64,000 nt of DNA. Source: Acytostelium subglobosum LB1 (taxonomy: Eukaryota; Evosea; Eumycetozoa; Acytosteliales; Acytosteliaceae). Both the position numbers and the translations under genes were made by a program. The notes under the pieces are model-generated. The model had not been told where the DNA came from and searched no databases. It saw only the letters and a list, made by a program, of their open reading frames with translations. Shown in pieces: positions 1-64,000 of the stretch (its first letter is position 1; every line of letters begins with the position of its first letter). Where the stretch lies: contig NW_012236520.1 of NCBI RefSeq assembly GCF_000787575.1, forward strand, positions 124,001 through 188,000, read 5' to 3'.

Positions 1-261
1 ATCCCAAATCTCCAGTTTGATCTTATATGCAGAGTCCAACTCCATTGTCTTTGTCTGGAACTCTACTCCAACCGTAGTATCAATCTCTGGTGAGAACTCC
101 TTCTCGCAGAACTGCAACAAGATGGAACTCTTTCCAACACCTATCAAAAAACATAAGTTTGTTTCTTGTCAGTGATTGAATGATTGATTGATTGAATGGA
201 TATGCTGGTGATACCTACATGGTGGACCAGTGACAATGCATTTGAAATGATATTCGTTCAT
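1..261 (-). CDS. Rab family small GTPase, N-terminal part (runs off window start)
   Basis: Two exons are visible, 219-261 and 1-140, joined across a 78-nt intron (141-218, GTAGGT...GATAG). They encode the first 61 residues. The protein starts MNEYHFKCIVTG and carries a G1 phosphate loop GPPCVGKSS that fits GxxxxGKS. A Rab-type effector segment DTTVGVEF follows, then the strand KIKLEIWD that leads into the DTAGQ switch II region beyond the window edge. The intron splits the Cys codon of the P loop; using it restores the conserved loop, which fixes the splice site. Rab GTPases recruit effectors to membranes in vesicle traffic. The subfamily cannot be decided from this fragment, and the PPC within the P loop is uncommon. 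The start is the only ATG in frame ahead of the conserved strand. Confidence 0.88.
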
Positions 262-1084
262 TGTTTGTGTAATGTTATATTATGTATGTGTGTATATATA
301 TATATATATATTGATACTATAGTAGTAATAACTAAATAAATAAGATTGAATGTGTTTGTGTGTTGTTGAGTAACCTTGGTAAACAACAACCAAACAACAC
401 TTGAGAAGTAAGTAGAAGTAGTAGAAGAGGAGGAGTGATAAGTGGTGTGCAAGAGTGTATTTGTGCAAGGGTGTGTTTGTTTGTTTGATCGCGGGTTGGA
501 GAAGTGGATGGAATAGTGTTTGTGTTAAATTAGCAATGGGAAGGGCGAAGTACTTTGGTTGGGGTGATCGTCAGGGTGATTGGTATTCGCAAAAGGATGA
601 GGTAGAGAGTTTGTTATTGTTATTTATATATATAAATAAATAAATAATGGTTGACTTTAGCTAGCTGTGTTATAAGTATCGTGTGTTGTATGTTAGTAAC
701 TGTTTCTATGTCCGTCTTTGGGCTTGGAGCAAAAAGGGAACGGAATCCGGACGATCAATCTCCCCCCACTCCATTTCGAAATGATCAATTTAAATTAAAT
801 CAAATAAAAATCTCCCTGAATGATGTGTTTCATCGATGTAGAATTACTTCTTCTTATTATTATTACCTTCTATGTAATTGAAGGGTTGGGAAGGGCTTGT
901 ACTTCAAGACACAATAACTCAACTAACTTCTTCACAGTGACCTGGAAATTTCAAGATCAGATCACAGATCATTATTGTCATTTCATGACACACTCCATCA
1001 GATATTCATGTGATTGATCCGAACAAGATCGATCATTTATAAATTAAACATAACTCAAACATACATAGATATAAATATAGATTG
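262..1084. other. Divergent intergenic spacer
   Basis: This spacer lies between the start of the Rab gene (minus) and the filamin-like gene (plus), so it should hold both promoters. It contains a (TA)n run at about 292-311 and AT-rich stretches near 630-650 and 1040-1080. Short open frames here are low-complexity and have no recognisable domain. Confidence 0.6.
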
Positions 1085-1961
1085 ATGGCTGAAAGAACTT
1101 GGGACCTTGTCCAAATTGATGTATGTACATCATCAATCATTCCTTCAATCAATCGTTCATTCATTCAAGTCAGCTGACATTCCAAATCAATCAATCACTT
1201 TGACATCGATTATCAAGTGCTTCACAAGATGGGCCAATTATATATTGAAGGAAAGAGTGATGTCAATATCAAACATACAAACTGATTTGGCTGATGGTGT
1301 ATTATTGATCAATCTGTTGGAGATATTGTCCAGTAAGAGTATAGGACATTATAACAAAAAGGCACCGCTTCGTATTCAAAAGTTGGAGAACCTCAACAAG
1401 GTGATGCAGTTCCTAAAGAATGAAGGCGTGAAATTGGTGGCCATCTCACCAGAGGACATTGCCGATGGCAAGATCAAACTGATATTAGGTGTGACGTGGA
1501 CCATCATTCTCAAATATCAAGTACAGCCTGCTTGTGGCAATGATGAAGATGGCATGTCACCCAAGTCTGCCATGTTACAATGGGTCAATGATCGTGTTAG
1601 ACAGTTCGAACAGAATGCCAACAACTTTACCACCTCATGGAATGATGGTCGTCTCCTCACAGCTCTAATCTTCTCATTCAATCCAGGTGTGATTGATCTA
1701 TCATCCATCACTGTGAGTGCACTCCAATCAATCAATCAATCATGACCAACTCATTCACTAACTCACTCAATGAATCAATCTCAATTCAATATAATACAGA
1801 GGGAGCCAGTTGTTGACTTGGAAAGAGCACTGACAGTGGCCAGCGAGTATTATGATGTTCCAAAGATCATTGATGCAGCGGACATGGCCAACTCACGTGA
1901 CGAGCTCTCAGTGTTGACCTATGTCGCATTGCTACGAAGCAAAGTGACAACCCATCAATGA
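1085..1961 (+). CDS. Filamin/ABP-120-type actin-binding head (tandem CH domains) without rod
   Basis: Three exons (1085-1120, 1218-1712, 1800-1961) give 230 residues. The start MAERTWDLVQID matches the beginning of the actin-binding domain of ABP-120/filamin and alpha-actinin. CH1 follows (FTRWANYILKER, DGVLLINLLEILSSKSI, LENLNKVMQFLKNEGVKL, LILGVTWTIILKYQV). CH2 comes next (SPKSAMLQWVNDRV, NNFTTSWNDGRLLTALI, YYDVPKIIDAADM, DELSVLTYVALLRSK). Order and spacing match the head of Dictyostelium gelation factor. The protein stops right after CH2, and no immunoglobulin-type filamin rod repeats are visible in the 420 nt downstream. It could bind F-actin as a monomer but lacks the rod that dimerises and crosslinks. 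Alternatives are a truncated paralogue or a missed downstream exon. The first exon is only 12 codons, chosen because it restores the conserved W-x-x-VQ start. Confidence 0.85.
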
Positions 1962-2384
1962 GTCAGTTCCCAATGTCTTGGTCACCCAAGTCGTCAGTGA
2001 TCATATGTACGAATATGTGTGCTTCTATCCCAGGCATGATCGATCAGGACAAACACATTTTTTGATCAACCTCTTCAACAAAACCTTCCATTTTTCAATG
2101 AACTTTTGATACATCGGTTGACCTAGAGTGTCATGACCTCATCTTCCGATCCGCCTGGACCTTGTCAGGTCATAAAGTCTTTCAGTCTTGGACTCACAAT
2201 TCGTCCACCATTCATTCATTCATTCCAGCTCACACACTCACCCATCAATCATTCAAACATCCATCAATCAATCAATCACATCAAATATATAAATAACTGT
2301 CAATTGTATAACTAGATATTATAATATATGTTGTAATAATAATAATAGATATAGCTACAGAGAAAGATAAAGATATAAAGGAAG
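1962..2384. other. Spacer after the filamin-like head
   Basis: No coding signal is seen. In particular, no filamin repeat is recognisable in any frame. CAAT-rich runs occur near 2205-2285, and an AT-rich leader lies just ahead of the next gene. Confidence 0.6.
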
Positions 2385-4322
2385 ATGTTGAGTGTAGAGG
2401 AAATTGCAATTCTTGGAGTTGGCGCTGTGACTGCATTCTTTGTGTTGGTGTTTGCACTGACATTGTTGATTGTGTTGCTGGTCGCCAATAAGTATGTTAG
2501 GTCAGCATCATCTGGAAAGAGTTCAATGTCATCAATGGGCACAATGAATAAGAATAGCAATGACATTGGAGGTGAGGATAGCCCCGACAACATGTCAGAC
2601 AGCAGCATAGATTATATAGAGTTTGTCGGTCGCAAGCAGTACGTGGTCGTGCTGATCACCTCTGTGATGGCCGTCGTACTGTTTGAATTGACTGTACTAG
2701 TATTGGTGATATTCGATCGTCTGCCACTACCTGCTGGCATCATCATAATGGTGTTGGTCGGCTGCACCTACTGGCTGTCATTCATCATCCCCTCCAACAC
2801 AGAGGTCATTGCCAAGTCATTGACACGCAATCCACTCTCACGATGGGCGCGTCGCTGCGTGTGGAAGCTGAAGCATCGCACGCTCTACTGCGTTCTCAGC
2901 TTTGTGTTCATCGCAATGATACTCCTGGCGCCCACCTTGGCACTCTGGGGCATTTGCGAGGACAACCTGCAACTCATCGACACGCGTCTCATGCGCCGAT
3001 ACATGTCACCATCGTGCCCCGCCGGCGCACCATGTCTCATCTATCTCACGTTGAACGAGAACCCGCACAACTCGGTCATTGCCAACTATCACACGCCACA
3101 CTCATCGCCATCCACCCAATGTCTCTACGACACATTGTCCGCCAATGGCAACAACACCAACTACAGATTCAAGGCGAGCGGCGAGCAGTTTGCCATGCCC
3201 AACCTCGAGGTGTCCAGATACATTCACTGGGTGCACATCGATGGCCTGACGCCCAACACCACATACTACTTTGTCTGCGGCTGCAACGAGCAGGGATGGA
3301 CGAATGAGCGTCGCTTCAAGACTCTCTCGGATGACCCACAAGCACCAGTCACATTTGTCGTCGGTGGCGATGTAGATACCACAGAGACTGCGACTCGCGT
3401 GTCCAAGGTGGCCGCGCTTCAATCACCTCAGTTCGCACTGATAGGCGGTGATCTCGCATACGATCGTGCACAATACACATGCTACAGGATCTTGGACAAA
3501 TGGCTCGATCAATGGCAGACGACAATGGTCACGCCACAAGGCTACACCATCCCCATGGTGGCCGCAATTGGCAACCACGAGGTCATTGGCAACTATGGCG
3601 CCACAAAGGATCGCATACCATTCTTCCTGCGCTACTTCCCTCAGATGGTCAAGTCGGACGACCCTGGCCAGAACATACAGGCGCGCTCAACATACAGCGC
3701 GTTTAACATTGGTGGACCCAACGGCACGGTTGTCTTCCGTCTGGACTCGGGTCACAGTGCGACCTATCCCGAGCAGACGTCGTGGATGCTCGACCAACTC
3801 AAGAACAAGTACAACAACACACAGTATCGATTCGCAATCTATCACGTGCCGGCCTATCCCACGATCAGAGTGTACGAGACGCCGGCCTCGGCAGACGTTC
3901 GCAAGAATTGGATACCAGTGTTTGATGAACACAAGTTCCAAGTATCATTTGAGAACCATGATCATGCCTACAAGAGGACACTACCAATGTATGCCAATCA
4001 AGTGGTCAATCAATCATCACCAGCTGGACAAAAGGGCACAGTATACATGGGTGATGGATCATGGGGAGTAGACCTCAGACCAACTGCAGCACAAAGATGG
4101 TACCAAGCCAAGATTGCAAAGATTAAGTAAGTTAACTTATTTGTTTGATTGATTGATTGAGTGAGTGAAGAGGACTAACATGTTGGCGCGCACGCATGTG
4201 CACTTCATTGCATTCATCATAATAGTTATATATTAAGAGTTGACCTCAATAGCACTCAGATGACTTATACAGCTTTGGATGAAGAATCACAATCGTTTGA
4301 TGAAGGTGTAGTTGACCGATGA
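2385..4322 (+). CDS. Multi-TM purple-acid-phosphatase-like metallophosphoesterase
   Basis: Two exons (2385-4126, 4226-4322) give 612 residues. Four hydrophobic segments lie at about residues 8-32, 84-108, 112-132 and 165-188. A fibronectin-like strand region (YIHWVHIDGLTPNTTYYF) follows, then a calcineurin-like phosphoesterase domain. Metal-ligand motifs are visible in order: GGDVD (variant first motif), GGDLAYD, AIGNHE, a His in IYHVPAYP and NHDHAYKRT. This set is typical of purple acid phosphatases, which hydrolyse phosphomonoesters at a dinuclear metal centre. The fused N-terminal membrane part is unusual for a family that is normally secreted. The last 32 residues come from the second exon (NYILRVDLNS...), which gives the C-terminal strand expected of the family. 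Reading through the donor would stop at 4130. The domain is inferred to face the lumen or the outside. Confidence 0.85.
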
Positions 4323-6882
4323 TGATACCATTTGACGTGATGACTTCGAATGATCATCGACCTTAACTTTGCAAAGGAAGGCACATGTGATCGACAGAGA
4401 TAAAACAAGTGATAGACTACACTTCTAGAACCTCTGGTTCCAGCGCGGGTGTTGGTTGGTCAAGGTGACAAGTACCTCATCCATGCGTCATTGTGTTGTA
4501 CTCATGTTACACACAACGACACTTCAAACACACAGATCATCATTGTGTCGAACAAACACGCACATCAACGCGCCCTCGAGACCATGCCCATGAAATGCCC
4601 TTCATTGGAAGTGTTTGATTGATTGATTGATTCAGCTCGCACACACACTCAGACACATTCGACATGCATGCATTGATAGATCAAGGTGCACTACACACAT
4701 CACATGTCACCATGGTGTTGACAACTGTTGTCACTTTAGTGATTTGTTTTTGGTGGACCGGTTGGTTGGACGTTAACCCCCAGGAAGGCTACAGTTTGTG
4801 CAGGGTGACAGAGAGGCCTCAATTTGTGGGGATCACCCTCACACACACCTGATCTATTTTCACATGAAGTAGTGTGATCCAGGATGGATTTGGAATGCAT
4901 CTGTTAACGCACACACTCTCTCACGCTCTATTCAACCAGAAAAGAATAGTGTGTACCATCAACATCATAGCGATAAAATATTATCACTGGTATCGCCATT
5001 GATGTTGGATTAATGCATTGTATGGAATGGGGCTGGGGGGTTGGCATGGAGCGGTCTTGGACATGTGATGTCTATCATTTACAACTTTGTCACCAGTGAT
5101 TGTTTGATTGATTGATTGATACATACAAATACACACTCACTCGTTGACTAATTAAATCAAGTCTCTGATCAGAACCAGAAAACACAAACACTTACTTAAA
5201 ATCCAGACTATTTGGAACAACATCATCGATCGAATATACAGCAACTACCCCTCTAGATAGACTTGAATTATTAGGTTGGACATTCTTTCATTCTTTCATT
5301 CATTCTTAGGTATGTTCGCCACCACCAATTCATTCAATTTCCCTCAGGAGTCATTGTCGCGCAACAACAATCCCACACATACACATGTCCTATTGCATCC
5401 AAACACACACACTTAAACACAGATGTCGTCTGACTACCTTTAAAGGGATATAACAATAATTGTATATCAATCGTCGACGAGTGTGTGGGAGTCGTCAACA
5501 GATAGATACACACACATACACACACCCACACATAGACATACAAAGAGAGAGAGATACACACGAAGTCAAGTCTATCTTTGTTTGAAACATGTGTGTGAGA
5601 GTGTGATGTTTGTCGTCTTAGAGTGACTTGTCTTACCATTGCGAGGGTGTGTCGTTGACGACGTAGTTAACACACACACTCTAATGTAATGTTCACCTGT
5701 TCTTGCCAATAGGCACTACAACTAATTACTTCATAGTTATCTATCTATCTTTGTTCTTGTCTCCACAACTACACCTACACCAACTACTACATCGATAACA
5801 AGACAAGCAGTTTCAACACTTTCAATATTTTACAGAACAACAACAACAACCAACAAACAAACAACAAAGTATGTTATCTGTTTTGTTTTATTGTTTGTGT
5901 CTTGTTATTTCAAGATCCAATTTGTAGTCATTGTCAATGATGATTCATTCATTTATCTTTACTTTGGACATTCGAAACCATGGCGACACATGTCATCAAA
6001 TGTCAAACATCACCAAGAATGTCATTCTGTATTCCTGTATTCCAACGAAAGACGTCTATTGATGGGGCACATTCATTTTAATTTCAGTTCTCAATTTGCC
6101 CCTTCCATCGCGAGCATTCTCCTCTTTTCGCGCAATCAAAACAAGTCTCCCCACCACAACAACACCATGCACCACACTCCACACTCAACAACAATAGCAA
6201 CAAAAGACACATCAATCTTCAGACCCCGAACAGCCCCACACAGGGCAGCCGGCTGATTTTATGATCATTTCGAACCCTGCACTACACACTATCAGTCAGT
6301 GGGCCAACACAAAGAATGCCCATCATGTTGTTGTCAGTCAAATGACATGTACACAACTCCCTCTTTGTACTAGTTAGTCAGTTTGTTAGTTATTATTAAC
6401 AAGTTGAATAGTTTACTGGAGGTGAAGGACTGGAATGGCCTATGGACCTTCATTACCTCATTTCTTGGGAAAAGTGTTGGTCATTGTTATTGTTGTTGTT
6501 GTTAATGATACATCATGTCCTTTAAATATATATACAGATCCTCCACTACAATATCTCTACTACACTTTAATCATCATCTTCCCGTTGTCCTCCTCCTCTC
6601 TACTACTTTTACTTCTCCCTCACATCAATCTTGTGAATAGATTACAACATATACTCGATCAATCAATCTAACATTACTCAATCATTAACAGCATCAGTAG
6701 CAGTTACAGCCACAACAACAGCATCAATAATAATAGAATAACACTTGAACACAGAGCAGATTACATACGATACATGAGTTAGCATCTATAGATTATACAT
6801 TATAATATATATATACATACATATTTATTATTATACATAGTCAATCAATCATATAATATATACATAGACAAATACAAAGACA
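4323..6882. other. Long intergenic region without recognisable genes
   Basis: About 2.6 kb lie between two plus-strand genes. The region holds CA/TG-rich patches (about 5490-5560), ATTG runs (about 4617-4632, 5102-5122) and AT-rich stretches near 6780-6870. Open frames are short and of low complexity. No tRNA A/B box pair or conserved protein motif was noticed on either strand. Confidence 0.55.
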
Positions 6883-8503
6883 ATGGGAGTGCCACAATCA
6901 CCTGAGCTTCAACCATCCACTCCCAGCAACTTAAAATATGTCTACCTGCAGAAGGACCCAATCGTTGCAGAGAGCACACCCGACACACCATTGAGAGAAG
7001 GCCCAGTGCCCAAGTTGTCGGTGCTCAGCTTCTTCACATATAGGAAGTATGAGCGCGAGCTCCGATACGAGCCGTCGATAATGGACGACCTGTCGACGGA
7101 CGGCGGCATTGGCATTGGCGGCAGCGGTGGCTTCCAGTCGAACGAGTACCCCACCTACGCCTTTGACACCAGCAGCAACAGCAGCGCCGGCAGCAGTGGC
7201 GGTGGCAGCGCGGTCAGCAGCGACGACGACAGTGGCTCCGAGAAGGAGTATCGCGTCGACATCACCTATCTGAGTCCGGTCGTGGAGAAAGAGGTCGACC
7301 TGAAGCTGAGGCCACAATACAGGAAACCCTTTGACTCCACCATATATCCATATTCTCCTGTTCATTCCGACACCACCTTCTCGATTCTGGTGGCTGTCGT
7401 CTGTATATTCGCTCTGGTCTACGCATTCATTGTTGGACCTTTGGTAAGTCCCAGTTCAGTTCAGTCCATCACTCATTCAATCAATCAAAGTGACTAACAA
7501 CCCTTCCCATCCATAGCCAATCATATTTGCATTCCTTGTATCGATATTAATCATTGTTTCATATTCATTCCTGGTTGTATCCAGGACAAACAAGTGGTAC
7601 CTTGTCTCAATTACCTTCCTGGCCGTTGGGCTGGGACTCACCATCCCATCATTCTTCGAAGCCACTGGCAAGGTAGTCTTGGGATTGGACCTCTCCACCT
7701 GGGACCAGCAATTATTGCATGGTGACACGTATGTTCATCCCTTCCCATACCGTACCATTCAAACATACTTACATCGCTCAATCAAATATAGTTTAATTAT
7801 GGGATGGATATTCCCGCTAGGCCAGATGGGCCTGTTTGTGGACAGAAGCAATGTGATTGGACCAGACTCATTCGTTGGTGAACTGTCAACAGAGATCTTC
7901 CAATTGTCTTATATCAGCTATTACATCTGGGGCTACGCAATGGAGTTGTACATTCTTTACAAGATGTGGAGGTGCTATCGCTCCAAGAACCTGGAAGAGA
8001 CACTACAGATGCCCATCTGGGACCAGCGCCTCAAGATGTTCATCTGCACCTGGATCAGCTCCTACTTCATTGTGTTCTCGATCAATATGATCTTCCCCGC
8101 GCAGAGCCCGCGCGTCTTCCTCAGCGACGAGTACGTCAACAAGCTCAACGGCTTTGGCCTGGCAGGCTTGATCCGCAGCAAGATCGAGAACGCCGCCAAG
8201 GGCAGCTTTGGCTCATTCCCCAGTGGCCACATCGCCACCAGCTGGTCGATTGCATTCGCCGCGTACAAGATCGTGCCAGTGTACGGCGTGATCAGTGGCT
8301 TTGCAGCGTTCCTCATCACAATTGCTACAATGTATCTGCGCTACCATTATGTCGTCGACTTTTTGGCGGCTGTGCCCGTGGCCTTCCTGTGTCTACTGTT
8401 TGGCGGCTTCTACTCACTGTCTGGCATGAGGGACAGCATTGTAAACACATACAGATCGATCAAAGCTAAGTTTAGCAAGAACAAATATCAACTGGCTCAA
8501 TAA
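6883..8503 (+). CDS. PAP2-superfamily integral membrane lipid phosphatase/transferase
   Basis: Three exons (6883-7443, 7517-7728, 7792-8503) give 494 residues. The N-terminal 160 residues are hydrophilic with Ser/Gly-rich and acidic stretches, so probably cytosolic. Several hydrophobic segments follow, starting with FSILVAVVCIFALVYAFIV. The PAP2 signature motifs are present near the C-terminus: GSFPSGHIATS (motif 2, catalytic His) and RYHYVVDFLAA (motif 3, R-x-H-x3-D). The region before them (PAQSPRVFLSDE) sits where motif 1 should be, but the Lys of the usual K-x6-RP is not obvious. Family members dephosphorylate phosphatidic acid or related lipids, or transfer phospho-head groups as inositol-phosphoceramide synthases do. 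Substrate cannot be decided. The second and third exons are needed to complete the membrane core. Confidence 0.88.
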
Positions 8504-9697
8504 ATACCCTATTATATTTTGGGCCATTATTATTATTATCTTCCTCATCCTTTATCCAACTTTATTATTAGGTACACGGTTGATTAATTATTGATGACCC
8601 CCGATTCCAGATAAAGCCCAGGTGTGAACATGAATCATCGCCCTTTGTGATCAAATAGTTTGAATCCATTGAAGTATCCAATCAATCAATCAATCACAGT
8701 TAGTCATGTTTGGATAGGATTGTGATGATCAAACACATAAGCTACCTTTTAAGGTAATGTTCACAATCAATCACACATACACGTGCCAACGCACTCTACT
8801 TCGAGATCCCCTGTGTTTCCAAAGGACACCATCTTACTCCATCACAATTCGAGGTGGTCCACTGTGATCCCTCTGCACCCTACCAACCTACCAGATGGAT
8901 GGGCTTGCCCTAATATAGTGTGATACTAGCCTAGTTTGTAAACACATACTTTGCCTCACCTCATTCATTGTGTTAGAGTGTGTGTATTTGTGTTGATTGA
9001 TTGTGTGTGATTGGAAACACTCATTGTGGTGTGTGTGGAGATGAGCGAGTGATTGATTGAATGAAAGTGTGTGTGTTGTGACAGTGTGATTAGATGTAAC
9101 ACTTTAAAGTTGATGTTGTTGTCGATCAATCATTCATCCTCTGCCTACTTTTAGAAGTTAGCCGTCATCATCCATCCATTCATCCATAGGTATAGTCGTG
9201 GTAACCAACGACTGACTTTGCAACACACGGGACTCAACAACACATACCTTCCTCCTCCGCACACTATCTGTTTGCGACCATACTTCATCTATTTTTAACA
9301 GACACTGTTGGGAAGAGATAGTGATTGGTTGATTGATTTGTGTGTGTGTGTAAGTGTTGTTGATGAAGAAGAGTGAGTAAGTGAATGAGCAAGTGAGTGT
9401 GGGGACAACAACAGGCGAATTGGAGGAGGCATGGTCCGGTGCCCCATCACCAGATGGACAGTTATAAATTAGAAGTCACTCGCTCGTAGGACCCATTACT
9501 TAACTACAATCAATCTTATCACTTCTTCCCAATCCAATCTACACTTTTAGAAAGACACAAGTTATTATTATTATTTATATTAATATTTATTAATTAATTA
9601 ATTATTATCATTCATCCCAATAATACATCATTTCTTCAATCATACACATCATACCACATCATACAATCAATCAATCATTGTGTGGATCACGTGACAA
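8504..9697. other. Intergenic spacer, no genes seen
   Basis: About 1.2 kb with GT/TG-rich stretches (about 8980-9090, 9340-9400) and AT-rich sequence just ahead of the next start (9560-9610). No conserved protein segment or RNA gene was recognised. Confidence 0.55.
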
Positions 9698-10799
9698 ATG
9701 TCAACAATAGACACTACACACTTATCCTCTGGTGAAGAGATAGGCAACAGTCTGGCCCAACCATCCAAGTGTTACTGTGACCCTACGGTTCAGTTTGGAT
9801 TCGACTGTGCATTCAGAGCTTGTAGAGCATATACATTTATATTCCTAATATTTCACCTAATCGCATTTATATTCTCATTACAACGTTGTTGGACATTGAG
9901 GCGATCAATACCATCATCACTATTCGTTTGTTATGCATTCCAAGTACTTGGCAATGGCATGACCGCCGCCAAACAAATCATGTTGGCCCTATATATCACA
10001 GAGATCAAATCATTAAACATACTTTTAATATTCGGTAAGTAATCTCAATAAACCTGGAATCATTCCCTCCCATAAACTAACATTTCACCCCACCACACTA
10101 ACCCAATCAATCAATTTAGGCGGAGTATTCCTTTTGAGTTCATTCTCAGTTATACAATTATATTGGTGCAAGGTGATCACGACGATAGAGACATCTGAAC
10201 AGATAAAGAAGTTTAGCAAGATAATGTATTGGGTCATCATTGGTATTGGAGCATCAACTACATTCTTTTTAATCGTTGGATTCCTGTTGTGGTGGGATAG
10301 AGCTGCAACCAATGCCATCCTTATAGTATACTCTATACTATGTAGTCTAACATACTCATTGATAGTATGGAGACTGTACATATATTGGACACACATGGAT
10401 ATCAACAATCCAACAATTGGCAAAGAGATACATAGAAAGATTATACAGATAATATTATTGGCCATTGTAATCATTGGTGCTGGAATGGTGTTTGGACTGA
10501 CATTGATCGGTCTGACAATATGGACACCATCAAGTGACAATGAGAATGTGGCTTGGCTGTTCATCAGTCGTTCTGCCGAATGCCTTTATGTGTTTGGTAT
10601 ACTTTTCTTCAAGCCAATGTCATTCAAGAAGAATTCAAGACAACAAGTGACTGATGTTGAGATGACCAAGAAGCCACCAACACCACCAATGCAACATTCT
10701 CCAAAGTTACTCTCGGGAGCATCATCTCCGCCATCACCATCCACTCCTCGTGCTCTGGACATCCAGCCAACTGGACGTGTCTTGGAAAGAGAAGTGTAA
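9698..10799 (+). CDS. Seven-transmembrane protein of unknown family
   Basis: Two exons (9698-10034, 10120-10799) give 338 residues. Seven hydrophobic segments can be picked out: TFIFLIFHLIAFIFSL, LFVCYAFQVLGNGM, LNILLIFGGVFLLSSF (built across the splice junction), YWVIIGIGASTTFFLIVGF, AILIVYSILCSLTYSLIVW, IIQIILLAIVIIGAGMVFG and NVAWLFISRSAECLYVFGI. The N-terminus contains a small Cys cluster (KCYCDP). The C-terminal tail of about 60 residues is rich in Pro and Ser. The topology would suit a receptor-like protein, and the layout recalls plant TOM1/THH1-type proteins. No diagnostic motif was recognised, so the function is left open. The junction is supported because it keeps one continuous hydrophobic helix. 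Confidence 0.75.
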
Positions 10800-11172
10800 T
10801 TTTAATAATATTATTGTAACAACATCATATATAACAAATACAAGTATAGTAAATATAGCATCCGAATTGCTGGATTGTAATAAATATTAATTTCTTTATT
10901 ATTTGATAATATTTAATATTTTTAATATTTTTTAAATTGAAATGAATATTTGACTAGTTATGGATCAACGATTGGAATAGTATATTGGTGAATGGATCAG
11001 ACTGGACTGACATTCATCCACTCATCACATCACAAGTTGCCAGACTTGGCAAATTGAAGTTGAAAAACTTGAAGACATGAGCGAGTGATATTCATTCATA
11101 CAAGTTGACTTACTCGTTGAAAGACACAATCACATAACATAGTGATAGAGAGAGAGTATAGAATAGTAGAGA
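10800..11172. other. AT-rich intergenic spacer
   Basis: A very AT-rich 3' flank (about 10800-10945) is followed by a promoter-like stretch ahead of the taxilin gene. Nothing else was recognised. Confidence 0.6.
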
Positions 11173-12832
11173 ATGAATACAACAACAGATTCAAATACAA
11201 CGACGACGACGACGACTACTACAACAAATAGTACATCACCGACATCACCAGCTGCAACAAATAATCTCCAGGTAGTTGCCAGTAGTTTGAGTGATGATAC
11301 GTTGCAGGTACTAAAGAATAAGATCGATGAGATTGAAACGACCAAGAAGGAGGAGAAGCAGATTGTCAAGCAGACCCAGAAGCAAATGACCTCCCTGAAC
11401 GACTCCATTGCCCCAATGAAGGACAAAGACGAGAAGATAAAGTATCTCTTGAACAAGTACCAACAGATGGTAAGTTTGTCAATCATTCAATCATTCATTC
11501 AATTATACTCATTCAATCAATCAATCAACAGTTGATGGATAAGAATAGATCTGAGAAGAAGTTATCGAATGCAAGTGATGCCATTGACAGACTGAACAAG
11601 GATGTCACAACACGTATGTTATGATGCACAATGAAGAAGGTTGATGATGGATGAATGGTCGTAGCTAACCTTCAATCACTCATTCATTCATTCACTTAGT
11701 TTCCGCAATGAAGGCCAGACTTGAGTCATTGTGTCGTGAGTTGCAAAAGAAGAACAAGGAGCTCACGGAGCATGGCCAAAGGATCATTGCTGAGGAGGAC
11801 AGGAAGAGGAGAGAGCTCTCTGACAAGTTCCGCGCAACCCTCACCGACGTATCTGCCAAGCTCGACGAGTTCAACGCTCAGAATGAGAGACAGACCAAGT
11901 ACATCGATGAGTATGTCAGTCCATCTCATTCATACATACATCCATTCCTAACAATCCAATCAATCAATAGACTCCATGCCAAGATCAAGTCATACGAGGA
12001 CATCTCGCAACAGAGCAATTTGAGTCTGACGGCGATATTGAGAAAGACCGAGGAGGACTCCAAGCTAATGGTGTCAAGACTGAACAATCAGATCGAGATG
12101 ACTAGGGGCGAGACCGAGAAGAACCTGAGGGCGAGGAGCGACATGGACAGGATGATAATGGAGAACATTACGTTGAAGGAGAAGCTCAGACTCTACGAAG
12201 AGAACATCGAGCAGTACCAAGACGTCCTGAAAAAGTCCAGCGATCAGTTCCTCAAGTTCAAGGACGACATGGAGCGCGTGAAGAACTTCAACAAGCAAGT
12301 GGACACTGACAACAAGAACCTCATCGTCAAGAACAAGGCCGTTAACAAGGCCTTGGCTGAGTTGAATACAGAGGTATGTTTGTTTGGATTGATTGAATGA
12401 GAGGAGTGGATTGATCAACATACTGACTAGTCAATCACATTGGAACAGTTCCAGAAGCAGAAGAAGCAGAACACAACCCTACAGAACTTGTTGCAGACAT
12501 TGACTAGTGAGAGAACAAACATGCAGAATGAACTGAAGAAGTACAGGGAGGGCAGTGCCACTACCACTACCAACACTGCTACTGCTACAACTGATGACAT
12601 GCCTCCATTGACCAGCGATAACAACAACAACAACAATGGTGGTGGAAACAAGGATAGCAATGCCAATACCAACAACAACAATGCTGTTGCAACTGAAGAC
12701 ATGACTCCTTTAATCAGCGATAACAACCATGGTGGAAACAACAGAAACAACAGAAACAAGACATCGCACAATAATAACATGGAGGAAACCACAACAACTG
12801 TGTCCACAAGCAAGTTGAGCGAGGTCGACTAA
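11173..12832 (+). CDS. txln: Taxilin homologue (long coiled coil)
   Basis: Five exons (11173-11469, 11532-11613, 11700-11910, 11971-12373, 12449-12832) give 458 residues. The centre is one continuous coiled coil that carries the taxilin hallmark LESLCRELQKKNKEL near residue 130. The following helix (EEDRKRRELSDKFRATLTDV) is also typical. The ends are low-complexity: Thr-rich at the N-terminus, Asn/Thr-rich at the C-terminus. Animal taxilins bind syntaxins and the nascent-chain complex and act in membrane traffic; a similar role is inferred. All introns are 60-86 nt. The last acceptor was set at 12448 because 12430 leaves too little room after the CTGAC branch-like sequence; using 12430 would add six residues in frame. 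Confidence 0.9.
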
Positions 12833-13069
12833 CGACCATTCATAATAAACAACAGCAACAACAACAGTCGTCCATCTGCGTTAGGTAGATTGGACCAACA
12901 ACATTCAATTGCCGCAGCCCAAACAGACACTCGCGTGAACTTGAACTTGACCAATTTGACGCTGACTCATCTCAAGTGTGTGAACTTCTCTATCACTTAC
13001 TTAACAATATGTTGTAGTGTATTCAAGTTAGTGATAGTGATAAGATAGATATAGATATAGAAATAAACA

Positions 13070-16000
13070 ATGAGAAGAAGAGGAACAGATAAAGGTATAA
13101 AGAAGACTGTTGAACATGAACAGAAGAATATCACTGAGGAGTTGGAATCAGAGTCCTCTGACGACTCGGATGTTGAAGATCAATCAAAGAATGATGCATC
13201 AAAGATGATAGTATCATTGAATAAGAGTCATAGAGCTATCAAGGCATTGGCCGCATCATCAAGTTCAAATTCTACTACATCTATATCAGATCAACAACAG
13301 ATACATACACATCTGCAACAACAACAACATTTACCAGAGAATCAATCATTGATTGAACAACACAAGAAGAAGATATTATATACACTTAGAGATGTTGATC
13401 CAAAGTGGATTGATGAGCAACTCACCGATGATCAACAAGACGAAGAGGCTGCCGCAGCCAAGGAGATGACATCCAACCAAGCGTCACTGGCCATATCAAT
13501 GAGCAAGCGCAAGAGTATGAATGAATGAATGGTTGATTGAATGAATGATTGTCCACAGTACTCTAACATCACATCACATCACATCATCCATGATACAGGA
13601 TACCTCAAACATATACAGATGATGATTAATTATATCATGGGACTGCCAATGCAGAGTGTGCGTCTGTTCAGCAGGACTGCTGCCCGCCAATTCAAGTTAT
13701 CGCCATTACACATTCACAACATGCAGCAGGCTGGAGCAAGGATCTTGCTCAGTAACGATGGCCGTCTCTTGGCCAACACTCAGAACTCCTCCATAGTCAT
13801 CCGTAGCATCGATGATGACTTCAATTCAATCAGATCACAATGGGACAGTATGTATATTTCCCTTCATTCATTCATTCGTTCGTCTGTCGCATTGGTCACT
13901 GACACCATCCTCTCAAACAAACAGACCCCAAGCGAGACAGGGAGTCCCAATGGCAACGAATGTGCTTCAGTCCGGACAACAGTTTGTTGGCCTTCTCCAC
14001 TAGCGAGTGCACAATATACATCATATCAGTGGCTAATGAATGTCTGTTGCACATCTTACCGCCAAGCGTACTTGGCCTCGATGCCAAAGTTGGCATTGTC
14101 GACCTTGCCATGAGACATTCATCATGTTCCCTCCTCAAGGAAACCTCCTCGTCTGGACCTGAATGGTATGTTCAACAACGCCATGCTTGCCATGTCAAGA
14201 TCTAACGCATACCTCCCTCTCACTTAGCAATGAGTTGTTGATCATGGGATATGATATGAAGCTGCGTAGTTTCCATGTTCCTACGGACTCGTCGACTCCA
14301 CATGCTGTGAGAACGAGTGATCATAGCGGTTGTATACCGGGTTCACCAACCATTGATGTCAATGGAGCTCATCACGAGGTTGGCTGCATGGACTACTGCG
14401 CCGAGACTGACATCCTGGCTATCGGAGGCAATCGCCGCTCCAAAAAGTCGAGAAACTCCTCGATCAAACCATTCGTCTCGTTCTGGAAACTGACGGACCA
14501 GGCGCCCTACTTCAAACTGTTGAACGCGCCCAACAAGGAGTCGCTGGAGCAGAGCATTGATGGACTCAACTCTAGTGGAGGATCAATCGCCACATCACCA
14601 TCACTGGAATCACTCAATCAACAACAATCCGCCAACAAAGGATTCACAAGCAAGCTCACGAGCAGGCTGACCAAGGCAGTGTTTGGACACTACTTTCCCG
14701 GCATCATACTTCACAAGATCACATTCTCCAAGGATGGACAGTACCTCCTTGGACTGGACCTGAATGGCGCCATCACAATGTGGAGCACGCCTCGCCCGGC
14801 AACCAAAGGCAAGACGCCCATCGTCGTCAAGCCCAGCAAGACATGGAACACTGTCGACCTTCTCAACATTTGGGACAAGGCACAACCCAGTAGCTCCTCA
14901 TCCTACATTCAAGCAAAGAGTATGTGTTATGTATCCTGCACGAACCAAGTCCAGCACTTCCTAACAAGCTCACTTCACACAGGCGCGATCGATATATCAT
15001 GGTGGTCAAACGACCAGATCATCATGGCCAATAGGGTAGGCGAGTTTGTTATATTCTCAATCACAACGAACGACAACTGTTTGGTACACAATCACGAGCA
15101 GGTATATTGCTCACAGCCCCCACGCCTGACAAGAGCGAGTGGCGGCCACTTCTTCATTCTTGAGACATCGGGCTCATTGCCCAAGAAGACCACACTGGTG
15201 TCAGTCACTCAAGACTATTACAACCTCTACATCAAGAGGGTCACAATCGCCGCCTACAAGTACATCTATCGATATTTCTATGGCGATCATCCAGACGACT
15301 ACCATCCATTCGTATATCAAATCAATCGTGGCAATCAACCTCATGATGACATGGCCATTGCGTCGCCCGACGACAACGAGCTGGAACAGAACATCGTCAG
15401 ACACATCATTCGATTCCAATCTACTACGCCCGAGGAGTTGTTCCTCGACAAGGTGGCACTGAAGGAGTACAAGAATGCCATCATCATCGCCGAGCTCTAT
15501 GGTCTGGACAAAGACCTCGTTCATCAAAAAAGGTGGTCAAAGGCTGTTGTGTCCAATGAGTCGATCAGGGTAAGTGTCCATCACTCGATCAATCACACAT
15601 GTCATTCATCCACTCACTCGATCTATCAATCAATCAGTCCTACCTCTCCAAGGTGCACGACATCAATTGGATTATGTGGGAGTGCCACACAAGGATACCA
15701 TCGACCTACGAGTCCACCAAGTTACTCCTGGAGTACGCACTTGAGAAGTCTGGAGAGTTCATCAATGAGAACTCATCGCCTGACACACTAAAGTATGTTT
15801 ACAATCAATAATGCTACTCACTCTCGAGTGTTACTAATCCCATCCCCATACATGCACCGTCCACAACCACCATTAGGGAACACGCCACATTGATTGTACA
15901 TAGAAACATTGTTGTAAACTACCTGAATCGGTTGGTGGCATACAAGGAGATATATGGAACGTCGTTCAATGCACTGGACTTCCTCAGATTCAGAGGCTGC

Positions 16001-19000
16001 AACCTGGTGTTGGCAGCAATGGAGTACGCCAACTCTGAACACTTTAAGGCCATCGAAGTGTTGTTCACGTACTACAGCAGACAGGTGCTGTCGGCTCGCC
16101 TGGCCATCCTCTCCATGATCCCCGAGACAACCGACCCCAATCAGTACGCCAAGCTGCTGCCCGACGTCAACTACATTTGGCAGGAGCGCAAGCAGTTCAA
16201 GGCCGACTGGAGCCAGAGCAAGGAAATCTTTGACAAGGCTCTGCCGGGCTTTGAGTACGATCGTCGCACCGACTCGAACTACCTGTGCGAGATGCTGGCA
16301 CTCACCTACAGCCACGCTCAATACGAGGACATCCGTGGCAAGGACAAGGCCGAGGACAAGGCCGACATCTACGCCCTCGACTATGTACAGGTGCCCTTTG
16401 ATGACAGTGGGCTCAAGGCCATCGACTTCCCCTCGCCACAGGACATCAGCAAGTGGTACATTGGTCGCGCTGAGGAGATTGATCGCAAGTGTGGCCAAAT
16501 CGACAACAGTCTCAACCTCATACAAATTGGCATCAGTCTGGACGTGCCAGACCTGCTGACATTCCAGGCGATCCTGGAGCAGGTGGCGCTGGTCGTCTAC
16601 GAAACCAACCAGGACATGTCTCTGCAGCGCTACTTGGCCATGTCACCGTTTGAGCGTCTCTCATCGCTGCTCAATGATAGCACTACCGCGAGCATCTACA
16701 AGGACATCGCGGTCAGAACCACCTCGTTCAGGAGCCAGCACAGCGACACATTCGACAGCCTGCTCGAGCAGTTCTTTATCGAAAAGGCCAAGTGTGGCAA
16801 GATCGCCCTCGTACGCTCATACCTCGAGAGTGTCAAGAGCAATGACTCAACGCGCAGTAAGAGCGCGCCTATCTTGGCACTGGGCCTCAACTGCATAAGG
16901 GAGTGCACTTCCGATGGCATTGACCGTGAGTCTATTGCGCAGATGGAACTCATCATTGCCGCACTGCCCGAGCGCTCATCGAGCAGCTCGTCAACAACGC
17001 AACGCCTCTATGACATGCGTTCCGACTACTCTCGCTACATCCAGGCCAACAAGATACTGCAGGTCTATGACCAGGCCCGACCCATCCAATACTTTGTGGA
17101 TGCCCAGGCTCATCCGGACGACCCCGCTGCCGCCATGCTCCAGGATTTGTTCCGCCACGCCAAGAAAGCAGCCTTCAAGAACATCGCGTATCGTGCCATG
17201 TTTGAGGACTTCCTCAAGGTCAGACAACTCGTGTTCTTCAACGCGGTACAGGCTAATCTCTACAGCCAGTTTGTGCGCCATCTTCTGTCCGAGGGCAAGT
17301 ACTCACTTTCCAAGGACTACTTTGAGGAATGTGGACCCGGACGCGTCGAGGCACTCATCCTGGCGGCTGCCAAGGAGCTCTACAACTCTGCGCCCTCATT
17401 CCACAGCGAAAACATTACAGAAGCAGTCATCTGTCTTGAGTTGCTAAAGCCCCCAACACAAAGGATTGTGCGAGAGCTCAACTTGATCAAGGCTTCAGAG
17501 CTGATGTCCAAGTATCAGTATCCCAAGATACCCCTGCAGGCTCGTCTCATCCTCGACAAGGGCGTAGCCAAGACAACTCAATCACCCAAGCAGCAGCAAC
17601 AAAACAAGAAGGGCTCGACACCCTCGCCATCATCATATGACATCAGCCCCTACGAGAATCAAGGCCGCTTCGAACTGATCAAAGCACTGTTGGACAACAA
17701 TACTGGATCATACAAAGATATTCGCGACATTCGTGCCATTGCCGCACTGCTCAGTCACTGGGTCGACGATGAACAAGTCGATGACTCGCTGCCCTACGTC
17801 GACGACGAGATCATTGTTTTGGTGATCCTGGCACGCAAGGCATTGGAGTGCAGCGACTACCAGGCAGCGTTTGACGTGTGCAAGGAGCTTATGAAGAAGA
17901 ACATTCCCGCCTCATACAAGGAAGTCAATCGCATCTTTGCCCGTCTGACCACAGACGACAGATTCACCAATCTGGACGACCGTATGGAGCTGCTGTCGCA
18001 CTGTCTGGTCACGTGCGAGCAGGGTGATCTGACCATGCTGTTGGAGCAGTATCAAGAGCTGGAGCTCAGGCGCACACTCATCACATCCGCCATAATGTCG
18101 CCCATCCTCCGCAGCAGCAACAGTGGAGACATGTCACAAAAGACAGTGTTGCAGAAGTTTGAACAGGATCGATTGGCATTGACAAGTCGCGTTCATGAGT
18201 TACCAGATAATGATGAGGCCAACCTTCAACCACCCTACATTGAAGCTCACTATTCATTGTCATCATTGCTTGACGAACATGATGGCAATGGCGACGAGGA
18301 CGACGAGAATGATGATGACCATGATGGACATGAGGCACGTCTCGCTCGACAGAGAGAGAGAATCTTGCATGTTGATCAACTCATTGACTTCATCACCAAT
18401 GGCACGACTGAGCAGCCTACTGAAGAGGAGATTCAATCATTGCTCCGACAGCTCTCCAAATACTCTTTGCACTCGGGTCAAATGCAGAACGCTTTGGCCT
18501 ACCTTTTCATGCTCAAGGACCAGTCTATAGTCGATGCTACCTTTGATCATTTGGTCAACTCATCCAAGAGTGACACCAACTTCCAAACCAGTCTCGAGCG
18601 AGTGACACGTCTTGCCTGCTACTACTACTCGGCAAGATTGCTCACGATTGTTGGCGCCAACAATAATAGCTCTCCCCTGGTTGACACGGCCGCGATATTC
18701 ACAAAGCCCATCGATGGTGTGTTGTACTCTGCACTGTCCATCGCCACTGACACCACCGACAGTGACACCAACTTGCACGCGCTGGCCCAATCCGTTCTGA
18801 AGTACAGTCGCCTGCTTACTGACTCGGTCCAAGCCAAGGAGTTCTCAGAGATCGACTCGAGCGTGGACTTTAGTCGCTTCAAGGAGGACCCAGAGTACAA
18901 GCGCGACACCATCCTGCAGTTTGCCGCGACCAACGATGCCAAGTCCTTCCTGACAGCGCTGACATTGGCTGCGCGCTACAACATACCACGCGAGGACATA

Positions 19001-21391
19001 CTCATCCGATACATTCAATGGAAGATTATGGAGGATGGCTCTGGCTTTTCCCAACAATGTTTGCTCAGCAGCGAAGACCTTGCCCTGCTGGCGCAAGACC
19101 ACCATGCCTCACTGGACGACATATATAGACGCATCGATGGACACGACTACGAGCAACTCAAGTTCTACTATGAGTTGTTGGAGCGCATGGGCAGTGCTTC
19201 GTCCGATGCCTCTGAGAAGTCACTCATCAAGCACAAGAAGAACTTGTTGAGCCTGTTGCTCAAGTCCACAAAGTATATGAGTGGCGACAACAAGTCATTC
19301 GAGCCACTGGACTTCAAGGCGATGGTCGATGACAGCACGTACGATCTGTACCGCGACACACTTCAGGCGTGTCTTCGTGAGGACAACATCACCTTCTGCT
19401 GCAAGCTGATCAGCCAGCTGCAGAGTATCAGACATGGCGATGATGAGACCATCCAGAACTACACAGTCAGCACAATGTACCGCCAGCTCATCGCCAATAT
19501 TCTGAGCGACAAGTCACGCGACGTGATCAGTGTCGTGTCCAAGCATCGAAACAACTTGGACGAGCACGACCTGCTCGATGTGTTTGAAATGATCGCCCTC
19601 GGCGAGTACTCGAACAGGATGACTGCTCAGGAGCGCATCGATGTGCTCAACGTCATTGCTGGCTCTATCGCTCGCCACAGTGACACTGGCGTGCGCATGA
19701 AGGAGATTGTGGCACACCTCAACACAATGAAGGCACTGGGTCAGCTGACAGACAAGTGGTCTCCTCCAGGCAAGCAGTTGCTCTGCGTGGACTATCACAA
19801 CGCCTTTGTCAAGTACATCGCCGAGCACTCGACACTTGAGGGTTTGAATGAGTGGAAGAAGGAACAGTTGGACACGCTGATTCCCGAGCTCATCCAGAAT
19901 CACAGAGCGGACGTCTCACCAAACACCTGCCTCAAGATCTACAAGGTGATCAGTGGCTCAGGCGACTCTGATCAGAAGTCCAAGATCATGGACTACTACC
20001 TCAAGGAGATCGATGGCACACTTGCAGAGATGGACAGCACCCCCAAAGACAATCCTGCCTCGCTCTCTCAATTGGCCCATTCATTGCAGAACTTGGTCAA
20101 GGCATTCACCATCGCTGCGACACCAGACTCAAACAAGTGGGAGGCAGACAAGCACAGACTGCTGAGTCCCCTGCGCGACTATGCCTACAGTCCATCACAC
20201 TCTAATGAGTCGAGGATCTTGATATTCGAGTTGCTCAAGACAACACCATCACTTTACAACGCCGATCAGAAACAACTGGCCGAACAGGATCACACCCAGC
20301 TCAAACAGAACAAGACCAAGGAGATCATACTTGAGACATGGAAGGATTTGTCTATTTCATTCGAGGAGATGGACATCACCACGCCCGAGTCGTCACGACC
20401 ACTCTTCAACCGTCTGCTCGAGTCCAGCACCACTCTCCAGCACGTCTCCTACCTCTCTGAGTTGTTGACCATGTGGAGCACCGTGGGCAAGCATGGTGAC
20501 GATGAGAACATTGAGTATGGCGCGAACTCCACCGCACATGTTCTGCACGACTGTTGGTGTAAACTACTGTTGGCATTCATTCCATACTTCTCTGCTGGCA
20601 ACACCAAGGCCATCAATCAATTCCTTCGACTGAGGATCGATCAGTTGAAGCAGTTCCCAATGGAACAAAATGAGGAGTCGACCATCATGGACGCACTGAA
20701 GCCCGCAGACCAAATCACCTTCTTCAAGTTTGGCCTGCTCTCCAACTACTCCAACATTCAAGATATCGCCATTGACTCTTTCAAGGAGTATCTTGCAAGT
20801 ACATACCCGTCTGGCGCACCTCCCGCTGGTCAGTCTGTGACAAACTTCTGTCCACACACTGCCTCTGCCACCTCTGCGCCATCACCGTTATCAGACAAAC
20901 TGAACACATTCATCAGAGAACAACAACAATTACTTCAGATCATATACTCGAATGGATATATACATCGATTCGTGGACACACCACTCTACAATGGTCTGCT
21001 CAACATATTGTTGATGTACAAGGATAACGAACAGTGGGTGGTCAAGCTGTTCAAGGAGAAGGACATTGCCACATCGTTTGAGTACATAGTTGGATCGATT
21101 ACAAAGGCTGGCCATATCAACGAGGCAGCCTCATTAGTGCTGTGGTGGTATGGCATGCATACATCTCTCCAGACTTTGAACACTGCTCTTCTCTGCTTGA
21201 ACAAGTTTATCAATGGCACCATCAGGTGTATTGGCAACTATCTTTCCAAAGCTGACCCACAATCAATCAAACCAGATCGACTTGGATACACATGGACCAA
21301 TGTCCAAGAGTTATTGGTTCAAGCCAAACAAGTACTTGATGAAGCGATCACAACCAATACAGCTTCTGACCAAACTGACCAAAGCGAATAA
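13070..21391 (+). CDS. nbas: NBAS homologue (Sec39-domain ER tethering protein)
   Basis: Six exons (13070-13514, 13599-13847, 13925-14165, 14228-15569, 15638-15792, 15877-21391) give about 2648 residues, somewhat longer than the human protein. Segments that match NBAS by eye include KKILYTLRDVDPKW and ILLSNDGRLLANTQNSSIVI at the N-terminal propeller. Others are TTPEELFLDKVALKEYKNAI and YGLDKDLVHQKRW, then YLSKVHDINWIMWEC, then AIEVLFTYYSRQVLSARLAI and PETTDPNQYAKLLPD. The Sec39 region includes WYIGRAEEIDRKCGQIDNSL. NBAS is a subunit of the NRZ/Dsl1 complex at the ER, which tethers retrograde Golgi-to-ER vesicles; animal NBAS also affects nonsense-mediated decay. The last exon is 5.5 kb without interruption. 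An Asp-rich stretch near 18270-18340 is probably a disordered loop. The first exon is included because its C-terminal part fits the human N-terminus. Confidence 0.95.
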
Positions 21392-23086
<1,695 letters not shown>

Positions 23087-23270
23087 TGATAGCATGATCA
23101 CCTGTCCTGGTCATGGTCAGTCAACTGTTGATTTCATCCAGTTGTCTGATCTGCCAGGACATTGTAACAATTAAATCGTACATCAAACAATCAGTGAGTG
23201 CACTCTATCAATCGATCAGTCAATCATTTTTCATGATCATGTTTCCAAAGTCAAAGAGAGAAGTAATGAG

Positions 23271-24319
23271 ATGGACACTTGTGAGATACATAATAAGAAG
23301 AATAGAGTTGTCTGTATCGATTGTAGCGTATTTATATCACGCTCAACACATGAAGCTCGTTAAATACGATGTTGTTGGATCATCATCCATGCCTCAAACA
23401 TATCGAGTCAAGATTGACCAGGTCAGATTGAACAACATCAAGAATCAGATCACAACATGTTTGAGGCTGGCTAGGTCTCCTCCAGCCCAAACAATCATTC
23501 CTCCCGAGTTCCAGAACTGCTTGGTATCTATGCTCAACAAAGATATGTCGCTGCTATCACTGGATACAATGAAGTGGACAAGGATTGAGAATGCATTCAA
23601 GAATGATATGTCCAGCTCCACCAATGCAATTGTCTACGCTCGTGGCAACATCTATGTGTTTGGTGGCAACACAACGTCATTATCATTAACATCATCTTAC
23701 ATGCGATACTCATTGGCTGAGAAACAATGCTATGAGGCAGAAATGCTTGGTATCCTTGGAGGCAGGGAAATCTCGGCCTGCTACGATGGAGTTCATCTAC
23801 CGAGTAGGCGGCAGCTTCCTGGATTGCTCTTTATTGTTGGATCGCGTTGACCGGTTCAGCATTGAAACTCAGCAGTTTGAACACGTTGGCTGTCTTCCAT
23901 ATGCTGTGAATGGTGCGGTTGCCCACTTCCACAACGACACTATCTATATCTATGGCGGGTTCGACGACGATGGGAATGATCATGATCACATGACATACAA
24001 CATACTTACCAAGGCCACCACAATTGACATCGAGGGCAACCTTGGCAGTTGCTTCGATGGCGATAACAACTTGTATATACTGACTTACTTGAAGGAGTTC
24101 TATCGATATGAACTATCAACACGAACATTGGTCAATCTGGCAGAGTATCCTAATGACGGAGGCACTTGTTATATAGAGTACGTGGACCGAGAGATTGGAA
24201 TCATCAGCATCGATGGCAAGGATAAAAACTATCAATACTCATTGGTTGATGACAAGTGGACATTGATGAATGACAATGATCAGAGGAGTTCGTGTCATGG
24301 TGTATGTTTGATTAGGTAG
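23271..24319 (+). pseudogene. B-box/kelch paralogue, internally deleted copy
   Basis: This is the first of three tandem relatives. It starts MDTCEIHNKKN and keeps half of the B-box (VVCIDCSVF). Near 23340 it jumps straight to the sequence that follows the coiled coil in the other copies (HMKLVKYDVVGSSSM). About 535 bp are missing relative to the second copy, and the junction is out of frame. A further five-base deletion relative to the third copy near 23788 breaks the propeller frame. The remaining kelch-like part is well preserved (IVYARGNIYVFGG, RVDRFSIETQQFEHVG, DTIYIYGGFDDDG, WTLMNDNDQRSS) and ends at the family stop after CLIR. The good preservation suggests that inactivation is recent. 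Confidence 0.8.
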
Positions 24320-24404
24320 CCATCCAAGCAGGCTTGATTCATGATCACTTGTGGCCTACAAAAAAATACAATCATTCACTTCACTTCACTTTCAATCACT
24401 TTAG

Positions 24405-24446
24405 TTAGAGGTAGAGGTAGAGGTAGAGATAGAGATAGAGATAGGA
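24405..24446 (+). repeat. Short AGAGGT/AGAGAT tandem repeat ahead of the second kelch gene
   Basis: About seven hexanucleotide units, changing from AGAGGT to AGAGAT, end a few bases before the ATG at 24452. The run would lie in the 5' untranslated leader. No counterpart is seen before the other two copies. Confidence 0.8.
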
Positions 24447-24451
24447 GGAAG

Positions 24452-26043
24452 ATGGACACTTGTGAGACGCACAACACCCAGAAGAATAGTGGTATCTGTA
24501 TCGATTGTGGAGTATTGATATGCTCTTTATGTGCAAATAAAGATCATACATTACATAGAAAGCAACATTTCAAAAGTGTAAAGGATAGTATCCAACGTAA
24601 AGATCACAAGTCTTTATGGTGCTCATCAAGGTTGGATCAGTTGTGGAGTACTCTACAACGGTGTGCAACATCATATCAATCAGTGGAGGAGACACATCGT
24701 CAAGTCAGTGATCATTATGAACAACTTTATAAACAATTGATGGCACAGGAGCACAAGGCCAAATCAACGATCAACACTCAGTTGTCAAGCATTCAATCAA
24801 CAATCAATGATATCATTCAAGAGATCAAGGATATCAATCATATCATCAACTTGGAGCATCCAACAACAACAACATCAAGTGATATGAGTAATCAAGAGGG
24901 TCTTGAACAAATGGTGGAGTCGATCAAGTCATGCTCATCACTTGATCAGTTCATCAACAACAACAAATCAATCATATGCCCACAAGCTGTTGACGACAAC
25001 CAGTCGTCATTGACATCGGCATTAAACGACAAAGAACTGTTGACCATGATCAAGAATCACACTCAACACATGAAGCTCGTTAAATATGACGATTTTGGCT
25101 CATCATCCATGCTCAAACCATATCAAGTCAAGATTGATCAGGTCAGATTGAACAACATCAAGAAACAACTCACATCTTGTCTGAGGCTGGCTAGTCCTCC
25201 GGTCCAAACAATCATTCCTCGCGAGTTCCAAAACTGTTTGGTCTCTATCAAGGACAAGCAGATGTATCTGCTATCACTGAAGACGATGAGATGGAACCAT
25301 ATCCAAGATGCATTCAAGTATGAAGTCTCTTGCCAACCCAACTCAATTGTCTACGCTCGTGGCAACATCTATGTGTTTGGCGGCAAGTCATCATCGTCAT
25401 CATCAAAATACATGCGATACTCATTGGCCGAGAAACAATGCTATGTGGCAGATATCATTGGCATCATTGGAGGCTGTTGCATATCTGTGTGCTATGACGG
25501 GGATGAGTTCATCTACCTTGTCGGCGGCGATATCTCGGATTTTAATCTTGATCGTGTTGACCGATTCAGCATTGACACTCAACAGTTTGAACACGTTGGT
25601 TATCTCCCATTCAGTGTGGCCTCCCCATTTACCCACCTCCATAACGACACGCTCTACATCATGAGCGGGTTTGATCCCTGTCGGGAGCCTGATCATCAAT
25701 TCATGGCATACAACATCCATACTGGTGCCAGCCGAGTTGATTTGGAGGATCGAATCTCATATGCTAGTTGTTTCGATGGCAATGACAGCCTGTATATACA
25801 TACTTTTGATAATGATTTCTTTCGATATTCACTGTCCAAACGAACTTTGGNNTCGATCTGGCAAGTTGTCCTTTGAAAGATGACTACCATCAAACGGTGT
25901 ACGTGGACCCAGAGATTGGAATCCTCAGCATCACTGGCAATGGTCAAAACTATCAATACTCAATAGTTGATGACAAATGGACATTGATGAAGGACCTTGA
26001 TCTGTGGAAACGATTTAACCATGGAGGATGTTTGATTAGGTAG
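24452..26043 (+). CDS. B-box zinc finger/coiled-coil/kelch protein, second copy, crosses an N gap
   Basis: The N-terminus holds a B-box-type zinc finger (CETHNTQKNSGICIDCGVLI, then CSLCANKDHTLH). A coiled coil follows (about residues 50-140), then a linker rich in Ser/Asn, then a kelch-type beta-propeller with blades such as NSIVYARGNIYVFGG, EFIYLVGGD, RVDRFSIDTQQFEHVG and DTLYIMSGF. Two N bases at 25851-25852 fall inside a conserved blade. Sequence on both sides matches the sister genes (SLSKRTL before; LASCPLKDD and WTLMKD after), but the frame only agrees if the two Ns stand for no real bases. The gene is therefore probably intact, about 530 residues, ending at 26041-26043. B-box/kelch proteins are a dictyostelid-expanded family whose roles are largely unknown; a scaffold or ubiquitin-pathway role is a guess. 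Confidence 0.85.
25851..25852. other. Assembly gap (NN)
   Basis: Two unresolved bases. Comparison with the tandem paralogues suggests a spurious join rather than missing sequence, because dropping them gives a continuous reading frame through the propeller. Confidence 0.9.
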
Positions 26044-26188
26044 ATGTTTTGTTATTACAGTATTAATAATAAATATATTATGGGATGATCTACTTTATGA
26101 CTGCATCATATTTTTTTTTTAGTCCACTTCAATCATTTTTCCCTGATGATCAATAAGTAGTTTGGAAGTTAACGAGAGATAGAAGAAG

Positions 26189-27805
26189 ATGGACACTTGT
26201 GAGACACATGACAAGAAGAATATTGTAGTCTGTATCGATTGTGGAGTATTGATATGCTCTATATGTGCACTCAGTGATCATAATGGACATAGAATGCAAC
26301 ATTTCAAAAGTGTAAAGGATAGTATCCAACGTAAAGATCACAAGTCTTTATGGTGCTCATCAAGGTTGGATCAGTTGTGGAGTACTCTACAACGATGTGC
26401 AACATCATATCAATCAGTGGAGGAGGCACATCGTCAAGTCAGTGATCATTATGAACAGCTTTATAAACAATTGATGGCCCAGGAGCACAAGGTCAAATCA
26501 ACGATCAACACTCAATTATCAAGCATTCAATCAACAATCAATGATATCATCCAAGAGATCAAAGATATCAATCATATCATCAACTTGGAGAGTTCAACAG
26601 CAACAGCAACTGCAACAACAACACCAAGTGAGATGAACAATCAAGAAGATCTTGCAAAAATTGTTGAGTCGATCAAGTCATGCTCATCACTTGATCAGTT
26701 CATCAACAACAACAAATCAATCATACAACCACGGGCTGTAGATGACAATCACCAGCAGGTGTCAATGGCATCGGCATTGAACGACAATGAACTGTTGACC
26801 TTGATCAAGAATCACATTCAACACATGAAGCTCGTTGGATATGAAGATATTGGTTCATCATCCATGCTCAAACCATATCAAGTCAAGATTGATAAGGACA
26901 AGCTGAACAGAATCAAGAAGGAGATCAGAACATGTTTGAGACTGGTTGGTCCTCCAGTCCAACCAATCATTCCTCCCGAGTTCCAAAACTGCTTGGTCTC
27001 CACCTGCAACAAAGATATGTTGTTGCTATCACTGGATACAATGAAATGGACAAAGATTGAGAATGCATTCAAGAATCAAGTGTCTGGCCAACCCAACTCT
27101 ATGGTCTACGCTCGTGGCAACATCTATGTGTTTGGCGGCGAGTCATCATCTTCAACAAGATACATGCGATACTCATTGGCTGAGAAACAATGCTATGAGG
27201 CAGAAATGCTTGGTGTCCTTGGAGGCAGCGAAATCTCGGCCTGCTACGATGGCAATGAGTTCATCTACTTGGTGGGTGGCGATACCCATCATAACTCCTT
27301 GGACCGTGTCGACCGGTTCAGCATTGACACTCAGCAGTTTGAAAAAGTTGGTCATCTTTCAATCGGTGTGACAGATGCGTTTACCATCTTCCACGACGAC
27401 ATGCTCTATATCGTTGGCGTGCTGGATGGATGTAGCGACCATTACATCACAGTGTACAACACGTATAACAATGTATGCAATATGGAGCAGAAGAAATTTG
27501 ATTTCTCAGTTGCCTGCTGTTTTGATGGAAACGACAACTTGTATATTCAAACACAAGAGAACAAGTTCTACAGGTACGAATTGTCGACACGAACAAAGGA
27601 AAAGCTGGCAAAGTATCCTGGCCAGGACGACTGTAGTTTTCATATGGCCTTTGTCAGTTATTCATTTGGAATCATTAGCATCAATGGCAGAGGGCAAAAC
27701 TATCTATATGCGGATTCAGGTAACACATGGACATTGATGAAGGATGACAATGATCAGTGGAGTCGTTCGTATCATGGTGGATGTTTGATTCAACAAAAAA
27801 TATAA
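26189..27805 (+). CDS. B-box zinc finger/coiled-coil/kelch protein, third copy, intact
   Basis: A single exon of 538 residues. The B-box (CETHDKKNIVVCIDCGVLIC, then CALSDHNGH) has the expected Cys/His spacing. A coiled coil follows (DQLWSTLQRCATSYQSVEEA to INTQLSSIQSTINDIIQEIK), then an Asn/Thr-rich linker and a kelch-type propeller (GNIYVFGGESSSS, EFIYLVGGDTHHN, DNLYIQTQENKFYRYEL). The zinc-finger and coiled-coil part is almost identical at DNA level to the second copy. The propellers differ more, so the copies have either exchanged sequence recently or diverged under selection at the propeller. A T10 run lies about 70 nt upstream. This is the only copy of the trio without a visible defect. 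Confidence 0.9.
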   Translation: MDTCETHDKKNIVVCIDCGVLICSICALSDHNGHRMQHFKSVKDSIQRKDHKSLWCSSRLDQLWSTLQRCATSYQSVEEAHRQVSDHYEQLYKQLMAQEHKVKSTINTQLSSIQSTINDIIQEIKDINHIINLESSTATATATTTPSEMNNQEDLAKIVESIKSCSSLDQFINNNKSIIQPRAVDDNHQQVSMASALNDNELLTLIKNHIQHMKLVGYEDIGSSSMLKPYQVKIDKDKLNRIKKEIRTCLRLVGPPVQPIIPPEFQNCLVSTCNKDMLLLSLDTMKWTKIENAFKNQVSGQPNSMVYARGNIYVFGGESSSSTRYMRYSLAEKQCYEAEMLGVLGGSEISACYDGNEFIYLVGGDTHHNSLDRVDRFSIDTQQFEKVGHLSIGVTDAFTIFHDDMLYIVGVLDGCSDHYITVYNTYNNVCNMEQKKFDFSVACCFDGNDNLYIQTQENKFYRYELSTRTKEKLAKYPGQDDCSFHMAFVSYSFGIISINGRGQNYLYADSGNTWTLMKDDNDQWSRSYHGGCLIQQKI

Positions 27806-28001
27806 AGAGGACTGTCGCCAGCCAACTTTTGTTTGTTGTTACTGTCAGGGGATTAGTTATAGTTTAATAAGAAATGAACTATTGGAGTGGCTCAGAATGA
27901 AAGAGTTGGTGACATTCCACAATCTGATAGCTAGGTGATTGTTTATTTATTTGCTTGTTTGTGGTACCAATTATTGCTGGCTACATAACGATCATGACTG
28001 G

Positions 28002-31000
28002 TTAGACCTTAACCTATAGTGAAGGATGGTAAATATAAGCTCTAAGTTGTCTGGTAGTGAATCCATCATATACTTACGAATCCACCATGTATGGTCAATA
28101 AGGTGTTGAATAACTCGTTTGCCGTGGTGGTATTCAAAACGAAGCAGTACTTGCCTGTGGCATCCAGTTGGTTGTTGGGAAGATTGGGGTCTGAACCGAT
28201 GGGTCCAGGCTTATAGACGCCAGATGGGTCGGTCATCTTGATGCAGTAGTTTCCAGATGGGAGATCATTGAATCTGAATGCGTCATTGACTCTGGAGGTA
28301 TTAGTCTTGCCAGTTCGGATAACAACGCCACCTTCATCCTCCAAGGTGAGTTGAACATCAATGCCGTTGATCCTGACCTCAGCGGGATCATTCGAGTTGA
28401 CACCATCATTATTGGCATCAAAGAATGCATAACCCCTCAGTTCCAATGGTATCTTGGCAATCCATGCACCATGAATGGTCATCCAGGTTCCAAAGACTTC
28501 ATAGGCAAGTGTGCTGTCCAATGTGAAGCAATACTGTCCGTTCTGATCCAGATGACTGTTGGCAGTTTCTAAATTGTCTGGACCTCGGCGACCTGGGGTG
28601 TAAATTCCTGATGGATCAGTCATCTTGACACAGTAGTCACCTCCAGCGATATTCTCAAAGCGGATTGCATCGTTTCCATTGGTAATGTTTGTTACTCGAC
28701 TGCTTATGACTACTCCATTCTTCAACAGATCAACTATGATTCCTTTCATCCTGAACTGCTCTTGAGTATTATTATTGATTCCATTCTGTTTGATGATTGT
28801 GATTTTGAAGAAGGAGTCAATCATCGGTAAGTGTTCCAAACGAATATGAATAGATCAAACTCACCTTGTAGGCATCATAAAATGCATAGCCACGAATAGT
28901 GTATTCCTTGGTGGGTACCTATTGAATTGATCGATTGAGGAATGGTGGATTAGACAATGGTTTGATATGCTTGTCTATGATAAGTGACTTACGTATCCAG
29001 AGTGAATGGTCATCATGGTGTTGTTTGACTCTGTTGCAGTGGTGGAGTCCAATGTGAAGCAGTAATTGCCATCGGAATCAAGGTGATTGTTGGGAGAAGT
29101 TGTTAATTTGCCAATGGGGGCGGGCTTGTAGTTACCAGATGGATCGGTCATCTTGATGCAATACTTTCCAGATGGGAGATTGGTGAACTTGAATGCATTA
29201 TTGACCAGTTTGATATCAGTCTTGGCGGTGGCAATCACTGTATTGGTATCAACATAAGTGAGTTGGACATCAATGCCATTGATCCTGTACTCTGCTGGTG
29301 TGTTCTGGTTGGTGCCATCCTTGTTGTCATCATAGAAAGCATATCCACGGATTGTCATTGGAGTCTTGGCAACCCATCCACTGTGAATGGTCATCTTGGT
29401 GCCACTCGCTTCAGTTGCAGTTGTGCTGTCCAATGTGAAGCAGTACTGTCCATTGGCATCCTGCTGATTTGATGGACTAGTTGGACCTGGTATACCCTTG
29501 GGACCTGGGATGAACACTCCAGATGGATCAGTCATCTTGACACAGTAGTCGCCTCCAGCGAGGTTATCAAAGAAGAATGCTTCGTTGGTCTTGGACGTGT
29601 CTGTTGTTCCATTGCGAATGATGTTTCCATTGTTCAGGAGAACAACATTGATTCCTTTGATCCTGAACTCCGCTGGAATATTCTGATTGATACCGTCCTG
29701 TTGTTTGGTTTTTAGTTAGTATTTAAGGCAAAGCACAAACAGGCAGACTTGAGCAGTGCAGTCCACCACACTCACCTTGTTGTCATCATAGAATGCATAG
29801 CCACGGATAGTGTATTCCTTGGTAGCAACCTAATATATTGATTGATTGATATGGAGGGTGTTAGAATATGGTAGGCTACCTTGTGCTTCGGAGTCTACTT
29901 ACGAATCCAGAGTGAATGGTCATCATTGTGTTGCTTGATTCTGTTGCCGAGGTGGAGTCCAATGTGAAGCAGTACTTGCCATCGGAATCAAGGTGATTGT
30001 TGGGAGAAGTTGTTGATGTGCCAATGGGGGCAGGCTTGTATCTTCCAGATGGATCGGTCATCTTGATGCAGTACTTTCCTGCAAGGAGACCAACGAATTT
30101 GAATGCGTCGTTGACCTTGGAGGTATCAGTCTTGCCCGAACGAATAACAGCTCCACCAGCATCATCAGAGGTGAGTTCAACATCAATGCCATTGATCCTG
30201 TACTCTGCTGGTGTGTTCTCATTGCTGCCATCCTTGTTGTTATCATAAAATGCATAGCCACGGATTGTCAAGTCAGTTGTAGGGACCTTTTGGATACAGG
30301 TGCGTTAGACTGGTTGGATCAATTGTCAAATATGTGTGTTGGATAAGATATACTTACGTATCCGGAGTGGATAGTCATCATGGTGTTGCTAGCCTCGTTT
30401 GCAGTGGTGGAGTCCAATGTGAAGCAGTACTTGCCATCGGAATCAAGGTGATTGTTGGGAGAAGTTGCTGATGTGCCAATTGGAGCAGGCTTATATCTGC
30501 CAGTTGGGTCGGTCATCTTAATGCAGTACTTGCCCGATTGGAGATTGGTGAACTTGAATGCATCATTGACCTTGGAGGTATTAGTCTTGCCAGTTCGAAT
30601 AACAGCACCACCAGCATCATCAGAGGAGAGTTCAACATCAATGCCATTGATCCTGTACTCAGCAGGTGTATTCTCATTGGCACCATCTTTGTTGTCATCA
30701 AAGAAGGTATAACCACGTAGTGTAAACTCGGTTGTGGCAACCTGTTGAAATAGGAGCCGCGTTAAACAAAGGCAATAGGCAATATATATGATCAGTTGGA
30801 TTAGATCTACTTACGAATCCAGAGTGAATGGTCATCATGGTGTTGCTTGACTCTGTTGCAGTGGTGGAGTCCAATGTGAAGCAGTAATTGCCATCGGAAT
30901 CAAGGTGATTGTTGGGAGAAGTTGTTGATGTGCCAATGGGGGCAGGTTTGTATCTTCCAGATGGATCGGTCATCTTGATGCAGTACTTTCCAGATGGGAG

Positions 31001-34000
31001 ATAGGTGAACTTGAATGCATTATTGACCAGTTTGATATCAGTCTTGGCAGTGGCAATCACTGTATTGGTATCAACATAAGTGAGTTGGACATCAATGCCA
31101 TTGATCCTGTACTCTGCTGGTGTGTTCTGGTTGGTGCCATCCTTGTTGTCATCATAGAAAGCATATCCACGGATTGTCATTGGAGTCTTGGCAACCCATC
31201 CACTGTGAATGGTCATCTTTGTGCCATTCTCTTCAGTTGCAGTTGTGCTGTCCAAAGTGAAACAATACTGTCCTTTGGAGTCCTGCTGATTGGATGGACT
31301 AGTTGGACCGGGTATACCCTTGGGACCTGGGATGAACACGCCAGATGGATCAGTCATCTTGACACAGTAGTCGCCTCCAGCGAGGTTATCAAAGATGAAT
31401 GCATCATTGACCTTGGCCGTGTCTGTAGTTGCAGAACTAATGACTACCCAATTCCTCACGAGATCAACCTTGATTCCTTTGATCCTGAACTCCTCTGGCG
31501 TATTCGCATTGATTCCATTCTGTTTGTTTGTATATCGATGAGGGCATTAGTATATCAGTCCAGTAGTGAATAAAGCTGCTAAACACTATACCTTTTCAGC
31601 ATCATAGAAGGCATATCCACGAATAGTGAGGGGTTTAGCGGCAACCTAGTAGTTCATGTGTATGTTAGTGGGGCGGTCTTTCTTACATTCTTAAATGTGA
31701 TTGTACTTACAAAACCACCATTGATAGACATGCTGTTACCGTTGCTTTGGCTCAAAGTGAAGCAGTGCTTGCCATTGGAATCGAGATCATTCTTTGGCGC
31801 AACTGTGCCCATTGGACCTGGAACAAAGATTCCCTTGGGATCGGTCATCTTGATGCAGTACTTGTTAGGGAGAAGACCGTCGAAAAAGTACGCCATGTTG
31901 CCCTTGGTAGTGTCAGTCTTGCCAGTGGCCAAGACGTCACCAGCCTCATTGGTGAGCTCAACATCGATGTCCTTGATCCTGTACTCATGTGTTGTGTTCT
32001 GATCGTTGCCATCTTTGTTGTCATCATAGAATGCATAGCCGAGGACTGCGAGTGGGTTTTTGGCAACCCATCCACTGTGCACCGTCATCAAGGTGGCAGC
32101 GGCCTCGGTGGCAGTTGTGCTATCCAAAGTGAAGCACCACTCTCCATTGGCATCGAGTTGATTCACTGCTCCGGATCCTTGTCCCTTGGGACCTGGGATG
32201 AACACTCCAGATGGATCAGACATCCTGATGCAATAGTCGCCACCAAAGAGATTGGTGAACTTGAATGCATCATTGAACTTCTTGATGTCGGTTTCGGCTG
32301 AGCGAATGACAGCACCGTCCTTGACGAGTTCAACCTTGATGTCATTGATCCTGAACTCTGTGGCTGTGTTCTGATTGATACCATCCTTGTTGGCATCATA
32401 GAAAGCATAGCCACGAATGTTGTATGCTTTAAGGGGTACCTATCAATGTTGATTTGTGATGTCGGTTGGTCAGATGTTTGTGCAAGATCTTTCAATTAGC
32501 TAGGAACACTTACAAAACCACCATGGATGGTCTTCAACGTATTACCAGACTCAGTAGCAGTGGATGCATCCAAATTGAAGCAATAGACTCCATTGCTGCT
32601 GAGCTTGTTGATGGCTCCACTTCCTTTGCCAATTGGACCCGGGGTGTAGGAGTTGCTGGGAATTGGACATCAGTCATCCTGATGCAGTACTTGCCAGCCC
32701 GGACAGGAGAGAACACAAAGGCATTGTTGAGCTTGCTGGTGTCAGTATTAGCAGTGTTCAAAATATTGTTATTCTCATCCAATAGCTCAACCTTGATGCC
32801 ATTGATTCTGTATTCATCATTGTTGTTTTCATTGATGCCATCCTAATTGATTGATTGTTAGTTTGTATTATTATTATTATGATTGATTAATGGTATATAT
32901 AGATCTAACCTACATTGTTGGCGTCGAAGAATGCATATCCACGGATAGTGAACTTTGGGTCTTCCGCTCCAGTAGTGGCAGTGGTGGTAGTAGCCGTGGT
33001 CGTGGCAGGGGATGTAGTCGTGGCCGGGGATGTAGTTGTGGCCGGGGAGGTGCTGGCGGTGGTGGTTGCAGGGGACGTGGTAGTTGCTGTGGTCGTGACA
33101 GGGGATGTAGTCGTGGCAGGGGACGTGCTGGCGGTGGTGGTTGCAGGTGAAGTGGTACTCGCCGTGGTAGTGACAGTTGTGGACTGAGTGGTGGCTGGAC
33201 CCGTAGTAGAGGCTGTTGTGGTAACGGTGCTTACAGTGGTCGATGCACCCGCACTTGTGCTTGCAACTGTTGATTGGGTGGAGACTGTTGTACTGACAGT
33301 TGTAGACATGGTTGTTGGCTTGGAGGTCGTTGAAGCTGTAGTTGTGGCGGTAGTTGTTTGAGTGATGGTTGAGGCTGGACCAGATGTCGAGGCTGTTGTA
33401 GTGCCGGTGGTGCTCACAGTGGTAGACATAGTTGTTGGCCTGGATGTTGTGGACACAATGGTCGTGGCGGTAGTTGTTTGGGTGGTAGCAGTTGTGCTCA
33501 CGATCGTTGACGTCGGTACCGAGGTGGTTGTGCTCACTGTGGTGGATGCACTGGCAACTGTTGACTGGGTTGAGACAGTTGTGCTCAGTGTTGTTGACAT
33601 GGTTGTTGGCTTGGAGGTCGTTGTAACAGTTGTCGTGGCAGAGGTTGTTTGAGTGATCGTTGAGGATGGTCCCGTTGTTGATGCTGTGGTGGAGATAGTG
33701 GTGCTCACAGTCGTCGACATAGTTGTTGGCCTGGAAGTTGTGGACACTGTGGTCGTGGCGGTAGTTGTTTGAGTGATGGTTGAGGCTGGTCCCGTCGTTG
33801 ATGCTGTGGTGGAGAGAGTAGTGCTCACAGTTGTAGACATCGTTGTTGGCTTGGAGGTCGTTGAAATTGTAGTCGTGGCAGTAGTTGTTTGAGTGATGGT
33901 TGAGGCTGGACCAGTTGTCGAGGCAGTGGTAGAGGCGGTAGTGCTCACTGTGGTCGACATGGTTGTTGGCTTGGATGTCGTTGTGACTGTTGTCGTGGCG

Positions 34001-35125
34001 GAGGAAGTTTGGGTGATTGTTGAAGCTGGTCCCGTTGTCGAGGCTGTTGTAGTGGCAGTAGTGCTCACAGTGGTCGACATTGTTGAGGTCGATGCACCGG
34101 CAACTGTGCTGGCAACTGTTGACTGTGTGGAGACTGTGGTGCTAACAGTGGTTGACAATGTTGTTGACATGGTTGTTGGCTTGGACGTCGTTGTTACGGT
34201 AGTCGTGGCAGATGTTGTTTGAGTGATCGTTGAGGCTGGACCAGTTGTTGAGGCAGTGGTAGAGGCGGTAGTGCTCACTGTGGTCGACATGGTTGTTGGC
34301 TTTGAGGTCGTTGTAACCGTTGTCGTGGCAGATGTTGTTTGAGTGATGGTTGAAGCTGGTCCCGTTGTCGAGGCAGTGGTAGTGGCAGTGGTGCTCACTG
34401 TCGTCGACATTGTTGAGGTCGATGCACCGGCAACAGTGCTTGCAACTGTTGATTGGGTGGAGACTGATGTGGTTGCCACTGTCGAGACAGGCGATGTCAT
34501 CGATGACGACGTGACAATAGTGCTGGCCACTGTGGACTGTGTGGATATTGTCGTTGTTACCACAGTTGATGCTGTTTGAGTAGCAACAGTGGAGAAGGTT
34601 GTTGAGGCAACAGTGGACTGTGTTGACAACGTTGTGGTGGCCACCGTGGATGCAGAGGTGATGGGGACACATTGGGTATAACCATTGATGATCTGGCAGA
34701 TTGAACCATAGCCACATCTAATCAATGAACAAGGATTAGTTGTGCCTGAGGTGATCTGAGAGGAGGTGGTGCTGAGACATGTTGGGTTGCCTCGGACAAT
34801 GGCACAGATGGTGCCAACAGGACAATGGACGTTGGCACATGCTTCGAGAACAGTTGTTATTGTGGTAGTTGTGGTTGTTGGTGTTGAACATAACACGCAT
34901 ATTGCTTTACCGCAATCATCTTTACACTCATAGCCGACAGGACATGAGAATCCACGGCACAAGTCATGATCAGAGTCTAATGGAAAAGAGGAAAATAATA
35001 ATATTTGATAGTTAATGATATGTCTAGATTGGTTTTGATGGACAAAAATATTTACTCTGAGAAACAGTATGACCGATGTAGAGTGCGAACACCAACACCA
35101 AGAAGATACTAGTATGTAACTTCAT
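28002..35125 (-). CDS. Colossin-like secreted protein: signal peptide, Cys-rich head, mucin stalk, 11 SdrD/CnaB repeats
   Basis: Thirteen exons, read from high to low coordinate: 35056-35125, 32914-34976, 32514-32842, 31711-32439, 31592-31645, 30815-31519, 30358-30741, 29903-30286, 29776-29829, 28993-29697, 28865-28918, 28078-28785, 28002-28013. A signal peptide (MKLHTSIFLVLVFALYIGHT) is followed by three Cys-rich follistatin-like segments (CRGFSCPVGYEC, CANVHCPVGTIC, CSLIRCGYGSIC). Next come about 560 residues of Ser/Thr-rich stalk, then 11 repeats of the type IRGYAFYDDNKDG...YCIKMTDPSG...YCFTLDSTTA...MTIHSGFV. The repeats resemble SdrD B/CnaB domains of bacterial surface proteins and of Dictyostelium colossins. 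The D-x-N-x-DG loop would bind calcium. Total length is about 2083 residues. Exon 32514-32842 is one base short of keeping frame, near 32667-32680. No transmembrane anchor is seen at the end (VKV stop). Inferred role: cell surface or extracellular matrix. Confidence 0.88.
28078..32950 (-). repeat. Array of 11 SdrD/CnaB-type domain repeats encoded by modular exons
   Basis: Each repeat is about 125 residues and begins shortly after a phase-0 intron placed at the same codon (HSGF or HSGY, intron, V). Single-repeat exons (29903-30286 and 30358-30741) are both exactly 384 nt. Two-repeat units are split as 54 nt plus 705 nt (twice) or 54 nt plus 708 nt, with the small intron cutting inside the calcium loop. 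Several units are nearly identical at DNA level, for instance 28993-29480 and 30815-31300, indicating recent duplication or conversion. Confidence 0.88.
32970..34660 (-). repeat. Coding minisatellite (120-nt unit) in the mucin-like stalk
   Basis: The Ser/Thr-rich stalk contains a 40-residue unit starting GPASTITQTTSATTTV and continuing TTTSKPTTMSTTVSTT. The STITQ marker occurs seven times. Neighbouring copies near 33661, 33781, 33901 and 34021 are exactly 120 nt apart. Flanking parts have shorter STT/TSP periodicity. The region would be heavily O-glycosylated and is probably length-variable. Confidence 0.9.
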
Positions 35126-35751
35126 TAATAATAGAGTTGGATTTTTAATTATTAATAATTATTATTATTATTATTAATATAGAGTTGGATGGTTAATTAT
35201 AAAGAATATTTATTTTATTTACTATTATTTTTTTACTATTATTATTAATACTATTAATGATTCTAAAAATAGATGGACTTAAGGTACTATTTAAATATTC
35301 CCGTACCTCTTCATAATCACTTACCATAATCCTTTCACTACCCCTAGTTATTGTATCACCTACAATCATGCACAATGTAGTTGATATGAGGTAGCTAGAG
35401 CCCATACATTACCTTTTTCTACTTCAAATCAGGCCACCCCATTCATTCAAAGGGTAGTGGAATTGAAGTAGCCAGAGGTAATGTAAATGAGCCACCACTC
35501 TTTGGGAAACAGGTTTGCAGGAACCAGTTGTCGGGGTAGCTAGTGTTGGTTGCTGAACATGTTTGGCTATCTTCAATTAGGTCTGTCTTCCACCCACTTC
35601 AACAACCACATGCATATATATGATTGGAGGATATGATCATTGATCAGGTAGAGGTGGCTAATAATAAATATAGGGAATCAAAGATGAGAGTGATGGATCA
35701 AAAGGACCATGTTGTGCTTACTTTGTACAGAGAGTTTATTATTACTTTACT
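35126..35751. other. AT-rich spacer holding a long hairpin
   Basis: The spacer lies between the colossin-like start and the 3' end of the next minus-strand gene. 35130-35260 is very AT-rich and is the likely promoter of the colossin-like gene. The part around 35405-35485 forms a long imperfect hairpin, listed separately. No coding sequence is seen. Confidence 0.65.
35405..35485. other. Long imperfect hairpin (candidate small-RNA precursor or foldback)
   Basis: Arms 35405-35430 and 35460-35485 pair as follows: ten consecutive pairs (TACATTACCT with AGGTAATGTA), a GU and an AU pair, a two-base internal mismatch, then nine pairs through CTACTTCAA with TTGAAGTAG. An inner stem (CCAC with GTGG, then CCC with GGG) closes a loop of about 11 bases. 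About 30 pairs in 81 nt resemble a microRNA precursor. A remnant of a small inverted-repeat element or a transcription end signal are alternatives. The strand cannot be told from sequence alone. Confidence 0.55.
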
Positions 35752-37386
35752 TTACTTGGTTTTGTCGGCAATGGATGGTGCTGCCTCTGATTGATTGATT
35801 TGCTCACCATCTTCATGGAAGTGGCTCAATGATGGATGTCCCTTCCAATCGATATAGAACAAACCAGACTTGGTGTTCTTCTTGACGTAGGAGATGTAGT
35901 CAGCACTGCGGAAGTATGCCTTCATCCTATTTGAAATTGGTCTTATCTGTTGATGGAAGTCCCATCTCACTGTCTTTCCAGTGTCTCTTTCCTTGACACA
36001 ACCAAACTCGAATGCCCATGCCACTGGAACCAGACCAAACTGATGAATATCCGACTCCAAGTCACCAACCAGTGTCAAGAAGAATGCTTGAGTAGAGGGA
36101 TCAATGAAGAAGTACTCCTATATGATTGATTGATTGATTGATCTTGTTAGATAAGTGTTTAAACAAACGTTTCAATCTGATTATACATACATCTGATTGG
36201 TAGAGCAATGCATTGTGGAATCTAAATGGAGTGTTGAGAAGGAAGTCACGCTTCTGCTTGGTGGCACCAGCGACTAGGAGCTTGTCGAACCTCCTGGCAA
36301 TGCCCAGACCGGGGTGTTGTTGGCCAGGCAGAGGTGGACGCTCCTTTGTAAAGTCTTTGTTGGGGTCGTGAAGGCATAGCCACTCAATGTTGGTGGCCTG
36401 GTACACATTGTCTCCAATATTCTTCTTTAGGAAGTCTTTGCCGCACTCTGTCGAGGGCCACACATAGTACTCCCCGGTAAATGAGAACTTGGGTATATGT
36501 GTAGTGATGGCGCTGGAAACATGAGCATGGCCACTGACATTGGGCGAGTATTTGGCGTTGATGTCACACAGGGCAAAGTCATCCTTTCTGCGAAGGAAAC
36601 AATCAACCAGATAAATGGCAGAGCCCTTTCTGTGTGCCAATGACTCATCAGTGTACATCAATCTGTGGACATATGGATCGGACACATCGATCACCACCTT
36701 TGTATGTTCATATCCTCTGTCGCGCTGGATTGGCAGGATAGGTAAGTACATGTACATTATTATAATTGTGATTGATTATGAATGTGATCACTTACGACAG
36801 CATCATATATACCATGCTCTCTACACATGTTCTCAAGGTCCTTCTCAGAGTAGGTGTGCAGCAGTAGGTCATCGTAGGAGTGTTGGACAAAGTCGTCTTC
36901 GGTCAGGTCATCAATAGTCAAAGGGATGTCGATGGCCGAGGTAGAGTAGCTCTTGAGTACCTCACGTAGACTGTTGAGGCGCTCGGACCACTTGCCAAAC
37001 ATGTAGGACCAGTTATAGGACAGATACTGTCCTATTTTGAAGTGATGATCTTCGTGGTGGTGGGACTCTGGGTGATACTTGGGATTGGTGAATGAGGAGG
37101 ACGATGACCCGGATGCGACAGTGGTACTGTCAGTGGCAGTAGCAGTGGCATTGTCAGTGTCAGTGGTGATATCAGCTGGCATTGTATCTATATCATGTTT
37201 GATGACATTGTTGTTATCTTTGTTCATGTCCATGTCATTCTCTTTGTCCTTGTCTACTTCATGTTGTTGTGGAGGTAGTTGTTGGAGGTGTGGTTGTTGT
37301 TGAGACGGGTCCTTGGTTGCCAACATTGGATGCTTCTTGAGAAGTGTGGATTCGAATGAGTGCTCAACAGCAGTTGTAAGGTTCAT
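35752..37386 (-). CDS. Conserved protein of unknown function
   Basis: Three exons (36796-37386, 36191-36724, 35752-36117) give 496 residues. The first 110 residues are low-complexity (Gln, Asp/Asn, Thr/Ser, His). The rest is globular. Segments that look conserved are QHPGLGIARRFDKLLVAGAT, LLNTPFRFHNALLYQSD, EYFFIDPSTQAFFLTLVGDL and FGLVPVAWAFEFGCV. I do not recognise the family. The Gly-Leu-Gly followed by a basic helix recalls bacterial conserved hypotheticals, but no catalytic signature can be named. No signal peptide or membrane segment is visible. The start at 37386 is the first ATG of the frame; the sequence upstream in frame has only a TTG. Both introns (71 and 73 nt) are phase 0. Confidence 0.8.
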
Positions 37387-38625
37387 TCTTTGTTTGTTTG
37401 TTGTTGGTCTCAAAGTTTGAGTTTAATATATTAAGGTGGATAGTGAGTCAGTGAGTGAGTGAATGAGATGATTAGGTGGCTACGGATATTGGGCAATGTT
37501 GTTGTTGTTGTTTATATCTTTGAATTGAATGAAAGCTTTCAATGACGACGATGAAACAAACAAACATGTCTCTTGGTCCACCAATTCACACATTGTTACA
37601 ACCTTTATTCGCCACACATTACCACGCTTGTCCTTCTCCACATCTACACACCATTCTGCAGAAGACGACACACCTATGACTCACACACACGCCCCACCCC
37701 CAAACTACACAAACATACACACGCCCCCAACCCAACACCAACAACAGTGTTTGCCTATCTGTTTCCTTTTTAGTTCGCTCCGCAATCTGTAAAGAAGACG
37801 GGAATTTGGGACCCTTGCTCCCACACATGCGGTCCAACACAACCTCGATTGTTACCTTCATCTAGCAATGGTCAGTGGACAGTAGTCTGCGAGAGAGACT
37901 TGACTGATGCTTGGTCAAAGCTTACTTCTTCCTACTGTCGTCGTCCTTTCATCTCGACAATGTCAATGGGTGGTGTTTTCACACTAACTCATCTACTCAT
38001 TCCACTAATTCAATCTATGACTATGTTTACCATGGTACTATAATCTAAACAGAAATTGGTATCTTGTTACCAAGATTGTCATTCTATCTATCTCCTCCTA
38101 CTTCTGAGTTAAAGTATTGGTTGTTTCTACAATGGTGGCGTGATGTCCTTCCACCCAATAAAGAAAAACCTATTATCTGGTACATGGTAGTAAGTAAGAA
38201 GTGAGTGTCTTGTTGTCTCCAACTCTATCACTGTCTCGTGTCTCGGTTTCATCTATCTATCTTTGCACTTTTAGTGTTGTTGTAGTTATTGTTGTTCTTA
38301 GCTGACAACAACAATTACTATCTGTTGATATTGACGGGATTGCACTGAGCTTGGTAACAAAGACTATCTTTGCAGTTGCTGAATAAAATAAATAAAAAGT
38401 TAGTGGAAGGTAAATAGAATTCCAAGTGGTTGACGAAACACTTCTGTTTGTGTGTGAACCTGAGGTTGAGACCATTGAATGGAAGAGACCTCTCGAGACC
38501 TTTGGCAAAAGGGTAATCAAACAAACACAATGAATGAATACAGGTATTAAGGATAATAACAAGTTATAATGCGCAACAACAATAATAAATAATAATAATA
38601 CATAAGTTCAACACAACATAACAAC
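37387..38625. other. Divergent intergenic region
   Basis: This lies between a minus-strand and a plus-strand gene start, so it should hold both promoters. It contains CA-rich sequence (about 37670-37740) and AT-rich sequence near 38570-38620. Several short open frames exist, but none has a recognisable motif. Confidence 0.55.
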
Positions 38626-40305
38626 ATGCCACATAACAGTTCAAGTAACAATAATAATAACAACAGTACTATTGTCAACTGCAACAACAATAACGACAAC
38701 AATCATAATAATAATAATAATAATAGTAATGGTGATGAGATGGTTGTTCTCACAAACTCAATCAAACAGATACATTTACATAATGAAGTATTAGCAGCAC
38801 AACAACTACAAATTACAATATTAGACCTACCAATTGAGATACTGTTAAACATATTTACGCCATTCTACAATGACCTCATATTCTCACATGATAACGATGA
38901 AGATCTGACATCATCATCATCATCATCATTGTCATCATCATTGTCATCATCAACATCGTCGGCGATGACCACAGCCACAGCCACCAACACCACCTCCACA
39001 ACAATGACGACAAACTCAAAGCTGAGTCGTTATGAACAATATAGATTGGACTCATTCAGGAGCATCATTTCATTCGCACAGACTTGCAAGCTGTTCTATA
39101 ACATACTTCAAGATGACAGTCTATGGCAGTTGCTATATCGCAGACATTTCTCATTCTACTCGCAGGTGGATGTCGATCGCATATGTCTCTCCAACAGTCT
39201 ATCACCTCTGCTCGAGTCGGCCAATAGACAGGGCGATAAAGGTTGTGGCGCCGTCGCCGCACCGCGATTCGAAGCCAAAGAACATACAGAAAGCGCGCCT
39301 TGGAAGCGACGATATACAATGCGCGGACATCCTTGGAGTGTGGACGACATCACATGTCACAAGGAGATAGTTGGTGGACATCAGCTTGGCGTCACATCAC
39401 TCGAGGTCGATGACAACTACTTGTTCTCGGGCTCGCACGACTCCACCATCAAGATGTACAACCTGGATACGCTCAAGCATGTGCACACTTTCCAAGGCCA
39501 CGAACTCACAATCTGGGCGCTGCTCTCGGATGGCAAGCGACTGTACAGTGGCTCGAACGATCACAAGATACGCGTGTGGGACCTGAAGCGTCGCCACTGC
39601 AAGTCGATACTGCGGGAGCACAACACCAAGATCTTTTCGCTGGCCATCAAGGAAAATGTGCTGATCAGCTCGGGCGACGAGACGATCAAGGTGTGGAACA
39701 AAAAGACCCTGGTGCCAATGCTCGACCTGAAGGAGCACACGCGCGGCGTCAACACCATGTCGGTGCACAATCACCATCTGGTCAGCGGGTCGTCCGACAA
39801 GACCGTCAAGATCTGGGACCTCAACACGATGCAGTGCGTATCCACCAAGGAGAACCCGGCCACGGGCAAGGTCCTGTCGATGGCCCTGGTCGACTGCAAC
39901 ACGGTGGCCACGGGCACCGATTACCTACACATCAACACATGGGATCTACGCGAGCACAACAAGGTCAACATCATCAAGAATGCGCACAAGTGGGAGGTGT
40001 GGCAACTGCACATGTGTGGCGGCTACCTATTCAGTGGCTCATTCGACCACACAATCAAGACATGGGACCTTCGCAACTTCCAGAATCAACGCACAATCAC
40101 TGGCCATCGTAGTTTCCTACACGCTCTAACCAGTTCCTCCTATCATCTATTCAGTGGATCAGCTGATAAATATATTAGAGTATGTTAGTTTGTTGTTGTT
40201 TGTTGATCATGACCGGGCCTCACAACAAAAGCCACTTACACACTCTCTCGCTCTCCCTTCAATCACATCACACAAACACAGGTATGGTCTCCATTCACAA
40301 CTTAG
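38626..40305 (+). CDS. F-box/WD40-repeat protein (likely SCF substrate receptor)
   Basis: Two exons (38626-40179, 40282-40305) give 525 residues. The N-terminus has Asn-rich and Ser/Thr-rich stretches. An F-box-like segment follows (ILDLPIEILLNIFTPF, then FAQTCKLFYNILQDDSLWQL), interrupted by a Ser/Thr insertion. At least seven WD40 blades fill residues about 245-525 (GHQLGVTSLEVDDNYLFSGS, GSNDHKIRVWDL, GSSDKTVKIWDL, GSFDHTIKTWDL, GSADKYIRVW). The second exon supplies just eight codons (VWSPFTT and stop) and completes the final W-D strand, which supports the splice. Such proteins dock on Skp1 and present substrates to a cullin ubiquitin ligase. Dictyostelium FbxA has the same domain combination but is much longer, so orthology is not claimed. 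Confidence 0.88.
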
Positions 40306-40834
40306 ATTGGCTTAGATCATTGCCATCTTTACACATAGACGAATCAATGACTTTAGATTGGGCGACCCAAATGAGAGATCATTGGTCAACTGACACACTC
40401 ACGCTACACTGCACTCTACAAACTTTATAAACACCTCTCCCTAAAGGCAGAGAGAGTGGTCGATGATTGGCAACGAGAGTTGACCTTTCATCACGCGTCG
40501 CGGCGTCTACCTCCACACACCGAGACCAACAAAACCACGCACCGGACCCTTACCCTTATATCCACAAGGCCTCAAACAAGGTTATTTTTAAAAGCTTCAG
40601 TGTGTGGGAGTCAAATATCAGCCATCTTGACGAAGGAGGGCTTCCGAGCTTACATAATCAAATATCTAATTCGGGTTGAATCCGTCATAATTATCATCAC
40701 GTTCAACAAACACACAAACACACAACTCACATAATCAATCAATCTTCAAGATGATGTTGTGTTTGTTATTATCTGTCTAATTAGAAAATTATTATTTGTA
40801 CATAGAGATATATATATAAGATTTATTTATTATA
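40306..40834. other. Intergenic spacer
   Basis: The first half is moderately GC-rich. The last 100 nt before the PH-domain gene are AT-rich with TATATATA near 40809-40818. No gene was recognised. Confidence 0.6.
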
Positions 40835-41958
40835 ATGGCCATCAACAAACTAACAAATAGAGGATACTTGTTCAAGAGAGGACGTATCAACACAAAGTGG
40901 CAGAAACGATGGTTCATGCTTGGTGCAGACAGTCGTCTATGTTACAGTAGATCACCATCGGATAAAGGAATGTCTGGTTATATACAACTGATGAGAGCAA
41001 TCATAAGTGTAAGGTTGAGTCTATTGATTGATCAATCGATACAACAACTAACAATCAATCATAGATTGTACCAGATGTTATCGATGAGTATGATCATTGC
41101 TTCAATATAATTACACCTGATCGTGTATATTATATGGCTGCAGAGACAAAGGTGGAGATGGACGAATGGATAAAGATAATTGAAACACATTCATTCATCA
41201 AGGCTGAGAATGACTTGATGGATGAGGCAGAGTTCAATATAAGAGAGTACATGTTGAAGCGTTCAAACATGGTCGATCATATGATGAGCAAGCAGGATAA
41301 GGTATATAATCATCTCAAGGCGAACAATCATCCAACTACTCCAATGACCAGCACTGGTACAAGTAGTGGCAGTAGTAGTGGTAGTAGTAGTGGTGGTAGC
41401 AGTAGTACATCATCATCATATACTTCACAAATGTCTTCTTCATCATCTTTGGCATCGTCATCATCACCGTCGGTATCACTGTCATCTAGGGGTGTACTGT
41501 CTTCATCTCCATCCAGCAGTGGCAGTCGGCGTCTAATGTCGTCTAGAGATCAACCAACAATGTCCACATCAATGCCATCGACCAACAACATCATTCTGAA
41601 ACCTTCATCATTCTCATCGTTTGCCTCTGATAAGATACCTTCACCATCAACACATAACAACAATAATAATAATAATAATAGGAATACAATGCCAGCACCA
41701 ATTACATTGACAACAACTTCAACAACAATCAATCATCAACAACACCAGTGTGGCGGACCGACTGCCAGCATTGTTGTTGACAACATAGATAGTATTGAAG
41801 AGCAGCATACTACCACCATTAGCAGTAGTAGTAGTAGTAGTATTGGCGATAATAGTAACAACACTACTACCAACACAAGCAGTAGTAGTATAAGTAAGAG
41901 ATCAAGGAGCTTCAGTTTATCATTCTCAACAAAGACTGTTATGAAGACATGGTCCTAG
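40835..41958 (+). CDS. PH-domain protein with Ser/Thr-rich tail
   Basis: Two exons (40835-41008, 41065-41958) give 355 residues. A pleckstrin-homology domain occupies residues about 5-115: GYLFKRGRINTKWQKRWFML, then SRLCYSRSP, GYIQLMRAII, then across the 56-nt intron CFNIITPDRVYYMAAET and the C-terminal helix EMDEWIKIIETHS with its invariant Trp. The KR-x-RINTKW-KRW surface is basic, as in phosphoinositide-binding PH domains. The remaining 220 residues are low-complexity (Ser, Asn, Thr) with a basic end (SKRSRSFSLSFS). It is probably a membrane-recruited adaptor; partners are unknown. Confidence 0.88.
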
Positions 41959-42281
41959 TACTGCTGTGATAGTAGTAAATCACATTGTATACATCAGGAC
42001 AATAATAATAATAATAATTAAACATAATGTTATTATCTTTCCATCTAATCAATCAAATTGAATGAATGCCATTGAAAGAATGAAGTGACCAGTTTGGTCA
42101 TCACCACTTTTCATTCAAAAGCAACACATCCACCACCAAACCCAACATTCAAATTGGATGAACAACACCAGACAGTGATACTGATCATCAACGGATATAT
42201 ATATCTGTGTTTGATTGATTGAACAGAAGATACATGTACATACTTAATACCTAATATATATATATATATGATAATAATATA
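41959..42281. other. Short intergenic spacer
   Basis: AT-rich, with (TAA)n at about 42001-42018 and (TA)n at about 42255-42270 just before the next start. No gene seen. Confidence 0.6.
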
Positions 42282-45200
42282 ATGAGTAATCAAACTTTGC
42301 AACCTCTGCTACCTCTGCAGCAACAACAACAACAATCACAGCCTCAACAAGTACCAACAACAACAACTCCTCCAACAACAACAACAGCATTAACAACATC
42401 AACAAACAGTACCAAACCAAGACTATGCTTTAAACGTGAACTCGATGAGCAGGATTCGCTCGAGGCTGTATGTTTCGATCATTCAATCATTCATTCAATC
42501 AATCAAACATATACTAACTGACATGGTATGACTGTGATACATGCTACAGAGTTGGAGAGAACAGTATGAGAAGATTGAACAGGTATTGAATACAACTAGT
42601 GAGACAGAGATATTGGCTGCATTGATGGATCGTGTGGGCGAGGGACCGGATAGACATGCTGATGTGACAGTGGCATTGTTGTACGCCGTGTTGGTGTACG
42701 GTCACAATCAATTCTGGAAGTACTTGACAATCGTCACCAAGGATTCACTACAATTCTGCTGTCAGCAACTGAAGAAACTGATCAATGATCGCTTTCAAAA
42801 GCTGAACGACTTCCCTCGCGCACAACTACTCTGGCTGCTGTCTGAGCTAATCTCTGCCAATCACCACGACAGTGAGGCCATAGCCGCACTCCTAATGCGA
42901 CACATCTACAGTGGCAACACCACGCCCAAGAACATTACACTGGCCACCAACCTCCTTTCAATCATATCAACAAACAAGTGAGTATCATTACGCATCGTTC
43001 AAACATGGAATCATTCCAATCACATGATTGATCGATCACACATACTCACTCCTTCCCTTCCCATCACCTTACAGGACATGGCTATACAATCGCTCGATGT
43101 TTATACCGACAGCACTTTATACATTCCTGCGCTTGTTGCAGGACCACTTGAAGCCACAGTTCAATTCGCTGCGCGAAGCAGAGACCACATTCTGCCTCGA
43201 TCTGCTCAGGAACAAGTTCAACGAATCAATCACGATTGGCAGGGACCTGGTACGTGTGCTACACTACCTCTCGACGTGCAAGCTGCCCGAGTTTGAGCAG
43301 CTTTGGAAGGACCTCAACACCAAGCCGGCATCATTCTCCAGTTCGTTTGCCGACTTGTCTAGTATCATGCGCATCCCGACGCCCAAGCACCACCTGCAGT
43401 TCCGTCTATCGCCCGAGATGGAGACACAGGTGCTGTTCATCCTGAAGGAGGTGCGCTTTGGCTACCAGAAGCGCTACCAGCAGTGGTTCGTCACCAAGCA
43501 TCTCCCCACGCCCGAGTCTGAGTCACTCATTCCCGACCTGATCCGATACATCTGTTGCTGCTACCACCCGCCCAACCACGTGCTCTGCAGCGACATTGTG
43601 CCGCGCTGGGCCATCATTGGCTGGCTGCTCAAGCATTGCAAGGACCAGTGGCGACTCTATGCCAAGCAGGCATTGTTTTACGATTGGCTCTACTATGATG
43701 GCAAGCTCGATTCGATCATGAATATCGAGCCGGCACTGTTGCTGATGGCCTGCTCAATCAAGAAGTACTCAGACATGACTGTAGACCTTGTCGAGTTTAT
43801 CCTCTATCTCTTGGAGAATCATGACAAGAGCAGGAAGGATATGATCAAGAATGGTATCAACACTGCATTCGCCAACACATTGGACAAGAGTGTTGTGCCG
43901 TATGTATCCCAACTCATTCATTCATCCATTCAATCAATCATACTGACTGACATGTCCTCACAATATATAGCTCATTGGAACCAATATTCTCAACAGAGTG
44001 TCTGAGTCCTGCATTGTATGATAAGGTCAAGGTGTATTTCTCACATTTCATGGCAGGAGGTCCACAACATCACCCTCATCCTCCTGCTGGTGGAGTACCA
44101 CCTCAACAACAGCAGCCACCGCAACCACAACAATCACCTCAGAGACCGACACCTGCTCCAGGGCAGTTCAAGCCCCATTCTCTTGGCTCCTCACCTCAGT
44201 TTGGCAGCAGTCATCAGATGCCGCTTGGTCATTTGAAGCAATCACCATTGATTCAATCACAGCAAAACATCTCACAGCAACAGCAACTTCCAGTCAATCC
44301 ACCACCACAATCATTGAAGCTTGAGGATGGCCAACACCAGCAACAGCTAATCAACAAGGAGAAGGATGAGAAGGAGGACGTGCAGATGAAGGAGGTGGGT
44401 GCTCCGATCCCCACAGCAGCAGTGGCAGCACAGTCGACAACACCTGTAACCGCCCAAACACCGATCTCACACTCTCTACCATCAAGCAAGCCTGCGACTC
44501 CATCACTGAGAAGCTCTGCGACTACACCTCTCTCTCACACTCCTCTCACCTCGTCCACCTCCACAACTCCAAACCTTTCATCTCAGAACATTGGCAGCAG
44601 TAGTACCACTGCCCCACCCACACAGCAACAGCAAGGGCAAGGACAAGATTTGTCCGCGAGCACGACGACCACGACAACGACGAACAAAAGAGATAGAGAA
44701 CAGAGGGATAGAGAGAATAGCGAACATTCTCAATCACAACAGCAATCCAAAGATGACACTGCACACCCATCGATTACAAAGAAGCATGATCACACTCCTA
44801 CAACACCGACATCAGCATCGACCGCGGCTGCCTCATCCTCCACATCATTCCCTGGCAAACCAACTCCCCTCTCACTTTCCTCGCAATCACTGCCGGCCAA
44901 CCCGCCAGCTCCATCCCCCAGCCAGCATCAACCGATGGAGATTGTGCAGGACCATCAACCGCCTGCCAAGTCTGCCACGACCAATACCACTCCTCAATCA
45001 CAGGTACCAACACACCCACACCCACAGCCACAGACCCAGACACAGACACAGACATCAATGACCAATGAATCGACGACCACAACAGATGATGACAAGATGG
45101 TGATATCAAGCGAACAAACTGAGAACATTACAATTGACGAGGAGTGTCGCGTAGACGTTCCCGACATCTTGCTGACCACTGGCAACTCAAAGGCTGACTA

Positions 45201-46794
45201 CCAGCCGATCAACCTCAGCTCCACACTCAAGTCAATCCTCACCAACTTTGCCCAGCAGATGGCCAAGCTCAAAGACAACTCAGCCGCACAGAACGAGCTG
45301 ACCACGGCACTCTCTAGCTATCTAAACACAGCGTTCAAGCCACAGTTCTCAGACACACTCTCTCCCCTATCCCTATTCACCAGCTTCCAGCCCATCCATC
45401 ATCTGTTCAAGGCATGCTCAGCGAGTCCGCAACAGCATCATCAACCACCACACACTAGCGAAGCCATGATGAGCTTGCTCAAGGAGATGTACAAGTTGGA
45501 GCCAGCAATCAGTTACAATCTGCTGATATGGCAGATAGTGACATCCTATGGTGGACTGACACTGAGCACCAACTCAAACAGCTACCTCTATCCAGACATT
45601 GACAACACTTCACTCTTGTTTGAACACACGACTACATCAACGCCGCCAGCGAGCAATGGAATCATTGTGGACACGATGTCCATGGGTGCGGGCGCAGCAG
45701 CGGCCGCCGACAATGAGGAGGAGTTGTACAAAGTGGAGAAGTTGGTCGAGTCCGTCACCGATCTCAATCCTGCCACCAAGAACATCCTATCCGTCTACCA
45801 AAAGTTTATCAACTATCTTCACACTGGCAACAGCAGCATCAGCAGTAGCAGTGGCAACCTCAACAACAGCAACAACAACAGCTACATGATCGAACATATT
45901 ATTACCGATTGCAAACGACTGCAAGACGAGCAAAGCCTCATGTTCTACGTGCTGCCAACACTGTACAGATACATGCCATCGTTCACGATTGGCAACAGCG
46001 AGCTGATGATGCTGGTTCTCGACTACATCGACCCCAAACAGCTGTATCGATTGTGCAACAAGTTGGCGATGGGCGAGTTCAGGATGTTTGGCAACGCCTC
46101 GCTGGCGCTGGTCGACCACGCCTTCCACCTGGAGTCCTTTGAGCAAACGTACGTGTGGCAGCTGCTGCTGGCCGAAGACCGCGCGCAGCACACCCTGCTA
46201 CTCAAGGTGTTCCCGGTCATTGCGCATCGACTGGACCCGCTGGCACACAGCGAGATACTGCTACAGCTGTCGGTCGGTCTCAAAGAGACCAATGCCAACA
46301 GCAAGATGCTGTCCGAGTTGATCTCACTGTCGCCACACTTCCACCCATTCTCACTGGGCGTCTTTGCCACGTGGCAACAGCGACAAACGGCCAACTTTAC
46401 ATCTACCGTCTACGATCTGATTTCAGCCAACACCAATGATAAGCGACTACTCGAGAGGATACTCTACTTCTACAACCTGTACTTTAAGAAATATACACAT
46501 CACGCTGGAGATCACTCTGGCAACAAGAATACAACTGGATCTGGAACTGGAACTACTGGATCAGGATCAGGGTCAGGTGGAAGTGGAGCAGGCACCAACA
46601 ACAAAGATCATCAACATATTAACGAAGGACTGAACAACATTGATTTGAACGATCGTATCGTCCGTATATTCAAGTCCAACAATACTTTCCAACAAAAGTA
46701 CTCGACACTCTTCCAACACCTAGTTCTCACGCCAACTCCACTGTCCTCTCCACTCCTGGACGGTGACAATCCAAAGAAGAAGCTAAAGAAATAA
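42282..46794 (+). CDS. ints3: Integrator complex subunit 3
   Basis: Four exons (42282-42467, 42550-42977, 43075-43899, 43971-46794) give 1420 residues. The Gln-rich start is followed by the INTS3 helical core. Segments matching animal INTS3 by eye are KTWLYNRSMFIPTALYTFLR, IGRDLVRVLHYLSTCKLPEF, RLSPEMETQVLFILKEVRFG, QKRYQQWFVTKHLPTPESES, DIVPRWAIIGWLLKHC, KQALFYDWLYYDGKLDSIMN and IEPALLLMACSIKKYS. A low-complexity insert of about 360 residues (44050-45120; His/Pro/Gln/Ser/Thr) separates this from a C-terminal helical domain (SYNLLIWQIVTSYGG, then ESFEQTYVWQLLLAEDRAQH). The protein is longer than human INTS3 mainly because of that insert. INTS3 belongs to Integrator, which cleaves nascent snRNA and other transcripts, and to the SOSS DNA-repair complex. 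Confidence 0.95.
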
Positions 46795-46986
46795 ATAAGG
46801 TGTCAACCATTAGTATTACTTTATCCATGCCTCAATCACGTCCCACACTCGATCACATCACCACCCCAATCAATCACTTTCGTTGGTCTAATTTGATCAA
46901 ATAAAGACGAAGATGAGATGTTAAATCATTCTAAGATCTTTAATTAATATTTATGTTATAGTTATACACACAGGTAGACGACACAG

Positions 46987-48913
46987 ATGGCAATGCGACT
47001 GCGGATGCGTACACAGATACCTTTGTTGGTTGTATCACTTCTGTTGCTACTGCCTCATGAGGTCATTGATGCAAGACAGTATATCGAGACACTCTCTCTT
47101 GAATCAAACAAGCCACCAACATATCCCATTACTGTATGTCATGTACATTCAACTTGTTGTTGTGCTGATAAATGAACAGTGATCAGTTGAGCAATCATAC
47201 TAACCTTACCCTACCCTTCAACATGACAACCTCAATAGCACTTTGCCTTCTTGGAAGGAGGAACATTATCTGTATCAGTTATATCTTCGGTATGTCTACC
47301 AATCATTGACTCAATCAATCAGTCATTCGTCACAACTCACTCACTCAATCACTTACTCAATCAATCAATCACACAATCAAACATACTCAGCCTCAAGAAC
47401 AACCAGTATACTTCACAGCATGTTCAGAGTATGATTGGTTATACTTGTATGGCCACAAGGTTGTTGAACCTGCATGTGATCTGTTGAACAACTCGACAAA
47501 GGAACAGAATGAGATGCGATGTTTGATAGTGGCCAAGTTCACAGATCAGCTCAGTATATATAGAACGATCGATAGGTACGGCGAGTTCTACATCAACCTA
47601 CTCACGTGCCAGAACATCAGCATGGTCAACGTCACAATGAACGCGACAATGCTCAACCCAGACGGCAACAAGCTGTCGGCCGAGCTGGTGCCCACGCCCA
47701 CTCTCTATCTGGTGATGGCGGTGGTGTGGACCTTCATACTGATCAACTGGCTGGCGCTGTTCATTGCGCGCCACCGCCGCTATCTGTCCCTGCTGCACCT
47801 GCTCATCACGGTGTACCCTCTGTCCAAGGCGCTCATCTGTGCCTACGACTACTACATCTTTCACATGGCTGCGTTCGACATGCTACACACGTCCAACAAC
47901 TTTGTCTTCCATCTCTTGCGCATTTACTTTGAGCTCTTCTTCCAGCTCTTCCTACTCTTGCTGGCGATCGGTTGGAGACTCATCAAGAATGGTCTGCGCA
48001 ATGAACGAGTCAGCATATTCGCTCTTCTCACAGGTCTTGGCGTAGCCCTAGTACTCAATGAGTTATATTCAAGGCAGAACATATCATATGTATGTTTATC
48101 ATGTGTATCATGTGACCATTGACATGGTCCTGGGCATGGATATGGACATGGATGGAATCATTCCAATGTTTGACTAACACTCACACACGATCAATCCAAT
48201 CAATCACAACTAGTTATTTGTCGTGATGTTTGTACAGCTGTTTAGAACAATACTCATCTTTTATATCTTTGCATCGATCGACACCAACATCAAAGAGTTA
48301 CACTACAATATATTACAGACACCTCCATCATTGCAAGCAGAACTAATGTCACTCATCAAGAAGTACAAGATATTCAGGTATGTACCGGACACATCCACAT
48401 CATTCCATCAATCCACTCATTCAATCAATCAATCAATCAATCGCACTACAGAACACTAAAGTCCATTGTAATGTTATGGATTGGATTGGTTGTGCTCAAG
48501 TTCTTCTCAACATTACTGTTCTATGGAGGTGGAATGAATAACTGGGCAGAGATGATGACTGGTGAGCTATTGGATTTAATAATATTCATTTGTATAGGGT
48601 ATGTATACATCACTCCATAATCATGGAACTATTCCATCCTTACTCACTCACTAATGATCAATCAATCAAACATAGATATGTTTACCGACCAAGGAATGAC
48701 GATGTATTTATATTTAGATCAGAAGAGGGTAATGATGCAGAATCTGGCAATATTGAAATGGATACTATTCAAATTAGTAGGAACAGTAATTCAACTGGAA
48801 ACAACAACAATAGTAGTAGCCATGATGATGACGATGACGACGATGATGATGATGATGATGGTGATTCAGTACATTATAGACCAACCACAACTATACCAAC
48901 TACATCAATATAA
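46987..48913 (+). CDS. GOST-family seven-TM protein (GPR107/GPR108/TMEM87-like)
   Basis: Six exons (46987-47133, 47239-47289, 47391-48089, 48214-48377, 48452-48598, 48676-48913) give 481 residues. A signal peptide (LLVVSLLLLLPHEVIDA) leads into a luminal domain with HFAFLEGGTLSVSVIS, the strand typical of the Golgi-dynamics (GOLD)-like head of GPR107/TMEM87 proteins. Seven hydrophobic segments follow, starting LYLVMAVVWTFILINWLALF. The cytosolic end has YVYRPRNDDVFIF and a poly-Asp run. Relatives reside in Golgi and endosomes and take part in trafficking. The exon of 17 codons (47239-47289) was found by reading for the conserved EGGT strand and is flanked by good donor and acceptor sites. An ATG two codons downstream is an alternative start. 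Confidence 0.85.
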
Positions 48914-49413
48914 TCTATTGATACTTGTATCAATCAACCATGTCATTAATTAAAGTCATTGTCCAAGCCGAAGGAAGGTCAACGCATGACCACTCTTGGG
49001 GTCAAGTCAACCATCAAGGGAAGTTCCAACAAGTTGCTTTGTTTCAAAATTGAAACTGGGGTGAGTCGTGAACATGCAAGGTGGAATGATGGGGCTGATG
49101 CTGGCAGCACATCAATCACACAACAACAAGCAAGGGTATTCAGGTGACTAGTCACTGACAGACCAATCTCACATCTGACTTGACTCGTCATACACTCATC
49201 TCTTTGTGTTTATTAAACTCATTATTCATACCTATTAAGTTAGTTAGTTAGTTAGACAGATAAGATATACATTTATCATTGTTATAATATTATATTATTT
49301 ATAACATCTGTCATTCCATTCATTCATTCAATCATTCAATCATTCATTCATTCATTCAACCAAAACATAATACTTATATACTTATATATAAATAATAATA
49401 ATAATATAATATA
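48914..49413. other. Intergenic spacer
   Basis: Moderate GC to about 49190, then AT-rich with ATTC runs (about 49314-49360) and (TAA/TAT)n before the Tudor-SN start. A short GTTTCA-x4-TGAAAC hairpin occurs near 49043-49058. No gene was recognised. Confidence 0.55.
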
Positions 49414-52278
49414 ATGATGTCTAATCAGTCAACAACACAAACAGGAGGTGGTGGTGGAGCACATACAGGAGGCCCAACTCAACCAAAGCCAGCACATACT
49501 CTACGTGGTATTGTTCGTGCTGTGAACTCTGGCGATAGTTTGGTCATTCAGGAGATTGACAGCGCACGTGGCGAGTTCAAGGACAAGCAGGAGTTCCTGC
49601 TGTCGGGCATCTGCGCCCCACGTCTGGCTCGCCCAGGCAACAACGACAAGGCAGCCACACAGGACGATCCCTTTGCCTGGGACTCGCGTGACTTTTTGCG
49701 TAAGCTGTGCATCGGCAAGCGCGTCAACTTTGTGATCGACTACACCAACCCGGCCTCGAGAAAGTCCAACATCACAGCCTACGTCTCGGACGACTCGGAA
49801 AACTCGATCAACAAGCAGATGGTCGAGAATGGTTGGGCCACCGTCTACAAGTCAAAGAAGCCCGATGCCGCCCTCATGCAGCTCGAGCTCGAGTCCACCA
49901 ACAGACAGCTTGGTCTCCACAACAAGAGTGCCATCGCCGTCAACAACGCCGTCAGACCAACACACAACATCACCTCTTTTGACCTCTTCAACAAGCTCAA
50001 GGGCAAGCAGTTGCAAGGTATGTTGTTGTCACATGATTGATTGATTGATTGAGCGAGCGACTAACCCTCCCTTTGGACCAAAGCCTTTGTTGAGAACATT
50101 AGATCAACTAAATATAAATTGGTGATCCTGCCATCATTCCATGTGGTCACTGTCCAGCTGTCTGGTGTGCAATGCCCAGGCTACAAGAAGGACGCCTCTA
50201 CTGGTGAGATGGTGCCAGAGCCATTCGCTGTGGACGCCGAGACGTTGGTCAACAACAATGTGCTCCACCGTGACATCACACTCACCCTTGACACTCTCGA
50301 TAAGCAGGGCAACTTGTTTGGTTCAGTGATGTGCGCCGGCAAGGACGTCGCCGAGGAGCTGCTCAGACAGGGTCTGGGCTCGTTCGTCGCATGGAGCGCC
50401 ACCAACCGCACGATCGCCGAGCAGGCCGCCCTCAAGACCGCCGAGCAGAACGCCAGAAACTCTCGCCAGAGGATCTGGAGTCTGCCAGGCGCTGTGCCCG
50501 CCGCTGGTGCAGAGACCTCAACCACATCCACATCCAGCACCGGCGTGTCTGCGCCCACCCAGGCCGAGGGCCACCCACAGGAGATCAGCGGAAAGGTCAC
50601 AGAGATTGGCAACAGTGGACAGCTCACCATCGTGGACGAGCACAGAGGCGAGCACAAGATTGCCTTGGCTTCGATTCGTGTTCCAGGCTACTCCAAGGTC
50701 ACTTCAGAGTCTGAGAGCGATGAGCGCCGCTTCGAGAGATACTGGGCCGTCGAGGCCAAGGAGTGGCTCAGAAAGCGTCTGATTGGTCAGAAGGTCAACG
50801 CCAAGCTCGACTTTATCCGTCCAGCCCTCCCCGCCAACAACTTGCCTGAGAAGGCATTCTACAGTGTGTACTTTGGCAAGGGCAACGTGTCACTTGGTCT
50901 GCTTGAGGCCGGTCTGGCCCAGGTCCAGGAGCACAAGTCCTCAGACAACAGATCAGTTGAGTACGACGCACTGGTGATGGCCGAGAACAAGGCCAAGAAG
51001 AAGGCCGTCGGTCTGTTTGCCAGCCACAAGTCCACGCCAAACTTCACAGTGAACGACGTCAGCGCAGCCGACGACAAGAACCTCAAGGCCAAGGCCACCA
51101 AGCTGCTACCACACATCAGAGGCACACTCAACCCAGCAATCGTTGAGTACGTATTTAGCGCACAGAGATTCAAGTTGTACGTGCCCAAGGAGTCCTGTCT
51201 GATCAACTTCTCGCTGTCGAGCATCCGCTCTCCCAAGCGTGGTGAGAACGCCGAGCTCGACCTGCTGTCCAACCAGGCTCTTCTCTTCTCGCGTGAGCAC
51301 CTCCACCAGCACGACGTGTTCATCAGGATCGACGACGTTGACAAGGGAGGAAACTTCATTGGCACACTGATGTTCAACAACAAGAACTACGCCCTCACCC
51401 TCGTCGAGCAGGGATACGCCTCAATCTACGACCCAATGAGCCGTCTGGACAAGACATTCGTCGACGCTGAGACCAAGGCCAAGAACGCCCGTCTCAACAT
51501 CTGGAAGTCGTACGACCCAGAGGCCGAGCAGAGAGAGTTGGCTGCCGCCGAGGCCGCTGAGGCTGAGAAGCGTGCCGTCCGCACCGACGCCCAGGAGATC
51601 ACCATCAGCAGCGTTGCTAGCGCCACCGAGCTCTACGTGCGCCGCAACAACAACGACATTGAGGAGTCACTCAGAGCTCTGGACCTGGACGACGCCAGCA
51701 CCGCCAACTGGTCGCCCAAGGTTGGAGAGATGGTTCGCGCCAAGTACAGCCAGGACCAGAAGTGGTACAGAGCCAAGGTGTTGGCCATCACTGGCAAGGA
51801 GGTGGACATTCTGTTCCACGACTATGGCAACAAGGACATTGTGTCGCTCGGCGACGTCAAGCCCCTGTCTGGCAAGTTCCAGGTCCTGCCCGCCCTGTCC
51901 AACATCGTGTCACTTGCATACCTGAAAGCCTCGTCCAACGAGTACCGTAACGACGACGCCATCGACTACCTGGAGGGCGTCGTAGGCAACATCATGACAC
52001 TGACCGTGCAGTCCAGAGACGATTCGGGCAAGACCTCAGTCGTACTCAAGGACGAGCAAGGTGTGCTCAACTGTGAGCTGCTCCGAAAGGGTCTGCTCAA
52101 GCTGGACCACCAGACCGCCAAGAGAAACCCAGCCGTCTACGACAAGTATTCCAACGAAGAGAAGTTGGCCAAGAAGGAGAGACTCTGCATTTGGGAGCAT
52201 GGTGATGTCAGCAGCGATGATGAGGACGAGGCTGCCAAGAAGTTCGCTGGCAAGCCACAGAGAGGTGGAAGAAGATAA
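49414..52278 (+). CDS. snd1: Tudor-SN (staphylococcal nuclease domain-containing protein 1)
   Basis: Two exons (49414-50017, 50084-52278) give 932 residues (931 if the second of two adjacent ATGs is used). Four staphylococcal-nuclease-like modules follow one another (starting near HTLRGIVRAVNSGDSLVI, KYKLVILPSFHVVTVQLSGV, EISGKVTEIGNSGQLTIVDE and HIRGTLNPAIVEYVFSAQRF). The Tudor domain comes next (WSPKVGEMVRAKYSQDQKWY, then VDILFHDYGNKDIV) and is embedded in a fifth, split SN fold. This is the family's standard layout and length. Tudor-SN binds structured or edited RNA and methyl-arginine proteins and acts in transcription, splicing and RNA decay. Whether catalytic residues of the first modules are active cannot be judged here. 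High GC at third positions suggests strong expression. Confidence 0.96.
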
Positions 52279-52870
52279 ACACATACGCAAACACATTGTA
52301 TCAAACTCATCATAAACAAGTACATTATAAATAATAACCTTGACATTTAAAGCAAGGTGCCATATACATCATACAGTGTTGGCGCCTTCGACAACATGGC
52401 GATGACCATCCAATCAATTATTCAATCCAATTGGAAGAAGGTCGAATGGTGGTACACATGGACCCGGGCGGGCATCAATACACAATGACTTTAGCTAAAG
52501 TAAGGTTATTCAATTGGTCATCAACACTTGATTAAAAGTAATAATAATGATTGATTGGGAAGTGTATGTGTTAGTGTGTATATGTTTGATTGACAATCAT
52601 AAGGTTTCCAACACACCACCGCCATCATGGTGATTAAGGGTGAATTGCCACCTTTTCCCCCATGATCAATCAAAAGAAGAGTTAAGGGGGGTTTGATCGA
52701 AGTGACATTGTCTTGTGTGAGATTGAATTGAATTCGAAATTGGGGTATTGACACTTGTGCCATCACAATCTGAACCATTCGTATTACTTACTTACTTATT
52801 TAAATTCTATCTGTCTATCTATCTCTCACTTATATATATATATACTAACTACACAGTAATAATAATAATA
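52279..52870. other. Intergenic spacer
   Basis: Mixed composition, with AT-rich (TA)n and (TAA)n sequence at about 52833-52870 before the next start. No gene or RNA was recognised. Confidence 0.55.
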
Positions 52871-53428
52871 ATGGCAACAACAACATCGACCAATCATAAT
52901 ATTAAGGTTAGCAAAGTGGACATGTCCACTAATGACATTGAGTATAACTATGACTTTGATCCAAATGTCAAGTTTAAGGATTACATCAACAAAGGTATGT
53001 CTGTCAGTCAGCTCATACATGCTCAAGTCCAATCACGTGACCTCTAACTCAATCATCATCATCCAAAAGGTGCTGAGAACTACAAGTCAATCAATAATAG
53101 ATGGAAGACTACACAATCTTCATCATCAACATCATCGACTACATCATCAAACATGAATACAACATCAACTTCAACATCAACAACAACATCAAGTGTCAAC
53201 AACAACAACCGTAGTAATGTCAACATCAACAATAACAGTAGTAGTAGCAGCAATAATAGCAATAGAAATAACAATAGAATGGATTATATTAATAGTGATA
53301 GTGTAGATGCTATACAAGTGATTGATGAACTACTACACAAGAATGGACTGTTCTCAAAGAGAGTGCCACTGCCTGACCTGGTATCAATACTGGTCGAGGA
53401 ATGGGAGACTGAGGAGGCTGCACTCTAA
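52871..53428 (+). CDS. Small protein of unknown function
   Basis: Two exons (52871-52994, 53070-53428) give 160 residues. The ends look conserved: an N-terminal acidic/aromatic segment (NDIEYNYDFDPNVKFKDYIN) that continues across the intron as KGAENYKSINNRWK, and a C-terminal helix pair (AIQVIDELLHKNG, then LPDLVSILVEEWETEE). The middle is a Ser/Thr/Asn tract. No family was recognised. The splice is supported by good GTATGT/AAAAG signals and by the aromatic-basic continuation. It could be a small adaptor. Confidence 0.65.
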
Positions 53429-53705
53429 GTCATGTCTCATTACATTATTTATTCATTCAATCATTCAATCAATCATTCAATCAATCGACCAAGGCCGATG
53501 TACATTCAATCATACATTACACCTGGATGGAGCACAATCTCCTTCTTCCTTCCATCTATAGTCATTCATTCAGCCGCGCCGCACGAACAGCTTATCGACA
53601 TTAAATAATACTTTGCATCCTTGTCACTGAGACAGGGGACAGACAGACAAACAGACAGACAGGCTTCGTTAATCACACCTCTAACAATACAGTACAATTG
53701 TTTGT

Positions 53706-54347
53706 TTATTGAGTGCCAGCGCTGACACCAAGCAGGAACAATAATGATGGCGTTCTGCTTCCCTCTGTGACCCACTCGTCGCGACTGATTGTGCTGCTCT
53801 TGTCAGCGTCGATCTTTTGGAATAGAGCACGGACAAAGTGGTCCAGGTCCTTCTCGGGCTTGCCCAACGACTTTCCAATCTGGATGATTAGACGGATGAG
53901 CTGGTCGATCTCGACCTTCTCCAGAGTGCCACTCTTGTCACGATCAAACACGTCGAATAACAAGTTGAGCTTCTCCTCCTTTGATCCATGTCCAATGACA
54001 CCAATGGCCACGGACAACTCCTTAAAGTCGATAGTTCCACTCCTGTCCGTGTCAAACGCGTTGAACAGGTCTGACATACGTTGCTCTGGGAAGTTTGGCA
54101 ATCTAACCTTTAACAAACTGATGAACTCTGAGTTGAGTTGAATGATTGAGTGAGTGAGTGAATGATCAAGGTTGATTGATTGATGGACCACCAATCACAT
54201 ACCAGTGCGCTCCAATGCTCCACTGCCATCCTTGTCAAACTTCTTGAACTCTTCAAAGAGCTTAGCAACCTCTCCCTTTGACAAGTTGGTCTGTTGTGAC
54301 ATGTATGCCAAATCGGCATCAGTCAACTTTGATGATCCACTTCCCAT
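53706..54347 (-). CDS. Four-EF-hand calcium-binding protein, probably N-myristoylated
   Basis: Two exons (54203-54347, 53706-54127) give 188 residues. The start MGSGSSK fits an N-myristoylation signal. Four canonical EF-hand loops are visible: DKDGSGALERTE (spanning the intron), DTDRSGTIDFKE, DRDKSGTLEKVE and DADKSSTISRDE. All have acidic residues at loop positions 1, 3 and 12, so all four should bind calcium. Layout and length fit calcineurin B, CIB/CBL-like or neuronal-calcium-sensor proteins; the subgroup is not resolved. The C-terminal hydrophobic end (PSLLFLLGV) may fold into the groove, as in calcium-myristoyl switch proteins. Splicing restores loop 1, which fixes the exon border. Confidence 0.9.
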
Positions 54348-55121
54348 TTAAATAATAATTTTGGTAATAGTAATAGTAACTGTATTAAGAATTAATGATT
54401 GTGAACACTTTGATTGTATCATCGCGATAATAGTGAGGTGCCTCCTGGCCTGATTGATTGTCTGGTTGATTGACACCAAAAATTAATATCTACTTATCTT
54501 TGATCGATCAAAAACAATCCAAAAATAAGTTCAATGTTTCAAAGAATGGGCATGCCATCGGAGAAGAGTCTCTCTTGACATTAATCACTCAAAGTGGGAA
54601 TTGTGTTGGTATGTATTGATACAGGTACTGTATCATTACCCATATTAAATCTTTTTGATTCATTAGTACCTATCTGTTATCAATAATAATCTTCTCTTTT
54701 TTGAAAGTTACGTCAGGACCATCATTGATGTCAATTGATCAAGTTTCACTAGTCGATCGTTTTCAGAGCATGTTCAGCTTATTTTGTTTTGTTTTTTTTT
54801 TTGTCATTCACACACATCATGAGGTGAAGAGCAAAGCGCGTTTATTCATCTGATATCAACAAACAACACCAAACCAATCATTCAAACATTCAATCAACAT
54901 AATTGTTGAGAGTAGTTATATTTATATATCTCTCTCTCTTATCTCTATCCATATATCTCTGTTTTTGGAACACAGTGGTATTGGTAGTCGACTGTATCAA
55001 ACAATCAAACAAACAATCATCGCGATCAAATTGGATCACTCAAGGACAGTCCAATCGACAGATTATCAGAACACAACAGACAATCAAACACACATATACA
55101 TCAGATACATACATCTAAGCC
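54348..55121. other. Divergent spacer upstream of PRPF8
   Basis: AT-rich, with a T-rich run at about 54786-54802 and TC-rich TATCTC repeats near 54926-54960. It should contain the promoters of the EF-hand gene and PRPF8. No gene was recognised. Confidence 0.6.
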
Positions 55122-58100
55122 ATGTCTGAATCTATGCAGCTTGACGATGTCGCCAAGCAGCAAGAGAAGGGTATGTCTCACTCACTCACTCACTCACTCA
55201 TACAATCAAACAAAGTAATGAAGATCCAATACTAATCAATCAATCACATATTCAAATACCGACATAAACAGCAAAGAAATGGTTACAGCTAAACAATAAA
55301 AGATATAGCGAGAAGCGAAAGTTTGGCTATGTCGAACCACAGAAGGAGGACATGCCCCCATCACATCTGCGCAAGATCGTCAAGGATCATGGCGACATGT
55401 CAAACAAGAAGTTCAGACACGACAAGCGTGTCTACTTGGGCGCGCTCAAGTACATCCCGCACGCCATCTTCAAGCTGCTGGAGAACATGCCCATGCCCTG
55501 GGAGCAGGTCAGGAACGTCAAGGTGCTCTACCACATCACGGGCGCCATCACATTTGTCAACGAGATACCGCTGGTGATCGAGCCAGTCTACCTGGCGCAG
55601 TGGGGCAGCATGTGGGTGACGATGAAGCGCGAGAAGCGTGATCGTAAGCATTTCAAGCGTATCAAGTTCCCGCTGTTTGATGACGAGGAGCCTCCCCTCG
55701 ACTACGCCGAGAACATCCTCGACGAGGAGGTTGAGTACTCCATCCAAATGGACCTGGAAGAAGACGACGATGCCGCTGTCATCGACTGGTTCTATGACAA
55801 CAAACCATTACTCAATACCAAGCATATCAATGGACCTTCATACAAGTAAGTGATTGGATGGACCATGATGATTGATTGATTGATTGATTGACTAACATTC
55901 CTCAACTACATGTTATAGGAAGTGGAAATTGGACTTGCCAATCATGTCGACATTGTTCCGTTTGGCCTCACCATTGTTGAGCGATCTGACGGATCCAAAC
56001 TACTTCTATCTGTTTGATGACAAGTCATTCTTCACGGCCAAGGCATTGAATATGGCCATCCCAGGTGGACCCAAGTTCGAACCACTGTTCCGCGATATGG
56101 ACGACGGCGACGAGGACTGGAACGAGTTCAACGACATCAACAAGATCATCATCCGCCACAAGATCAGAACAGAGTACAAGGTGGCCTTCCCCTACCTCTA
56201 CAACAGCAGACCGCGCAAGGTTGCCATCCCCTTCTACCACGCGCCCAACATATGTTACGCCAAGTCGGACAACCCCGACCTGCCAGGCTTCTACTTTGAT
56301 CCGGTGCTGCTGCATCCAATCCCCTCGTACAAGACCGATCGCACGACGGCCTCTCCGTACGGTGACGACGACGATGACTTTGTGCTGCCCGACGACGTCG
56401 AGCCACTTCTGCCAGACACAGAGATGGACACAGTGGACACGCCTGCAGGCATTCGCCTGTACTGGGCACCCAAGCCATTCAATCAGCGATCGGGACTCAC
56501 TCGCCGTGCACAGGACGTGCCAATCGTCCAGGCGTGGTACAAGGAGCACTGTCCCCAGGCACACCCAGTCAAGGTGCGTGTCTCCTACCAGAAGCTGCTC
56601 AAGTGCTACGTGCTCAACAAGCTGCACCATCGCCCACCCAAGTCGCTCAACAAGAAGTACTTGTTCCGCTCGCTCAAGTCCACCAAGTACTTCCAGTCGA
56701 CCGAGATTGACTGGGTCGAGGCCGGTCTTCAGATCTGTCGCCAGGGCTACAACATGCTCAACCTGCTCATTCACAGAAAGAACTTGAACTACCTGCATCT
56801 GGACTACAACTTCTATCTCAAGCCCATCAAGACACTGACGACCAAGGAGCGCAAGAAGTCGCGTTTCGGTAACGCCTTCCATTTGTGTCTGGCTGCCGGC
56901 ACTCCAGTGTCGCTGAGCTCAGGCATTTCTTGTCCAATCGAGAGCATCGTGGCAGGTGATCGCCTGCAATCATGGGCAACACTGCCTTTCGAGTCGACGA
57001 CTGAAAAGAAAGTGTGCTACGAAGGTGTGGCGAGTGCCGCATTCCAAGTTCACGCTGAGCCACAGGCCGTCGTGCGCATCCACGGCTGGGACGGCTCCAC
57101 TCTTACATGCACTCCAACACATCCAGTGCTGGCCATTAGCAAGGAGGATAAGGAGCCACAGTGGATCCCAGCTGGAGATGTCACCTCTGAACACTCCATC
57201 ATATGTTCTGCCATTGGCACAGTGCTTGACGATCCCATTGCCGATTCAGCGTCAACCTACACGCTCGCTGGCTGGGGCCTTGCTACTCACAGATCGCACG
57301 TTCTGGCCTTTGCCCGCATACTTGGCGCTGCTCTCTCAGAAGGCAGCTCTCTCGCACACCACATGGATGTTCAGCAAGCGCAGGCTGATGTTCAGCTTCT
57401 TACAGGTCAAACAGGATCAGCGCGATACAGTGAGAATACATCGATCTGGAATCTAGATCTGCCAGCCACCCTCAAGAATGCCCTTGCTGGAGCATGCAAG
57501 ACAGCATCTGCTCAAGTTGTGCCCGATGTCATTCGCGCTGCACCATCGTCTGTACAACGTGAATTCCTTGCCGCCTGGTGGGGCAGTGTTGGAGCGTCAC
57601 CACGTTTGGTTGGCGATGGCTACCCAGTTGTTCCACTGTCGCTCCATTCACTTCGTGTTGCAAGCATTGACAATGACAAAATGGAGAAGGCGCAACACTT
57701 GGAGTCTTTCAAGTGGATGGCTGGATGTCTGCGAGATCATTTCGGAGTTCAATCTACCGTCGTTGAGTCGTATGCCGCCTCTGTCGAGAACAGGCCAGGC
57801 GTATTCCCCGTTGATCCATTGACCGCAACAGTCTTGACGACTCTGGAGCAGTGGATGCATCTCGCGCTGCGTCACTTTAGCGACAGATCCTTTACCAAAG
57901 AGACCCTGTACGAGCACATGCAGGACCAATGTGGAGACCTCATCACACAATCACAAGTCCAGCGCCAATTGAACCAGCTAGTGGATGCTGGTGTTGTGAA
58001 GAAGGATGCGACCTTGTACAGTGTTGTGGAGTCCTTGCCAGCAGTTCATATAACAGAGACGACAGTAGTCAAGCAATACTACCATCGCGTAGGATTGCGT

Positions 58101-61100
58101 CTACACAATCAATCCATCGAAACATTTGCCTCCTCAATTGGAGTCCGATATTGCTTGGAGAAGGCTAGTCGATGGGAGCTTGCTCGCCGATGGTACTCAT
58201 ACCGCCGCCTACTGCAACATCAACGATGGTCATTCATCAACACAGCACTGCAACAGTACATCGATACCCACCCAGACTTCCCCGACATGCGCGGACAAAC
58301 TCTACACGATAGCATCGAGTTCCCCAAGCCTCTCAACCGTCAAAGAGATTCCATCGAGTCATGTGTGCAATTCGCCACCGAGAGACTGAAGCAACAGTTC
58401 GCCTTCGTGCTTCCAGAGGCACCAGTAGACCGTGTGGTCATCAATCAGTATCTCCATGGACGAGTACAATTCGTTGCACTCGACAAGGTCAACGATGCAA
58501 CATTCCAATTCCCCAAGGCCCTCAACCTGCGCGAGTTTGCCGAATTGGTTGACCTTCCATTTGGCCAATGCACCACCCAGCTCTATCTGCCCGTGCTCTG
58601 TGTCGAGGAGCTCGCCGAGAAGGTCATGGTGTACGACATCACGGTCCCCGAGCACGAGAACTTTGTCGCTGCCGGCTTCGTTGTCCACAACTGCCGAGAG
58701 ATCCTTCGCATGACCAAGCTGGTGGTGGATACACACGTCAAGTACCGCCTGGGTGCGGCTGAGGCCTTCCAGTTGGCCGATGGTCTGCAGTACCTATTCA
58801 GTCACATCGGTCTCCTGACCGGTATGTTCCGTTACAAGTACCGTCTGATGCGCCAGATCCGTATGTGCAAGGATCTCAAGCATCTGATCTACTACCGCTT
58901 CAACACAGGTCCCGTTGGCAAGGGTCCAGGATGTGGATTCTGGGCGCCAATGTGGCGTGTGTGGCTGTTCTTCCTTAGAGGCATTGTGCCACTACTCGAG
59001 CGCTGGCTCGGCAATCTGCTGGCGCGTCAGTTCGAGGGTCGCCAGACCAAGGGCAACGCCAAGACCGTGACCAAGCAGCGTGTCGAGTCTCACTACGACT
59101 ACGAGCTGCGTGCCGCCGTCATGCACGACATCCTGGACATGATGCCAGAGGGTGTCAAGGCAAGCAAGGCCCGCACGATCCTGCAGCATCTCAGTGAGGC
59201 ATGGCGCTGCTGGAAGGCCAACATCCCATGGAAGGTGCCCGGCATGCCCATCCCCATCGAGAACATGATTCTTCGTTACGTGAAGAACAAGGCAGACTGG
59301 TGGACCAACGTGGCTCACTACAACCGAGAGCGTATTAGACGTGGCGCCACTGTCGACAAGACAGTCTGCAAGAAGAACCTTGGACGTCTCACGCGTCTAT
59401 GGCTCAAGGCGGAGCAGGAGCGTCAACACAACTACCTCAAGGACGGCCCATACGTGTCGGCCGAGGAAGGTGTGGCCATCTACACAACCACTGTTCACTG
59501 GCTCGAGAAGCGCAGATTCTCTTCCATTCCCTTCCCCCAAACAAGCTACAAGCACGACATCAAGATCCTCACACTGGCGCTCGAGCGTCTGAAGGAGGCC
59601 TACAGTGTGGCCTCGCGACTCAATCAATCACAGCGCGAGGAGCTCGTGCTCGTCGAACAGGCCTACGAGAACCCTCACGAGGCACTGGTGCGCATCAAGC
59701 GCCATCTCTTGTCGCAGCGTACGTTCAAGGAGGTGGGCATCGAGTTCATGGACATGTACACACATCTGATCCCCGTCTACGACGTGGAGCCCTTTGAGAA
59801 GATCACCGACTCCTACCTGGACCAGTACCTCTGGTACGAGGCCGACAAGCGACAGCTGTTCCCCAACTGGGTCAAGCCATCTGACAACGAGCCACCCCCC
59901 GTCCTGCTGCACAAGTGGTGCCAGGGCATCAACAACCTGGACGGCATCTGGGAGACGGCCGACGGACAGTGCGTCGTGATGATGGAGACCCAGCTCAGCA
60001 AGGTCTACGAGAAGATCGATCTCACGCTGCTCAACAGACTGCTGCGTCTCATTGTCGATCAGAACCTTGCAGACTACATGTCTGGCAAGAACAACATTGT
60101 GATCAACTACAAGGACATGAACCACACCAACTCGTACGGTCTGATACGTGGCCTCCAGTTTGCTTCGTTCATCTTCCAGTTCTACGGCCTGGTGCTCGAC
60201 CTGCTCATCCTCGGCCTGAACCGCGCGTTCGAGATGGCCGGTCCACCCAACCTACCCAACGCCTTCCTCACATACAAGGACGTCGAGACGGAGACCAGCC
60301 ACCCCATCCGTCTGTACTCTCGCTACGTGGACCGCATCCACATCCTGCTCAAGTTCTCGCACGACGAGGCGCGTGAGCTGATCCAGAAGTACATGTCCGA
60401 GCATCCCGACCCCAACAACGAGAACGTCGTGGGCTACAACAACAAGAAGTGCTGGCCACGCGACTGCCGCATGCGACTGATGAAGCACGACGTCAACTTG
60501 GGACGCGCCGTCTTTTGGAACATCAAGAACCGTCTGCCACGCTCGCTCACCACCATCGAGTGGGAGGAGTCGTTCGTCTCGGTGTACAGCCGCGACAACC
60601 CCAACCTCCTCTTCAGTATGGTCGGCTTTGAGGTGCGTATCCTGCCCAAGATCCGCACTCAGAACGAACAGCTCATCCCCAAGGACAGCGTGTGGAGCCT
60701 CCAGAACATGAACACTCGTGAGCGCACGGCTCAGGCATTCCTTCGCGTGGACAAGGACTCGATGGACCGCTTCGAGAACCGCATCAGGATGATCTTGATG
60801 GCGTCTGGCTCGACCACCTTCACCAAGATTGTCAACAAGTGGAACACGGCACTCATTGGTCTGATGACATACTACCGTGAGGCAGTTGTAGTGACGCGCG
60901 AGATGCTCGACATCCTCGTGCGCTGCGAGAACAAGATCCAGACCAGAGTCAAGATTGGATTGAACTCCAAGATGCCCAACAGGTTCCCGCCTGTAGTCTT
61001 CTATTGTCCAAAAGAGCTCGGGGGCCTCGGCATGCTCAGCATGGGCCATGTGCTCATCCCTCAGTCCGACCTGCGTTACTCGCGCCAGACCGACTCTGGC

Positions 61101-64000
61101 ATCACTCACTTCACCTCAGGTATGAGCCACGACGAGGACCAGCTCATTCCCAACCTGTACAGATACCTCCAGCCTTGGGAGCAGGAGATCAAGGACTCGC
61201 AGCGTGTGTGGGCAGAGTACGCGCTCAAGTACGAAGAGGCCAAGTCGCAGAACAAGAACCTCTCGATCGAGGATCTCGAGGACAGCTGGGACCGTGGTAT
61301 CCCCCGTATCAACACACTGTTCAGCAAGTCCAGACACACACTCGCCTACGACAAGGGATGGCGTGTGAGGACCGATTGGAAGCAGTACAATCTGATGAAG
61401 TCAAACACATTCGCATGGACCAATCAGAGACACGATGGAAAATTGTGGAACCTGAACAACTACCGCACTGATATGATCCAATCGCTGGGTGGAGTCGAAG
61501 GCATTCTCGAGCACACACTGTTCAAGGGCACGTACTTCCCCACATGGGAGGGTCTCTTCTGGGAGAAGGCATGCTTCTCCGCATCTACAAGTCTCATGGC
61601 TTTTGATGGACAACAGATAATGGCATCCAACGTCAATGTTGGCACTAGGTTTATGGGCGACGATGGAACACCTCGCACAGTCCAGCACATTGTCACTGGC
61701 ACCGACCGCCTGTACGAGGTCCACATCAGTGGTGTTTCAGACTTGGTTGTGACCAACAACCATATTCTTTGTTTGAAGCCATCGTCACGATTGAGTATCA
61801 CGTGGGAGGAAGATCAACAAGCCTACCGTGTCTACACCTTTGACGCGGACCACAAGCTCAGCACCAAGCAGTTCACTGTGCGTGTGAATGCTGACATCCA
61901 CTGCGCAAAGGAATCAACCGAGGATCAATACTTCAAGACTAGGGAGGAGGCAAAGGTCGCAGCAGAGAAGTATGCCGATGAAGTCGACAACATTGCCAAG
62001 GATACTCTGATCGAGATGACAGTGGATGAGTATGTCGCATTGCCAGAAGGAAGCAAGAAGTTGCTCATGATGTACAAACAACAAGCACATACTGGCAGCC
62101 TCAAGAGTGCCGACTGGTGTTTGTCCAGTATCGAGTCCATAACAGTCCGCGACACCCCCGAGCAGTATTATGGATTCATGGTCGATGGCAATCAGCGGTT
62201 CCTACGCGATGACTTCCTCGTCGTCCATAACTCTGGCTTTGAGGAGTCGATGAAGTACAAGAAACTGACACATGCACAGAGATCCGGTCTCAATCAGATT
62301 CCCAATCGTCGTTTCACATTGTGGTGGTCACCAACTATCAACAGGAAGAACGTCTACGTTGGATTCCAAGTTCAGCTCGATCTTACAGGCATCTTCATGC
62401 ACGGCAAGATTCCAACGCTAAAGATCTCGCTCATCCAGATCTTCAGAGCGCATCTCTGGCAGAAGATCCACGAATCGATTGTCATGGATATATGGTAAGA
62501 AGGATGACGACCTCTAGATCGATCTTCCAGTCACTAACACTCTCCTCCCCGCACTCGCCACTTTACAGCCAGGTATTCGATCAAGAATTGGACAATTTGC
62601 AGATTTCCGGCGTCAACAAGGAGGCCATCCATCCAAGAAAGTCCTACAAGATGAACTCATCCTGCGCAGACGTCCTGCTGCGTGCCGCTCACAAGTGGCA
62701 GGTGTCACGTCCATCAGTGTTGCAAGACACTCGCGACACCTACGACGGCTCCACCACACAATACTGGCTGGACATCCAGCTCAAGTGGGGCGACTTTGAC
62801 TCTCACGACATTGAGCGTTACAGTCGTGCCAAGTTCCTCGACTACACAATGGACCAGATGTCATTCTACCCCTCGCCCACTGGCTGTCTCATTGGCATTG
62901 ACCTGTCGTACAACATCTACTCAGCGTTTGGCAACTGGTTCCCTGGTGTCAAGCCACTGGTACAGCGCGCGATGGACAAGATCATGAAGTCCAACCCTGC
63001 GATGTACGTCCTGCGTGAGCGTATTCGTAAGGGTCTGCAGCTGTACTCGTCCGAGCCCACAGAGCCCTACCTCTCCTCGCAGAACTATGGTGAGCTGTTC
63101 TCCAACAAGATCATTTGGTTCATTGATGATTCCAACGTGTACCGTGTAACGATGCATCAGACCTTTGAGGGTAACATGACTACCAAGCCCATCAACGGTG
63201 CCATCTTCATCTTCAACCCGCGCACTGGTCAACTCTTCCTCAAGATCATTCACACCGATGTGTGGCTGGGCCAGAAGCGTCTGGGTCAGCTGGCCAAGTG
63301 GAAGACAGCCGAAGAGGTGGCGGCGCTCATCCGTTCGCTGCCCGTCGAAGAGCAGCCCAAGCAGGTGGTCGTTACGCGTAAGGGTATGCTCGACCCACTG
63401 GGCGTCCATTTGCTCGACTTCCCCAACATTGTCATCCAAGGCAGTGAGCTGCAGTTGCCCTTCCAGGCATGTCTCAAGATCGAGAAGTTTGGAGACCTCA
63501 TCCTCAAGGCCACCGAGCCCAAGATGGTGCTGTTCAACATATTTGACGATTGGCTCAACACAATCCCCTCGTTCACAGCCTTCCAGCGTCTCATCCTTAT
63601 CCTGCGTGCGCTGCACGTCAACATTGAGCGTACCAAGATCATTCTCAAGCCCGACAAGAACACGATCACACAGCCACATCACATCTGGCCCACTCTCACC
63701 GATCAGGAGTGGATCAAGGTGGAGGTCGACCTGAAGGACCTGATCCTTGCCGACTTTGGAAAGAAGAGCAACGTCAACGTCGCCTCGCTCACTCAATCCG
63801 AGATCAGAGACATCATCCTCGGTATGGAGATCTCAGCGCCAAGCCAACAGCGCGAGGACCAGATCGCAGAGATCGATCGACAGAAGAAGGAGGCCAGTCA
63901 GCTGACCGCCGTCACTGTCAAGACGACCAACGTGCACGGCGAGGAGATCATCTCGACCGCCACCAGTCCACACGAACAAAAGGTCTTCTCCAGCAAGACC
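55122..64000 (+). CDS. prpf8: Pre-mRNA splicing factor PRP8 precursor with two inteins (C-terminus beyond window)
   Basis: Exons 55122-55170, 55272-55845, 55919-62494 and 62569-64000+ encode 2877 residues in the window; 2055 remain after removal of two inteins. Similarity to human PRPF8 is near-continuous, for example [114 protein letters not shown] and [18 protein letters not shown]. It covers the N-terminal domain, reverse-transcriptase-like core, endonuclease-like domain and most of the RNase H-like domain. The MPN/Jab1 domain lies past the window end. PRP8 scaffolds the spliceosome's active site in U5 snRNP. The first exon ([17 protein letters not shown]) is short; the second begins in the conserved [18 protein letters not shown]. 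Inteins interrupt after precursor residues 530 and 2092. Confidence 0.98.
56886..58691 (+). mobile_element. PRP8 intein 1: 602-aa intein with degenerate LAGLIDADG endonuclease
   Basis: In-frame insertion between [10 protein letters not shown] and [11 protein letters not shown], which are adjacent in human PRPF8. It starts with Cys ([13 protein letters not shown], block A), has TPTHPVL (T76, H79, block B) and ends [16 protein letters not shown] then FVVHN (blocks F and G). The next extein residue is Cys. These are all residues needed for class 1 protein splicing. Between the splicing blocks lies a LAGLIDADG-like pair: [14 protein letters not shown] (140-153, acidic E152 kept) and [12 protein letters not shown] (225-236, preceded by [13 protein letters not shown]), where the expected catalytic Asp is Val235. 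The rest includes a possible winged-helix segment (about 350-395) and [20 protein letters not shown], which resembles the C-terminal part of other long nuclear inteins. Splicing looks intact; homing is probably lost. Confidence 0.96.
61572..62231 (+). mobile_element. PRP8 intein 2: 220-aa mini-intein at the classic fungal PRP8 site
   Basis: In-frame insertion between EGLFWEKA and SGFEESMK, adjacent in human PRPF8 and, from memory, the same site as the Cryptococcus/Aspergillus PRP8 intein. It starts [17 protein letters not shown] (block A), continues [18 protein letters not shown], has LVVTNNHIL (T61, H64, block B) and ends [20 protein letters not shown] then LVVHN, with Ser as the next extein residue. 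Residues about 75-190 hold no LAGLIDADG motif; the stretch contains [20 protein letters not shown], a linker type I associate with PRP8 inteins. The size and missing motifs indicate a splicing-only element. Its N-terminal block closely resembles the Cryptococcus neoformans PRP8 intein, which supports common ancestry. Confidence 0.96.

Follow-up and report, generated by a model that had tools for sequence, protein, structure and literature searches.

Two dissimilar inteins interrupt the PRP8 gene of a social amoeba

In a social amoeba the gene for PRP8, the core spliceosomal protein, is interrupted twice in frame, and both inserts are genuine inteins. The gene lies at the end of the 64-kb stretch of DNA that we analysed (the window, GC = 0.46), and very probably it encodes one long PRP8 precursor that contains two class 1 inteins with distinct ancestries. 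Judging from their sequences, both inteins are most likely splice-competent.

Results

Structure of PRP8 and borders of the inserts

PRP8 is encoded on the plus strand and starts with an ATG at position 55122, where exon 1 (55122..55170) was read from the sequence. It is followed by spliceosomal intron 1 (101 nt, 55171..55271), with borders placed by continuity of the extein, then by exon 2 (55272..55845), intron 2 (73 nt, 55846..55918), exon 3 (55919..62494), intron 3 (74 nt, 62495..62568) and exon 4 (62569..64000), which is cut at the window end at 64000. Introns 2 and 3 and exons 2 and 4 were placed from the joined CDS. All three introns are GT-AG, in agreement with the three visible introns counted in the original prediction. 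Most of PRP8, together with both inserts, falls in an open frame at 55896-62498 on the plus strand, and exon 3 houses both intein-coding inserts within this single frame. The Prp8 domains PROCN, RRM_4, U5_2 and U6-snRNA_bdg were recognised in the exon 3 product. The joined CDS has 2877 codons and 0 stops up to the window edge; the C-terminal part of PRP8 lies beyond 64000, outside the window, and these frame figures cover the part within it.

Translation, alignment of the exteins and profile matches place intein 1 (602 aa) at 56886..58691 and intein 2 (220 aa) at 61572..62231, both on the plus strand. With slashes marking the cuts, their borders read NAFHL/C...VVHN/CREIL and FWEKA/C...VVHN/SGFEE, which locates the two interruptions that had been claimed, each with a Cys start, a His-Asn end and then Cys or Ser. 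The claim that the flanks match PRP8 without loss of a residue was borne out as well, as alignment to the solved Prp8 chain 9r8v_A rejoins the protein at both junctions with 0 residues gained or lost (query 5-331 to 657-981, 931-1892 to 979-1940 and 2113-2199 to 1941-2027). What overlaps at the first junction is the Cys, present both as the opening residue of intein 1 and just after it, and the two-residue length difference in the first aligned stretch lies near query 137-145, far from the junctions. By alignment, the +1 Cys of intein 1 corresponds to residue 547 in 3jcr_A (2335 aa) and 622 in 3jcm_A (2413 aa), and the +1 Ser of intein 2 to residues 1507 and 1579, with positions derived from the alignment ranges and extended by one residue where needed. 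We take 3jcm_A to be the yeast Prp8 chain. The extein distance between the two inteins is 960 residues.

Removal of either insert leaves the host protein intact and the joined frame open. Each insert has the N-terminal Cys, a block B TxxH motif, the His-Asn end and the +1 Cys or Ser of a class 1 intein, and each matches at least one curated intein or Hint profile over its cut-off. When 5000 sequences were generated for each insert from its own first-order Markov model, an open frame arose in 0/5000 cases for intein 1 (mean 19.5 stops) and in 1/5000 for intein 2 (mean 8.9 stops). GC3 is 0.553 in intein 1 and 0.609 in intein 2, as opposed to 0.778 in the exteins, where windows of equal size never fall below 0.754 (602 codons) or 0.7045 (220 codons). 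The low intein GC3 fits foreign and weakly selected sequence alike.

There is next to no chance that we are dealing with spliceosomal introns left unspliced, their frames open by accident. PRP8 does have three true introns, and GT and AG are common; however, when each cut was slid from -12 to 12 bases, the shifts that keep the protein (0 to 4 for intein 1, -1 to 1 for intein 2) included none with GT...AG ends, and all of the in-frame GT/GC..AG pairs lying no more than 30 nt from both borders, 12 per insert, alter PRP8. Sites resembling a donor by the pattern GT[AG][AT]G[TA] number 1 in intein 1 and 2 in intein 2, and both inserts are coding, with matches to intein profiles. Removal of a whole insert as an intron giving exact PRP8 was ruled out for both by this border analysis. 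It is also very improbable that the locus arose through misassembly or is a pseudogene copy. The locus is known from one contig, but its exteins are open and highly conserved up to the window edge, and each border of the two inserts is precise to a single residue.

Intein 2 and the Prp8-a site

Intein 2 matches PF05203 (1.9e-21, 77.6 bits, cut-off 32.1), stays below the cut-off for PF14890 (25.7 of 35.8 bits) and gave no NCBIfam match at E up to 10. Against solved Prp8 inteins it scores 2.7e-21, and PI-SceI chains match it more weakly, from 6.3e-5. The fungal Prp8-a inteins 6owu_A, 6mwy_A and 6mx6_A, presumably all from Cryptococcus, are homologous to it over both splicing halves and likewise have no endonuclease. 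In 6owu_A and 6mx6_A the insertion residue is the same, with identical KA/C...HN/S borders. Since intein 2 shares these borders and is homologous to the solved Prp8 inteins, its sequence assigns it to the Prp8-a allelic group at fungal site a, which the available text of PMC6805012 puts within the 1585 loop of Prp8. Intein 2 differs from its fungal counterparts in its length of 220 aa, with about 60 more residues between block B and the element IEMTVDEY, in its amoeba host, and in being the second intein in one protein.

Block B of intein 2 was read from the translation as TNNH (residues 61-64, 61752..61763, plus strand). From the block B His to IEMTVDEY there are 82 residues, compared with 10-26 in 26/43 distinct viral inteins, the distance being measured only where a pattern found the IEMTVDEY element and the other 17 being left out. 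This comparison delimits an extra segment at 61779..62009 on the plus strand, about 60 residues in excess of the measured relatives. The segment is coding-like (GC3 0.623), and Pfam and PDB searches with it gave nothing meaningful. For an intein that lacks an endonuclease, such an addition within the splicing domain is unusual. That intein 2 hides a smaller intron of its own seems unlikely; the extra segment holds one donor-like site (61882), and there are 48 in-frame GT..AG pairs of at least 120 nt in and around it. Two ideas about the segment were set aside. A possible likeness of the segment to AP2-like DNA-binding domains, or to the part of PI-SceI that recognises DNA, found no support in Pfam or the PDB, and an apparent beta-beta-beta-alpha pattern came from a useless single-sequence AlphaFold model. 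Such models failed for both inteins (pLDDT 36.0 and 37.2).

An endonuclease is absent between the splicing halves of intein 2, where a short linker stands in the place at which the intein of a phage relative (locus L001) carries LAGLIDADG. Most likely the homing endonuclease was lost. Direct query of viral contigs with intein 2 returned no relatives. The best alignments to phage helicase inteins show about 40% identity over half its length, and identity to the L001 intein is 30% over the whole alignment. These helicase inteins of Jersey-like phages, such as Salmonella phage Shelanagig (L001), have a Hom_end_hint splicing domain like that of intein 2, whereas the L001 intein differs in its LAGLIDADG domain and in the absence of the extra segment. 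Some of the viral relatives (L010, L018, L039 and L057; 138-156 aa) also have no endonuclease. As a separate observation, the phage helicase inteins (L001:1501-2541 and L002-L057) and the eukaryotic Prp8-a intein have splicing domains of the same Hom_end_hint kind, a cross-domain link.

Intein 1 and its putative endonuclease relic

Intein 1 matches PF14890 (2.1e-11, 44.3 bits, cut-off 35.8) and, over blocks F and G at 58629..58691 (plus strand), TIGR01443 (5.8e-7, 29.5 bits, cut-off 15.6). TIGR01445 (18.4 of 24.5 bits) and PF01079 (13.7 of 29.7) remained below their cut-offs. Block B is TPTH (residues 76-79, 57111..57122, plus strand), which is weakly aligned with solved intein chains.

Between the splicing blocks, intein 1 carries a stretch resembling a LAGLIDADG endonuclease that has degenerated. 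Two candidate motifs were found on the plus strand by eye, by comparison with the known motif: motif 1 at residues 138-154 (57297..57347), in which the acid E152 is kept, and motif 2 at residues 222-238 (57549..57599), with Val235 at the expected acid. It is this Val, at the place where the second acid is expected, that leads us to read the endonuclease as decayed. Motif 1 lies inside a match to NF038098 (residues 1-240, 5.3e-5) and motif 2 inside a match to NF038162 (residues 205-295, 2.4e-5); both are NCBIfam models of intein-bearing proteins, and both matches are far below the whole-protein cut-offs. With E up to 10 allowed, Pfam gave no LAGLIDADG match in intein 1, and the putative relic thus rests on the weaker NCBIfam matches together with the motif reading.

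After the endonuclease part come about 280 residues to which profile and PDB searches gave no firm assignment. A stretch at 57819..58088 on the plus strand is winged-helix-like (DUF4423 at residues 312-401 and TIGR02147 at 318-416, both below cut-off), and the region 57822-58577 had no PDB match with E <0.25. Two 24-nt stretches of intein 1 (58315-58338 and 58504-58527) are 83% alike and encode FPKPLN (479-484) and FPKALN (542-547). The pair is perhaps an internal duplication in this unexplained part, or chance.

Direct query with intein 1 returned no relatives in viral or genome contigs. Its matches are weak and come from phages and plasmids only, among them 10 Vibrio phage records with 27-30% identity over residues 1-96 or 1-81 (E 0.007-0.03); its splicing blocks weakly resemble phage and bacterial Hint domains. 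A two-sequence alignment used as query found none in genome contigs and 4 viral loci, in whose listed reading frames nothing corresponding to the central region of intein 1 was seen. NF038098, searched in one viral record, gave 0/1 matches, and PHROGs returned weak matches only for both inteins.

Relationship between the two inteins

The original prediction held that the elements differ in size, endonuclease status and site and are probably independent invasions. The differences stand: 602 compared with 220 aa, a candidate decayed LAGLIDADG compared with none, and insertion at 547 compared with 1507 in 3jcr_A numbering. BLASTP of intein 1 against intein 2 found no similarity (best E 2.9), and their best profile families differ, PF14890 for intein 1 and PF05203 for intein 2. 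For a further comparison, a viral profile was built from 32 full-length inteins (330-410 aa) out of 43 distinct sequences. These came from the 51 loci with an N-terminal match, after 6/57 loci (L001-L057) that matched only at the C end were dropped; each intein was read to the first [HR]N[TSC] after residue 120, and some thus end too early. Intein 2 fits this profile (hhalign E 2.4e-21). For intein 1 the hhalign result was E 0.056 and misplaced, and hmmsearch aligned no more than its opening 27 residues (1.9 bits). Given the different profile matches and the lack of mutual similarity, independent invasions are the best reading, and the original prediction is supported on this point by the BLASTP result, the different families and the fit of intein 2 alone to the viral profile. 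Because inteins diverge fast, dissimilarity favours a separate origin without proving it.

Neighbouring genes

Neighbours of PRP8 in the window are B-box/kelch, F-box/WD40 and SNase-Tudor genes and an actin frame, of which 325 residues were searched. The best chains for the actin frame are 3chw (Major actin) and 1nlv (Actin), followed by chimeric actins, 4efh and animal actins; we take 3chw and 1nlv to be Dictyostelium actins. Judged by these matches, the host is likely to be a social amoeba. Three adjacent open frames at 23098-27805 have common kelch-like segments, and the first of them, shorter than the rest, seems to be incomplete. The third, the only one of the three scanned, has Pfam B-box and kelch matches. 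The three are probably tandem paralogues by sequence, and two ambiguous bases (25851-25852) lie within a kelch-like frame. On the minus strand at 28066-35121, four frames contain repeats such as RGYAFFDANNDG, and one also has a long Thr/Ser-rich stretch. To us they are reminiscent of dictyostelid colossins; the frame at 32905-35121, the only one of the four scanned, had no Pfam match at 0.001. Across the 64-kb window, no Rfam family exceeded its gathering score, and ARAGORN, run with the bacterial code, found no tRNA.

Discussion

The two-intein PRP8 is a striking double case of an already known phenomenon, PRP8 inteins. That they occur in fungi and other eukaryotes, as the original prediction stated, agrees with the available text of two papers. 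One describes seven Prp8 intein sites, a-g, of which g, in the dictyostelid Acytostelium subglobosum, lies at the N-terminal end of the protein (PMC6805012). The other, a 2018 survey, lists Amoebozoa with Prp8 inteins and makes PRP8 the nuclear gene richest in inteins, with 104 in its Table 1 (PMC5784728). Because site a is well known and a dictyostelid PRP8 intein is published, the case is less surprising than the original prediction judged. Double occupancy of PRP8 is not mentioned in the text, figures and supplements aside, of the open-access intein papers PMC6805012, PMC5784728, PMC1635734, PMC1508164, PMC8529194, PMC4334915, PMC7919456 and PMC5114724, as far as that text was available.

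A precedent for double occupancy may nevertheless exist. InBase lists PRP8-1 and PRP8-2 for the chytrid Batrachochytrium dendrobatidis. Prp8 inteins were also reportedly described in further protists in a 2013 paper.

Intein 1 can be set beside three known systems, each as described in the available text of its source. The Prp8-g intein of A. subglobosum is likened to it by description only, as an intein of a dictyostelid host near the N terminus of Prp8 (PMC6805012). The RPC2 intein of Dictyostelium discoideum (464 aa) likewise sits in a dictyostelid nuclear gene, runs from Cys to His-Asn followed by Cys and has a possibly degenerate LAGLIDADG endonuclease, but its host gene belongs to RNA polymerase III and it is a single intein (PMC1635734). 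The large HEN(+)extra Prp8 inteins resemble intein 1 in having long regions of unknown origin beside an endonuclease, but they are fungal and exceed 800 aa, whereas intein 1 has 602 aa (PMC5784728).

Splicing in the cell, decayed mobility and two invasions are what we infer for this locus. We hypothesize that PRP8 is translated as a single precursor in which each intein would fold its own Hint domain. Cys1 of each intein would attack the upstream bond, the ester would move to the +1 Cys (intein 1) or the +1 Ser (intein 2), and the terminal Asn would cyclise as the PRP8 flanks rejoin. Continuous PRP8 would result once this had happened at both sites, which are separated by 960 extein residues. 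Intein 2 would be of the eukaryotic Prp8-a kind, and intein 1 a separate Hint intein, weakly bacterial- or phage-like.

Three other readings bear on the origin, use and novelty of the pair. A single invasion, with the same intein later copied to a second PRP8 site, has very little to commend it: the two inteins share a gene, and the available text of PMC5784728 considers spread within genomes for eukaryotic inteins, but there is no sequence similarity between them, their best profile families differ, and the viral Hom_end_hint profile fits intein 2 and not intein 1. We think it unlikely that the inteins are kept as regulators of PRP8, for example by braking the supply of spliceosomes in response to redox state or metals. 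According to the available text of PMC6805012, the Prp8 intein of Cryptococcus is inhibited by copper and zinc, solved Prp8 inteins from the same site are homologues of intein 2, Cys1 is present in both inteins and neither has a clear working endonuclease; however, precise intein loss is hard, and persistence therefore needs no benefit. Finally, there is an even chance that the locus is already public as A. subglobosum PRP8, with intein 1 at site g, intein 2 at site a and nothing new. Intein 1 is N-terminal, as is the reported site g, Amoebozoa had Prp8 inteins on record by 2018, and the GC of the window (0.46) is in keeping with Acytostelium; against this, the published text, as available, names one site only in A. 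subglobosum (PMC6805012, PMC5784728).

With the preferred reading of two separately acquired class 1 inteins in one precursor, we speculate, as a long shot, that the pair could act as a two-key lock in which both dissimilar inteins must fire before the spliceosome core assembles. The pair would then be kept as a stress-sensitive splicing brake, with the role of sensor or nucleic-acid contact falling to the added module in intein 2 or to the winged-helix-like stretch in intein 1.

With two dissimilar inteins in one essential protein, independent and ordered splicing can be addressed in one amoeba. The same amoeba bears on what keeps inteins in place when they have no clear working endonuclease, inertia or use, and on whether site a in amoebae originated by descent or by transfer. 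It adds a further oddity, a mini-intein with about 60 additional residues in its splicing domain.
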